Below are positions 1 to 64,000 of a stretch of 64,000 nucleotides of DNA, piece by piece. The notes under the pieces were generated by a model, which saw only the letters and a program-made list of their open reading frames with translations, did not search any database and was not told the origin of the DNA. Origin of the DNA: Prorocentrum cordatum. Lineage: Eukaryota > Sar > Dinophyceae > Prorocentrales > Prorocentraceae. A program made the translations under genes and the position numbers. The stretch's first letter is position 1. Each line of letters starts with the position of its first letter. The DNA is taken from assembly GCA_963575745.1 (NCBI GenBank), contig CAUYUJ010000655.1, positions 47,033 through 111,032 of the forward strand. Reading direction: 5' to 3'.

Positions 1-1240
1 GTTTCGTGGCAACATAGGGAGCTCCAACGAAGGCCCTAGCGCCACCGCCCGCATGCGTCACCCACGCCCATTCCAGCACACCTCTCACGCGTTTCGTGGC
101 CCCACAGGGAGCTCCACCGAAGGCCCCGATGCCGCTGCCCGCGTGCGTCGCCCACACTGATTTCGGCACACCCCTCACACATTTCGTGGTCTTATATGGA
201 GCTCCAACGAAAGCCCCAGTGCCACCGCCCGCGTGCGTCACCCACACAGATTTCTGCACACCCCTCACACGCTTCGTGGCCCCAAAGGGAGCTCCACCGA
301 AGGCCCCAGTGTCACCGCCTTTATGCATCACCCACGCCCATTCCCGCACACCGCTCACGCGCCCGTGGGAGCTCCGCAGGAGGCGCCAGTGCCACCGCCC
401 GTAGGCGTCACCCACACTGATTTGGGCACACCCCTTACACGTTTCGTGGCAACATAGGGAGCTCCAACGAAGGCCCTGGCGCCACCGCCCGCATGCGTCA
501 CCCACGCCCATTCCAGCACACCTCTCACGCGTTTCGTGGCCCCACAGGGGGCTCCACCGAAGGCCCCGATGCCACTGCCCGCATGCGTCGCCCACACTGA
601 TTTCGGCACACCCCTCACACATTTCGTGGTCTTGTATGGAGCTCCAACGAAAGCCCCAGTGCCACCGCCCGCGCGCGTCACCCACACAGATTTCTGCACA
701 CCCCTCACACGCTTCGTGGCCCCAAAGGGAGCTCCACCGAAGGCCCCAGCGTCACCGCCTTTATGCATCACCCACGCCCATTCCCGCACACCGCTCACGC
801 GCCCATGGGAGCTCCGCAGGAGGCGCCAGTGCCACCGCCCGTATGCGTCACACCCCTCACACGTTTCGTGGCCCTATAGGGAGCTCCAACGAAGGCCCTA
901 GTGCCACCGCCCGCATGCGTCACCCACCCCCATGCCAGCACACCCCTCACGCGTTTCGTGTCCCCATAGGGAGCTCCACCGAAGGCGCCAGTGGCTGCGT
1001 TCGCATGCGCCCACCGGACCCATTTCGGCACACCCATCACACGTTTCGCGGCCCCATAGGGAGCTCCACCGACGGCCCCTGTGGCTGCTTTCGCATGAGC
1101 CCACCGCACCTATTTCGGCACACCTCTCACACGCTTCGTGGTCCCATGGGAAGCTCCACCGACGGCCCCAGTGGCTGCGTTCGCACGCGCCTCCTTACAA
1201 ATGTTGGCACACCCCTCGCACGCTTCGTGGCCCTATAGCT
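1..1240 (+). repeat. 90-bp tandem array with 440-bp higher-order period
   Basis: About 13 tandem units, each built around TTTCGTGGCCCCATAGGGAG, GCTCCACCGAAGGCCCCAG and a GCATGCGTCACCCAC-like tail. Unit starts at 1, 91, 181, 271, then 441, 531, 621, 711 give a 90-bp period. The blocks 1-440 and 441-880 are nearly identical, including one short degenerate unit, so there is a five-unit higher-order repeat. Open frames across the array (for example 96-404, 355-798) exist only because the unit length is a multiple of three. The array is cut by the window start. Confidence 0.9.
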
Positions 1241-1930
1241 GAATACAACGACGGTGCTCACAACGACGGTGCTCACAACGACGGTCCTCCGAACACGTTG
1301 AATACAACGACGGTGCTCACAACTGCTCATGGTTGGGCCCTTCGCCAGGCGAGTGTACAACTTGAAGACCTGGGCGTCCCGTCGTGCCCCTGCCCCCCCC
1401 GTTTGCAGCAGCAGCGGGTCCCACTTGATATTTCTTTCCAATCTATTAAGTCATCGAGATCACGCGCGAGATTCCGATGACATGTACTTAAGGATCGGGC
1501 TCTCGCGTGGGGCATTTTTGCAATTATTGAGTCGCCGTGTTTTCGACACTGAGGAATCGGGCTCTCGCCCTGGACTTCTCAACGATCTACTGGGGAATCG
1601 TGCTGCCGTTCGAGACGTACTATCGGCCCGCCCGCCCAGCCCGCCTGTTAGGGCCCGCCCGCCCGACACACCCGTCTGGTTCTGCCGCTTGTCGTCCTGC
1701 TCCGAATCCCCCTCCTGCTAATCTCTCTCGAGCTCCATCCTTCTCCCGCCTGTCCCTTCCCTCCACACTCCCTCGCCCTGTGTCAGGGGCTGCGTCAACT
1801 ATACGCGGCATGTAAGAGAGGATGTACGATCAAAGACGAAGAGGACGGTTATCGAGGGTTCGGGATACACACGCTGTCCGACACGCGAGCATATGAGAGC
1901 GAACATTCTTAAAATGCTTGCTCAATTGCC
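1238..1930 (+). repeat. 3' flank block of composite repeat, copy 1
   Basis: The array is followed by short ACAACGACGGTGCTC repeats (1248-1325) and a long non-coding block. Its landmarks recur at 3735-4420 and/or 6810-7390: a TTGATATTTC-like stretch, TTCGACACTGAGGAATC (about 1545), GATCAAAGACGAAGA (about 1828) and ATCGAGGGTTCGGG (about 1852). No gene is seen here. Confidence 0.7.
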
Positions 1931-1944
1931 ACTTTAAACAAATA

Positions 1945-2110
1945 TGTATTATTGATCCCCTTCGGGCAACGCTTGCGTGTTTCAATTGAAGTGCCCCTCC
2001 CGCGGCTCGCACCTTGTGATTCCCCAACCATCCTGTGGTGTTGGGACTTCGGTTTGAAGAGGCGGTCCCCGCGTTCCTCCTTCCTCCTCCCCCTTCCTCA
2101 ATCCTCCCGT
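1945..2110 (+). repeat. 5' flank block of composite repeat, copy 1
   Basis: It contains TTCGGGCAACGCTTGCG (related to 6657-6673) and CCCAACCATCCTGTGGTG followed by a TTTGAAGAG-GCG motif and C/T-rich sequence. The second part recurs before the array at 17325-17440 and at 23640-23700, so it behaves as the conserved left boundary of the tandem arrays. Confidence 0.7.
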
Positions 2111-2111
2111 C

Positions 2112-3740
2112 GCCCCCTCTCACTTTGGCACACCCCTCACACGCTTCGTGGCCCCATGGGGAGCTCCACCGCAGGCCCCAGTGGCACCGCCCGCATGCGT
2201 CACCCCCACCCCCCCACCCAGTACAATGTTTCGTGGCCCCGTAAAGAGCTCCACCCAAGGCCTACATGGTACCGCCCGCATGCGTCATACCCCACCCAGT
2301 ACAACGCTTCGTGGCCCCATAAGGGGGCTCCACCAAAGGCCCCAGTGGCACCGCCGCACACGTCTCTCCCACCCATTACATCATTTCGTGGCCCTATAGG
2401 GAGCTCCACCGAAGGCCCCAGCGGCACCGCCCGCGTCACCCCCACCCAATACAGCGCTTCGTGAACTCCACCGTAGGCCGCAGTGGCACCGCCCGCACGC
2501 GTCACCCCCATCCAGTACAGCGCCGCTTCGTGGCCCCGTAGGGAGCTCCACCCAAGGCCCAAGTGCTACCGCCCGCATGCGTCACCCCCACCCAGTACAG
2601 CGTTTCGTGGCCCCACAGGGAGCTCCACCGAAGGCCCCAGTGGCACCGCCCGCATGCATCACTTCCACCCAGTACAGCGCTTCGTGGCCCCATAGGGAGC
2701 TCCACCGAAGGCCCCAGTGTCACCGCGCGCATTCGTTACCCCCACCCAGTACAGCGCTTCGTGGCCCCATAGGGGGCTCAACCGAAGGCCCGAGTGGCAC
2801 CTCCCGCATGCGTCACTCCCACCCAGCACAGCGGTTCGTGGCCCTACAGGGAGCTCCACCGAAGGCCCCAGTGGCACAGCCTGCATGCGTCACCCACAGC
2901 CAGTACAACGCTTCGTGGCCCCATGGGGAGCTCCACCGAAGGCCCCAGTGCCACCGCCTGCATGCGTCCCCCCCGCCCAATACAGCGCTTCGTGGCCTCA
3001 TAAGGGGGCTCCACCAAAGGCCCCAGTGGCACCGCCTGCATGCTTCCCCCCCGCCCAGTACAGCGCTTCGTGGCCCCATAGGGAGCTCCACCTTAGGCTC
3101 CAGTGCCACTGCCCGCATGCGCCACCCCCACCCAGTAAAGCGCTTCGTGGCCATATAGGGAGCTCCACCGAACTCCCCAGTGGCACCGGGCACCGCCCGC
3201 ATGCGTCACCACCCACCCAGTACAGCGTTTCGTGGCCCCACACGGAGCTCCACCGAAAGCCGCAGTGGCACCACCCGCATGCGTCACCCCCATCCAGTAC
3301 AGCGTTTCGTGGCCTCCTGTGGAGCGGGAGCTCCACCCAAGGCCTAAATGCCACTGCCCGCCTGCGTCACCCCCACCCAGTGCAGCGGCTCGTGGCCTCA
3401 TAGGGAGGTCCACCGAAGGCACCAGTTGCGGTGTTCGCATGCGCCCCCCCAATCCAGCACAGCGCTTCGTGCCCTTATGGGGAGCTGTATCGAAGGCCCG
3501 GTGGCTGTACTCGCATGCGCTGCCCCCGCCCATTACATTGTTTCGTTGCCCCATAGGGAGCTCCACCGAAGGCCCCAGTGGCGGCCCCGCCCCACTGCGG
3601 CGCACCCCTCACATTTTTCGCGGCCCCGTAGTGCGCTCCGCCTAAATAAAGCACGAGTGGCAGCGCCCACATGGCGGCCAGCCGCACATCGGCACACCCT
3701 TCGCATGCTTCGTGGCCCCGTGTGGAGATCCCCCGAAGGC
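2112..3740 (+). repeat. 77-bp tandem array of the same satellite family
   Basis: About 20 units of the family seen at 1-1240, here mostly with a 77-bp period (starts at 2679, 2756, 2833) because the tail is the shorter CACCCCCACCCAGTACAGC. Units drift towards the 3' end and switch to GTGTTCGCATGCGC tails near 3430-3700. There is no coding sequence; the overlapping frames on both strands are products of the repeat. Confidence 0.9.
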
Positions 3741-4169
3741 GATACCCGCAACGACGGTACTCAGAACTGCATGCGGCTAGGTCTTTCACCAGGATAAGTT
3801 CAAGGGGGAGTCTTGACCTTCAGATTGGGCCCATGGCACCCAGTTTACAGCAACGACTCCCGCCTGATATTTCTGCACAACGTATCCAAGAATAGCGATC
3901 CGGCTCGGACATCTATGCGATGTATCCAGGATTCGCGTTCTCGTTGCCAGTTTCCTCGCTTTTCATTTACGAGTCGTTTCCTCGCCGCTTTGGAGTCGCT
4001 CTTTCGCTCGAGACTTCCTCATCATTTGTTCAGGAGCCGCTCTCTCGCTTAAGACTTCCTTGCCGTCCCCTCTTGCGAATCCCGCTCGTCCTCCATCGCT
4101 TTTATCAATGTTTCTTTCCCTTTTGCCCCCTTCCCTCCTCCCAGCCTCCCCCCGCTCTCTTCTTCCTCG

Positions 4170-4200
<31 letters not shown>

Positions 4201-4420
4201 GATTTTGTTTTTTCTCTCTCTCTCTCTCTCTCTCCGCCTCTGTCTATTATATGCTCCTTATGTTTTTCCTGCTGGGCCGCGCCAATTGCGCGTGGCAGTG
4301 AAGAAAGAGTCCCCCCAAAGGGGGCACGACCAAAGACGAAATGAGCAGATATCGAGGGGTTGGGAAAACATGCTGGTTTGCACGCGCGCATATTCGAGCA
4401 GGCAGTCTTACAGTAATCGT
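3735..4420 (+). repeat. 3' flank block of composite repeat, copy 2, with (TC)n
   Basis: It begins with a GATACCCGCAACGACGGTAC motif like the 3' end of array 1. It then shares with copies 1 and 3 a CTGATATTTC stretch (3856), a TTCCTTGCC(G/A)(T/C)CCCCTC stretch (about 4047, compare 7106), GACCAAAGACGAA (4328) and ATCGAGGGGTTGGG (4352). A (TC)n microsatellite lies at 4172-4235. No gene is seen. Confidence 0.65.
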
Positions 4421-4671
4421 GGTTGCTGGTGTCGAATTCTCACGTCTGAAGAATACCCCTCATCCTACGTGGGGTTCGTGCTTTCTATGGCCCCTTCCCG
4501 CGCAGTAGAACCTCACCTTTTCTTTCCCCTCTTCTTTCACATTCAGAATCATCACCACGCTATCAGCACAATCCCCATCGTGACCACCGGCCAGCGCCAT
4601 CACCACGCCACGCCTGCACACTCACCATCAACTTTCCCGCGCGCACGAACTCACACACGTTCGCACAATCA
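4421..4671. other. no gene seen
   Basis: Mixed sequence with CACCAC-rich stretches between two repeat blocks. No convincing coding bias, RNA gene or repeat unit was recognised. Confidence 0.5.
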
Positions 4672-5190
4672 CCTTGAGGAGGTCTCGAGCGGGAACTTCG
4701 TCTGTGCGTGAATCGCGAGGAGGTCTCGAGCGGAAGGCCCCCCCCCTTGTATGGTCCCCGCCTTCACGTTCGAGCCCGAGGCGGCCGTCGGACAACCATG
4801 TTAAAACACAGGTTTGGTGACATTTGGGGGCCTGCATCCCAAGCAAATGTCGAGCGGGAACTGGGAGGACGTCTCGGGCGCCGATTCGTCCGTGAGCGAT
4901 CCACGGGGGGGTCTCGAGTCGAGCGAGAGCACCCCCCCTCCTCCCCTTATGGGGTCCCCGCCTCCAGGTTCGCATCCGAATCCGCCATCGGAGACTTGTA
5001 GTCTGGTGCCACCTGAGAGCCTGCGTGCCGAGGAAGCCTTGAGCGGGGGCGCCATTCCTGGGCAAGTTGCGAGGATGTGTCGGGCCGGGGCCTCGTCGGT
5101 CAGTTTGTCGCGAGGAAGTCTTGAGCGGGACCCCCCTCCCTATGGGGTCCCCGCCGTACGTTCGTAACTTGAGGCGGCCATCGGGATACC
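4672..5190 (+). repeat. about 200-bp imperfect tandem repeat, three copies
   Basis: Three degenerate copies share GAGGAGGTCTCGAGCGG or close variants, then a C-run, then TATGGGGTCCCCGCC, then a GAGGCGGCCATCGG-like end. The copies are centred near 4750, 4950 and 5150. The intervening sequences are not alike enough to align by eye. No gene is supported. Confidence 0.6.
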
Positions 5191-5531
5191 GGGAACCCGA
5201 ATCCCGAAGCAGGCTCGAATCGGCGCGTTGTTCCTGTGTAACTTGACACCATGTCGCGGACGTTCGCCTGTAAGTGAATCGACCGTGGTGGTGATCAAGA
5301 CTGGAGCGGGCGGCAGCAGAAGGCGAAGCGAGGGCGCACGACGGGTAGAAGAAGAAAGGTGGCGGAGGAGGGGGGAGAACGGACGGCGGAGAAAAACCGC
5401 TTCTTGGTCGCTGTCATGGGCACGCCCTAGGGCTTCACGGTGACCGAACATCACACATCAGCTATCGTCGAGATGTCCTGAAACATTGGGGAATCGTCAT
5501 CCTTTCCCTCCTCTCCGGTGCTCCTTTTCTC
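5191..5531. other. no gene seen
   Basis: GC-rich spacer between the 200-bp repeat and the minus-strand coding region. It contains a short purine-rich tract (about 5320-5395). It may hold the 3' untranslated part of the minus-strand gene, but nothing in the sequence proves this. Confidence 0.4.
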
Positions 5532-6244
5532 TCAGTTCTCCCCCCTCGCCTTCCTCCTGAGCTGCTGGTGCAGGGCGACGAAGGCGCTGGCGACTGCGGC
5601 GAGGCCGAGGCGCGGGCGCGGAGCTTGCTCATTTTCAGGCCCAGCGAGCAGAAGCTCACGTGGCAGAGCTCGTGGCCGTACGTCGTGCGCCGCTTGGGGT
5701 TCACCCTGACGCACGCGTCGTACCTAACCTTCACGTTGTCGCAGGGCCAAACGTTGCGCCAGAGAGGAATACTCTTGCCGCACGGGCATGTCGAACGACC
5801 AGCGGCGGCTGAACGTTCGCCACGCGCCACGCGCATCATGTTGTCCCGCGCCACGCGCCAGGGCGCCTGCCGCGCGTCATGCTTTTCATGCGCCACGCGC
5901 GTGCGGAACACGGTGGTCCTGCGGCCGCCCCCGCACGGTTCCTGGAGCGCGTGCCGCCGAGTTCCCTGCGGGAGGCGCTCCGGGATTTCGATTAGAAAGC
6001 AGAGGGCTTCAGAATTTCGGCGGAGCACGTCGCGGCCGAGTTGGGCATCGCGCTGCCTCCCTCTGGCGGCCGGCGGCGCCCGCTCAATGCTCGCGGGGTC
6101 GTCCCAACGGCGTGCTCCCGCGCCCCAGCGGCCCGCGCGGCTGTCCCGACGACCTGGTCTGCAGGCTTGCACCGGCGGCTCCGCGATCTGGCAATTGGAG
6201 AGCGCGCAAATGTTGGATGAAGCGGCGACGGCGCCGAAAAACAA
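5532..6244 (-). CDS. probable coding region, unrecognised Cys/His-rich protein
   Basis: A minus-strand frame opens with ATG near 6244 and stays open to about 5462. Third codon positions are strongly G/C, best from about 5980 down to 5560, and the opposite strand lacks this bias. The middle of the protein carries TCPCGKSIPLW, then WPCDNVKVRYDACVRV, then YGHELCHVSFC. These cysteines and histidines could bind a metal, although I recognise no named family. The Ser/Pro/Arg-rich tail after SKLRARA is less convincing and may be intron or UTR. The segment 5820-5900 contains CGCGTGGCG-like repeats, so part of the frame could be repeat-derived. Start and end are uncertain and introns are possible. No neighbour suggests a role. 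Confidence 0.45.
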
Positions 6245-6319
6245 TCAACACGCGCGCCTCGGCCATCGGGAAAGGGAGGCGCGCGAAGGGAAGGGGCACG
6301 AAGAGGACACGAAGTTGGA

Positions 6320-6600
6320 AAAGGAAAAGGATGGGTGAGGAGGAGGAGGAGAAGGGAAAGACGGATGATAGGTTGATGCTTAGGATTCTGATTCTGGTTA
6401 CGGTTATGTTTATGATTATGATGGTGAAGGCGACCATGGTGATGATGATGATGACGACGAGGAGGAGGAGGACGAGGAAGAGGAGGATGTGGAAAAGAAG
6501 GAGAAACGAGGAAGAGAAGGAGGAGGAGGAGGAACAGGCCAAGCAGTGGGCAAGAGCAAGGCATCCGCCAAAACCAAGAGGAAAGGGCGAGGGGCAAGCT
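6320..6600 (+). repeat. purine-rich GGA/GATGAT low-complexity tract
   Basis: GAGGAGGAGGAG and GATGATGATGATGAC runs give long frames on both strands (K/R/E/M-rich on plus, P/H-rich on minus). These are compositional artefacts. Confidence 0.8.
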
Positions 6601-6639
6601 AAACTGATTCTCGCGTGGGGCCCCACCGTATGGATAATG

Positions 6640-7390
6640 GTTGTTGATCCACCATTCGGGCAACATGCGTTTTTTTCATTGAGGCGCACCTCCCAGAGCT
6701 CACATTTTTTTTACCGAGGGAAGGCGTGGGGTTCCGGTTGCACCTTCGGCCCCAGGTTTGGAACAAGTGCGGCTGCCGTTTGATGCTTTCTTCACACATG
6801 ATTCAACACCGCGCTCTCGTGCGGAGCTTCCTCACACTTGATATTCGCAATTAATTGAGCCCGCGCGCCTTCGACACTGAGGAATCAGGCTCTCGCTTCG
6901 GATTTCCCCGCGATGTATTGGGGAACCGCGTTCTCGCTCAAGATTTCTTCGCGACCCATGCAGGAGCGACGCTTCAGTGACCCGCCCGTTCGGCCCTGTG
7001 GCTTGAAACTTCCCCATTGTTTATCCACGAATCGTGTTGCTGCGTTTTCCATTCGCGCTTTTATTCGATTCCGGCAGGAACCGCGATCTCGCTTGAGACT
7101 TCCTTGCCACCCCCTCTTGCTAAGCCTTTTTTGCAAATCCCTCTCGTCATCCATCCCTGTCCTCCATCTGTCCTTCCCCCTTGCCAATCCCTTCCTCTTC
7201 GCTCTGTCCCTTCTCATTATTTCCTGTTCTCCCTGTGTTTGGGGTTGTGCCAATTACACGTCGCACGGAAGGATGAGATCCATCAAAGGGGGAACGATCA
7301 AAATCTAAGTGGGTGGGTATCGAGGGTTTGGGTCATACGCGTTGGTCGAAACGCGAGCATCAGTGAGCGAACGGTCTTCCAATGATTGTA
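6640..7390 (+). repeat. composite repeat copy 3 (flank blocks without array)
   Basis: TTCGGGCAACATGCG (6657) matches the 5' block at 1965. TTCGACACTGAGGAATC (about 6872) is identical to that at about 1545. CTTCCTTGCCACCCCCTC (7105), GATCAAAATCTAAG (7297) and ATCGAGGGTTTGGG (7319) match copies 1 and 2. The tandem array expected between the 5' and 3' blocks is absent, so this copy either lost it or never had it. Confidence 0.65.
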
Positions 7391-7394
7391 GTTG

Positions 7395-7480
7395 TCCCCC
7401 CCGCGACCCACCCGCCCCCTTCCCCGCAACCCACCGCGCGACCCACCCGCGACCTACCCGCGAACCGCCCCGCGCCCGCC
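7395..7480 (+). repeat. short ACCCACCCGCG repeats
   Basis: Degenerate CGCGACCCACCCGC units of about 11-13 bp form a C-rich minisatellite. It is non-coding. Confidence 0.6.
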
Positions 7481-7679
7481 CCATCACTCTTATCCGCAAT
7501 TGCGGGGCGGCGCGTCGAATTTTTATCCCCGTCAGGCGTTGCCGCGTGACGCGTGCTGTAGAATAGTCTGTGTGTGTCGGTTTCACAGCGCCGCACGACG
7601 AGCAAAGTCCACGATCGAGGGTCTTCGGCAGAGTTTATCACTTTCCGCTGCGATCACTGAGCATTCATTGGGAATCCCG

Positions 7680-8010
7680 GGCATGCGGGCGGGCGGACGG
7701 CCGGGCGGGTGTGCGAACGTTCGGGCGGGCGAGTGTTCAGGCGGGCGCGCGGCCACGCGAGCGTGCGGGCGGGCGGGCGGGCGCGCGGGCGCGCGGCCTG
7801 GCGGGCGCGCGAGCGAATTGGCGCGCGGGCGGGCGGGCGAACGGGCGGGCGGGCGACTTGGCGGGCGACCGGACGGGCGACCGGATGGGCGGCTTCAGGG
7901 GCGTGTGGGCGGGCGAATGAGCGACCGCGCGGGCGGGCGGCGGACGGGCAGGCGCGCAAGCTGGCAGGAGTTCGCGGTCGCGCGGGTTGGAGTGCGGGCG
8001 TGCGGGCGGT
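7680..8010 (+). repeat. GGGCGGGC low-complexity array
   Basis: Runs of GCGGGCGGGCG with occasional A or T. They yield Arg/Gly/Ala-rich frames on plus and Pro/Ala/Arg-rich frames on minus, which I reject as genes. Confidence 0.85.
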
Positions 8011-8019
8011 GGTTTGTAG

Positions 8020-8190
8020 TGGTCGACGTCGCTGTCGTCGAAGTCGTCGTTGCACTCGCCGTCGCCGTCGCTGTCGCCGTCGTCGTCGTCGTCGCCGGTT
8101 TCGTCGTCGTTCTCGTCGTCGTTCTCGTCGTCGTTCCCGTCGTCGTTGTCGTCGCCGTCGTCGGCGTCGGCGTTGTGGTTTCGGCGTCGT
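8020..8190 (+). repeat. (TCG)n / (GTC)n trinucleotide array
   Basis: Imperfect TCGTCGTCG repeats with GCC and TTC interruptions, read as poly-Val or poly-Arg on plus and poly-Asp or Thr on minus. Microsatellite. Confidence 0.85.
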
Positions 8191-8254
8191 CGCTGAGCAA
8201 TTTTCTGCTTGCCGCCCTTGTCGAGCACAGACGAATCTTGTTGGTGTCGCCCCT

Positions 8255-9220
8255 CCTTGCGCTGCCACGTGCCGAGTGGAACCATGTGTTTCCGCTTCCT
8301 GCGTTGCCACGTGGCGAGGCGAGCAGAATTATATCTATTGTTCGCCCCCCGGAGCCTTGCTACTTCACGGGTAGAGCATTACACGAAAGTGTTGCCCCTC
8401 TTGGCGCTGCCATCAGGCGAATGTAAGCGGGCTGGCGCGCGCGCAGGCGGGCGGGCGGGCGGGCGAGCGGGCGGGCGGGCGCGCCTGCACGCGGGCTGGC
8501 GTGCGGACGTGCGGGCGATGGTTGGTGGTCGTCGTGGTCGTCGTCGTCTTCGTCGCCGCCGCCGTCGTCGTCGCTGTTGTTTTCGTCGTCGTTCTCGTCG
8601 TCGTCGTCGTTTTCGTCGGCGTTTTCGTCGCCGTCGCCGTGGTCGTCGTCATGTTTGTCGTCTTCGGCGCTGTCGTCGAATAAACATGTGTTGCCGCCAT
8701 TGTGACAAACAGTCGAATATTATATGTGTCGCACCTCCGTGCGTGACTACGTGATGAGTAGAACATGCTTCCTTGCGGTGACACCTGACGAAAATGGGCA
8801 CGTTTTCCGCATCCTCGTGTTGCCACGTCGCGAGTAGAGTTGAACATTGTGTTTCCGCCCCAGGCGTTGCCACGAGACGTACAGAGAAAGGTCAAACTAG
8901 TGTGGGTTCCCATGCGTTTCACGTGGCGAGTAGAGTGACATGTAGCCCACCCTTTGCCTAACGACATTATGGGGGGCCATCGGATTTCTTGAGTACGGGC
9001 TTTGAGGATTCAGAAGCTTTCTGGCGGGCCGCTTGGTTCCTGCGTAGCCGTGTGATGGGTAGAAAAGAGTTGGTTCCGCCCGCCCCTATGCGTTGCCACG
9101 TGCCAGGTACAGTAGAATAGTTCGCTTTCCGCCCACAGTGTTGCCATGTGGGGACAATAATGAGACAGACTTGTGCTCGCTCCATTAAGCGTTGCCGTGT
9201 GTCTAGTAAAATCCAATATG
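8255..9220 (+). repeat. dispersed GCGTTGCCACGTGGCGAG repeat block
   Basis: At least eight imperfect copies of a unit containing GCGTTGCCACGTGGCGAGTA followed by a G/A-rich linker and TTCCGCCCC (for example near 8262, 8302, 8815, 8867, 8915, 9088, 9137, 9186), with roughly 50-65 bp spacing. The block is interrupted by a GGGCGGGC stretch (8425-8515) and a (GTC)n stretch (8525-8690). No gene is supported. Confidence 0.65.
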
Positions 9221-9239
9221 CTGTGTCATCATATGGTCT

Positions 9240-9720
9240 GTTCTGTCAAGGTGCGGTATGGTATGCTTGGTTATGTGTTTATGTGTTGTGCTACGTCATA
9301 TTATGATATGCCGTCTTCTGCTATGTTATGATGTATGGTGTTATGGGATGCTCTACTTTGTCACGACATTGCTATGCTATGTTCTGTCATTGTCTGTCAT
9401 GCTCGTGTTCTGTTCTGGCATGTTCTGGTGTGTCATTTTGTGTTATGTTGTGTTCGTCGTCGCTATGCTCTGATGTCATGGTATGATATGTAGTGCGATG
9501 CTGTGTTATGATATGGCATGGTATGTCAAGGTGTGTTATGAGATGTTAATGTTGTGGCGTGTCGTCGTATGTGCTGTCATATGATGCTCTGTTGTATTAT
9601 GCGATGTTATGATTTGTTCTACTTTGTCATGGTATCGATATGGTATGGTATGTCCTATTATGTCATGATGTGCTCCGTTGTAGTATGTTATGGTATGCCA
9701 TGTTGTGTTGTGTTCTGTCG
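9240..9720 (+). repeat. ATG/TATG low-complexity array
   Basis: About 480 bp composed of TATG, TGTT and ATGTTATGGTATG words without a strict period. The composition is unlike the flanks (low C). Open frames are artefacts. Confidence 0.75.
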
Positions 9721-9736
9721 TGTTCGTCGAGCGGGC

Positions 9737-9997
9737 GAGGCGGGACACCCAGGACTCTCGAGGATCATCGGGACAACTTCGGGTCTGGCGGCTGCGGTGT
9801 GCAGGGTGGGGTTTGCCCGGCGCGAGGCGGGATATCCGAGACTCTCGGGGATCATCGGGACAACTTGGGGTCTGGCGACCGCGTTATGCAGGGTGGGGTT
9901 GGCCGGGCGCGAGGCGGGACACCCAGGATTCTCGGGGATCATCTGGACAATTTGAGGTCCTGGCGGCCGCGGTATGCAGGCTGGGATTGACCGGGGG
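9737..9997 (+). repeat. 87-bp tandem repeat, three copies
   Basis: Copies start at 9737, 9824 and 9911, each with GAGGCGGGACACCCAGGA, CTCGGGGATCATCGGGACAA and a GCAGGGTGGGGTT-like end. As 87 is divisible by three, the copies create a repeated protein frame on both strands. No other coding signal is seen. Confidence 0.85.
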
Positions 9998-10339
9998 GGC
10001 ATGTTCTTGAAATCTATCAACCCCAGCCTGTCGGGTGGGGAAAAAAAGAAACGGGAGCAGGGGGGGCTTGCAACTGTAGAGGTAAAACGGAAGGGGAGAG
10101 GAGCTTGCAGGGGCCGCAGGAAGAGGAGGGGAGCGCTTCCAGCAGGGGCGCTGAAGTAGGGGAGGGGGGGGAGTTTCCGGAGCGCGATAGAGGGGTGGAG
10201 AGGGGCTTCCAACTGGGGGGGTGCAAAGGAGGGTGGGTGGCGAAGGCCCCCCCCCCTTTGCTCGCTCTCCCGTGGCGCGCTCTCCTATCTTTGGGGGTCC
10301 TCTTGGGCCGTCGTTGGACCCTGTGGTGTGTTGGTTAGC
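9998..10339. other. G-rich spacer, no gene seen
   Basis: Purine-rich sequence with G-runs. It resembles the G-rich satellite of 62570-63000 in composition but shares no clear unit with it. Confidence 0.4.
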
Positions 10340-10590
10340 TTGCCTTGGGGCCACCTGGGAGGCCTCTGGGGCTGTCTTGGGGCGTCTGGAGCTCGAGAAG
10401 GCGAGAACGCGAAAATGCATTAAACACAAATGTACGGGAAATCAGTGTGCGATGCCTCTGGAGGCCCTCGTGGGTGTCCTCTACTATTAGTCCTCTTGGA
10501 CTGTCGTGAGGGCCTCTTGGGCCGTCTTGAGGGCCTCTTGTACTAAATTGTTTTGAGGGCAATGTTTGGGCGTCTTGGGGCCACCTTGAG
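10340..10590 (+). repeat. CTTGGG-type array with A-rich spacer
   Basis: Degenerate 10-13 bp units of the type CTTGGGGCC(G/A)TCTTGG. An embedded non-repeat spacer (about 10388-10450) reads GGAGCTCGAGAAGGCGAGAA then an AT-richer stretch. The same spacer type appears in the arrays at 13.8, 14.1, 14.76, 32.7 and 63.3 kb. Confidence 0.7.
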
Positions 10591-12130
10591 CGACCTTGAG
10601 ACCTGAGACCCTCCAGAGCCGTATCGACGTCCCAGTCGACCATCGAGAAGCCCAAGCGGCCAAATTCATGTATTTGCCTCAGGGCCCTCACAAAGCCGAA
10701 GAAGCTCACATCATACCTATACGACCACCCTGCGGGTGATAAGGAGGTTGGGGGGTGGGGAGGGTCCCAGCAATGGGCAACAGTTGTGATTGCTGTTGTG
10801 ACGATGCCAATGGAGAGTGTTGCGTCGCCGCTCGGTCTTGGGAGTTGTCTCGATCCTGAGCGTAGCCGGCAAGGTTGTGTCGAGGCCCCCGGGCACCGCG
10901 GGAGCGTCCTGCAAAGGAAACGGGAACGTCGCGCTGCCACTCCGCCCTGTTGCAAGGTCCGCCGCTTTACTCTTCTTTGCAGGCGGCGCGGTCGTGCCAC
11001 CCTGACTCATTGAGGCCTCCACCCCCGCGGAACTGGCAAAGCCTGGCTCAAGCGGGACCTCCTGGCCACCCTGACTCATTGAGGCCTCCACCCCCGCAGA
11101 GCTGGCAAAGCCTGGCTCAAGCGGGACCCCCTCCAGGCCCTCTGGCAGCACGTCGGCCTCCCAGGTACCGTGTCTCGTCAGGCAGGCCTTGCAGTAGTCG
11201 CGGGCATGCTGTGGGAGCAGCTCCCGGCCCTTAACGGCGTGCAAGAGCACGCGCCACGCCGCCGCGTGATGCCGTTTGGGGGGGTCCTTGAACATGGCTG
11301 TCTCCGTGTAAGGGCGGCCTTCCATGTCCGCCATGTGGTTGTTCCGCTCGCAGATGTGGTTGCGTCGATTGCTCTGCGCCCTGCGAGGTCTTGGTGCTCT
11401 TGTCCACGACCTGAGGATCACCTTCGTACCCACCCTCGCCCCGGAGCCCCCCCCCGGTAGAGCTCCTCTTGGGCGGCCAAGCCTGGCGCAAAGCCCACCG
11501 GCCCTTCCTCTTCCACCCCCCCTTCGACCCTTCCCGTCCCTCGTCTCAGGGCGTTTCCTCTCCCACCTCTCCTTCGCCCCCTTCGGGGAGGGGTTGACCT
11601 CTCCCCCTTACCTCATCCCCTGGATCTGGACGGGGAGGTTCGGGAGGCGCCGGAGCGTCCAAGATGGCCCAAGACGGCTCCAAGAGAGCGTCGGGGAAAA
11701 CTCAAGATGGCCTCCAAGATGGCTCAACACAGCCCAAGATGCCTCAAGATGGCTCCTCCCAAGGAGGCCGCCCAAGACTCCCCGAACCCCAACTTGGCGA
11801 ACCCGAACCCCGAGTGGCCACAAATATTTTTGGAAACGCACAGACCTTGAGCACCCTCGGTGCTGCCAGCAAGTTCGCCTTGAACTCCTCCCGGGTCAGC
11901 AGGTGGTCAGGATGGAGCTCCACCAAGCACGACCAGGAATCGTCCTTGTATCCGTATCGTTGCCTGAGTCTGCGCGAGCCCGGGTATGCTGCCTGTGTCC
12001 CTGGCGCTGGCAAAGCCTGGCCTTGGGACACAGGCAGGGCATGTCTGAGCATGCGGGCGGCACCGGCCATGCGGGCGGCAGCGGCCGAAGGTCCGAACGA
12101 GCCAAAATCCGTGCGGGAGTGGCGCGGCAA
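10590..12130 (-). CDS. probable three-exon gene, unrecognised protein with a 23-aa tandem repeat
   Basis: Three minus-strand stretches show strong G/C third-position bias and plausible splice contexts. Exon A, about 12130-11815, encodes RLRQRYGYKDDSWSCLVEL and TREEFKANLLAAPRVLKV. Exon B, about 11380-10830, encodes CERNNHMADMEGRPYTE, KGRELLPQHARDYCKACL and two tandem copies of a 23-residue unit with EPGFASSAGVEASMSQGG (a 69-bp repeat at 10998-11135). Exon C, about 10735-10590, follows a pyrimidine-rich acceptor ending CCCGCAG and encodes YRYDVSFFGFVRAL and LGFSMVDWDVDTALEGL. The inferred introns hold CTTGGG-like and AAGATGGC repeats, which fits introns swollen by satellites. I recognise no family. 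Start, end and the number of exons are uncertain. Confidence 0.5.
11655..11770 (+). repeat. AAGATGGC short tandem units, probably intronic
   Basis: Repeats of CCAAGATGGC, CTCAAGATGGC and CCAAGACGGC lie between exons A and B of the minus-strand gene. They are a variant of the CTTGGG family in reverse complement. Confidence 0.6.
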
Positions 12131-12239
12131 GGCCGAAGTACCCTGCTTGAGCCGAACCCGCTAAGCGGAAAGTTTCGGCGTACTCCTTGCTCTCCCCTTT
12201 CTCAGATGAGACGGGCCCGAACCCGAACAGGGCCCCCAG

Positions 12240-12480
12240 AGACCATAATCAAGAAACGGGGGCCTCGATCTCACGGTCGATCGATCTCATCATCGATCTC
12301 AGTCGGCCGGTCTCACTATCGATACCACCGTCGATCTCACAATCGATTTCACAATCGATATCACTATCGGTTCCACGACCGATCCCACTTTCGATCTCAC
12401 TCGATCGATCTCACTGTCGATGCCACCATCGATCTCACACTCGATCTCACCATCGATCTCACACCCGATCATCATCATCA
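12240..12480 (+). repeat. 12-bp ATCGATCTCAC tandem array
   Basis: About 18 degenerate units of (A/G)TCGAT(C/T)TCAC with a 12-bp period. Each unit contains the palindrome ATCGAT or TCGA. Confidence 0.8.
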
Positions 12481-12557
12481 TCACCATCACCACCATCACC
12501 ACCATCATCATCATCTTCAGCACCGTCACCATCATCATCAGCATCATCATCATCAGC

Positions 12558-12589
<32 letters not shown>

Positions 12590-12619
12590 CATCTTCAGCA
12601 CCGTCACCATCATCATCAC

Positions 12620-12689
<70 letters not shown>

Positions 12690-12692
12690 GGG
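12470..12692 (+). repeat. (CAT)n microsatellite
   Basis: CATCATCAT with CAC and CAG interruptions, and an internal duplication around CTTCAGCACCGTCACC (about 12512 and 12592). Long poly-His, poly-Ser, poly-Ile, poly-Met and poly-Asp frames are artefacts. Confidence 0.9.
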
Positions 12693-12885
12693 ACACCGAC
12701 GGGACACCGACGGGACACGGGCGGGACACCGGCGGGACACCGCGGGGCCCCGCGCCCCGGAGGGGAGTCATATGGTCCAGCCGCGCCTCAGCGACACTGG
12801 ACACCAGCGGGACACCGGCGGGACACCGCGGGGCCCCGCGCCCCGGAGGGGAGTCATTTCGTCCGGCCGCGCCTCAGCGAAAGGA
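12692..12885 (+). repeat. GGGACACCG short repeat and a duplicated 70-80 bp unit
   Basis: CGGGACACCGAC/GC units of 9-15 bp are followed by two copies of a longer unit ending GGGGCCCCGCGCCCCGGAGG then GGAGTCAT (ends about 12771 and 12857). The second copy leads into ATTTCGTCCGGCCGCGCCTC, which parallels CATATGGTCCAGCCGCGCCTC. Confidence 0.75.
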
Positions 12886-13259
12886 GACGTTTTCTCGCCC
12901 GCCCACGCAGCTTCGCCTCGCCCGCACGCACGGCACGCACGAACACGAAACCGAAATCGATTTCCCGGTAGGGGGTTCTCCGTTCCACTTCGATATCACC
13001 CCCAACCTCCGGTTCTTTATGTTTTTTTGTTGTGAGTTTTTGAAACCCAGAAGGGGACGAGGACGGTCGGAAGTGGTCGACGGGCATGGCGTGGCACATG
13101 GGTTGGGTTCAAGAAGGGGCTACATAATAATTGAAAGTCTACGGCCGGATTACGACGGAGGCGCAGGACAAATGGGATTGTTTCGGGGGCGTAGTGTCCC
13201 AGGCAAAACTTAATCGCCTTCGCCATCCCGCCACCATGCCTGGCTTGTACGTCAGAGGC
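12886..13259. other. no gene seen
   Basis: Mixed-composition sequence between two repeat arrays. Open frames extend from the neighbouring repeats and no independent coding signal was seen. Confidence 0.4.
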
Positions 13260-14320
13260 CTCTTGGATGCCCGTGGGGATCACTTCAGATGCTTTTCGGA
13301 AGCCTCTTGGAGGCGGTTTTGAGGGTGTCTTGGGGTCTTTCGGGGACTTTTTGCGCGCCTCTTGGGGCCTGATTTGGGTATCTACAGGGCCTCCTGGGGC
13401 TTTGGGGGGGCCTCTTGGGTGCCTGCTGGAAGTCTCGGGGGTCATCTTGGGGTGGAGGGCGCGAAATGTCAGTTCGAGCTCCCCATCTTAAGGCACTCTT
13501 GGGGCCGTCTTAGGGGTAACGGAAAGAGCGAGGTACGAGTGATGACGTTCTGGTGTGGGCGAGGCCTTAAAGGGAGGCTTGGGGGGCTCTGGGGGCCTCC
13601 TGGGAGCTTCTTGGGGCGAAAGGCTAGACTTTTCGGTTCGTGGTCGCCCTCTTGGGGCCGTCTTGGGGCCCTCTTGGGCCGTCTTGGGCGCCTCTTGGGC
13701 CGTCTTGGCGCCCTCTTGGGCCGTTTTGGGGGCCTCTTGGGAGCCTCTTGGGCCGTCTTGGGGCGGTATTGGGGGCCTCTTGGAGCGTCTTCAACGCAGT
13801 GAAAGCAGAAAAACCGTGTATGCTAAAAATGTACATTTTCCTATGGGAAATCAATTATTTTCGCCTCCCGGTGGCCTCTTGGGACGCCTCTTGGGGGCCT
13901 CTTGGGGCTTCTTGGGGGGCTCAGGGGGCCTCCTGGGAGCGTCTTGGGGCGAAAGGCTAAACTTTTCGGTTCGTGGTCCCCTTCTTGGGGCCGTCTTGGC
14001 GCTCTCTTGGGCAGTCTTGAGCGCCCCTCGGGCCGTCTTGGGGCCCTCTTGGGCCGTTTTGGGGGCCTCTTGGGAGCCTCTTGCGCCGTCTTGGGGCGGT
14101 CTTGGGGGGCTCTTGGGCCGTCGTCAACGCGTGAAAACCGACAAAACGCATATGCTAAAAGTATACGTTTCCTTTGGAAGATCTATGATTTCGGCCTCTT
14201 GGGGCCCTCTTGGGACGCCCCTTGGGCGCCTCTTGGGGGCCTCTTGGGCCGTCTTGGGCGGTCTTGGGCTCTCTTGGAGCGCTCTTGGGCCGTCTTGGGG
14301 GGGAACCCGACAAACATGCA
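13260..14320 (+). repeat. CTTGGG-type array with two about 320-bp higher-order copies
   Basis: Dense units of CTTGGGGCC(G/C)TCTTGGG. Two higher-order copies (about 13570-13860 and 13890-14190) each contain GGCGAAAGGCTA(A/G)ACTTTTC then GGTTCGTGGTC, more CTTGGG units, and an A-rich spacer with the stretch TATGCTAAAA(A/G)T. Long frames in all registers are artefacts. Confidence 0.85.
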
Positions 14321-14429
14321 ATAACCCGAAGGAAAACCCGAAAACGGCCATTAACATTCAAATGCGCACGCTACCCCCCTCCCCAAAAGGGCCCGACAAG
14401 GGCCTCAATAGGACTCCCAAGAAGGCCCA

Positions 14430-14650
14430 GAGACGCCAAGTAGAGAGCGATCGGTAACGCAAAAAACTCTTCACACCAAGGCTCCCAAAAGCGAGCGGTG
14501 ACGTAACAAGTTCCTGACACCAAGGCCCAGCCAAGGCTCAGGAACGGGCGGCAACGCAACAATCTCTGAACACCAAGACTCCCAAGAGCGAGGGGTGACG
14601 TAAAAAGCTCCTCTCAACGCCAAGGCTCCCAGTACGAACGGTGGTGTGAG
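14430..14650 (+). repeat. 46-52 bp tandem repeat, four copies
   Basis: Units start near 14450, 14496, 14548 and 14594. Each contains CGGTGACGTAA or a variant, a CTC(T)..CACCAAGGC stretch and CTCCCAAGAGCGAG. This is a separate small satellite between two CTTGGG arrays. Confidence 0.7.
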
Positions 14651-14689
14651 TAATTTCGGTTTCTGTTTCTGAAGCGCTCTTTCCGTTTC

Positions 14690-15005
14690 TGTGCTGGGCC
14701 AGGTCTATTGGGCCGTCTTGGGGGCTTCTTGGGGGCCTCTTGGACCGTCTTGGAGCGTCGGAAGCTCGAAAAGACGAGAAATCCAGCATCCTTCGAAAGA
14801 GTTGTGCCTCTCGAGGCCGTGTTGGGGGGGGGGGCTATGGAACCATTTTGGGGCGTCTTGGGAGCCTGTTGGGCCGTAGGCCAGTCTGGGCGAGTTGGAG
14901 CGATTTTCGGGCAACGCGGGGCCCTCCTGGACCGTCTTAGGGCCTCTTGGGGCCCTCCTGGGCCCATCTGGGGTACCTCTTGCATCTTGAAACGTCACGC
15001 GGAGA
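14690..15005 (+). repeat. CTTGGG-type array with A-rich spacer
   Basis: CTTGGG units again, with the embedded spacer GTCGGAAGCTCGAAAAGACG (about 14757) that resembles those at 10388 and 32735. The array ends with CTTGAAACGTCACGCGG, after which unique sequence starts. Confidence 0.75.
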
Positions 15006-15448
15006 ACCCCCGAGAGCGCCTCGTGCCTCGAGGCGCGGTGGTGGGTGTGGAATACATGTAATCAGCAGTTGGTCGAAACACTGAGCTATGTAAAACGAAT
15101 GCCGCTGCCCTCGCTAACCCCCCGAGGGGCCGCGCTACATCTGCCGACATGTGTTCTACGCCCCAGTTTTGCACGTCAGACGCCCCCCCCTGCACCATTA
15201 GCTTGAAGGGATGTTCCAGGGGGAGCCTAGACGCTTGCGTGATCACCCAATCTGCCTGCGCAGGATGGCTTGGCACACTGCGCGCCATCTTCGGCGGTGC
15301 GTGAGAAAAGTTGCTCCACATCTTTCCCACGCGCTGCCACTACCGCCGTTGCATCATACCAGATGTCGAGACCATCACTCATTCCAGTAGCCACCTCCCT
15401 TTCAAATCGGCAGACTCGGCAACGATCTCACACGCCTGGTATCGCAAG

Positions 15449-16093
15449 TGGTTGGCGGATTTCCTCATCGGTGACACGGCGGGCTCCAACATTGTGCACA
15501 TGGTGGACTTCGGCCTTGCCAAGAAGTACAGAGGTCGGACCACGCAGCAACACATACCGTACCGCGAAGGCAGAGGTTTGACGGGCACGGCCGCCTACGC
15601 GTCCATCAACGCACATCGAGGTATTGAGCAGAGTCGCCGTGACGATCTTGAGGCAGTGGGGTACGTGCTGATGTACTTTAATCGCGGGCAGCTTCCATGG
15701 CAAGGATGTCGAGCTGCAACGCCTGCGGACAGGTACAGAAAGATCATGGAGTGCAAAATGTCCACGCCCATCGAGACGCTCTGCAAGGGGCATCCGGCAG
15801 TCTTTGCCGCGTACCTCGTCTACTGCCGCTCCCTGCGCTTTGAGGACAGACCGGACTACCCGTACCTGCGACGACTCTTCAAGGACCTCTTCATGCGCGA
15901 GGGCTTCTCCAGGAACGGGCTGTTCGACTGGTCGGAGCGCAGCCAGGAGGCCGCCGACCCTGCCCAGCCACCAGACGCCTGCGACGGTGCGGGCGGCGAC
16001 GACGACGAGCCCACTGCCGGACAAAGCAAGCCCTGGCAGTTCCGGCTCAAGGCACTGTTCTCCTGCTTGTCAAAACGCTCGGCGACGGCGTGA
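15449..16093 (+). CDS. casein kinase 1-like protein kinase, C-terminal part
   Basis: CK1 enzymes are monomeric Ser/Thr kinases. From 15461 the frame reads as a CK1 C-lobe: an FLIG stretch, the metal-binding DFG (15506-15514, in [11 protein letters not shown]), the activation segment QHIPYREG then [13 protein letters not shown], the CK1 signature [22 protein letters not shown], then [31 protein letters not shown] and LFDW. A stop follows a Ser/Lys-rich tail with SCLSKRS. The N-lobe (Gly-rich loop, lysine) and the HRDIKPDN catalytic loop are not in frame upstream, where codons before FLIG no longer resemble a kinase. An acceptor AG at 15447-15448 is plausible, so this may be the last exon of a gene whose other exons lie in or beyond the CTTGGG arrays. 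A truncated copy is equally possible. Family assignment is firm; activity is not implied. Confidence 0.8.
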
Positions 16094-16980
16094 GCTCGGA
16101 GGTGGCGATCGCGTTGGAGACGCCGTTGCTGTTTCCAGGCTCAGCATGCAGATCCTTGTGTCTGAGTCCTTCATGGAAGCGTAGTGGAAGCTTCGTTTCA
16201 TGAGCAGTAGTGGAGCAAAGAGGGGGGCACTAGTCAAGCTGAAGCTGGGGTCGGGGAGCCATCTTGGGGTTTTAGTGAGGCACTTTGGGCCCTGTCGGCG
16301 CATCTGGGGCCGTTAGCGGGGCTGTTTCTACGGCCCCTGGGACTCTCTTGGCTTATTTGATTTTCGCGGATGCAGCTACGATCATCGCGACCACCGCAAT
16401 CGCCAGTGACACAATCCATTGCAAAACACCGTTCGCGAGTATTGTTAGAACTACCCACACGATTCATACATATCTTTCCTGTCCCTTGCTGGTACGCCCT
16501 ACCGGCCTAATATGGGAGACGGCGACGGAACTTCTATTTCCACTTCCTGCTCCGACCCAAACTGCTACAAATTCAAACCCACACGGTCGGTCCAGGCGAC
16601 GTTGCCCTTCACATTTCTTACATCGGCAGTTGTGGGGATACGGGATGCCGATTGGACGCATGCTGGCCAATTCGGGTGGCGACAGCTCCCGCAAACCACC
16701 ATACTGGAGCCTTTAAGGAATGAGAAAATTTGATCGTGGGCGTTTCAACTTCAGATCCGGGCCCATCCAATAAGGGAACATATGATAACACCGCAGCCAG
16801 TAGCTGCTATGCAATTGTCCAGGCCTGGCGGTATTACGCAGGAAATCGTTATCGACACACCAGCGAACCTCAACCTCCACGGCGCCAAAGATCCACGGTA
16901 TCACCACGGACGGTGTGTGTACGTGTGTGTGTGTGTGTGATGTACAAAATATGGGGGTCTCAGTTGCCGTTTCGATGCTT
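16094..16980. other. no confident gene
   Basis: Some CTTGGG-like words occur at 16262-16340 and a short (GT)n at 16915-16938. Open frames on both strands around 16465-16735 lack a clear strand preference. Nothing else was recognised. Confidence 0.4.
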
Positions 16981-17279
16981 CTGAGGAAGAGAGGGATCTC
17001 CATATTGGAACAGCACTTGGCACTCGCCGACTTCAAGGCCAAGAGTGGACCAGACAGGCGTTGCCGGCCTGGCTCGACACAGTGCGCACGTGGGCTCCAC
17101 GCGCCGGGTTCAGCCTGGACGATGTGGCAATGTTGCCCGTGATTTTGCTACGCGCCTGAGTCTGAGGCATCAGACGGGGCGATGCCGTCCGCTTGTTGAA
17201 CGAAGCCAAGCGCGCGTCCCAGCCACCCAAACCGCAGATCAACCGCATGGCAATGAGGCTGAGGCGAGCTGGAGCATAA
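16981..17279 (+). pseudogene. decayed coding fragment, unrecognised
   Basis: One plus frame reads LPAWLDTVRTWAPRAGF, SLDDVAMLPVILLRA, then two in-frame TGA stops, then IRRGDAVRLLNEAKRA, SQPPKPQINRMAMRLRRAGA and a TAA near 17279. G/C third-position bias continues through the stops, so it looks like a broken exon. I do not recognise the family. Confidence 0.35.
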
Positions 17280-17324
17280 TCTCAATCGCCCAGGGCACAC
17301 ACAGGCACACACACACACATTTTT

Positions 17325-17440
17325 ACCCAACCATCCTGTGGTGGTGGTGGGTCCTCGTTTTGAAGAGACAGCGCCCCGCGTTCCTCAGTCCTTTCTCCTC
17401 CCTTTCCTCTCCCTCCTCCCGTCCCCGCCTCTGCCCTCCG
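17325..17440 (+). repeat. 5' flank block of composite repeat, copy at 17.3 kb
   Basis: CCCAACCATCCTGTGG, then TTTGAAGAGACAGCGCCC, then C/T-rich sequence, as at 2025-2110. It directly precedes the next 90-bp array, so the block-array order is conserved. Confidence 0.75.
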
Positions 17441-18040
17441 CATGTCGACCATGTCGGCACACCCCTCACACCTCTCGTGGCCTCGTCAGGAGCTGCACCG
17501 AAAGCCCCAGTGGCAGAGTCCGCATGGCGCCACCGCACCCATGTGGGGACACCCCTCACACGTTACGTGGCACCATAGGGAGCTCCACCGAAGGCCCCAG
17601 TGGCAGGGTCCGCATGGCGCCAACGCGCCCATCTCTGCACACCCCTCACACGTCTCGTGCCCTCATAGGGAGCTCCACCGCAGGCCCCAGTGGAAGGGTC
17701 CGCGGGGCGCCACCGCACCCATGTCGGCACACCCCTCACACGTTTAGTGTCCCCGTAGCGAGCTTCACCAAAGGCCCCAGTGGCAGGGTCCGCATGGCGC
17801 CAACGCACCACCCCTCACACGCTTCGTGGCCCCATACGGAGCTCCACCGAAGGCCCCCAGTGGCAGGGTCCGCATGACGCCACCGCGCCCATCTCTGCAT
17901 ACCCCTCACACGTTTCGTGGACCCATGGGGGGCTCCGCGGAAGGCCCCAGTGTCAGGTGTCGGGGCGCTCCTCACACGCTTCGTGGCCCCATAGGGAGCT
18001 CCACCGAAGGCCCCAGTGGCAGAGCCCGCATGGCGTACCC
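17440..18040 (+). repeat. 90-bp tandem array of the satellite family
   Basis: Six to seven units with CACACCCCTCACACG, TCGTGGCCCCATAGGGAGC and a tail variant GTCCGCATGGCGCCACCG. Same orientation as the arrays at 1, 2.1 and 27 kb. Confidence 0.9.
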
Positions 18041-18061
18041 GCGCACGATGTGTGTGTGTGT

Positions 18062-18119
18062 GTGTATGATTGTTTCTGCGCCCTGCCCGCAGCGACAGGG
18101 CGCAGAAACAATCATACAC
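18062..18119. repeat. perfect 24-bp inverted repeat (hairpin)
   Basis: Arms at 18062-18085 and 18096-18119 are exact reverse complements, each containing GATTGTTTCTGCGCCCTG or its complement. The loop is 10 nt (CCCGCAGCGA). A (GT)n tract precedes it and a (CA)n tract follows. A related half-site, GACAGGGCGTAGAA, lies near 18623. Confidence 0.85.
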
Positions 18120-18595
<476 letters not shown>

Positions 18596-18699
18596 TCTGG
18601 CGTCGCGGCCCTGCGCTCGGTGACAGGGCGTAGAAGGTCGGAAAACAGTGAGGCGCGCGAGTCTACGCGCGGCCGAGCGCTCAGACCATTCAGGGCCTC

Positions 18700-18982
18700 G
18701 CGAAAGCACACACACACACACACATTGGTCACGTACCAGAAGTATGCCGATAGTGCCACCATACGTATCCGGCGTTTCGCCATACACGCATAATACCGCA
18801 ATGTCATTGGCAAGTATCAATTCTCGGACGTCGAACAGGGCCACCACCAATGGTTGCCATCGTGGACCCTGGTGAGGGGTTTCTTGCATGTGGATGCGCA
18901 ACAGCGCAGCAGTATATCTGGTGCAATTAATTATGACCGCATCCGCGCTTAGCCGCTTCCAGTGCTTGTGCAAACATCCCAC
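18700..18982 (-). CDS. probable coding exon, unrecognised
   Basis: A minus-strand frame from 18982 reads KHWKRLSADAVIINCTRY, ALLRIHMQETPHQG, then LVVALFDVRELILANDIAVL and YGETPDTYGGTIGILLVRDQ, and then dissolves into the CA tract. The mix of hydrophobic strands and charged loops looks like real protein. No family was recognised and neither boundary is known. Confidence 0.35.
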
Positions 18983-19008
18983 CCACCCATCCGCAATTAG
19001 CTGGCAAA

Positions 19009-19188
19009 ACTCAGCTGCGCGTCAACAACGACGATGACGAAGAAGATGATGATGATGTTCGTGACGACGGTGGGGACGATACCGACGACGACGATGGTGA
19101 TTGTGATGAAGTTGGTGGTGATGATGATGAGGGTGGCAATGCTGACGCGCCAATGGGTGCTGGTAGTTGTGAACACGTTGTTGTTTAA
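19009..19188 (+). CDS. acidic C-terminal exon, unrecognised
   Basis: After a possible acceptor (AACTCAG) the plus frame reads LRVNNDDDEEDDDDVRDDGG, an Asp/Gly-rich stretch, then NADAPMGAGSCEHVVV and a TAA near 19187. The codons vary (GAC, GAT, GTT), so this is not a pure trinucleotide repeat. It could be the acidic tail of a nuclear protein, but no domain is visible. Confidence 0.35.
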   Translation, partial: TQLRVNNDDDEEDDDDVRDDGGDDTDDDDGDCDEVGGDDDEGGNADAPMGAGSCEHVVV

Positions 19189-19397
19189 ACGCTTGTAAAA
19201 CAGACGCTCACAGAGACGCGCGCGTGTGGCCGGTCGCCCTCAGCGACGAAGCCGGTTTCAGCACGCCCGTTGGGTTGTTTCATTGGTACTAATTTATGTA
19301 GTTTGTCCAGTCGCCATATGCTGTCAGACATCCAGGGCAAATTATCATGTTCGCCTTCTGCTCCACCTAGGTCTGCAAGCTATGATTTCTGTTTGCA

Positions 19398-19744
19398 GGA
19401 AGTGCAGGCCGTGGACTCGTCGTCGGTTGGGGGCTACGCGGCACGGCGGGAGCAGCCGCACTCCTGGACTTCCACGAGCCGATTCCCGAGGGGCGCGCAT
19501 ACAAGTTGATCCAGCTCGGCGAGACGGTTGAAACCGTAAGGTTGTTTCGGCGCTCTCTCTCCTTCTCTCACTTTCTCTCGTTCTCTCCCCCCTCCTTCGC
19601 GTCTCTCAGGGTGAGGCTGTCAAGCAGGCTCGTCTTGACACTGGTGATGTTATGCTAGTCTTGCCACCAAGGGCAGCGCTGGCTCTGCTGGCTTTCACGC
19701 CCGACTTTAAAGCAGATGTTTATGCTGCTTGGAAGTGGCGCTAG
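19398..19744 (+). CDS. last two exons of an unrecognised gene
   Basis: The first exon starts after TTTGCAG (about 19398) and encodes RGLVVGWGLRGTAGAAALLD, FHEPIPEGRAYKLIQL and GETVET. It ends at 19536 before GTAAGG. A 73-nt pyrimidine-rich intron ends CTCTCAG at 19609. The second exon resumes in frame with GEAVKQARLDTGDVMLVLPP, ALALLAFTPDFKADVY and AAWKWR, then TAG (about 19744). Both splice junctions are in phase 0, and this is one of the few canonical GT-AG introns here. I do not recognise the protein; upstream exons were not found. Confidence 0.55.
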
Positions 19745-20620
19745 ATTATTCACATTCCTTGTTGGTGCACGCGCTGAAGTTGGAAGCAGCCAGTGCTGGC
19801 AGTTGGGTTATCCCACTGCGTAACCATCACTTCGCTATCTATATTGTATGCCAGAGCTGCGCACACGTATAGCACCCCGAAGGCTACAGTTTCGTGCCCG
19901 TATATGTCTCGACTGCTCCATTCGTCAATGGAGGTGCTGAGGTGGTACGGGGAGGTTCTCTTCTGTTGGAGGGATTTCGATTGGGCGTGGACTTTGAAAA
20001 TTGCAAAGAAATGAGGTGAGAGAGGGCGGCGGGAAACTAGAACGGAGTAGGGTGAGAGAGGCAGGGGAAACGTTGCAGTATAGTAAGGCGCGCAAGCCAA
20101 GGTGCTTGCTCGGCACCTTCTTTTCAGTTCTGCGCGGCGCCTCCATGTCAGTACGTACATCCTCTTCCCCCTCTTGCTCCCCTCTTGGTGCAAGTTCCCG
20201 GCAGCGCCTCCACTCCCGCGGGTGCGTTGCCTGGAGCTTGTGCCATGTCCCAGCTTTCGCGTGGTTGATTGATGCATGCAGGTCAAAGCACAAGCCAGAG
20301 TGCGTGCTAGCATTTTGTGTGTTGCAGCACTAGCTGCGGAAGTGAAACGGAGGAGGAGCAGCAGCAGCAGCAGCAGCAGCAGGAGCAGAAGGCGCATGCC
20401 CTTGAGGAGTTGTGGAGCTGACGGTGGAGGAGAAGTAGGAAGAGTGACATTCATCGCCGAGTGGCTGGATGCCACGCCACGGCGAGCCTTACATCTAGTC
20501 AAGCAAGCCAGCGCACTGACGCAAGATAGAAGGAGTAGTCGTTGTCCCGCGCGATGTGAAAACTAGTTGGCTCTAGTTTCTTGTGTCCCAAGTCCACGCA
20601 GCTGCGCACCACCCCGTTCA
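19745..20620. other. no confident gene; short (AGC)n at 20358-20385
   Basis: Open frames occur on both strands with weak bias. An (AGC)n run of about eight units could encode poly-Gln or poly-Ser in a short exon, but no reading frame is clearly favoured. Confidence 0.35.
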
Positions 20621-20629
20621 CGCCAATCA

Positions 20630-21200
20630 CAATCGTTGCAGCTGGACTTGGCGGAGACGTTGCGGTGTTACATGAGTCGCGTCGCTACAGCCGGCGCGTT
20701 GTACGCGCGGAATGCCAGGGCGACGGGCGTCGTTTGGGGGCGGAGGGCGGCCGTTTGCGCATTCCTCGCGAAGGCGACGCGGCCCCCTTTGCAGTACACG
20801 TGCGCTTCCACGCACACTTGGTCGAACTCATGTCTCCGTATCGTCTTACCTATCTCCATCCCCACCTACGATACCTCAGCTCCACCATTCCACCCCCCAG
20901 TTGGGGATAGGCCCCTCGAAACCCGAAGGAACAGGCATCTATCCACATCTAGAGGGGAGATCGGCCAGATGGGCCAAGTCCACGCCAGTGGGGATAGGAG
21001 TCGGCTTGATGGTGTTCAAATTCCAGTGAACACAGCAGACTGCGCACCACGTATTGTGACGGTCCCGACGGGGGGGACCACGTAGATCCAGTACACAAAC
21101 GGGCCTTCTGATATTGACCACTGCAGGGTTACCATTCGAACGTGACTGCGGCTGGGGATAGACAATGAATTGAAATCGTTCTTCGGGCGCGGCAGCATCG
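20630..21200 (-). CDS. possible coding region, strand ambiguous
   Basis: On the minus strand, 20865-20668 reads FDQVCVEAHVYCKGGRVAF and TTPVALAFRAYNAPAVATRL with strong G/C third positions. Upstream, 21150-21016 reads MVTLQWSISEGPFVYWIYVV and PVGTVTIRGAQSAVFTGI. They could be two exons of one gene. The plus frame over 20600-20830 is also biased (for example RRLGAEGGRLRIPREGDAAP), so the strand is uncertain. No family was recognised. Confidence 0.25.
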
Positions 21201-21319
21201 CTACAGTCTTTTCCTAAAGCCAGAGCGTGGGAAGAGTACGCGCAGAGACAAGGATAAACTAAAAACATTATAACAGTTATGCATCGTGGATCACAAGCAG
21301 TAAGCGATTGCACTGTGGA

Positions 21320-21730
21320 GATGACACGTATGCAGTGTAAGCCATGCGTGAGCTATAGTGTGTTAGCGATGTCGTGTGATGGATTGTGTGTGAGCTATGT
21401 TGTGCAAGCTATGTGGTGCACACTATGGTATTTGAGCTACGTGGCATGAGCTATGAAGTGTGAGCTACGCGTTATAAGCTATGTGGTGCAAGCTATGTTG
21501 TGCAGGGTATGTGGTGCAAATTGTATGGACAGCATGATCTATGTCTGCGTGAGCTTTGCGGCGTTCAGCTATGTGGTGTAAGCTATGTTGTGTAAGTTAT
21601 GCGGTGTGAGCTGTGTGGTCTGAGCCATGTTGTGTAAGCAGTGTAGTATGTGATACGTGGTGAAAGCTATGCGGTGCAAGCTGTGCTGTGCAAGTCTTGC
21701 GTTGCGAGCTACGCGGTGCATGCCATGTGG
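21320..21730 (+). repeat. GAGCTATGTGGTGTAA low-complexity array
   Basis: About 30 degenerate units of 11-16 bp with AGCTATGTGGTG or AGCTATGTTGTG. AGCT recurs regularly. Non-coding. Confidence 0.8.
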
Positions 21731-22832
21731 CGCCCACGGGCGGGCACCAGACGAAACTTCGGCGTACCCCCCCAGCGCCCACGAGGCGCACACCAAGGGC
21801 GCCCTCGAGGGCGCGAAGTTATTCGCGCTTCGCGGTTCGGCTCCGATTCCTCCTCATCCTCCTCTTCTCCCCTTGGAGGTGGCGCGAGAGCGCGAAGTTA
21901 TTCGCACTTCGCGCTTCGCGCGGCGCGAAACGCGAAGCTGGGAGCCCACGAGCGCCCACGGGATATCCCGACGTTGTCGTGGTCATGGGCACAAGTTTCC
22001 CACATTGGAGGGGCGGGTGGCAACGACAGCTTCACTTCATGTGTGCAGCTCGAGGCGACGTGGTTTGTCCGCGGCGCAGGTGCTGCGATGCGTCGTTGCA
22101 GCCATGGTGCACATGCCATCGGTCTTGCAAGAAACGTGTCTAGCTTGATTACGGTATAGGTCGTCGGCATTGTTCCCAACCCTTGTTTGGAGTTGAGTAT
22201 TCGTTTTATCTCCTCTGCGCCGCGTGCCCGCTTCGTTCCCCTCCTGAGCCCTCAGCGTTGCTTCAAGGACCCCCCCGTGGTCGAAACTGCTGATATTTGG
22301 GTTGAGCTGCCCGTTTGTTCAGCAACCCGTGGCTTAGACTCAAGCGATCAAGTTTGCGCGGCAGGCGCACATGCATGTTGCTGCTCGCTGGGTCGTTTCC
22401 TGCTGCTGCTGCTGTTGCTACCCGTGTGGCCGCGTTGGCACACGCCTCTCACACACCGTGCGTCCCTCATGGGAACTCAGACTGGGGCCTCACTTAGCGC
22501 GTTCGCATGCGTCCCTGCGGCCTATTCCGGCACGCCCTTCGCGCACTACATGAGCCATGGGGGGGGCCAGTTTCGATTTCGCTGGGCGCGCCCTCGCGCG
22601 TCCCCGTGGGCCATTTCGACGCACCTATCGGGCAGGTCGTGTCTCACACAGATCCCTTTTGGGGGCACCCGCTACGCTATGCAATTTCACCCGACGTAAC
22701 CTAATGCACAAAGTGGCGACGACCCTGATCTCAACAATTTGGACGCTTACAAGTTGTTGCTAGGCCCTGTGCGCGTTCATTCAGAAGTGCACGCGCGCTA
22801 CAACTTATTACCATCACCTGCCGCTTGAATAC
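21731..22832. other. no confident gene; decayed satellite units and one possible exon end
   Basis: Two copies of GCGCGAAGTTATTCGC (about 21815, 21892) form short palindromic motifs. Weak decayed units of the 90-bp satellite (CACGCCTCTCACAC, GCATGCGTCCC) lie at 22437-22640. At about 22720-22828 a plus frame reads DDPDLNNLDAYKLLLGPV and HSEVHARYNLLPSPAA before TGA and may be an exon end. Frames around 21990-22160 are biased in two registers and cannot be assigned. Confidence 0.35.
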
Positions 22833-22939
22833 GTGTTCATCAGAGGGTTGCAAGCAGGACCTCAGCATATAGAAGTCACACAGGCGAGGTGGTCATCAAT
22901 AACGGTTGCAAGAGCGCATCTTGTGGACGGTGAGACAGG

Positions 22940-23060
22940 GGAAGGGGGTGGAGGTTCGAACCAGCACCCCCCTGAAGTGCAACGGGGGGGACGGGGTTCG
23001 AATTGGAACGGGGGGGAGGGGTTCGAACCGGAGAAAGGGGGGCTTTCCCTTGAATTGCAG
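22940..23060 (+). repeat. GGGGTTCGAA short repeats
   Basis: Three units of GGTTCGAA(C/T)(C/T)GG with G-runs (22955, 22996, 23022). They resemble a tRNA T-arm in sequence only; there is no acceptor stem or anticodon arm around them. Confidence 0.6.
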
Positions 23061-23209
23061 GGGAGGTCGAGCCGCCCTCCCCCATGCTTTCCCGTCCCGT
23101 CGGCAACCGACGACGGCGAGCGCCAGCGCATGCGCCGGCGCCGTCGGACAACGACGACGACGATCGAGCTTCAGCCGGATGCTACTATAGGGAGGGCTCA
23201 GCCCTAGTA

Positions 23210-23505
23210 GGATTAAAGTGGATCTGGGTCGAATAATAGTAGGCGTCCATATGAGATGGGTCGAGCCTTATTCGGATTCAGCGATTCGAGGAATCGAATC
23301 GAAGTGGATCGAGCCCGATTAGGATGCAAGAGCATTCGATTCTGTTGTAGTGAGATTGTATTTGATGTGGACCGTGTCCGAGCAGGATGAATTTATGCTA
23401 GATCCAGTTGTACTAGGATTCAGCTAGAGATGGGTCGTGCCCGACATGGACGCCATTGCAATTATATCCAGTTGTAGCAGGATTATATTGTAGGTGGGAC
23501 TCTAT
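23210..23505 (+). repeat. GATCGAGCCCGATTAGGAT degenerate tandem repeat
   Basis: Five or so units of about 55-65 bp carry GTGGATC(G/T)(A/G)G, a GTCGAGCC- or GTCGTGCC-like core and AGGAT. Its base composition is more AT-rich than the flanks. Confidence 0.6.
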
Positions 23506-23639
23506 TAAGGGGAGGGGTGGGGACCCCCCCGGTTCGCCCGCCCCCTCCTTTGGAAAAGGCGGGTGCGCTTCCTCCCTGGTTAGAGAGGCTGCCAGCGTCC
23601 GGGGGGGTGGGGACCCCGGTTCCCCAGGCGATTCAGATT

Positions 23640-23705
23640 CCCAACCATCTTGTGATGTTGGGGATTATTTTTGAAGAGAGCGCCCCGCGTCTCCTTCTCG
23701 ATGGA
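23640..23705 (+). repeat. 5' flank block of composite repeat, copy at 23.6 kb
   Basis: CCCAACCATCTTGTGATG, then TTTGAAGAGAGCGCCCCG, as at 2025 and 17330. Only a trace of the array unit (CGTCTCGTGGCCC, 23720) follows. Confidence 0.65.
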
Positions 23706-23910
23706 AGGTGGACGAGCACGTCTCGTGGCCCTGATCAACTCCATCATGCATGTGCGTGCGCGCGTGAGTCGACCATTGTCCCACCGGTGGATTGCGGAGC
23801 CTCCGTCGGACATGGTCTGTGGAAATCGAGCAGGGTTCTCGTCTTCGGCTTTAGATTTTGCCCATAGCGCCTGAGCGGAGATCCTTCTGGGAGAGCACGC
23901 GATCTCGGTC

Positions 23911-24485
23911 ATGATTGATATGTGGAAATGTTCCGAGACGGCGTTGTTGATGCAGTTGTTCGAAGAAGCACGGCGCGCCGGCTATCCATTCCGATTATTG
24001 CGGCAGTTGGTTTCAAATTATTGCGCGCCGCGGGTCGTGGGAGCCTACGGCAGCGTCAGCACGATGGTGAAGGTCAGGCAGGGAACTTCCAAAGTTGCAC
24101 TCATGCGACAACGTTGACGGCGCTGGCTTTGCGCAGACACGGGGCACATGCGCCACTGTCGCGCCGGGGGCCTTGGTGGATGATGCCACATTGTAGCGGG
24201 TAGGGGCACAGCTGCGACGCGTCAAAAAGCTTGCGTCAAGGAGTTTCATTCGGGAGGCGGGGCAGCTTGGGCCCATCGCGCAGCCGTCGAAATCGGGCCT
24301 TGCACGCTTAAAGCGAGGCGCCCGCACATGCAAAGCAACTGCGCATCAAGCCCAAGAAAGCTATCCGAAATTCGGCGCGCGACATCAACCTCGGAAGGGC
24401 GGCTCGACCTGCGGCGAAGGCGTGCCTGGGCAAGGTGGCGACGAGGGTGCCAAGTGCGAAGCTGTTGCGTCGTGCTGCTGAGGCC
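23911..24485 (+). pseudogene. decayed LINE reverse transcriptase fragment
   Basis: The palm and thumb of a non-LTR reverse transcriptase are spread over three frames. Frame 1 (23911-24116) reads FEEARRAGYPFRLLRQLVS and YCAPRVVGAYGSVSTMVK. A shifted frame continues CTHATTLTALALR. The catalytic Asp pair is in TVAPGALVDDATL (about 24150-24187), directly followed by TAG. Thumb-like KLASRSFIREAGQL, IAQPSKSGLARLKRG and KACLGKVATRVPSAKLLRRA follow up to about 24480. The frameshifts and stop show it is dead. It is a different LINE copy from those at 25.2, 28.8 and 34.8 kb. Confidence 0.55.
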
Positions 24486-24734
24486 AGGGCGCAGGCCTCC
24501 TGTCACCACCCACCAAACCACCCCAACCCAACCCGAAGGCCCAAATTTATCGTCGATTTCCAGTGGGGGGGGGGTCGGGGAACATCGAAAAAACACGTAT
24601 GGAACCCGTACCCCCCCCGACCCGAAATTGGGGTCTTCGGGTTGGGTTGGGGTGGTTTGGTAGGTAGGCCTCCTGGAGATCAGGATCGGCGCCCTCCGCC
24701 GCTGGCGGATCTGCGGCGGCTGGCGCTCATGGCC

Positions 24735-24940
24735 CAGATGATCCTCCTCCTCCTCCTCCTCCTCCTCCTCCTCCTCCTCCTCCTCCTCCTCCTCGCTCCT
24801 CCGCTCTTCCTCGCTTCTCCTCTCTCGCTCCTCGCTCCTCGCTCCTCGCTCTTCCTCCCTCCTCTCCTCCTCCTCCTCCTCCTCCTCCTCCTCCTCCTCC
24901 TCCTCCTCCTCCTCCTCCTCCTCCTCCTCCCCCTCATCAA
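24735..24940 (+). repeat. (TCC)n / (GGA)n microsatellite
   Basis: Two (CTC)n tracts, 24738-24795 and 24865-24930, are separated by CGCTCCTCGCTCCTC-type sequence. Poly-Leu, poly-Glu and poly-Arg frames are artefacts. Confidence 0.95.
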
Positions 24941-25179
24941 CCACAGCGTCAGACCGGCGTCACCCCAACATACTTATACTATATGTGCGTCGCCCCCCCG
25001 GGGGCGATGCGCGCACCGAGGAATCTTCTAGTATATGCGTTGTGGCGGGCGCATTCTGGCCACACCGCTCGGGAAACGATATACTACAAGATGGGTATAC
25101 TATATGTTCGGGTCGGACGCGCGCGTCCAAGGATGACATATAGTACTAGTACGTCTTTGTGCATCCCATCAGACAGCTG
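24941..25179. other. spacer with repeated TATACTATATG words
   Basis: Three AT-rich words, TATACTATATGT (24973, 25098) and GACATATAGTACTAG (25134), lie in otherwise GC-rich DNA. Function unknown. Confidence 0.4.
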
Positions 25180-27190
25180 CCGCAGTCTGCGGCGTCAAGC
25201 CGGGCGGCGCGGGCATCGCGGCGCACTTAGCCCTGCTGGGCGACGGGTTCCTCAATCACACATTTGAGGCCGCTCTGGGGGTCGCGGGCATGCGCGAGCG
25301 CGCCGCGTCGGATCGGCGCTTGGGGCTGGACAGTTTGGAGAGCGCGCGGCGCGTTCTCGCTGCGACGCGGGAGCTGCGGCGCCCGTCCAGGAATGGAGCC
25401 CGGGGCCCGTTGGCCGCTTGCTGGCCCAGTCTGCGCGGGATTGGAGCACGGCCAGCAGCGCGGCGTTCGCCGGCGAGGACGGCAGCAGCTATTCTCTGCT
25501 GACGACGGCGCCCAGGGACATCAAGTGGTTGCTGGCCGACGGCGTTCGACGCCGGCAAGGGCGTCGGACATGCAATCGCATCGCACCCCCGAGCATCTCG
25601 AGGGCAACGCGGCGATCTGGGCGCGGGCCTCGCCGCTGATAGCAGGGCGCGCAGACGGGGCAATTGGGGGGCCAGAGCTGGCGGGCGCGCCCAGGGCGCA
25701 CTGGTCAGGAGACTATGTGATGGTAGCCAAGCGCCGTAGAATGAAGCCGCTGCAGTCGCCGATCTGCCCGCGCCCAGATTGCCGCGCGAAGCAGTTGCGA
25801 TGGGCGCTTGGCCGCGCGATGAATGCGCGCCCATTGTCACTGGAGGGCGAGGCTGCGAAGGGTTCGCCCGAGTGGGGCGTTGAGTTGAGCCAGGTCAGGG
25901 ACCGCCTCAGCGAGTGCACCGCGGTAATCTATGGCTTCGAGAGCTGGGGCCACGCGGGCGCCTGCCTCGGCCTGGCTCGTGCTCCCGCGAGTCTGGCTTC
26001 GCCGTGGAATACGATGTCGACTGTTCTTCTGGCGTGGCCCCGCAAGGCCTTCGCGGGCGGAGCTGGATCGCGAAGTTCCTGGATCGAAATCCGCAGATGC
26101 CGACGGGAGGCGGGCGGTCCATCTCGGGAGGGGGGGGATCCGTGTTTTTGCTTGCTACAGGCCGCCCCCAGGCCCCATCCAGAGGGTCGGCATGGCCGAA
26201 CGCGTCCTGCAGCAGATCCTTCAGGGTCCAGGTTCTGGTATCGATCGTCTGGGGGGCGATCGGGAAGGCCACGCTTGGCGTCCCAGCCATGGGGCCTCAG
26301 GGGGGTCGCAGTGTCGCTTTCCCCTGCAAGCCTCCGCACTGGCAGTTGGGCAATAGTTGGGCCGATTAGTTTGCTCGTTAGGGGGGCTCTAGTCATAGAG
26401 CGGCTGATGCCGCAGTCGAAGATGCCACCGAGAAGCTGGGACAGCACGGGCGCTGCGCGAACTTCCCCGCGCGGGCGCGCGCGCAGATCGCCGCGCCCAG
26501 AGAACAAGCGGATCTCCACATTGAGGCCCGCGATCGCGAATATAGGACGACTGGTCTTGCCAGGGGCCCCGCCTCAACCGGCATCTCGGGTCTCAAGAGC
26601 GCGAGTTTTGGAGCCTGCGCCCTGGTCATTTGGTTTGTCGGCCCAGTCTCGGAATGCTCGCGCCGAAAAGCATCCCGCCAGCGGCTCGGGCAGACATTGC
26701 AATCTCCCCTCGCTTCAGGTTTGCCGTGCCAAAACGGACATCGGCCTTGAACCCTTGTCGCCCGTCCTGATCTTATCAGAGCGGCGCCCGCGGCGGCTTC
26801 GGTGTCTGCGCGCGCGGCCAGATCGGGGCCCAGTGGCCCCGGGGCCCGCGCGCGTGCTTTTCAGGAGGCGATTGCGACGGGGCAGGGCGATGATGGCTTT
26901 GCCGCGCCCGGTCGCCGATCGGTCGCCGAATTGGGCGCAAGGGGCCGCATATGTTCCGTTGCATTCGCTGGGCTCATGGTTCACAGATGCCGGGGCATCT
27001 GAATGGCCCCACGGGCGCCATCGACAATATCCTGGCGGGAAAACGCCCGCAGACTAGCAAATTCTGCTGATTTTGAAGCTTGCGAGGCGGGCCCGAAGGG
27101 TTGCGCCGCAGTTCGCCCCCTCACTCAGAGCGCTGGCGGGCAACTAGCTGGCGCATCTACGACTGGAACCCTGGAACCCCTCCTCCTTCC
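25180..27190 (+). pseudogene. decayed LINE, region up to RT palm
   Basis: Coding-like but frame-shifted sequence. AKQLRWALGRAMNARPLSLE with KGSPEWGVELSQVRDRLSE (about 25790-25910) resembles the helical linker between endonuclease and reverse transcriptase. VGPISLLVRGALVIERLM (about 26355) resembles the RPISL motif. LHIEARDREYRTTGL with SGLKSASFGACALVIWFV (about 26515-26640) resembles RT motif A. GAIDNILAGKRPQTSKF (about 27015) and CAAVRPLTQSAGGQLA (about 27105) resemble sequence around motifs B and C. Several frames must be combined and the best single frame (25264-27057) is not a protein end to end. Similarity is by eye only. The sequence breaks off where the 90-bp array begins. Confidence 0.4.
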
Positions 27191-27219
27191 CCCACCCATG
27201 CCTCTGTCTGCGCGCGCCC

Positions 27220-28366
27220 ATGACGGCGCGCCTTTCGCGGCCCCTTAGGGAGCTCAACCACGGGCCCCAGAGGCAGAATTCGCGCGCTGCCCCCCGCCCA
27301 CCGCGCGCCCACGTCGGCACGCCAACTCACGCGTTCCATGGGCCCGACTTCCACCGAAGGTCCCAGTAGCAGGGCTCGCGCGCGGCTCATGTTTCGCGCG
27401 CTCATAGGGGGCGCCACCGAAGGCCCCAGCGGCAGTGTTCGCATGCGGCTTGTTGCCCACTGCGGGTCCATTTCGGCACACCAGCTCCGCGTTATGTTGC
27501 CCCGTAGGGAGGCCCACCAAAGGGTTCGCATGCGTCCCCCCTCCCACCGCGTGTCATGTCGGCGCATCCCTCACGCGCTTCGCGGCCCTGTCGGGCGCTT
27601 CGCCGAAAAGCCCCAGCGGCTGGTTTCGCGCGCGGCCCCCCGCCAACCGAATGTCGATTTTGGTGCGCCACTCGCAAGTTTCGCGGCCCCATAGCGAGCC
27701 CCTGTGAAAGGCCCAGTGGCAGGGTTCACATGCGGTTCCCCGCCCACAGCATATCAATTTCGGCACGCCCCTCACACGCTTCGTGGCCCAAGAGGTAGCC
27801 CCACCGAAAGCCCCAGTGGCACGGTTCGTTTGCTGCCCCCCACCCACCGCGTGCCAATTTCGGCACACCCCTCGCACGCTTCGTGGCTCCACCAGGAGTT
27901 CACCGATGGCTCAGTGGCAGGGTTCACACGCGGCCCCCAGCTCGCCGCATGTCAGTTTCTGTATCCCCTTCCACAGGAAGCTCCACCGAAGGCCCTCGTG
28001 GCGCGGCAGGGTTCGCGCGCGGTCTCCTGCCCGCCGCGCGTCAATTTCGGCACGCATCTCGCAGGCTTCGCGGCCCAATAGGCAGCTTCACCGAATTCGA
28101 TATTGGGAGGGGCCGCCCGCCAACTGCATGTCCCTGTCGGCACCCCCTCGCGCGCTTCGTGCCCCCGTAGGGGGCTTCGCCAAAGGCCTTAGCGGCAGGG
28201 TTCGCACGCGGCCCCCCCGCCCACGGCATGCCCATTGCGGCGCGCCCCTGAAGACCCCAGGGGGCTCCAACGAAGGCCCCAGTGGCATGGTTCAGACGCG
28301 GCCCCCCGCCAACCCCATGTCAATTTCGGCACGCGCGCACACGCACACACACACACACACAATCAC

Positions 28367-28426
<60 letters not shown>

Positions 28427-28797
28427 TCTTTTTCTTTCCCTCACACACGCGCACACGCATAAGCCTCGCGCGGTTCGTGGCCCCATAGGGAGCTCAACCG
28501 AAGGCCCCAATGGCAGGGCTGACATGCGCCCCCCCGCCCACCGCGCGCCCGCGTTGCACGCCTCGCCCACGACTCGTGGCCCCAGAGGGAGCTCCACCGA
28601 AAGCCCGAGTGGCAGGGTTCACATGCGGCCCCCCGACCACCGCACGTCCATGTCGGCGCATCCCTCGCGCGCTTCGGGGCCCCGTCGGGCGCTTCGCCGA
28701 AAGCCCCAGCAGCAGGGCTCACGCGCGGCCCCCAGCCTACCGCGCGCGCTTCGATGCATTGCACGTTCCGTGGCTCGGTAGGGAGCTCCACCGATGG
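27220..28797 (+). repeat. 80-90 bp tandem array of the satellite family
   Basis: About 18 divergent units with TTCGTGGCCCCATAGGGAG-like cores, CACCGAAGGCCCCAGTGGCA and GGTTCGCATGCGGCCCCC tails. An embedded (CA)n-(TC)n tract lies at 28338-28432. Orientation is the same as the other arrays. The last unit (28768-28800) runs directly into LINE-like coding sequence. Confidence 0.85.
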
Positions 28798-31552
28798 CCC
28801 GGGAGGCAGTCATGCTCCTCTCGCCGCTGAACGCCATGGCGGAGATGAATCGCGCGATGGCCCCCGCTGTCATGGTGGGCGAATGGTTTGCCAAGGGCCT
28901 TTCGGGGGCGGCCACGGCGGTCGCGCGCAACTTGTCCAAGGCCAGGCTCAAGATAGCCACCGAGAAGTCCAGGGCCCTTGCCGGCCACAAGCACCTCGGA
29001 GACCAGTTGCAGCCGCCCCCGGGCAAGGCCACGGGCGCGATCGGAACGCGGCAGCTGCGCAACCTCGGACTTCGACCATGCGAAGGGCGCGCGCAGGGCG
29101 AACGCCATTAGGAGGATGAGGATCGCGCGCAACCAGCTTGGGCGACCTCGGCTGCGCAGGTTCGGTATCCGCCCCGGGCGGGATGCGGCTGCCAGGGTGG
29201 CCTCCACTGGGATGGGCCCAAGCCTGCTCCACGGCATCAACTGCACCGGGCGCAACGACATTGGGCTCAAGCCGACAAGAACCGATCCTCGGGCATGCAT
29301 TCGAGCCCAGGGCCCAGGGCAAGTCACTCACGGCACGCCCGATGCCGGGCGGCTCGGAGACTTTCGGCCCAATCTTCGCGGCCACCCTCGCGCCTTATTT
29401 ACCCTGGCCAGGGCGATGTGGGTTGAGCGGATGCCAGTTCCGCTTGCGCGAGCTTGCCTTCCAATGGGCAGCGGGCGCCGCCGCCGAGTGGGAGAAGATC
29501 AGGGGCCCGCTCGGGGCCGCGATTATGTCGCTGCGAAAGGTAGGTAGGGTACGACCCGCGCGGGCTCTGCAAGATCGTCAGGCCTGATGGCGACGTCATC
29601 ATACGTCACCCTGATATTCCACTGAGGACCATGGAAATCAAGAGCTAGCAGCTGCAGCAGACATCGCCAATGGTGCCCACGCGGACATCGCCAACGGTGC
29701 CTTCATCCAGCACGCCAGGCGAGGCGTCCACAAAGGTAAGGGCAGCACCCATGAGTCGCGGAAGTGTGAGGAGCTCAACAGCGAGGAGCGCGGCTACGCG
29801 CGCTCCTTAGTGGTGCCAGGGCAGTGCCCCAACGACAGACGCCACCACACTTCGCCGAGGCACTCGAAGACCCCGCGCTGCCAGCCCCATCCAGGGCCCC
29901 CCCGCACTCTGCGGCACCGACGCGCATCCTGTCAGGAGAGCTGGCGAAGCTGGACGTTGCCAGTCGAGATCGCGAAGCTCATCCCCTTCGGCAGCAGCGC
30001 CGCCATCGCGACGCTGGTGGAGAGGCTTTCTGCCTCGCGGTCGGCGCATGCGCAGTGGCTCAAGGGAAAGGGCGACGGCGTACCGCTCGCCAACGCGAAG
30101 CCCTTCTCCGACGGGGCCGTCTACGAGGCGGGCCACTCACCGACCATCTCGGCGCGCGCGCTGATCGCGCCGCCAGGAGGAGCGCGGCGCGACCCAGGAC
30201 AGCGGTCAGCGCGCAGGGCCGTGGGCGCGCCGCTCCCAGGTCCCGCGCAGCCCCTCGACGGGGCGGAGTTGCTGGGCTCGCTGGCATTGCTGAAGCGTTC
30301 GCCCCCGCCCATGACGGCAGCCTTCGACGCGCCCTACGTTGCCGAGGGCATGCTGGAGAGGGGCTGCAAGGGCACTGCCAAGGCCACCTCGGCCTGGGGC
30401 TGCCTTTGAAGGCGCGCGCGGCGGGCGCCCGACGACTTCGGAGGGTCGGGCGAAGAGGGGGCCACCGACCAGAAGGTAAAGGGGCATGCCACCAACAAGA
30501 AAGTCGGCGAGGGCACCGTCACGCGGCGGGACCGTCGCGGCAACGTCGAGGCCGACAGGTGCGCGAAGTTCGTGGCGGAAACCTTCAGGGCGCCAGCGGG
30601 GGCCCGCAAGGCTCACGAGCGCAGGGCGCTCACCCTGGACGGCGTCGCCCACTCCCTGAAGGGGCTGCCCCTCAGTGCCACGAAGCACAGCCCGATCAAG
30701 ATCGAGAACGGCGGCTTCTACTCCACGCGCAGCCTGCGCACGGCGCGGCCGGAGCAGAGGTTCACGAAGCTGCTCTCTGATCCGTGCCGCGAGAAAGCCT
30801 TCGCCCCTGACGTCAGCGGGGTCAAGTGGAAACCGGGCGCCACAGCCCCTCCTGCCGCGGCTTCGGCGGCTGCCAAGAGGTTGTAACATGATCAGGGCCA
30901 GGGGCGGCAGTGGGCCGAGGCCGCCGCCTCCTCCGCCGGCGCCAGCTCGTCCGTCAGGACGCCCCCACGAACCCCACGAACAGCCTCTGTCAGGCGACGG
31001 GCCTTGCTCGGGCTTGGGGGTGGGAGGCCGCGAGAAGGGTTGGCAGGCCTCCGAGGCCGCTGGGGCGACTGACCGTCTAGAGCTCCGGCGCCGAGGGCCA
31101 CGCGGACAGTCGCGGCCTGGGGGCGATCAGCGGCTGCAGGATCGGCAAGCGGTGTTGTTGCATGCCAGAGTGCACCGTGGCAAGCACAGGTACGTCGGGG
31201 GGCTTTGCCTGCCTGTGGCGGGGTTCCCCCTGCACTCCCGCACGCACTGGGCCAAGAACACAACGACGGGCTGGATCCGAAGACCAGCAAGCCGCCAGAG
31301 CACCTCGTCGCTCTTCGCTAGCGAGGCGTTTCTTCTCAGCGGTGATGTTCGCGCGTGTCAGGCCCTCTCGGCCACGTTGGCGAGGGCGCGTGCTGGCTGC
31401 GTCTCATCGCGGTCTTGCGGCGGCCCAACATGGGCGCCGCACTTGCGCGGCTCACGTGGAGCTCAGCGCGGCTGCCGCATTGGGCGGCCGTGCTTGGGCT
31501 TTCTCGAGCGGCCGGTGCTTGCAGCGAGTACCGCGCAGGTCATGAAATAAAA
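28797..31552 (+). pseudogene. decayed LINE: RT thumb and RNase H
   Basis: The left part (28797-29300) reads SKARLKIATEKSRALAGH then, after frameshifts, RNLGLRP or DFDHAKGARRANAIRRMRIA, which matches the RT thumb. RNase H follows: FSDGAVYEAGHSP (first Asp, about 30109), PLDGAELLGSLALLKRSPPP (Glu, about 30259), AAFDAPYVAEGML (Asp, about 30327). After a frame change come DQKVKGHATNKKVGEG and RRGNVEADRCAKFV (last Asp, about 30555). KHSPIKIENGGFYSTRSLR is a C-terminal tail whose usual Cys residues are gone. TAA at 30885. The rest to 31552 is degenerate 3' sequence. RNase H residues are intact but split across frames, so the copy is inactive. Confidence 0.6.
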
Positions 31553-31690
31553 GGCCCTGGCGGCAGAGTTCACATGCGGCCCGCCGCCCACCGCATGTCC
31601 ACTACGGCACATTTCTCACACGCGTCGTGGCCACATCCGGAGTTGCGCCGAGGACGATACTCACAGCTGCGTCATTCACAATGTCATGGT
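31553..31690 (+). repeat. single 90-bp satellite unit with 3' flank motif
   Basis: One unit (GTTCACATGCGGCCCGCCGCC to CACACGCGTCGTGGCCAC) is followed by GAGGACGATACTCACAGCTG. The last part matches the sequence just after arrays 1 and 2, so this is a solo array end. Confidence 0.65.
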
Positions 31691-32204
31691 GGGCTCCTTA
31701 ACTAGGACCATGTTTTTGTTGGGGGGGGCCCTTTCCGACGTGTCCATGCAAGCGTCCACGAAACGCGTTTTCCCGAACAGTTGGACTGCGTAACGAACGC
31801 ACTGGCCGAAGTCCAATTCCGAAGCCGCAATGTGATTAGTTTAACAGGTTCATGCCCCCATCATTTGGATCTTTGGCATTGGACGAGGTTTGGTCATGGG
31901 CATGGGATCGGCGGGGACATGGCGAGATCAAAACTCTGAGCGTTGGCAGGTAGATGGCCTGATATTTCGAAGTTGGAATGCAATATGCAGATAGCAGGCG
32001 TGCTGCTGTTGCTATGAAAGTGGCGTGCGGCCCACCGCGCTTGACTTGTCGTGGCTGGTCCCAGGAATTCCTGAGCTTGACATCCCGTCGCGCCGCGCTC
32101 GAGACCCACACTCCACGCCCCCCAAAGTAGGATTTGGCCCCTCCTGCCGTGGAGTCCAGCGCAACCCAGTTTAAGCCTCCTGGGGTGCTTGCTGAGGCTC
32201 ACGG
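31691..32204. other. no gene seen
   Basis: Unique-looking sequence without clear coding bias on either strand. Confidence 0.4.
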
Positions 32205-32900
32205 CGCCCCCCCATGTTTGATCGATTGCTTCCAACAAGATGGCACCAAAACGGCCCGAAAAACTCCAAGAAAACCCCAAGAGGAACCATGATGCGCCCA
32301 AGAGGCCCACAAAAGGCCCCAAACCTTTCACCTTGTGAAGGCTTGACGGCCGGTGCCGCCGACCCTGTCTGCGAGGAGGACAGGAAAAGAGAACAGGTGG
32401 ACGGGGAGGAGGGGGGGGTTCTCGGGTCTTCGGGAGCCTTTGGTGCGTCTCTTGGGAGCCTCCTGAAGGCCTCTTGGGTCTTCTACAGGCCTTTGGGGGA
32501 CCTCTTTGGAAACATGTGGGGGGGCTTCTTGGGAACTCTTGGGGCCTCCTGAGAGGCTCCGGGGCCGAAGGTTCCAAAGCTCCTTTCGAATCCCCTGTGT
32601 GGGCACCTGGCAGTCGTCTTGGGGGCGTCTTGAGCCGTCTTGGAGGCCTTTTGGGCCGTCTCCCTCTTGGGTCGATGCGGGGCTCTCTTGGATGCATCTG
32701 GAGCTATTTCGGGGCGATCGTTGACGCCTGAAGCGTCGGGAAGCCGAAAAGGCGGAAACGCCAATTATGACTTGCACACCCCTTGGGACCTTTTCCGGAG
32801 TGTTCTTGAAGATCTCGTGGAGCGTCTGGGAGGCGTCTTGGACCGTCTGGGGGAGGCCCTCTTTGACCGCCTTGGAGGCCTCTGAGGGCACCGTCTTGGG
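32205..32900 (+). repeat. CTTGGG-type array with A-rich spacer
   Basis: The left half (32235-32320) is in the CCCAAGAGG orientation and the right half (32420-32890) in the CTTGGG orientation. The array therefore changes strand near 32330-32400, where a unique segment lies. The spacer GAAGCCGAAAAGGCGGAAAC (about 32740) is the family spacer. Confidence 0.75.
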
Positions 32901-33035
32901 GTTTGGGGGGCCCTAGGACCCCCTACCTAGGACCCCCTACCCCCTAGGAGGAATGGTACTCTAACCTGGAACCCCCTCCGGCACTCCCCTCCCTGGGACT
33001 TTTCCCAGGACCGCCCCCAGGACCCCCCCCCGCGG
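32900..33035 (+). repeat. CTAGGACCCCCTAC short repeats
   Basis: Four to five degenerate units of CCTAGGACCCCCTAC or CCCAGGACC in a C-rich stretch. Confidence 0.6.
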
Positions 33036-33144
33036 AGGAGAAGGGATCAAAAGAAAGGGGTTCCCTTCGACTGAACTACGACGTTGCTCAATTTCGTTTT
33101 GGCTGGTGCGCTTGAGGAGGAGGGCCAAGGGAAAGGGGAGGAGC

Positions 33145-33227
33145 GGCGACGGCGACGACGACGAGGGGGAGAGGCGACAGCGACGGCGACTACGACGGCG
33201 ACGGCGACAGCGACGACGACGAGGACT

Positions 33228-33283
<56 letters not shown>

Positions 33284-33295
33284 GACGAGGACGAG

Positions 33296-33353
<58 letters not shown>

Positions 33354-33425
33354 ACGGCGACGAGGACGACGACGGCGACGACGATGACGACGGAGACGAC
33401 GACGACGGCGACGACGACGAATGGA
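33145..33425 (+). repeat. (GAC)n trinucleotide array
   Basis: Nearly pure CGACGACGA with GGC, GGA and TAC interruptions. Poly-Arg, poly-Asp, poly-Thr and poly-Val frames are artefacts. Confidence 0.95.
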
Positions 33426-33779
33426 AGAGCGTCTTCCACACGCCGACAGGGTCGGCGGATGTGGTGTTCCAAGTGCAGGAAGGAATTATCCCAAATGGTT
33501 GGGGAATGCGTCTGGTAAGCCCTTCCTCCGCTAGCGCATGTTAACTTGCACCGGAACGATCTTCAGAACACGTGCAAACGAGAGGCGAGCCAGAGGCGAG
33601 GCTGAAAGTCTTTCCATTGCAAAAGACGGACCGAAGGGGGTCAGTGCCACGATAACCACCGCTTCGCTGCCGATCCGGAAGACGAGTCCTATCTAACGGC
33701 TCTCCTGCATTATCGTGTGTCCCCCCCGTTCGCTTCCCACCCCCAATCCTCGTGTGCTCCTCCCTCTCCCGCCCACGCC
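33426..33779. other. no confident gene
   Basis: Mixed sequence between two trinucleotide arrays. At 33440-33520 a frame RRQGRRMWCSKCRKELS includes a CxxC pair but is too short to assign. Confidence 0.35.
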
Positions 33780-33935
33780 GCAGGAGGAAGGATGAGGGAG
33801 CAGGCGCAGGAGGAGGAGGAGGAGGAGGAGGAGGAGGAGGACTAAGAGGAGGAGGAGGAGGAGGAGGAGGAGGAGGAGGCGCAGGAGGAGGAGGAGGAGG
33901 AGGAGGAGGAGGAGGAGGAGGAGAGGCGTCCGCCG
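33780..33935 (+). repeat. (GGA)n array
   Basis: Nearly pure GGAGGAGGA with GCA and CTA interruptions. Confidence 0.95.
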
Positions 33936-34285
33936 CGCAGACATCCGGCGCCTCGATCTTGCTCGAGACACGGGCACCCGACCTCTTGACCGCTTCCCCG
34001 GGGGACCAGTGCTTCATTCCGGTTCGTTTTCTTGCCGGCCCCGAGGCACGAAGGGACCCGAGAGGCCGATGACGATGAAAGGCCTCCGGCCCGATGTTGT
34101 TGAGACGCCCGATGTCGGAGCGCTGCGGACGAGCCTGTCGTCGTTGTCGCTGTGGGCGTCGTCGTTACCCGTGGATCTCCCCGACGGCCCGTCCTTCCGG
34201 GGCCAACCCGCGCCTCGCCGCGTCGAGCAGTTGCCACTCTTCCGCCTCCCGCCTCTCCGCCGCCAGCCACACCCTCCGAAGACAA
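33936..34285. other. no confident gene
   Basis: GC-rich sequence between two (GGA)n arrays. Open frames in several registers, none clearly favoured. Confidence 0.35.
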
Positions 34286-34735
34286 GAACGATCGAACATC
34301 AAGAGACCGAGGAGGACGGGGAGGACGAGGGGGAGGAGGAGGAGGAGCAGGAGAAAGAGGAGGAAGAAGAAGAGGAGGGTGAGGAAGACGAAAAGGAGGA
34401 GCATGAGGAGGAGGAGGAGGAGGAGGAGGAGGAGGAGGGTGAGGAGGACTAAGAGGAGGAGGAGGAGGAGGAGGAGGAGGAGGAGGAGGAGGAGGAGGAG
34501 AGAAGAGAGAAGAAGAGAAGAAGAAGAGAGGAGGAGAAGGAGGAGCAGAGGAGGAGGAGGAGGAGGAGGAGGAGGAGGAGAGGAGGAGGAGGAGGAGGAG
34601 GAGGAGGAGGAGGAGGAGGAGGAGGAGGAGGAGGAGGAGGAGGAGGAGGAGGAGGAGGAGGAGGAGGACTACGAGGAGGATTACGAGGAGGACTACGAGG
34701 AGGACGAGGAAGAGCGAGGAGGAGCGAGGAGGAGC
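34286..34735 (+). repeat. (GGA)n array with AAG and TAC variants
   Basis: About 450 bp of GGA/GAGGAG repeats, then GAGGATTACGAGGAG variants near 34670-34700. An inverted (TCC)n stretch at 34755-34800 could pair with it. Confidence 0.9.
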
Positions 34736-34815
34736 GAGGAGGAGGACGACGACTGCTCCTCCTTCTCCTCCTCTTCCTCCTCCTCCTCCTCCTCCGCCTC
34801 TTCTTTTTCGTCCTT

Positions 34816-34836
34816 AAGTGGCCATGTTGGCTCAAG
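34816..34836 (+). other. dinoflagellate spliced-leader relic
   Basis: The 21 bases match the known dinoflagellate spliced leader at 17 positions by my count, including GCCAT, then TTGGCTCAAG at its 3' end. The ATG of the LINE ORF1-like frame follows at once (34837). A genomic copy of the leader next to an ATG indicates that a trans-spliced mRNA was copied back into DNA. Confidence 0.65.
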
Positions 34837-36160
34837 ATGTTCAGCGTAGGGGGCCGCAAGCCTCCAGACTGGAAGGGTACCGCTAGACCGCGGCCAGCTT
34901 CCAAGTTTCCTGTGAGTTCCTGGGGGAGCGCCCTCCGCCGAATCGTATTGATTACAGCGGCAGCACCCACGAGTTCGACGGCATGGCTGGAAGTTGGCAG
35001 TACCCATGGTCGGCAGGCGGCGGCGGCAAGCCCACGCAGAGCACGGTCGGCAACGGGCGCGACAAGCCCGATTGGTTTTGTTGCAATGGCTGCAAAAAAC
35101 GAGAGGACGCGAGAGCGCTGGTGCAACCCAGGCACTTTCGACAAGTGTACGATGTGCAAGCTCCGCAAGAGCGTCTCGCTCGGCGGTGATCGGCGCAGAG
35201 GAGGCCCATTTCGCCGGTCTCCAAGCGAGGCCGAGGGCCGTGCGAATGGCAAGCAGTTGCAGGACAAGTCCAAGAAGGGCCCTGCCGTGGATATTAGCAC
35301 GCTCGAGGCCAAGATCGAGCAGCTCGTGGCCAAGGCCCTGGGGGGGGGTAGATGGTCGTCGACAGCTCCTCGTCCGAATCTGGCACCACCGTCGAGGCCG
35401 CGGTGCCCAAGAGCGCCGATTGGCTCGCCAACGAGATCAAGGTGCTAAAGGCGCGCCGCTGGCACGACCGACTAGGACGCCACGATCGACGCCTTCCAGT
35501 CCGAGCCCGACATGTTGCGGACGAAGATCCACGACGCGAGGCAAAGGGACACCAAGTTGCAGATCGCCAGGCGGGACGTAAAGCGCAAGGAGGTCGTTGT
35601 GTCGAAGCAAACCGAGAAGGTCGCGGAGATGCGGTCCACCTTGCCGAGGCCCAGCAGGCCCAGGCCACGGCGCACGCGCAGGAGTTGGTGGCAGCGGGCG
35701 TCAGTAATGGCGCGGGCAATGGTCTCGGCGCTGATGGCGATGGTGGCGAAGTGGCTCGTCAAGCCCATTCACAGGTCACCGTGAACACGGCCGCGGTGGC
35801 GGCCAAGTGCAGCGAGCGCTCGACGGACCAGGCCGAGGGGCAGCTGGTCTCTAAGCCCCTGGGAGACTTCCTGCCGCAGCAGCTGGCGGCGCCCTCCGCC
35901 CAGGCCCGGCCAGCTGGCGGCCAGGGCGCCGCGGGAGGCAGATTGCCCGACGACGCGGGCAAGCCCCGCGAGCCCGACCCCGCGGCCGCCTCCCCTGAGG
36001 CACAGCTCCGCGAGGCACTCGAGCAGGCATGGCCCAGCGAGTTCGCCCGGGCCTCGCCGACTGACGCGGAGGGCTTGCGCGCTGCTGCTCGCCGCGCTGC
36101 CCAGAGCCCACTCCTCGCCGTCGCTGCATGGGCGAGCGGAGCGGGCGGGCCTCGCTGAGC
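34837..36160 (+). pseudogene. LINE ORF1-like region: Cys-rich module and coiled coil
   Basis: ATG at 34837. A Cys-rich module at 35060-35180 needs two frames: DKPDWFCCNGCKK in one, then RWCNPGTFDKCTMCKLRKS in the next, giving four cysteines in CxxC pairs of zinc-ribbon type. A coiled coil follows (35500-35660: MLRTKIHDARQRDTKLQIA, RRDVKRKEVVVSKQTEKVAE), then Ala/Gln-rich sequence to a stop near 36158. Such modules in LINE ORF1 proteins bind nucleic acid and oligomerise. At least two frameshifts are needed, so no intact protein is made. Confidence 0.5.
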
Positions 36161-38130
36161 GGCTCGGCACCATGGCGACTTCCAACGGCACCGTCGCGGG
36201 CGCCGACGTCAGCGCGCCCACCGTCGCTCCCCGCAGAGCGCCTGCAGCCGAGGGGCGAGTCGCGGCGGCCCACGTCGACCTTGGCCCCGCCGGGCACGGC
36301 GAACTCGACCCCTTCGACCGCGTCCAGCTGGACGGCGGCGCGTCGGAGACCGCGCCCTCCGGGCCGAATCGGCGGCCAGGTGCTGAGGGTTACATCCTTT
36401 CGGTTGGCGCTCGGCCCGGGCGCCGCCCAGGCGCGGCAATGCCCGGCAACGCCGACTTCCTGGACAGCGAGCGCGAGATGCGCGACGAGCTGGGGCTCCT
36501 GGATCGGGCCAAGGAGCCGCTGTCCAAGCGGATGCAGCAGCGGTCAGGCGCGGAGGGCTTCATCCCCATCGGCATGCGGCGGAAATGCGCGGCGAGATGG
36601 GGTCAAGATCGGGCCAAGGCGCCGCTGGCCAAGCGCATGATCACCTTGAGAGGCGTCGTCGCGGGCGCCAGCGGCAGCGCGCCCGCCGCCACTCCCTGCG
36701 AAGCATCTGCAGCCGTAGCGCGAGGCACAGCAGCCCTGATCGGCCCGGGCTCCACCGCGGACGGCGAGCTCGACCCTTTCGATTGCATCGACCTGGATTG
36801 CGGCGAATCAGGGGCCGCGCCCTTCGATCGAGCTGCAGCAGAGGTCAGGCACTGGGGGTTTCATCCCCTCGGCCGGCGATCGGCCTAGGCACCGCCTAGG
36901 CACGGCCAAGCCTGGCGACGAGCCAGGGGCCCGGGATCGGGCCACGGAGCCGCTGGCCAAGCAGATCCAGCAGCGGTCAGGCGCGGAGGGTTTGGCCCCC
37001 TCGGCACGCGTTCGGCCCGGGCACCGCCCAGGCGCGGCCAAGCTCGGCACTGCGGACCCCCTGGGCCAAGAGCGCTGGGGGGCCCTGGATCGGGTCAAGG
37101 TGCCGCCGGTCAAGCGGATGGTTACCTCCAACGGCGTCGCCGCGGGCGCCGGCGGCAGCGCGCCCGCCGTCGCTCCCTGCGGATCATCTGCAGCCAGGGC
37201 GCGAGTCGCAGCAGCTCCTATCGGCCTCGGCTTCACCGTGCACCGCGAGCTCGACCCTTTCGACAGAGCCGGGCTAGAGTGCGACGAGTCGGGGGCCGTG
37301 CCCTTCGAGCCGCGGCAGCGGTCAGGTGCCGAGGGTTTTCATGCAGTCGGCGGGCGCTCGGCCTGGGTACCAGGTATGGTCAAGCCTGGCAACGACGCCT
37401 CCCTGGACCACGAGTGCGGAACCCGCGCCGAGCTGACGGTGACAGATCGGAACGCGGCGCAGCTGGTCAAGCAGAGGCCCATCGCAATCGCGGGCGTGAT
37501 CATAGAGATGGCAGCGGAGCTCATCGTGCACATAAGGAGGGTCGGCCAGGTGCCAGCGGAGGACGGGCAGCAGGCGCGGCCGCAGATTCCCGACGCCAGC
37601 CGCAGCACCGCCACCCTCCCCATCGATAGCGACAGGCTACTGGACATCCTTTGCCGAGGAGATCAAGAACGTCAGAATCTCGACCGCGCCGCCGCCGGTC
37701 AAGCCTGCCGCGCCGGAGACGCACGGAGCGGAGCGCCCCGCCCGAACTGGCCGGCGGGCGGGCGTCGCCCAGGGCCAGGGCAGCTTGGCCAAAGGGCCCG
37801 AGGAAGAGAGTAGCGACCCCTCGGGGCACGCACTGCTCACCGCGGTTGGCAGGGCCAAATTGGAGGGGACCGCCAGCGGGCAAGGCGAGCATAGCGATCG
37901 AGGAGCGGCGAGTTGGTCGGGCAGGGAGACGGAGAGCAGCTCGGCGAGCACCGCGGCGCCCTGCCCCCAAGCCAGGGGCAGCCACTCGACCGCCCCAGCG
38001 GATGGGGCACCACGAAAAACGTAGATAGAGGCAGAAGCCTGCGCGCGCACAGGCCATCGCAGCAAGTGGCACAACGTGGACGAGCCTATCGGACCTCCAA
38101 CTGGACCCGATCGCCTGTCAGACTGACCCG
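36161..38130 (+). pseudogene. LINE internal region with about 340-bp protein-level repeats
   Basis: Three to four diverged tandem segments share FIPIG- or FHPLG-like sequence, a run of RPG(H/R)RPGAA, LDR(A/V)K(E/V)P, and a block with GVVAGASGSAPA or GVAAGAGGSAPA followed by GELDPFD- or RELDPFD-type sequence (blocks near 36180-36320, 36640-36790, 37110-37270). The DNA period varies. This looks like an expanded low-selection region in the element, and no enzyme motif is visible. Frames are partly open (36172-36888, 36992-37813). Confidence 0.4.
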
Positions 38131-38650
38131 GCCTTGGAGCAGGAGACCCACGCGGCGTCGGATTGGGCCAAGCGGGCCCAGTGGCAGCTGCGCCCCAGCC
38201 CCGCTGTCCCCACCAGGAAAGGAGGCACCGGCGGCTGCGCGGCGGCGCGGCCACGGCGTGGGCCCGCGCGACACTGGCACGTTGGCCCCGGGCTCGCGTT
38301 CGCCAAGGGCCGTTCGCAGCTCGGATGCTGGAAAGGATGGCTGCGAGGGGGCATCCGCGGGCAATGTCTACCTGCGCCACGGCGCGGCCATGATCGCGAG
38401 GAGCAGATTATTCATCAACTTTTGCGCGCGTGAGTTGAAGGGGCCGGGGCGCCAGTTCCTCATCGGCGGCGGCTTCAACGCGCGCGCGACAGAGCTGGCG
38501 AAGCCGGGGATCTCCCACGCCCTAGAGGCAGAGCCCGCATTCCCCAAGGAGGCAACGCACGGCGACCTGGCGGACGGAGCACTGCTCGACTAGTGGGCGT
38601 TTCCGAAGGTCCCCACGCCGAAGGCGAAGTGCTGCGACCTCACCCACGCC
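38131..38650 (+). pseudogene. LINE endonuclease domain remnant
   Basis: The frame 37913-38593 contains NVYLRHGAAMIARSRLFINF then QFLIGGGFNARATELAKPG (about 38452-38510). This matches the APE-type endonuclease motif in which GGDFN is normal; here the Asp of GDFN is Gly, so catalysis should be impaired. An in-frame TAG follows at 38591, after LADGALLD. The frame continues past it as WAFPKVPTPKAKCCDLTH and IKDHRPLGL; the DHRP pair is the usual C-terminal His/Asp signature. Confidence 0.55.
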
Positions 38651-38824
38651 TGCGCGATTAAGGACCACCGCCCTTTAGGCCTCAGGCACGCGAGCGGCGC
38701 CGTCGACAGCGCGATTGCAATCCACCGCTCCCCGAGGAGCTGCCCCGCCGAGCGGCGGATTGGGCCTGGGCGGGAGGCCCGCGCGAGCTGGCCAGAAGCG
38801 CGCGCCGCCCTGCTCGACGCAGAG

Positions 38825-39540
38825 GTGAGCGGGGAGGCGCTAGCTCGTGGCTGCGCCGACTTCATGAAGGGCGCCGAGGAGGGCCCAGCCCGCGTGTTCC
38901 AAAGAGCCACAGGGGGCGCAGAAGCACGCGGGCGCGGGCGCGAACCGAAATTTATCAAGGCGAACCCGCTCAGGAAGAACAGCGCGGCTGTGGCCAAGGC
39001 CTCCCTCGAGGCAAGGCAGGCGCTCTGGCTCAGCAACCGCCTGCGCGAGCTGCAGAAGGCCATCCTGAGGGGGGCAGGGGGCCACCGCAAGGCGGCGGAC
39101 AGGCTCTACGGCGCCCAGGAGAAGTGGGAGGGCTCCTCCAGGAAGACAGCCGACTGGGACCTCTTCGAGCGGCACTGGCCCCGATGGCGCGACCTAGGCC
39201 CCGACGTCTTCGAGCAGATAGCCGAGCGGGCGGGGATCGTCGGCAGGAGGATCACGCGAGACATTGAGAAGCAGCGGCGCAGGCCATTCGACGCCCGAGC
39301 GAAGAAGGCCACGCTGGACGGCGCGGGCCTCGCGCACAAGTGGACCAGAGGCCCAGCAGGAGCGGGCCACGGAGCAACTAAGGGCGGGGTCGCCGCCGAC
39401 ACCCGGGACGCGGCGGACAAGTTCTGCAAGGAGTGGCTCAAGCAGGTCCAGAACGCAGACAAGCCCCTGGCGCCGAAGTGCCGGGGCGACGCGCGGCGCC
39501 GCGAGCCGAGCCCGCGGCTGTGGCCATCAGGAAAGCCAGC
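38825..39540 (+). pseudogene. LINE linker between endonuclease and RT
   Basis: The open frame reads CADFMKGAEEGPARVFQR, then a long Lys/Arg/Ala-rich helical stretch with KASLEARQALWLSNRLRELQ, WDLFERHWPRWRDLGPD and DTRDAADKFCKEWLKQVQNA. It is the best-preserved frame of the element and its G/C third-position bias is strong. It ends where a frameshift leads into the RT. Confidence 0.5.
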
Positions 39541-40740
39541 AGAAGCATCAAGCACCGCACCGTCCTCGGCTCCGACCCGCGGTGGTTCGCGACGAGGCGC
39601 TGGAGTTCCTGGCGGGGCTCGCGGTCCACGCGGAGTGGGATGGCAACCAGCCGCAGCAGCTGGTGATCATCATCGTTTTCCTCACCGAGAAGGAGGGGGG
39701 CGGTCGGCCCATCGCCCCCTCGGGCGGCCCCCTGCGCATCTGGACCAGGGCGCGGAGGGCGCAAATGCAGAAATGGGAGGGCGAGCGCGACCTGCCGTGC
39801 TTCCAGAACGCCAGCGGCAGGACGACGGAGCGAGCCGCATGGGGCCACGCCGCGTGCCAGGAGTAGGGAAACAAGGTCGGTATGCTCACCCCCTCCAACC
39901 AGCTTGACATGATGAAGTGATACGAGCGCGTCGGCCACCAGACGCTCTGGGACGAGGGCTGCGAGCGCGACGCCAACCTCGCGCGGCTGCGCGCCAGTAT
40001 CAGCGTCTACGCGGGCAGGCGGAGATGCAAGATCGACGAGGCCATGTCGGACCAGACCAATATCACCCCCAGCATCTTGGCCGGCTGTGGGTTTGCCACC
40101 CCCTGGCCGAAGGCGCACCGTCGTCTGCATCGGCGCGTAGCGGTGGCTGCGTAGGAGATCGACGGGCGCGGCGCAGCACCTGCGCGCGCTCGGCTTCGAG
40201 ATCAAAGGCTCGAAGTCCACCATCGCGGCGATGCCCGCGCACGCGGGTGAATGGATGGCCGACAAGGTCTACGAGCGGACGGGCCGGAGGCTGCAAGTCA
40301 GCAAGCACCGCCGCAACCTGGGCGTCGACTCCACCGTCGGGGCGCGGCGCAGGACGAAGGCGACGCAGGACAGCGCGACCCAGCAGAAGGCCAGGGTTGG
40401 CGGGGCGAAGTGCCTCAGGAGGCGCGGCGCCGAGTCGGGCATGGCAGGCAGGATGGGCCTTCGGCGCGCCACGACGCACGGGGCGCGCGCGCTGGGCCTC
40501 AGCGGTTCGCAGCTGCATCGGCTTCGAGCCGCCGCGGGGGCCACCATGTTCACGGACTCTGTCCACGCAGCGATTGCGGCGGCGCATGCCGAGCGGGACA
40601 TGGCTGCGCAGACCAAGAGGGCCCCGATCAACATATGCAGGGCGCCCTCGTTCACGCCATCCCTACCCAGATGGGCAAGATCAACCGGCTGGCCTCTGTG
40701 GTCGGCCCAGCGGGAGTTGCCCCGGCGATGCTTGACAGGG
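39541..40740 (+). pseudogene. LINE reverse transcriptase, catalytic region deleted
   Basis: LVIIIVFLTEKEGGGRPIA and GGPLRIWTRARRAQMQKWEG (39661-39780) are the N-terminal RT motifs. LDMMK, a TGA stop (39918-39920), then YERVGHQTLWDEGCERDANL is motif A. SILAGCGFATPWPKAH (about 40068-40115) is motif B. The expected motif C with its paired Asp is missing. The sequence goes within about 60 bases to LRALGFEIKGSKSTIAAM, which normally lies downstream of it. The thumb follows: RRLQVSKHRRNLGVDSTVGA, ARALGLSGSQLHRLRAAAG. The enzyme is certainly dead. Confidence 0.65.
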
Positions 40741-41199
40741 CGGGGCGGAAGGCGCTCTCGGCAAGCGGATTGGCCACTCGCGACGGCGAAGAGCTGTACC
40801 TGGCCCGAGCACCCATTCAACGCGCTGTGGGCCGTTGGAAGTGCCAGCTCGTCGCCAAGCACGAGGGCCTGGAGCGCAGGCGGGGCGGCATCCACATCGA
40901 GCCTGCGCGAGATGCGCCCCGTAGCCCCAGGAAGCTCGCGATCGCGAAGGAGGCGAGCGGGCTGCGCTCCATCGCAGTGGGCAGCCAATTGCCTCAGCAG
41001 CGGCTGTCTGTGGCTGGCCTGGCAGACTCGCCCTTGCGCCAGCGATATGGCCCCTCGCCTGGGACGCTGGCCCACCGCCACTGGGCGCGCGCGGCATGGC
41101 TGTGCGACAGGAGGGGGAGCGAGATTGGCCACGTCGGCTCCCCCACGGGCCGGCTGACGGCGACGCAGGAGGCTTCCTTGTGCAGGTGCCTCCTGCCCA

Positions 41200-41760
41200 A
41201 CCTGGCCGAGTGCCCGAGGCCCGCCAGGAACTGGCAGGTCGCGCGGAGCAAAGAGATCCCAGGAGGAGTCTTCGCTGGAGACGAATTCGTGGACGGCTCT
41301 GGCAGGTGCCCGACCAGGGCTGGCGACATGCGCGCGGGCTTCAGGCGCGCCGCCGTCGACCATCGGGCACGTCACGGGCGATTGCCACGGGCCGTCGCCT
41401 GGGCGGCTGCTGGAGGTCGGGGAGGGCGAGCTCGTCGCGGCCGGGGCCATGCGGCACCGCGTGATGCCGCCTTTCACGCTCTACAACGACTACGAGAACC
41501 TGCTCGACGGCATCGCCGCGGGACCCGTTGCGCGCTGCGCAGTCACTAACGCCTACGCCGAGCAGTGGAGGAGGATCTGGAAGCTCATCTACGACATCGG
41601 CCTCGGCAACATCCAGCTCCGCAAGGTCAGGGCCCGCCCGTCCACGCGCAGGCTGGGCTACGGCACGACGGAGAGGCGAGGGGGATCGCGCTCGGCAACA
41701 GGGCGGCCGACATCGAGGCCAAGAAGGGGGCGGCCTGCCACCCATGCAGCGCCCCCCTGA
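41200..41760 (+). pseudogene. LINE RNase H remnant
   Basis: GDEFVDGSGRCPTRAGDMRA (first Asp at 41292-41294) with AGFRRAAVDH is the first RNase H strand. After a frameshift come NDYENLLDGIAAGPVARC and EQWRRIWKLIYDIGLGNIQL with RKVRARPSTR, the region of the third strand and the usual K-V-(K/R)-A motif. The final Asp region reads GIALGNRAADIEAKKGAAC (about 41690), similar to GN..AD. It is spread over two or three frames. Confidence 0.5.
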
Positions 41761-43029
41761 GCGCGGCGGGGCGCGTCGCTCAGACGGAGACCGCCGAGAG
41801 GGCGGCGGGCGGGGCGGCCGCGCGCGCGCCAGCGAACAGCGAGCGAGCCGCGGAAGAGCAGCTGCGGCGGGGCGCCAACAGGCGCGAGGAGCTCGAGGGC
41901 ACGGCGCGCGCCACGCGGCCGCGCAAGGCCCACCAGGCTCTCCAGACCCGCATTCCAGCGGCGAGGCCCGCGACGACGGCTCGGCGCCGCCCAGCGACAT
42001 GTGAAATTCCCCGCGCACGGTGCCAGCGCAAGCCGACTAGCGCGCAGAGATTTGGCGCGAGACCAGGCGATGGGCGGCGACGCGAATCTGCGACTTGCGA
42101 GGCGAGGCTGTCCTGCAGAGAGGTGGGTTCATAGATTGGTGCGAGGCTTACTTGCGGGCCATGCCGCGGCCGCCGCCTTTCCGCGCGCCGAGGAAGTGGC
42201 GCCAGCGCCCCGCCCTTTTCGGGAACGAGCCCCTCGGCCAGGTCACCCACAGATATATGCGAGGAAGCTCGGAAGGAGAACGCCGTCAGGAGGAGGCACT
42301 TCTTCGAGCGCATGAGCGAGGCTTAGAGTGGTTGGCCGCGGCCGAGTGGCGCTACTCCGAGCTCAGGGCGATGCGAGCGATGATGCGACGGTTGCTAGGC
42401 GATGGCGCGCCGCCGCTGGCCGCTCAAGGCCCCGGGCCCTGCCGCGGCCACGACGCGCGCCTTGCGGCGGCGGCGAGCGGGCGGCGGGAGATCCCGGGAT
42501 GACGGCGGCAGCAGCGATGGCAGCCGCAGTCTGGAAAGCCCGCGCGCGGGGGCGCGCGGGCAGCGAGGAGAGCGACGCCGACGGCGACGGCCCAGGCGAC
42601 GCCGAGGGTGCCGCGAGCGGCCCGCAGGCGCGCGGGGCCCCCCCCCATGCAGTGGGCAGCGGGACAGGGCCGCGGCTGTCCGAGGCCCTGGAGGCGGCAG
42701 CGAGGCCCCAGCAGGCAGCGCCGGCGAGCCAACCGCGGCAAGCGCACGAAGGCGACGGCGAACTGGGCAGCCGCGCTGGCACGGGCGCTTCCCGCCCGCG
42801 CGCGCCGACGCTGGCGGCAGCGCGGACAGCGACGACGCGCCGCTGGCCAAGGCCCTTCGGCCCGGGGCGGCGCCTCGCCGCCGCCAGCTCTTCGCGGGGG
42901 GCAGCCAGTCGAGGAGAGGCGCTGACGGACGGCCGGGGGGGGCCGAGGCAACGCTGGCCGCAGCGCGGGCGGCGCGCAGCCAGTTCGACGGCTGGGCCAT
43001 CGACGCGCAGGGCGGCATGGACAGGCGCG

Positions 43030-43335
43030 CGGCAGCCGGGCTCCAGCGTGAGGCGGCGCCCCAGCTCTTGATGCCCAACGACGCGAAGCCCGCGGGGCAC
43101 GGCGGTCTTCTGCAACGCGTGCAGCGCGCTCTCGGCACGTGGCCCGACCAGGCTCCGCTCGGCGCGCTGCGCCCGGCAGCCAGCCGACAGGAACGCCAAG
43201 ACGCGGCTCAACCACATGCGCATGGGCCGCCACGAGTTGGCGGCCGGCGCCAGCCCATGGAGCGGTCAGCAGCGGCGGGGCGACGGCGCCGTGAGCCGCG
43301 CGCCGCGAGGCGGCTGGCGAGGCCAGCCTGAAGCG
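43030..43335 (+). pseudogene. LINE C-terminal Cys motif
   Basis: LLMPNDAKPAGHG then, one frame over, AVFCNACSALSARGP (about 43100-43140) and a Ser/Arg-rich tail RLRSARCAPGSQPTGT with WAATSWRPAP. A CxxC after a His, near the C terminus, is the arrangement I associate with dinoflagellate LINEs. The preceding 42130-43030 is Ala/Arg-rich with all six frames open and cannot be assigned. Confidence 0.4.
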
Positions 43336-44566
43336 CAGCCCGCGGGTCGGGCTCCGCCAGCGCCCGCGGGGGGGGGGGCGCGCAGGCGCCGCTTCGGGGC
43401 GCCCGGAAACGAACTGGCCGCTTCGCAGCCTGCTCCGGACTCCTCTCCCCCTCCGCTTCCTCCTCATCCTCCTCTTCCACAGTTACACAATATGAATGCA
43501 ATTATTCTCCTCTACCCCCTGATGCTGTCTCCTGTGATGGCGTCTGGAAGATATCGCCCCCCCCTCCGCGTGCTGTTTGTTGCACGCAGAACCCCGGGAG
43601 TTGGGCGTTCGCTTGGGCATGTTTTCAACATTTGCTCCCGCTGAAGAGCTGGCTTCAGTCTCGGGCTTCCACTCGTTCCCAACCGCGCCCCCGCCGCAGC
43701 GCTGGCCTTATTTCCGCGCCCCCGGTCGCTCCGAATCGCGCCCTCTCTGCAGCGCCTGCCTTCTTTGCAAATAGGCCCCCAAATATTTAAAATGCCCCCC
43801 CCCTTCCGGAGCAGAAAAACAAAAAACATCGGGAGTCATGGCGCGTTCGGCGTCGATTCGTTGATTGTTTTGGCTGGATAAGCTCCCCACTTTGGGGCGT
43901 CGTCGCTTAGGGAGTATCAAGCAGGAGCCCCGCGCCTGCTTTGAGACGGCGACGTCGGAAGCAGAGCCAGAGGGCGCTCTTCATCAGCCCAGCCTTGCGC
44001 GGAGATTTTCGGGGGACCCAAGGAGCTAGACATGGGGCCGCGACTCCAGACCGGCCCAGACTTTTCGAAAATAATCCAATTACCCTCCAAAGAACTTGGC
44101 GCGTGGCATGCTGTGCGGCGTTGTGCTCTTCGCCGCTGAGCGATGCCACGCTTTGCGTGCACTTGTTTTGCGATGCAATGCTTCGCTGCGCAATGCCAAG
44201 CCATGCGATTGCATGCTACGCTCAGCCGTGCTCTTCTACGCCATGCCATGCCGCGTTGTACCATGCATCGCGTGCCTTCTCGCGATCGCTGCTCTGCTCG
44301 ACACGACTGCGCGGAAAAAAACATATGGCGCGCGCCATGGTTCTCGCACAAAATGCAAGGGGGGGGAGGAGGAGGTGGAGGGGGGGGAGAGGGGGAGAGG
44401 GAGCAAGACATCGCCCGTCGGGGCCCAGCAACGGGGCCCAAATCCCAGGTGGGGAGGGGGGGGGAGGTGGCGCGCGTCGCGACGCGGAACAAGGGGCACG
44501 CGTGCCAAGGATCATACAATCGCGGATGCGAGACAGACGGCACGCGGCAATGGCGCCAAGGTCCGA
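43336..44566. other. no gene seen between LINE and TIR
   Basis: Mixed sequence. 44105-44290 is rich in ATGCCATGC-like words, and G-runs occur at 44360-44465. Open frames on both strands show no consistent bias. Confidence 0.4.
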
Positions 44567-44568
44567 TA

Positions 44569-44600
44569 CCCTGAGGTCTAATCACTTCAAAAAATGAAGT
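44569..44600 (+). repeat. left terminal inverted repeat
   Basis: It begins CCCTGAGGTCTAATCACTTC and ends with GAAGT, so it contains its own small hairpin (ACTTC, A-rich loop, GAAGT). It matches the reverse complement of 62051-62082 at 24 of 32 positions; six of the eight differences are the loop (A-run versus T-run). The first 11 bases are identical. Confidence 0.75.
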
Positions 44601-45442
44601 GCAATATTTAACATTATGTTGCTTATGTTGTAAGCATGAACTGGCGTTGGCTCAAGTAATATTCGCCACAATGGCGTTGATGCTATATATCCATATGTTT
44701 CATTATTATATACATGTAATGGTATTATTATCGCACGCATTACACAATATAAGAGCACACGCACACACGTATACACGATATGGACATGAACGCAATGTCA
44801 GAGCAGCACGTTAGCATAACAAGGTGTTGAGGTGAAGCCATACCAGACAGCATCTCGGCATTCTACCACGCACCAGCCGCGAACGCGGCGGAGGATTGTG
44901 CTTTTCGGGGTTCCAGGGGGGGAGGTCCTCCGAAGAGGGGCGGGGGCGCGTCGTCGGCTCGCCGTGCCTCGCCGTCGGTTCAAACGAACCGGCGGAGCGC
45001 CACCGCGCCCCGCCACGAGGTGGCCGCGCGGCTTTCGCCGCCATGGCTGCCCAGGCCTTGCAGCCGCCGACGGCGCGAAGGGTCAACGACCGCTCCGCCC
45101 GCACTATCCCCTTCACTCCCCCCATTCCGCCTTCGAAAATCAAGGCGAAAGGGGGGGGGGGCGCAAAAACAACAGGCCATCCGAAACCGAGACGGAGGAG
45201 GGGAAAGAGGAAGGATGAGGAAGAAGGAGGAGAGAGCGGACAGAAAAGGAGGGCGATAACGGGGGAGGAGGAAGGAGGAAGAGGAAGAGGAGGAGGAAGG
45301 AGGAGGAAGGAGGAAGAGGGGGAGGAGGAGGAGGAGGAAAAGGAAGGAAGGAGGAGGAAGGAGGAGATGGAGAAAGGAGGACGAGGGGGAGGGAGGAGGA
45401 GAAGGGGGGAGAAGGAAGGAGGATGACGGAAAGCTGCCCAAG
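44601..45442. other. AT-rich subterminal region, then purine-rich tract
   Basis: 44601-44815 is AT-rich, with TATATA words and GTTGTAAGC (44628), which also occurs inverted near the right end (61991). 44820-45110 is GC-rich with unassignable open frames. 45180-45425 is a GGAGGA-rich tract that probably lies in the intron before the first exon recognised. Confidence 0.5.
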
Positions 45443-47948
45443 GCGGCGCCCCGCAGCAGCTGCAACGACGACGACGAGGCGCTGTACACGGTGTGGAGGC
45501 TCCACATCCGCGCAGTCGACGCGATCGACTACGCGACAAGCCAGAGCGGCAGGAAGGACAGCGACGTCATCAAATACCACGGGCTGCTCTTGAAGAGCAC
45601 ACGTAAGCTGGGGCACGCCAACGTGACGCAGCGGGCAGCGAAGGCTTGATGGGTGTTAGATAGAGGAAAGGCGGAGGAGAGGAGAAGGGTGGTGGAGAGG
45701 AAGGGAGGGAGATGGAGGAGGCGGTGGAGAGAGAAGAGGGGCGGAGGGAGGAGAACAGGCGGAGGGAGGAGAGGAGGGAGGAGAGAGACGAGGACCCCCT
45801 TCTCGTCCCTAGACTCTTTCCGAGTTTGATCCCTTAGATTTTTTTGTTGAGTTCGACCCTCTTCGAAAATCAAGATCCTTCGGATTGGAGGCATTCGATT
45901 CGGAACAGTTTCGGTGTGTTTTTTTGTTTATCTCCCGCCTGCCCAAGGCGGCGCTCTACAAGATCGCGTCCGACCACGAGGGGACCTGGCGGCTGTGCAG
46001 CCAACGAGGGGAGTGGGCTGACCAGAACGCCAGGAAGATCAGGGCCATGCTCGGCCACATACGCGACGCACTCACCGTGCGCGAGGGATTCAGGCTCGTG
46101 GGCACGGCAAGGAGGAGGGAGGCGATGAGAAGGAGGACGGGGAAGACGAGGAGAAAGAGGAGGTGCGTGCAGGGGGAGGTCGAGCAAGAGGAGGAGGAGG
46201 AGGAGGAGGAGGAGGAGGAGGAGGAGGAGGTAGAGGAGGTAGAGGAGGGGGTGGGAAGTGAAGAGGAGAGGAGGGGGCAGGAAGGAGAAAGAAAGCAATG
46301 AGACTTTTTTTTCGAAACGGAGCACCGCTCCAGACAGAGACCTCCAGTGGAATTCAAACGAAATCCATTGGAATTCTTATGGAACTCCAATGGAATTAAT
46401 GAGATTCCATTCGATTTCCCGTGGATTCAGACTGAATCCGATTGGATGTTCTGCCCCCGAGGCCGCCGAAGTGGGCCCAGGAGTTCGCCGCGGAGGCCAC
46501 GCCCGCGGCCGGCGCCGAGGAGGCAGGCGCTGCAGCCGAGGAGGGAGGCAGCGAGGACACCGCCGAGGAGGGAGGCGGCAAGGACGACGCAGAGGAGGGA
46601 GGCGGCGAGGACGACGCAGAGGACGGAGGCGGCGAGGACGACGCAGAGGAGGGAGGCGGCGAGGACGACGCCGAGGAGGGAGGCAGCGAGGACGCACCGC
46701 CGCTGGAGTTCTTCAACAATGCTGCCAAGAAGCACGGTTTGAAGGTCATTGCTCAAATGAGCGGCTTCCACCTCGGCTTCGACGAGGCCATGGTTTCGGC
46801 GTGGAGGCTGCCAGTTGACGCGAAGGGCTCCACGATGCCAGAGTACGTTCCTGCGCGTCCAGCGCCTGGCATCAAGGAGCTCAAGGCCACGTGGACCTCG
46901 GACGGCAAGAAGCTATCGTGGGTCATCCCGCACACGTTGGCGGAGGAGTTCGAGGAGACGCAGACGAAGAAGGGGACCAACGTGATTCAGGAGCTGCAGG
47001 GCAAGAACAAGGACGAGAAGTGGTCTTTGGCCTACGTTGACCACTGCAGGAAGGGCCGCTGGATGGTCATTTGGAAGCACGGTGCTGGTGGCAAAGCGCA
47101 GGTGCTCCAGATGGTGAACTACGGCCAGGAGCTCCCAGCAAAAGAGTGCCTCCTCAACGTGCTGAAGGGTCTGGCTTCAGGGAAGCTCGACAAGGCGATG
47201 GCCGAGGAGATCAAGAGGGACCACCTCAAGAACAACAAGAAGGACAAGTCCACTTCGGGGTCTGCGGCGGCGATCCAGGACAGCAGGCCTTATAGAATGA
47301 GGGAGGGGTAGGGGGCTGGGGGGTGGGAGACGAGGCTGTCGATGGAATCGCGATGGAATTTCGCGGCGGCGGCGATGGAATTGCGATGGGATTTCATCGG
47401 TGCCCCGTGGGATTCTCAGCGAGATCTTAAGTCTCATCCCCACCCCCTGCGCAGCCCCCATCCCTCTTTCATTTTCGCAGGACGGCAAGGAGAGCGGCGG
47501 GAAGACGCAGAAGGGCGGCCCTCGCGACGGCGGGTCTGGTGACGGAGGCGACGAGGGCGAGCCTAGCGACGTGCCTGCGAAGAGGGCAGCTGGGAGGGCC
47601 AAGGCGAAGGGAACGGCCACGGCGTTGAGTTTGGCAGCGACGACACCTGCGACGCCAGCCTCGAAGCCCGCGCAGGCAGAGCCCCAGTCAACGAAGAAGA
47701 GGGAGGCAGTGACAGCGACTGAGCCCAAGAGGAAGGCTGCGAAGAAGGCTGTGCAGGAATCTTCGCTGGCCGACGGGACGATCACCAAGCGGGCGAAGGT
47801 CGCGGTCGTGGAGGACAAGACTCAGATCGACGATCACAGGAGCGGCCAGCAGGGAGGCGTGAACGAGAGCCACGAGAAGAAGGAGATCGGCGGGGCCCTC
47901 GACGACGAGTACGGCATCCCGTCGTCGCTCCTCGATGTGAGGTGCTAG
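45443..47948 (+). CDS. multi-exon gene, unrecognised protein with acidic repeat
   Basis: Four plus-strand exons are inferred. Exon 1, 45443-45643 (DEALYTVWRLHIRAVDAIDY, HGLLLKSTRKLGHANVTQRA). Exon 2, 45948 to about 46120 (YKIASDHEGTWRLCSQRGEW, IRAMLGHIRDALTVREG). Exon 3, about 46470-47278, with five to six acidic EEGGGEDDA repeats, then FFNNAAKKHGLKVIAQMSGF, WTSDGKKLSWVIPHTLAEEF and KGRWMVIWKHGAGGKAQVLQ. Exon 4, 47481-47948, Lys/Ala-rich (AKRAAGRAKAKGTATALSL) with stop. Junctions 1/2 and 3/4 keep frame with a GC donor (45644) and a GA donor (47279). The basic tail and acidic repeat suggest a nucleic-acid or chromatin partner, but I know no family. The 5' end is not found. It may be joined to the next gene. 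Confidence 0.55.
47338..47420 (+). repeat. intronic GATGGAATCGC-type repeat
   Basis: GATGGAATCGCGATGGAATT and GCGATGGAATTGCGATGGGA occur in the intron between exons 3 and 4 of the preceding gene. The same words appear in introns and spacers at 46345-46445, 52260-52420, 53280-53440, 59195-59340 and 60770-60900. Confidence 0.7.
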
Positions 47949-48653
47949 ATTGGCCACGAGCCGATCAGGTGGGGTCGAATCTATATGAACATAGATTCGC
48001 ATGTCATTCCTGGCGCCTGTGCATCGTGCGCCAGGGTCTGGGCCTTGAAAAATCAAAACGTCAGGTCGAATGACGACGGTCATGCTGCCAATCCCAACTA
48101 ACAGTTCGCGCGGCCACGGGTGCAAAGATATCAGCATCTCGCAGGGGCGCGAAGTACGTTACCTCGAAGCAAGACGCTTGCAAGGTTCGAGCCACATACG
48201 CAATGGCAACTGTGAGGAGGTATGAGGACGAGGTGGAGGGCTGGAAGGGAGGGGGTCGGGAGGGCGAAACGAGACGTCAGGGGGCAGGGGGTAGGAGGGG
48301 GAAGGGGTCTGGCGGCAAGTCGAAGGCGCAGCAATGCGCTGGCGTCGAGTCGGAGCCTGGCGCCGAGGAGGGGGAGGAGTTGTGCTGCGTCCCTAGGGGC
48401 AGCACTTCCTCGGCCCCTCTCTCACCTTCCTTCTCCCCTCCCTCTCCTCCCTCTCCTCCCTCTCCTACCTCTCCTACCTCTCCCCATCCTCCTCCTCCGA
48501 AGTACACTCCTCCTTCTCATCCTTCTCCATGCCAGCCCCTGGACGTCCATGGGGGGGCCCATCCAATTCTTTGGCGTCGCCACAGCCATTCGGGCCCGAA
48601 GGGTTGACAGGGCTCGGACTCGGCTTGCACCAGGGCCCAGGAGTTCAGAATCG

Positions 48654-51600
48654 ATGGCGCCTCGGCAGCGCAACACGCCGATCGCCAAGGCGCTGGCGAG
48701 AGGCTCGTGGAAGCCCAGGAAGCGGTCCAAGCAGGATGCGCAACGCCCACTGTCGGAGGATGACACGCTGGCGACCTCGGCCACCATGCGTGACGACTCC
48801 ACGCAGCTCCTCGACGGGGAAGAGGTCGAGGTGGTTGAGAGTGCTGAGGAGTCGAGGGGCGAGCCGTCTGGTATTGATTGGGGTACCAGCGCCCGCGAGG
48901 AGGGCGTCGCTAGCGAGGGCAATGCAGATGCCGACAGTGACGAAGCTGAGGGCTCCGACGCCCCTACTGAACAGCCGTTTCCACAGCATGCTGATGATGA
49001 AGATCAGACCCTCGAGGAAAGTGCTCGGACGGCTCAGGAGGAGGCGGCGCGCGAGGCTGAGGAGCGCGATGCCGAGGAGGCTGCGGTCCAGGAGAGCCTG
49101 CGCGACGCTGAGAAGCAATCAGAGCTCGCGGCTGAGGAGCAGCGCCAGCTTGAGACCGCCCTTGCCGCATCCCAGCGGACCGCTGGTCGCCGCGGTCCTC
49201 CGAGCCCGACCGACGACGCGCAGCCGCCCGCTTGGCAAGAGCCGTCCATGGGCAGCAAGGACTGCTACCGCGATGGGCGGCCGCAGCCTTCGACGCCGCC
49301 AGCTGGGAATCAGCGGCTCGGCCTGAGCCAGGAGGCGCTGGCTCGTTTCGACAAGAATGGCAACGAGAGCCAGGTCTTCTCCATTTCCTCTGAGAGCGAG
49401 CGGCTCGGCCTGAGCCAGGAGGCGAGTCAGCTGGCTGCTCAGCCCTTGCTGACGGCCTCGGACCTCCAGACGCCGCCGCCCTTGCTGCCCGCGCAGCCGC
49501 CAGCCGCTGCGCAGCGGGGCCGCGTCGCTGGAGAGCAGGAGGCCACATCCCTCATTATCCTCGTCTTCGTCGCCTTTCTCGTTTCCCGAAGCTTCATCCC
49601 GCTTCCATCCTCCTCCTCCTCCTCCTCTCATGTTCTGTCCTCTCCTACTCCTGGCTCTTCCATTCGATTCCTCATGATCCTTCCGCTGTCATGTGCCACC
49701 CTTCCGCTCGCCACCCGCTTCTCCTGCGCATGCCCCGCCCCAGCAAAAAGCGAGGCCAGCCAGTCGCAGGCCATGATGCTTCAGAGCATGATGATGCAGA
49801 TCGCTAACATGATGGGCAGCATGCAGGAATCTCATCTCACAATACCCAACCTCGCCTCTCTTCATGCTCCTCCTCCTCCTCCCCCCCTCCTCGTCTTCCA
49901 CTTCCTTTCTCCTTCATCCTCCCCTAACTCCGTGTCCTACGTCACCCCTCCTCCTCCTCCTCCTCCTCCTCCTCCTCCTCCTCCTCCTCCTCCTCCTCCT
50001 CCTCTTCCTCCTCCTCCTCCTCCTCCTCCCCCGCCCCTGCCCGTCCCAAGTGCCTCAGGGAAGGAGGATGAGGAGGGGGATGGGGGAAGGGGAAGAACAG
50101 GAGGGGGAGGGTGAGGAGGTGAGGAGGAGGAGAAGGATGAGGGGGAGAAGGAGGAGGACATGCCATTCTCGCCCTCTTTGTTCTCTCCGCCAGGACGCCG
50201 AGGCCGTCAAGGCCAACCTCATGAGCATGGCCGCGCAGGCTGCTGCTGGGGCAGGCGCGCAGCCCGTGCCGACGCTGGGAGAGGACAAGGCGCTAACCTT
50301 CCTTCTGCTCCTCCCCTGCCCCTCCCTCCCCGCCTTGGATCTGGTCGGCGGTCGCGGTGGTTCCGGCAGCCCTGGCTCGGTGGATATGGTCGGTGGTCGG
50401 TGGTCCTGGCGGGGGGGGGAGGCGGGAGAGAAGAGGACAAGGAAGGATTGCGCAGGCAGCAGCAGGCGCTGCGACAGCGCAGCAGGAGACGGCAGCGGCG
50501 CATCAGGAGGCGGCAGCTCAGCAGAAGAAGCAGCAGGCGCAGCAGGCGGCGCTGCAGGAGGCGGCAGCTCAGCAGAAGAAGCAGCGGGCGCAGCAGGCGG
50601 CGCAGCAGGTGGCGGCAGCTCAGCCCAAGAAGAGGCAGGCGGCGCGGCAGGCGGCGCAGCAGGAGGCGGCCCCAAGGGAGGACCCAGAGGCGGAGACCGT
50701 GGGCTACGAGGCGGACGCCGAGACGGTGCCAGCACCAGACATAAGCGGCACCTGGCCTACTGGAAGTAAAATGGTGGAGGCAGCTCTCGGCACGCGTGGG
50801 GAGCTCGGGAACCAGCCTTTGCAGACGCCACCGAAGACCAAGAAGGCAACGCTGGACGAGGTGGACGCACTCAAGGCGAACTTCATCGGCAAGCTGAGCG
50901 CGCCAGATGTCACCTTCGGCGAGCGCGACGAGTTCGACCTGTCCCAGAAGGTGTACGAGATCTTCACTGGCCCTGTGTTCGAGCGCCTTCTCGAGCTCAA
51001 GGGCACGCCGCGCGAGACGTCGGCGTCGTGGCCGACAGATCCTTCGTCGTGGGGGCCTGCGTTCGACGAGAAGAAGCACGTTGAGACGCTCAAGCCCCAC
51101 GAGAGAAAGGAGTTCGAGTTCTGGTCGACGCTTGCTTCCCAGGGATTCTGGATCAGTACTGACGGGAAGAAGGAGGCCGCCCAGGCGGGGAGGTGGCAGC
51201 GTGCGATTGCTGCGGACTCCAAGCTGAAAGCCGACTACGCGCAGGTTTCGGGGGACGTGGCGAAGGCCGAGTTTCGGAGAAAGTGGGCGATTGAGCAGCA
51301 CGGCAAGAAGGTGAAGAAGTTCACCAAGACGACGGAGGATCGGAGGACCCACTGGAAGGACAGCCAGTACTTGAGCATCGGGCGGATCGCCCATCTCGAG
51401 GGCAACGGCAGGGCTGGCTGGCTGGCGGTACTTCGGCGGAAGCAACTATTTACCTCTCTGTGTGCCCCTGGTGAAACCATTGAACCCTCCAGGAATCAAA
51501 CGTCGTTTCCGAAAAAAAAAAAAAGCGCCTTCCACTGAGGTGTCGCCAGCCACCCAGCGTAGACGTTACCCAGGCAACAAAGTATATGTGGCGCTGCATG

Positions 51601-51941
51601 TCGATGGGCCCGCCGTGGGTGACCTACGACGAGTGGACGGAGACGGTGAAGGGGTTGTACGTCTCGTTCGGGCTCAGGGAGACTTTCAGCACGGCGTGGG
51701 AGGAGCATACCACGTGGGGGGAGCAGGACGTCCACGGGCACCAAAACGCTTGGCACGGGAGAGGGAGGGGGGTGGGGGAGGAGGAAGAGGAGGAGGAGGA
51801 GGAGGAAGAGGAGGGGAGGAGGAGAAACAGATGGAGGAGCAGGAGGAGAGGGGGCAGGAATACAAGGGAGAAGGAGAGGATATAGAGAACAAGGGGATGG
51901 AAGTTGGGAGGAAGGAGTAGGTGGAATGGGATAGCGGATAT

Positions 51942-51990
<49 letters not shown>

Positions 51991-52988
51991 GGTCGAGGGA
52001 GCAAGGGGGAGGGGTGACGAGGTAGGGTGCGAGGATGCACATTTTCGCTCCGAAGGATTCGCCTGGCCAGCACTCGCTGGCTGCCGCGGCGCAGGCCGCG
52101 CTGCCGGCGGCAGTGGCGCAGCCGACGCCAGTGGCGCCAGCCGCGGCCACGCCGAAGGCAGCGCCAGCCACGCCAGCTGCGGCGCCAGTCGCTGTGCAGG
52201 AGGCGGAGGGGGAGACGGCGGCGCCAGAGACGCCAGTGCCAGCAGCTGCGGCCCGAGCGATGGAATAGCGATGGAAATCCTCGGCCCGAGCGATGGAATC
52301 GCGATGGAATCGCGATGGAATCATGATGAAATCGCGATGGAATCGCGATGGAAATGCGTTGGAATCGCGATTCCATCGCTATTCCATCGCTATTCCATCG
52401 CTCGGGCCGAGGATTTCCATAGCTTTCCAACGCGTCGGCAAGGGCAGCAGGAAGAGGACGGCTGCCACCAGGGCGGCAGGCGCTGATTACGCTGCGGGCC
52501 CCGCTGACGCCGACGCCAAGGCGCCGAAGGAGAAGACGCCTCTCCAGGCCAAGATGGTGTCTGCCCGCAAGGTGATCGGCAGGTACGCTGGCGTCCTGGC
52601 CACGGGGACCACGGTGTACGACACCACGCAGAGCGACAGCTGGTACAAGAAGTGGGCTACGACTGACGTGGTGAAGCCTCTCTTTGATGCCATCAACAAG
52701 GTCAAGATGATGGTCGCAGACGACGCGAACCTCAGCTCGGCCTTGACGGAGAACCTCACTAAGTACCAGAAGCGCGTCGGAGAGAGAATCGCGCTCAAGG
52801 TGCTGGATGACATCGTGAACACTCTCAACCCTGCGCTGGATACGATCGAGGAAGAGGTGAGCACCATCATCGGGTTCGCCGAAGTGAAGCGCCAGCAGGA
52901 GAAGAAGATGGCCGAGAAGGCTGCGGCGGCCAACGGCAGCGAGCCCACCCCGAAGAAGCAGCGGATCATTGGCAAGGCGTCCAAGTAA
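48654..52988 (+). CDS. multi-exon gene, dinoflagellate-type protein of unknown function
   Basis: Exons: 48654 to about 49545 (ATG; basic start RGSWKPRKRSKQDA; acidic, then coiled-coil ESARTAQEEAAREAEERDAE; two RLGLSQEA repeats); about 49744-49826 (QAMMLQSMMMQIANMMGSMQ); 50194-50289; 50456-51427 (three QEAAAQQKKQQAQQAA-like repeats; ADYAQVSGDVAKAEFRRKWA, DSQYLSIGRIAHLEGNG); 51574 to about 51755 (MGPPWVTYDEWTETVKGLYV, EEHTTWGEQDV); 52056-52250 (Ala/Pro-rich); 52443-52988 (KVIGRYAGVLATGTTVYD, TTDVVKPLFDAINKVKMMVA, ALDTIEEEVSTIIGFAEVK; stop). Donors are GA (49827), GC (50290, 52251) and GT (51428), all with AG acceptors and kept phase. The layout resembles large repeated dinoflagellate families whose function I do not know. 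No catalytic motif is visible. Confidence 0.6.
52271..52420. repeat. intronic element with 29-bp perfect inverted repeat
   Basis: Arms 52271-52299 and 52392-52420 are exact reverse complements (ATGGAAATCCTCGGCCCGAG and so on). The centre is made of GCGATGGAATC repeats. It fills nearly all of the 192-nt GC-AG intron 52251-52442. An intron made of an inverted-repeat element is what an introner would look like. Confidence 0.8.
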
Positions 52989-53837
52989 ATCGCTGTCGAT
53001 TTCAAGGACGTCCTGGGGCTTGGCTGCATCAGGGTATTTGTCAGCCAGGAATCAATGGTGGCCGTGCGGGCATGCGGCTGATTGAATCGTGCCCGAGCTC
53101 TCGCTCGAGCGAATGCACCGCGCCACCATCTCTCAGTGTGGAAAGGAGGGGAAGAGGATGCAGAAACAGACGGGGGAGGAGTGGGAGGAGGCCTTAGACA
53201 CTGAAACCCACAACATCTGACGAAAAATGCATCGAGCACCATGAAAATCACTCTGGGATCAGCTGTCTGGGCGCAAACGTACCGATGGAATCCCGATGGA
53301 ATCCCGGTGGAATCGTACCGATGGAATGCCGATGGAATCGCCGTTTTACCTGTGATTTCTCATGTAAAACTACCGATGGAATCATCCGTATAGAAAATGG
53401 CGTCCGGTGGAATACCGGTGGAATGCCGATGGAACCGATTTTGAGCTGACCCATGAGCATCCATGCGTTGAAACGGCGGGTATCTTGCCCACTTGTGGAG
53501 ACAAGTGACGTTCTCGTGGGTTCGACCGCATTTTTGCTCAGATGTTCTGCCGACGAGATGGCGCTCGGGCACTAGTGTGGCATCTTTGACAGCAGAGCGT
53601 GGTACGAGGGCGGCTGGTAACGCGTTGCGCGTTGCTGCAGCCAGTATTTCAGCCTTCGTCCACGGCATGTCGGCCTCCCGTGGCAATTCATGGAGGCCAG
53701 CTGCGCCAAATAGGGATGAGGGGCAGGGGGAGGGGGAGGAGGGGGAGGAGGAGGAGTAGGAGGAGGAGGAGTAGGAGGAGGAGGAGGGAGAGGCGGAGGA
53801 GGAGGAGGGGAATGAGGAGGAAGAGGATGAGGATGAG

Positions 53838-53869
<32 letters not shown>

Positions 53870-54563
53870 GGGGTGGGGATGGCAGAGGATGAGGAGGAAA
53901 CGCAGAGAAAGAGAGAGAGAGAGAGAGAGAGAGTGAGAGAGAGGGGGGGAGTAGGGCAAAGAAAGATGACGGATGATGAGGAGGACGGCGGCAGCAGCAG
54001 TAGTTCGGACATTCTGTCAACACAAGTTTCATGAAAAGAGGCACGCGGCGGCGCGGAGGCTGTCCCCGAACACGTCGTGGCACGAGCTCGGTCCAACTGT
54101 CGTCCTCGGGGGGAAGCGAGTGCTGACGCAACGGCCGAGTCTGGTGATACTGCCCATCTCCCTCTCGCGCCAGCACCGCCCTGTCATCTCGTGCTGCGTC
54201 TATTTCTCCAAGGTCCATTCAGTTCCCTCCTGCATCGCTCTTCTGCCGACCGACCCCCTCTGCACTCGCGCCCTCTACCCCCAAAGTGGCCAAGAGTTCG
54301 GGACTGCAATGCGAGGTAGGTGAACTTTCAGCGGCCTCGAGAGCGCCGCGCTAACCGTCGGGGGCGGGGATGGGTGAGGTGATGGCCCGCCAAACGACAA
54401 CGAAGGGTGAGCGCATGATCAAGATGATTGCTGCCAACCGTGAGAGGGGACGCCACGCGCTTCCCCACCCGTCATTTCCACTCCTCTCCTCGCCCCCTCC
54501 CCCCACTACCCCTCACACCCTGCTCCTCATAGTGCCTCGCTGCCTGCCCCACTTCCTCACCGA
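52989..54563. other. spacer with GGAATCCCGATGG repeats and ambiguous exon-like pieces
   Basis: 53278-53445 holds seven or more CGATGGAATC(C/G) words. 53590-53770 on minus reads MPWTKAEILAAATRNALPAA and PERHLVGRTSEQKCGRTH, which could be an exon. 53735-53960 is GGA/GA-rich. 54030-54140 is biased in two frames on opposite strands. None is assignable. Confidence 0.35.
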
Positions 54564-54584
54564 CCTTAGCCATTTTGGCTCACG
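54564..54584 (+). other. dinoflagellate spliced-leader relic
   Basis: The 21 bases match the known dinoflagellate spliced leader at 19 positions by my count, including TAGCCATTTTGGCTCA without a break. The transposase ATG lies 16 bases further on. This is the expected trace of a trans-spliced mRNA that was reverse-transcribed and inserted into the genome. Confidence 0.8.
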
Positions 54585-54600
54585 CTTGGGCTGACTCGCC

Positions 54601-57160
54601 ATGCGACAGCCACAATATCGTTTCGGCGATGGCAGTACCTCGCTGCGAGCTGATGCGTCGGAGAGGGCGGCAGGCGCAGCACTTCTGACGCAACTGCTAG
54701 AATTGTATGGATCTGCACGTCTAACAGCCAAACAATTTTGTCGGCTATGCAGCTTGTGCGAACAATCGGGCGTCAAAGGGGCTTGCTTTTCAAGATACGC
54801 CAGGGGCGCCGACCTGCAATCAGGAAAGTATCAAGAACACCTTGATCGGGTCCTCCCTGCGCCGAGCCACCTCTATGACGTGGGAGTGCCGCAGAATGTA
54901 AATCGAGGGCCCCATCGCCGCGTTCGGGCAGTGCCTGTTAAGCTGATATACGAGACATTGTCTGACGAGATCCACAGCGACGAGAAGTCGCTCAAGCTGC
55001 TGCGGGCGCCTGAAGACGAGCGAGATGAGTGCATATTAGACTTGCCAGTTTACAAGGATCACATACTGGTGAAGCAAGCCATCGAGGCTGGGAACGAACT
55101 GCCACTCCCAATTGCACTCTACGTCGACGGCGTCTCCTTCTCTCAGCAGGCGGCTGGGCGTTCGGACTCGGTCACGGGTTGGTGGGGAATCAACTTACTG
55201 ACGAACACACGACATCTAATCGCAACGTTGCGCCACTCTGATGAGTGCACCTGCGGGTGCAGGGGGTGGTGCAGCATCCATCCAATTCTTTCAACGATAT
55301 CATGGCAACTGCACGCCCTGGCTGACGGCAAGCGGCCACCGCTCACGCACACGGGAACGCCATGGCCAGTTGGTCAAGAACCTGCAGTTGCGGAGCTGGG
55401 TTTTTCTGCATGTGTACTCTACGTGAAAGGGGACTGGTGCGAACATTCCAGGACGCTCGGCCTCGCGGGGCCCAACCAGTTACACAATCCCTGCCAGTTC
55501 TGCCATTTAGCCAAGGACGAGCTGCACAGTTTCAACCGCCTCCTTTCTACAAGCACTGGGCCACCATGGCCGCTCAGGGAGGTTGGGGACTACGATAAGG
55601 CAATCGGGAAATGCGAATTCACCCTCACGCTGCACTCGGCAGCGGACAAACACAAACTATGTAACGTCCTGCGCTGGATGAGACCAGTTGGAAGCAAGAA
55701 AGTTTCTGGGATCCGAACTCGCGGGATTTCGCTCGACGTCGAGATCGGTGGCGTGAAGCTGATCGCAGGAGACAGGCTAGAACCTTCACGCGACGTGCCA
55801 GATATAGGTGACCTGACTGGAATTTCATACCCATGTGATCTCAAATTCTGGAGAGCGCGTCTTGGATTAGGCGGACACCCAATGGATGCGGTGCACCACA
55901 GGAACCCGATATTTGATATTTCAATTGGCATTTGCCCAGAGCTGTCGCTTGCCATCGACAGCATGCACTGCTTATACCTCGGAGTAGCGCAGCGTTGGGT
56001 GAGCGCCGTCATCTGGCGCATATTGCTCATGAACTTGTACGAACACGCTGGCACCCAGAAACACGTGGTGGAGGTCGGGCTTCGGAGCCTTACCGCTGAC
56101 CTGCGCCGCTGGCAGCAGGAACAAGGAGTGCCCCACGGCAACTGGGTCCGCGCCCTGACTCCCAAGATGATTGGGAAGACTCGCGGCTGCTCGTTCCAGT
56201 GCCCCCACCACCCTGGGGCGCCCATCAAGCTGAAAGCCGCGGAGTCGACTTTGGTCCTTGATTTCCTCATGGATCGCATCGAGGGCTTTGGCGGACATGA
56301 GGCTCTCGGAGGACCGATCATTGGCGCTGGCAGAGCACTCCAGCAATTGCTGAACTCTTGCCGCGAGGTCATGTTCAACGTCTCCGAGGGAAACAGGTTT
56401 CGCATGATGGAGGCGGTCGACATACACATCAGGTGCTGCGATGCCGCGGGCGTCGCACTCACGCCCAAGCACCACTTGATGTGCCATATGGTTGAGAGGA
56501 CCACTTTTTTGCTGTCGCTGTTGCGCTCGTCAATCCTCCCCTCCCTGCACTCCCGCCCCACCTGCCCGCCACCCTTGCCCCTCCTCCCCCACCCCATCCA
56601 TATTCGCCCCCCTCCACCCTCGCAACTCCACTGCAATCCATTGTATGCCGCTCTGTCTCTAATCCCCCTGGCGCTGGCGGCGGGTCCTCGGGAGTTGTTG
56701 CTGTCGTTGCTTTGGGATCTTTGAAATCCGCGAGCCCGGTGGATCGGGCGCCCAGCTGGCGAGGTTCACTCCAGGAGGGGTTGGCGAGGGAGGAGAGAGA
56801 GGGGGAGCGGGAAGGGATAGGGGAAACGCGGAGGAGGAGGAGGATGAAAAATGAGACCCCGAAGATTGAAGGGGAAACCAGAAAAGACGGTATAGTTTCA
56901 CAGGTTCCAGCATCAGCAGCATGAGAACGAGTTCAAGAGAGAGAAACAACATCCCCAGGATTGGTTACCACGGCAGCCCCAAGGCCTACAACACATTTAC
57001 AGACGAAACGCTAAACATCCTCCTGAGGGACATCGCCAAATACGCTCATCGCAGCACCTTTGAGCGTCGAGTGTGGTCCTTGGTTGAGCTCTCTTCCTGT
57101 TTGAGATTGTCCCCTTACTTGCCGTACAAGGAATGCTTACCTCTTGTGTCTGGGCATTAG
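54601..57160 (+). CDS. Tnp2/CACTA-like transposase
   Basis: Exon 1 (54601-56498) is an uninterrupted frame of about 630 codons from an ATG 16 nt after the spliced-leader relic. It shows a DDE/DDD-type RNase H fold signature: ALYVDGVSF (Asp176), LYVKGDWCEHSRTLGL (Asp278), a CQFC Cys pair (298/301), and LAIDSMHCLYLGVAQ (Asp453), which is the D-x-M-H-x-x-x-L-G motif of Tnp2-like transposases. KHHLMCHMVER ends the exon. A GA-AG intron of about 445 nt with GAGAG at both edges follows. Exon 2 (about 56944-57160) resumes in frame with NNIPRIGYHGSPKAYNTF, TDETLNILLRDIAKYAH and RSTFERRVWSLVEL. The frame past 56499 into 56724 is intron. Transposases of this kind cut DNA at terminal inverted repeats. 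The core looks intact; the exact third acidic residue is uncertain. Confidence 0.65.
56499..56943 (+). other. inferred GA-AG intron flanked by GAGAG
   Basis: GTTGAGAG at 56491-56498 precedes the intron, and AAGAGAG (56937-56943) ends it. Joining after either GAGAG gives M-V-E-R-N-N in frame. The inside is C-rich at the 5' side and purine-rich at the 3' side, unlike the exons. Confidence 0.5.
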
Positions 57161-58855
57161 CTGTATCAGGGATGCTGGCAATCGTGGCTGAATCAGCGCC
57201 AACGCCCGAATATGAACCTGCTAAGATATGGGCGTGTGGTCGAGCCAGATCGCTGGGATGTCTCGGCAAAACATTGCAATTGCGAGATGCTGCCGACAGC
57301 GCCAACCTGATATTAACAGCCGCAGATGAATTCATGAGAATTTCGAAAATTGGAATGCCTCGGTCTGTCAACTTCCTTGAGCTTTTCTCTGGGAACTCGG
57401 AGACCTCCAGGCTCATCATCGACAAGTTTGACGGCGTGTCATACTCGTTTGATCGGGAGCACTTCGAATATCAGGATGCGTGCAGGCTGGACGGCATGCT
57501 ATATGTTCTCTGCATCGTATGTTGCATTGCGGCAGGGGGGTGCGTCTTCATCAGCCCTCAATGCTCAACATGGATCAACCTGAGCAGGCATCATACACGG
57601 AAAGGGGGTGGAAACGCCAGCTTACCATCACAGCCCCCATTTCCGATTGGGACCCTTTGTTTTTTTTGTTTTCAACTGGGGCCCCACAGTCGGGCAAAGG
57701 TGAATGATAGGAGGCGGATGGGGGGATCGCAACAGGGGGGGGGAGGAGGAGGGGGAGGCTCGGGTAGGATGCGAAAAGGCAAGGGGAGAGGTGGCGAAGG
57801 AGCCCATGGGGGCCCTGAGAGGAGAAGAAGAGGGCGGGATGGAAAAAGGTGGATGGAGGGATGAGGTAGATCGGCATAACAGACTCAAGCGACGCCCGAA
57901 GGAGATCGCTGGATAACACGTCTGGGAACGTCGACAGACTCGATGTGGCAGAAGCCAATCACGTGGCAGCATTCGTGTCACTGGGCGAAGGACCCCCCCC
58001 CCCACCCACCCACCACCACCACCGCCACCCCACGCGCAAAGTGAGCTCGACGGAATCATTAGCACGCCCTGCCCAAGGTTTTTGATCTCCCTGGGATGTC
58101 TGTTGGATCGCAGCTCGCGCCCCGAGGCCAACGCTGGCCATGGAAACAGGGGGTCGGGGGGGGGGGGGGGGGGCGGCCTTGCGTCGCCGTCGGGTCGGGC
58201 CGCCTCCGCTCCCTCAACAGCTTCCTGCTCTCATTCACCTCGCCCTCCTCCACCTCCCCTCCTCCACCTCCCCTCCTCCGCCTCCTCCTCATCCTCATCT
58301 TCCTCACCTCCTCTGCCCACCGCCTCCACCCACCTCCTCGTGTCAGTCGAGTCCTCCCTCCTTCTCATCGTCTGTTTGTTTCTCGTGGTGCGTATCTCCA
58401 GGTCATACGTCATTGTTGTCGCGAAGACCCGCGGCATCCATGTCTTCGTGGAGCAGCCGCTCAACTCCCTTATGTACCAGCACGCCGTTTTAAAGAAGGC
58501 GCTCGCAACGGCTGCCGCCACTCGTATCACCACATATTTGGGCGCTTTTGGTGGGCTTTCAGTTAAGCCAGTTGAGCTTTACACGACGTTCCCACTCGAG
58601 CCTGATATGCTGGACAGTTTGCGGCGCCCCATGAAAGATGCCAAGGGGCCTGGACTCTCTGGCAAGCGCAAGGCGAAATTGCATTGGGGTAGTGACACAA
58701 AGAAACCCAGGACAGGCACGTGGGGCTCGAAGTGGGTGAATTTCGACAAGTCTGCCCTGAGGGATACCCAGCAGTACCCACATGATTTTTGCAAGCTGAC
58801 TGCGCGCATCGTTTCCCATTTTGCTGGCCTCCGCTTGTTTCGCAATTCCGAATAG
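57133..58855 (+). CDS. divergent cytosine-C5-methyltransferase-like protein
   Basis: Three exons are inferred: about 57133-57600, 57883 to about 57975 and 58402-58855. SVNFLELFSGNSETSRLIID with YSFDREHFEYQDACRLDG is a class I SAM-binding start (motif I, F-x-G-x). FISPQCSTWINLSRHHTR sits where C5 methyltransferases have the P-C motif IV; here it is P-Q-C. Exon 2 reads RRRSLDNTSGNVDRLDVAEA and NHVAAFV. Exon 3 reads VVAKTRGIHVFVEQPLNSLM (like motif VI, E-N-V, here E-Q-P), TTYLGAFGGLSVKPVEL and a basic tail GKRKAKLHWGSDTKK, then TAG. There is no clear target-recognition domain. The sequence suggests a methyltransferase fold; DNA as substrate is inference. The true start is uncertain, as the frame from 57133 overlaps the transposase stop. 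Confidence 0.55.
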
Positions 58856-59190
58856 CTGAGTGCGTGGCTAAGTGCAACTTTCAACTGCGTGCAATCATGC
58901 GCGCTATTAGCGAGCATCGTCGCTCACGTGGCTGGCGGCGCGTTTCGTTTGGCAGCGCCTGGTTTGAACTGTGTGCAATCGTCATTTGGACGCATGCTCG
59001 CGCGATGATGGTCCTACCCACCCTCCTCCTCGCCTCCATCATGTAACTCATGTCTTGCCCCTACAACCTCAGAACATACCTGTGCCGTCCTCGTCATCGT
59101 CACCTTCTCCATCTCTCCACTCACGTCCACGTGGGAATCTTGAGAATCCCTGTCTCGGCCATCGCCTCGAGAGGGCGTGGGAATGGCCCC
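58856..59190. other. no confident gene
   Basis: Open frames continue from the upstream gene on plus, with CTCC-rich stretches near 59015-59115. Probably 3' untranslated sequence and spacer. Confidence 0.35.
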
Positions 59191-59194
59191 GCGC

Positions 59195-59400
59195 TGATTC
59201 CACCGCGATTCCAACGCGCCGCCTCGCGAATTCCAGCGACATTCCATCGCAGCGTGCTCCGAACGATCGCCCGCTCGAGCGAACGGGTGGGGCGTCAGGA
59301 GCAAGCTGCGAGATGGGATCGGGATGGAATTCGCGAAGCTGCGCTTTGGGCTCGCGCCCCGTGAAACTGGCTGGCGACAGGCCGCCATTCTGGTCGGGCA
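59195..59400. repeat. dispersed inverted-repeat element, copy 1
   Basis: GATTCCACCGCGATTCCAAC, CGCGAATTCCAGCGACATTC, a GCTCGAGCGAACG core, GATGGAATTCGCGAAGCTGC, then GGGCTCGCGCCCCGTGAAAC. The left ATTCCA(T/C)CGC words face right-hand GATGGAATTCGC words, so the element can fold on itself. The second copy is at 60770-60960. Confidence 0.65.
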
Positions 59401-60290
59401 CGGGCCCCGCAGGGCCGCGCGGTTTCAAGGCCCGATGACCCGCAGCGTTTTGCCAGCTTCGCACCACCTTTATCGAAGTCAGGGTGGCGGCGAGGAAGAG
59501 GATATCGGCCCGAATGACGTAGCAGATGACGAGGGCACGCTGGGGGGAATGAAACCAAACACGACGTGCTAGACAACGAGGCTGAGGAGGCTGAGGAGGA
59601 CAGGGGGAGCAAAGGCGACCAGCCAGAGCGATGCGTGAAGTTTGGAGAGGAGGCTAGGAGGAGGCGGCGAAGGAAGAGGATGAGGAGGAGAGGGGCAACT
59701 CAGAGGATGTAGAAGGTTCTGACAGACAAGAACAGAGAAGGAGCAGGAGGAGGAGGAGGAAGAGGAGGGATCAGACCCAGACGAGTCGGACGACACGTAC
59801 GGCAATAGATCAGTCACGGACGCACCTTCTGAAGTCGTGCCGTCGCTTTTGAGGGCTGAATTCAGGCAGTGGCAAGCTCGGAGGCGGTAGAAGCAGGCAG
59901 AGAGCGCAAAGCCCTGCACGCCTTCGAAGTTAATGAGAGGAGGAGGAATATCAGGAACGACGAGGAGGACGAGAAGGCATTGGATCGGCCCCCGTTCGAG
60001 TGGCCCGAGGCACGTCGCTGCCCTCCCGAAAATTGGCCAGCTGGCCGCGCGACGCAGTTTGCGAAACATCGCTGCACTGAAGCGTCTCTGATTGGGCTCA
60101 GTCCAAGAATGCGGCATCGCTCACGCCCCCCCCCCCCCTCTCTTCGCAGTCGCCGCCGCCGCCGCCATCGGAGGATTCAAAGCGAGTGAGACGCAGCCGA
60201 GTAGGGGGGGGGGGCATGGAAGGGAGGAGGGCAGAGTAAGAGAGAGGAGGAGGGGGAGGAAAGGGGGGGAGGGGCGGAGGGGAGAGGGGG
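59401..60290. other. no confident gene
   Basis: GGA- and GAGGA-rich stretches alternate with unique sequence. A plus frame near 59869-60110 (NERRRNIRNDEEDEKALDRP, PPENWPAGRATQFAKHRC) and the minus frames are not clearly coding. Confidence 0.3.
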
Positions 60291-60299
60291 GCGAACGCG

Positions 60300-60314
60300 A
60301 CGAGAAAGGACGGA

Positions 60315-60356
<42 letters not shown>

Positions 60357-60520
60357 CAGAAGAAAGCGAGGCCCGTCCAAGACAGCAGGCAACGGCATAA
60401 TCACAAGCAGAAGCAAGCATAAAGACAGACACACAGACAGAGAGACAGACAGACAGACACAGACAGACAGACAGACAGACAGGCAGACGGACACACAGAC
60501 GGACAGACGGACATGCCGAA
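60300..60520 (+). repeat. (GA)n and (CAGA)n microsatellites
   Basis: (GA)n at 60318-60350, then (CAGA)n with CACACAGA and CGGACAGA variants to about 60515. Confidence 0.9.
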
Positions 60521-60769
60521 AGATTGAGAGTGAGAGAAACAGAGGCGTCGGATGGCGCCCCAGACCCCAGCCTGATTTCCCCGTGAATCGTTGCTCGTGG
60601 CCTGCCCGCGGCTGCTCGCGGCTGGCGCAAGGTTCTTTGCCCCCTGCCACGGACGACGCGTGCAGAGGGGGAGGGGGGGCAGGGGGAAGGGGTGGTGGAA
60701 CGGGGACAGGAGGAGGGGTGAGGAGCAGGGGGAGGGGGGGAGGGGGACTTGGGGACCTCGCACAGACTC

Positions 60770-60960
60770 CATCGCGATTTCAACGATCCACCTTGCGAAT
60801 TCCAATGTGATTCCATCGCGGCTCTCCCCGACCGCCCCGTCGCTCGAACGAACGAGCAGGATTCAGGCCAAGGGCGAGCGGCGATGGAATCGCAATGGGA
60901 TCTCCGAGACGGCGCGTTGGACTCGCGTCCGGTGAACGTGGTAAATCTGGAGGCGCCCGA
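60770..60960. repeat. dispersed inverted-repeat element, copy 2
   Basis: CATCGCGATTTCAACGATCC, TTGCGAATTCCAATGTGATT, CGCTCGAACGAACGAGC core, GCGATGGAATCGCAATGGGA, then GGACTCGCGTCCGGTGAACG. The order of words is the same as in 59195-59400, so these are two copies of one mobile or introner-like element. Confidence 0.65.
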
Positions 60961-61679
60961 TAGGTCGGGACAGGCCCACGGGAAACTCTTATATAAACAG
61001 GCTGCAGCCATTCCGCTGGCCCCATCTTGGGAGCTCGAACCTTGGGGACCCTGGGAACTTTGAGGGCCTTGGGGGCCTTGGGGGCCAGAATATTTTCAGC
61101 GTCTGTTTAGACAGCATACACGCGGTGCAAAACATCGGGCGTAAAACTGCGTCGCGCGAACCTGGCGGAAACGAAAATCATATGATCGTCAATCCTCCTC
61201 CACCTCAACCTCAACATCCTCCTCTCCGTCCTCCCTTCCCCTTGCCCTCCTCCCCGTTCCTCTCCCACCTCCGCCTCGCATCTTTGCCTCCTCCTCCATG
61301 CCTTCGCCCGCCAAGTTCTGGATATGCTTGCTCGTCGATGTATTTCCCGTTCGTTCCTTCTCGCCACCTCCGCCTGCGCGTTTCCCTCGTCGGATCCGTT
61401 GTGTCCTTGATGGTTGCTCCTTGCGCGCGGGCGCGGGCGTTGGCAATGGCGCGGGCCCATGGCTGCATGGGCCCGTGTTCGATCGGGTGGTTTCATGCGC
61501 GTGGGAAGCTCCATCTGGTGCCGCGCATTTCTCGCAGCGTTCGGCGGCCTTTGTTTGGCGAGCTGCGTCGGACCTCTTTTCGCAGCGTTCCGCGGCCTTT
61601 GTATCGCGAGCTGCGCCCCTTGCGTGTTTGTTGCTTCTCGCGCGCAACTGCCGCATTTATCGTTTACCGCGAAACTGTA
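60961..61679. other. no confident gene; CTCC-rich and duplicated GCAGCGTTC words
   Basis: CTTGGG-like words at 61027-61090 and C/T-rich DNA at 61195-61300. A duplicated stretch CGCAGCGTTC(G/C)(G/C)CGGCC lies at 61531 and 61581. No frame is clearly favoured before 61680. Confidence 0.35.
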
Positions 61680-61826
61680 GTGCTACCTGGGGTGCTGATT
61701 GCGAGGCCGCGTGAAGTGAAACGGCAGTTCAAACACTTCGAACGCCGCCGAATACCAGGTTTAACAACAAGGGAAGTAATGAACAAACGTCGAAATATGT
61801 TTCGCGAAATATCCAGCATAAACTAA
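61676..61826 (+). CDS. terminal exon, unrecognised
   Basis: After a possible acceptor GAAACTGTAG, the plus frame reads LPGVLIARPREVKRQFKHFE, RRRIPGLTTREVMNKRRNMF and REISSIN before TAA (61824-61826). It is basic and looks like real protein, but it is too short to name. Codon use is less G/C-biased than the other genes. It is the last coding-like piece inside the right terminal repeat. Confidence 0.35.
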
Positions 61827-62050
61827 CACCAAGGGGAACGAGCTGTCTTGGAGTCGATGTGAGCCTTCTTGGATGCGGCGCGTGAGCGTTTGACAGTTTT
61901 ACACGCGCGCGTGCACTAAACAACCGCACTCGCCCAATATACGCAACATAACGTCATTTCTGTAATTGCTGTGTTATTAGAATGAAGTTGGCTTACAACG
62001 CCCCAAGATAAATAAAGTTATACCTATTATGATGTTAGCATATAACTGCA

Positions 62051-62082
62051 ACTTCAAAAAAAGAAGTTATCAGACCTCAGGG
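62051..62082 (-). repeat. right terminal inverted repeat
   Basis: Read on minus it begins CCCTGAGGTCTGATAACTTC and ends with GAAGT. TA follows on plus (62083-62084), mirroring TA before the left repeat. AT-rich DNA inside, G-rich DNA outside. Confidence 0.75.
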
Positions 62083-62194
62083 TAGGGGGGGGGCGGCAAG
62101 CGAGTGCCCCGACAGGCTGGCGACGGACCATAACGACGGAGCGGCCCCGATGTTTCTGCATCCTGGAGCCGTCTCGGGGGCCCCGTGGTCGTCG

Positions 62195-62235
62195 ATCGTC
62201 TGTGGTGGTGGTGGTCGTCGTCGGTCGTCCGTCGT

Positions 62236-62318
<83 letters not shown>

Positions 62319-62390
62319 TTCGTCGTCGTCGTCGTCGTCGTGGTCGTGGTCGCGGTCGTGGTCGTCGTCGTCGAAGATGTCTCCAACGCG
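62195..62390 (+). repeat. (GTC)n trinucleotide array
   Basis: Nearly pure TCGTCGTCG from 62230 to 62340, with GGTCGTGG ends. All long frames here are artefacts. Confidence 0.95.
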
Positions 62391-62480
62391 GCGCAAGATG
62401 CACCCAAGACGGCCCAAGATAGCCTCAGGATGGCCCCGGACGGCCAGAGACGACCCCAAGGGGCCTCCAAGACGGATGTG
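62385..62480 (-). repeat. short CTTGGG-type array (reverse orientation)
   Basis: CCCAAGACGGCCCAAGAT and GACCCCAAGGGGCC units. Same family as 13.3-15 kb but inverted. Confidence 0.65.
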
Positions 62481-62569
62481 GTTCACTTTTGGATTGCTTG
62501 CTGCCGCGCCTCCCTCAGCAGGGCAATTCGCCTGGCGGCTGCCTTGGGATGGGCTGGTTGGGATACGCG

Positions 62570-62990
62570 AAGCGTGAAGAGCGGGGGGGGGCGCTGGGGG
62601 GAAGGCGCGGAGGTCCGGGAAGAGCGGGGGGAGCACGCGGTGTAGATGGGCGCAGGGGGGGGGCGGGGGGAGGGCGCGCGGTCGGAATAAGGCGACGGGG
62701 GCCCGGGGGGTGCGCGAGGGGGCACGCGCGGAAGCTCGGAGAGGGCGGGGAAGCACAGGGGCCAGGGGAGGGGGGGCGCAGGGGAGGAGCGGGGAGAGGG
62801 CGCGCGATCGGAATAAGGGGAAGGGGGCCCGGGGAAGGCGGGCGGAGCACGAGTGAGAAGGCGCGGGGGCCCAAAGAGGGCGGGGGCGCGCAGGGAAGCG
62901 CGGAGGCAAGGGCAGGGGGGCGCAGGGGAGGGGCGGGGGGAGGGGGGCGCACGGTCGGAATTCGCCGGCCCACCCGGCCAGAGGCGTGCT
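62570..62990 (+). repeat. G-rich satellite, about 130-145 bp period
   Basis: Landmarks CGGTCGGAATAAGG (62679), CGATCGGAATAAGG (62806) and CGGTCGGAATTCG (62952) recur, with GGGGGCCCGGGG and GGCGCAGGGGAGG between them. Further copies are at 63810-64000. Confidence 0.75.
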
Positions 62991-63039
62991 AAGATCTCCG
63001 GTAACTGGTTAAGAATTCTCTAGTTCGCGCGCGCGGGGC

Positions 63040-63770
63040 GGCCCCTGGGGGTCCCCGGACGAAAAGTACCCCGGCAAGGTCCTGAGAGAGTCCCGGGAGG
63101 AGTCCCCCAGAGCGCTCCAGGAGCGCTCCATGAGCGCACCAACAGGGCTCCGAGACGTCCCCGAGAGCCCCAAGAAAGGCCAAGAGGCCCCCAAGAGGCC
63201 CCCAAGATGGTACACGAGGGGTCCGACATGCCACAAGATCGCTCCAAGACGCCCAAGATAGCCCCCAGACGCCCCAAGAGGCCTCCCAGAGCACTCCCAA
63301 GAGGGCCCCCGGAGGCAAAATTCATTGTGTTTCCTTTAGGTTTTTGAAAGATTTTGGAGCTTCCACCTTTTCGGTTCCCGACGCCCCAAGACGGCCCCAG
63401 AGGCCCCCAAGATCGCCCCAAGAGGGCCCAAGAGGGCCCCAAGAGGGCCCCAAGATGGCCCAAGAGGGCTCGAAGACGGCCCAAGAAGCCTCCAAGACGG
63501 TCCAAGAGGGCCCCAAGAACACCCCCAAAGGGGCCCCAGAGAGGGAACACGAAACAAAATTTCGCGCCCTCGGCCCTAAGAAGCCCCTACGAGGCCCCAA
63601 GAGGCCCCTAAGAGGCCCCAAGAGGCCCCCACGAGGCCCTCAGGAGGCCCCCAAGAGTCCCCCAAGCGGCCCCAGGAGGCCCCCCAAATGCCCCCCCGAG
63701 CGCCCCAGGAGCCCCCCAAGCGGCCCCAGGAACCCCCAAAGCGCCGCATTGACACCAGGCCCTCGGGCAA
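63040..63770 (-). repeat. CTTGGG-type array, inverted, with A-rich spacer
   Basis: Dense CCCCAAGAGGCCCC units. The spacer at 63315-63375 (TTTGAAAGATTTTGGAGCTT, then CCTTTTCGGTTCCCGACG) is the reverse-strand form of the spacer at 10.4, 14.8 and 32.7 kb. Confidence 0.85.
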
Positions 63771-63799
63771 ACGGCAGACATGAGACCGCATGGGCCGGC

Positions 63800-64000
63800 G
63801 GAATGAGCGAAGCGATTCAATAAGGGGAGGGGGGCCCGGGGAAGGCGGGGGAAGCGCGGGGGAGAAGGCGCAGAGGCCCGCGGAGAATTGGGGGGGCACG
63901 GCGGCGTCGGGAGAAGAGCGCAGGAGAGGGGCGGGGGAAGGGCGCACGCCCTCCGGGAAGATAGGGTGGCACGGGGGCGAGAGGAGGGAGGCGCAGGGGA
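63800..64000 (+). repeat. G-rich satellite, second block
   Basis: AATAAGGGGAGGGGGGCCCGG (about 63820) resumes the satellite of 62570-62990 on the other side of the CTTGGG array and runs off the window end. Confidence 0.7.

Follow-up and report, generated by a model that had tools for sequence, protein, structure and literature searches.

The window analysed here, a stretch of 64,000 nucleotides from a Prorocentrum cordatum contig, contains an element of 17,514 bp (44569 to 62082) that opens with CCCTGAGGTCT on the left and closes with AGACCTCAGGG on the right. Its terminal inverted repeats match at 24 of 32 bases overall, the initial 11 being identical, and TA adjoins either end. Both ends continue from CCCTGAGGTCT into RATMACTTC and then a short GAAGT-containing stem; in a subterminal repeat comparison, few words were shared in the terminal 400 bp. 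GC content is 0.64-0.72 outside the element and drops to 0.32-0.40 within it, at left and right end alike. The two ends are the sole TA-flanked inverted pair of 11-mers more than 300 bases apart within the window, and no inverted pair of equal quality occurred in 40 first-order Markov sequences modelled on the window, against the one observed. The original prediction had read the locus as a single giant TIR transposon, and its ends, repeat identity, GC shift and TA flanks are as it claimed. The recognised genes are indeed all on the plus strand and include a transposase and a methyltransferase-like gene (Table 1).

Table 1. Features of the element and its immediate flanks in the window
Feature	Position	Strand	Remarks
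Target-site duplication TA, left, 2-bp	44567..44568	.	2-bp duplications also on other copies
Left terminal inverted repeat	44569..44600	+	11 bp exact, then stem ACTTC-N6-TGAAGT; other left ends have identical first base
ORF_A, conserved element protein	46436..47308	+	conserved from ~46796; predicted start
ORF_C, conserved element protein	50297..51535	+	conserved ~50770-51470
ORF_D, conserved element protein	52269..52985	+	conserved ~52540-52900
Transposase main exon	54601..56499, 3' end approximate	+	D178, D280, C300xxC303, HxxxH
Transposase last exon	56947..57160	+	final acidic residue in FTDETLN; stop codon 57158-57160; 3' splice site placed by homology
Methyltransferase-like gene exon 1	57133..57600	+	motifs ELFSG, SPQCST
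Methyltransferase-like gene middle exon	57900..57983, approximate	+	
Methyltransferase-like gene last exon	58406..58855, 5' end approximate	+	VEQPLNS, GAFGG..KP, through stop codon
Right terminal inverted repeat	62051..62082	-	end reads and exact-terminus search
Target-site duplication TA, right, 2-bp	62083..62084	.	read at end

The best match of the predicted transposase structure was to RAG1/ProtoRAG/Transib, at ~11% identity and with low TM-scores; RAG1 is the enzyme that rearranges human antibody genes. With residues numbered along the 709-aa ORF that starts at 54595, a C(2)C and H(3-4)H arrangement lies between the second D and the last E if D280 (our choice) and not D455 is taken as the second D; in plant Tnp2, the motifs follow one another similarly. 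Prediction thus supports a RAG1/Transib/CACTA catalytic fold with its residues. The CACTA-like transposase that had been proposed holds up in its predicted fold and motifs, which place it in the RAG1/Transib/CACTA clade, but not as a member of the strict family, since none of the 31 members searched gave a Pfam CACTA/Tnp2 transposase match and the termini are not CACTA.

The methyltransferase-like protein likely methylates DNA. ELFSG-like, Cys and EQP motifs are conserved in the gene family, and dN/dS between families is low: ~0.17 (exon 1) and ~0.29 (last exon) for the window versus L039, and 0.19 and 0.20, respectively, for L031 versus L032, the remaining pairs having a dS of at least 1.7 or being saturated. 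The phrog_757 DNA methyltransferase profile matches the relative P0032 over almost the full protein (E 1.9e-6), with 2 of 10 members matching. A search of solved structures with the protein returned no match. These motifs, the low dN/dS and the phrog_757 match argue against a different reading, in which the product of the second gene would be a DNA-binding or regulatory (TnpA-like) partner with a degenerate Rossmann fold, perhaps tethered to a membrane by a hydrophobic N terminus. We consider that reading unlikely, although it would fit the lack of a convincing match in Pfam (the PF00145 DNA C5-methyltransferase profile matched none of 10 members) and in NCBIfam (best match an unrelated dehydrogenase, 0.0015, in one member), as well as the absence of the Cys position from one family. 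It would also fit the hydrophobic stretch seen within the first 24 residues of all 10 sequences tested (nine loci and P0033, two of the ten being near-identical), with maximal 12-residue Kyte-Doolittle means of 1.3-2.7; this segment looks like a signal peptide and would be unusual in a DNA methyltransferase of the nucleus.

The ATG of exon 1 sits 25 nt before the transposase stop codon in the -1 frame; with this ATG as the start, the two genes would overlap by 28 nt. Across the window and 10 relatives, the -1 frame is open past the transposase stop at 9 of 11 loci, the exceptions being L035, with a broken frame, and L037, with a +1 relation. This constancy is what would be expected if programmed -1 frameshifting at the overlap fused transposase and methyltransferase into one polyprotein. 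However, an ATG of the new frame stands at almost the same position, -24 or -27, in 7 of the 11 loci, and frameshifting has no need of one, so that we regard such a fusion as distinctly unlikely. By eye, an AG lies at most 3 nt before the ATG in the window (W), L039, L029, L034 and L031 and before the equivalent position in L036, and is absent from L030 and L032.

The genome assembly searched, to which the window belongs, comprises 4.13 Gb in 21,875 contigs; for P. cordatum CCMP1329, a genome of 4.15 Gb in 22,724 scaffolds with 59.7% GC has been described (PMC10666404). Among 63 scored transposase places (from 34,842 first-look candidates), 59 have a methyltransferase gene downstream on the same strand within less than 20 kb, and within at most 3.6 kb at 57 of these; C16896, C12091, C21104 and C16075 lack it. 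The linkage extends to divergent places, being present at 50 of the 54 that are less than 90% identical. The last methyltransferase exon gave 150 scored genomic matches, ~91 of them without a transposase among those listed. We retrieved 11 relatives, 10 of them chosen from linked places, and all 10 linked relatives contain both large methyltransferase exons as well as the transposase tail; at the eleventh, L038, where no transposase was listed alongside the methyltransferase, only the last exon was found within the 1.6 kb taken.

The remaining ORFs show a comparable pattern. In L042 and L040, copies that belong to one family, homologs of ORF_A, ORF_C and ORF_D (38-42%, 36% and 28% identical, respectively) lie 5' of a 55%-identical transposase with order and strand kept, and a stop falls inside the ORF_C stretch of both. 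The giant size is therefore owed at least partly to conserved genes. Relatives that repeat the gene set have transposases with only 40-57% identity, and the order A-C-D-transposase-methyltransferase is kept. The methyltransferase had initially been regarded as cargo, a view that this recurrence does not bear out: on the evidence of sequence conservation, it and the other ORFs are a recurring module, not incidental cargo. ORF_A has no Pfam match, and the window copy has 2 bases near its predicted start (46457-46458) that are missing there or nearby in 8 other copies. P0031, an NCBI predicted protein of P. cordatum, matches the element, with a match to ORF_A at 28%.

Used as a genome query, the left 334 bp yielded 9 long matches, the window's own among them, and 3 short ones; all 9 long matches start at the terminus or at most 2 bases outside it. 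We retrieved the regions of the 8 further copies and, allowing up to 3 mismatches per end, detected both ends in 7 of 9 copies (window counted), with lengths of 17,514 to 18,599 bp and end-to-end coverage by pieces of 93-99.5% identity. Other copies end at the same terminal base against differing flanks. The two flanking bases agree in six of the seven two-ended copies (TA, GA, TT, GT, GT and CC) and disagree in C21543 (GA/GT); a related copy, C21266, has ends 17,534 bp apart and an AA duplication. The TA flanks that had been predicted are thus correct for the window copy but are not a fixed target, the bases elsewhere being GA, TT, GT, CC or AA. In C14705, the ends are 34.5 kb apart and the sequence leaves the element at a GA repeat. 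The C20068 copy is inserted in a 122-bp tandem repeat whose adjacent intact units have one GT at the site, against GT on both sides of the element, and these uninterrupted units are its empty site. One G-to-A difference adjoins the element there; otherwise the unit agrees.

The pattern CCCTGAGGTCTNATNACTTC has 17 exact sites in the whole genome, and its reversed control has none. They fall on 12 contigs, 10 of which have transposase matches, including the additional copy C15908; on C21266 there is a methyltransferase match and no transposase among the matches listed, and C13343 covers the element over roughly its first half. Short elements with such ends had been named by the original prediction as counting against it, and no exact site among the 17 was found to terminate one (diverged termini escape an exact search).

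A strict CACTA/EnSpm element could in principle have become giant through simple-repeat growth and capture of host genes, with the ORFs merely hitch-hiking. The 2-bp duplications and the CxxC/HxxxH motifs fit this explanation, as do copy lengths that vary and alignments that break at a few places. However, strict CACTA/EnSpm elements end in CACTA/CACTG and are expected to carry Pfam families Transposase_21/24, whereas this element, lacking such termini, ends in CCCTGAGGTCT (CCCTGAGG in place of CACTA) and gave no Pfam transposase match. Hitch-hiking is further contradicted by the linkage of the second gene at almost all transposase places, divergent ones included, and by the order of ORF_A, ORF_C and ORF_D in the 55% family, which is unlike recent cargo. 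Altogether, we hold this explanation to be very unlikely.

Some copies have flanks in common: the right flank is common to C20068, C20193 and C21543, and the left flank to C20193 and C14705; therefore, some scaffolds are chimeric or recombined. C20193 is also one of the six copies with matching duplications. That all copies are assembly duplications of a single locus, as these common flanks might suggest, is hardly conceivable and was rejected for the family, because five copies (C655, C13786, C11112, C20068 and C14273) have distinct left and right flanks, each with its own matching 2-bp duplication, and the related C21266 does likewise.

Compared with the majority sequence over ~17,300 sites, five of the seven full copies show 29-63 differences, C20193 shows 119 and C14273 shows 202; the family moved recently. 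Changes within the family look neutral. Stops or length changes affect transposase exon 1 in 1 of 6 copies, methyltransferase exon 1 in 2 of 6, at the same place, and ORF_D in 1 of 6. Frame-changing length differences relative to the window affect ORF_C in 5 of 7 copies, and frame-changing differences affect the conserved part of ORF_A in C14273 and C13343.

At the level of sequence, the family thus displays defined ends, variable 2-bp duplications, an empty site, several copies that are nearly identical, and conservation of gene order. We therefore read the element in the window, with a probability of roughly 0.85, as a recent insertion of a ~17.5-kb TIR DNA transposon with a RAG1/CACTA-type enzyme and a methyltransferase-like gene. 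The transposase would cut the element out at its CCCTGAGG ends and join it to a target cut with a 2-bp stagger, in the manner of RAG1/CACTA enzymes; we infer this mode of excision and insertion from fold, residues, ends and 2-bp duplications. The second enzyme would methylate the DNA of the element itself, so that copies newly made or excised would carry a mark, and the mark might control transposition or escape host surveillance. It would be made from the transposase transcription unit via a start within the transposase last exon, used through trans-splicing just 5' of the ATG or through re-initiation. Linkage, overlap and selection suggest that the second protein serves transposition; that it is a DNA methyltransferase marking element DNA and started inside that exon is plausible but tentative. 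It is tempting to speculate that the element represents an undescribed RAG1-related superfamily, a large class in free-living dinoflagellates with the methyltransferase (internal start, possibly signal-peptide-like delivery) as obligate partner, but this wider claim is rather doubtful.

With this reading, a dinoflagellate gains a family of DNA transposons that moved recently, for which exact ends and an empty site are known and which encodes enzymes of its own, and the RAG1/CACTA clade would be widened to a group unrecognised by the sequence libraries searched here. A DNA methyltransferase-like gene would moreover be a core gene of a DNA transposon, making it directly testable why mobile elements carry DNA-modifying enzymes. 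Among the open-licence literature matches listed (titles and abstract starts), no paper described dinoflagellate transposons of CACTA- or RAG1-like type that carry a methyltransferase.

The element transposase resembles RAG1/ProtoRAG/Transib in its D, CxxC ~20 residues later, HxxxH and E, which is the spacing of the RAG1 catalytic residues. It differs from RAG1/Transib, whose target duplication is 5 bp, in its 2-bp duplication and another second gene. The CMCT (CACTA-Mirage-Chapaev-Transib/RAG1) clade is described as having the motifs C(2)C and H(3-4)H in the interval from the second D to the last E, 2-5 bp target duplications and mostly, not always, CA..TG termini (Kojima 2025, PMC12730594). 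The predicted RAG1/Transib-type fold is that of this clade, and the 2-bp duplications lie within the ranges of both CACTA (2-3 bp) and CMCT (2-5 bp). CACTA/EnSpm and Plavaka share with the element 2-3 bp duplications and the CxxC and H(3-4)H arrangement (PMC12730594), whereas the element ends in CCCTGAGG (CCC..GGG, with CA..TG absent), has no Pfam match and carries a multi-gene module with a methyltransferase-like gene. Membership in KDZ (Kyakuja, Dileera, Zisupton) was rejected, as the duplications given there are 7-8 bp against 2 bp here (PMC12730594). Dinoflagellate introner elements are likewise DNA-transposon-like, have inverted repeats and occur in the same species, but are described as making introns. 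TET/JBP enzymes are carried by several DNA transposons of fungi, among them Kyakuja, Dileera, Zisupton and Plavaka, so that there, too, a DNA-modification enzyme adjoins the transposase, but theirs is a dioxygenase and not a methyltransferase (PMC12730594). Symbiodinium LINE and DIRS retrotransposons are reported to carry PF00145 DNMTs under purifying selection (PMC5890265); these too are dinoflagellate mobile elements bearing a DNA methyltransferase gene, whereas the present element would move by cut-and-paste and encodes an enzyme that PF00145 misses.

All sequences tested, among them the window's own copy and its relatives at loci L029-L034, L036 and L039 of the same genome (L035 and L037 were left out), give the methyltransferase-like protein a hydrophobic N-terminus resembling a signal peptide. 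A related database protein, P0033, is labelled Pyramimonas in EukProt, yet because it is 96.8% identical to locus L032 of the P. cordatum genome, its presence under that label is probably due to cross-contamination. If the EukProt set behind it is transcriptome-based, this would hint that the methyltransferase-like gene is transcribed.

Minisatellites of the GGAATC/CGATGGAATC type, which translate as FHRDSIAIPS or RWNCVGIAL, occur in the element and also in the family with a 55%-identical transposase; these and other repetitive or skewed stretches are listed in the table.

Coordinates of the N-terminus and of repetitive or skewed stretches
Feature	Sequence	Position	Remark
Signal-peptide-like N-terminus	Window	57133-57200	
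GGAATC/CGATGGAATC-type minisatellite runs	Window	within 46300-61000	Several places in element
GGAATC/CGATGGAATC-type minisatellite	L042 (55% family)	about 6311-6476	
Long GTC triplet repeat	Window	62200-62350	Shortly beyond element's right end
Strong C and A skew	Window	17501-19000	Away from element

The copies on contigs C13343 and C14705 (loci L017, L018, L023 and L024) abandon the element sequence part-way; about 8.7-10.5 kb farther along, C13343 holds a 30%-identical transposase in opposite orientation.

Among the seven full copies, including that of the window (44569-62082), singleton A:T to G:C transitions numbered 176 (85 A>G and 91 T>C), against 59 G:C to A:T transitions (39 G>A and 20 C>T), and the excess was similar for both strands. 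When A>G differences were tallied across copies, 35 of the 154 fell in the CAC context, to which 248 of 3,966 A sites belong. A small, weak check of the same transition contrast in a second family gave 10 versus 9. The excess seen in the element copies is the reverse of the usual mutation bias and could stem from mutagenesis by hydroxymethyluracil, from gene conversion or from the way modified T is base-called.
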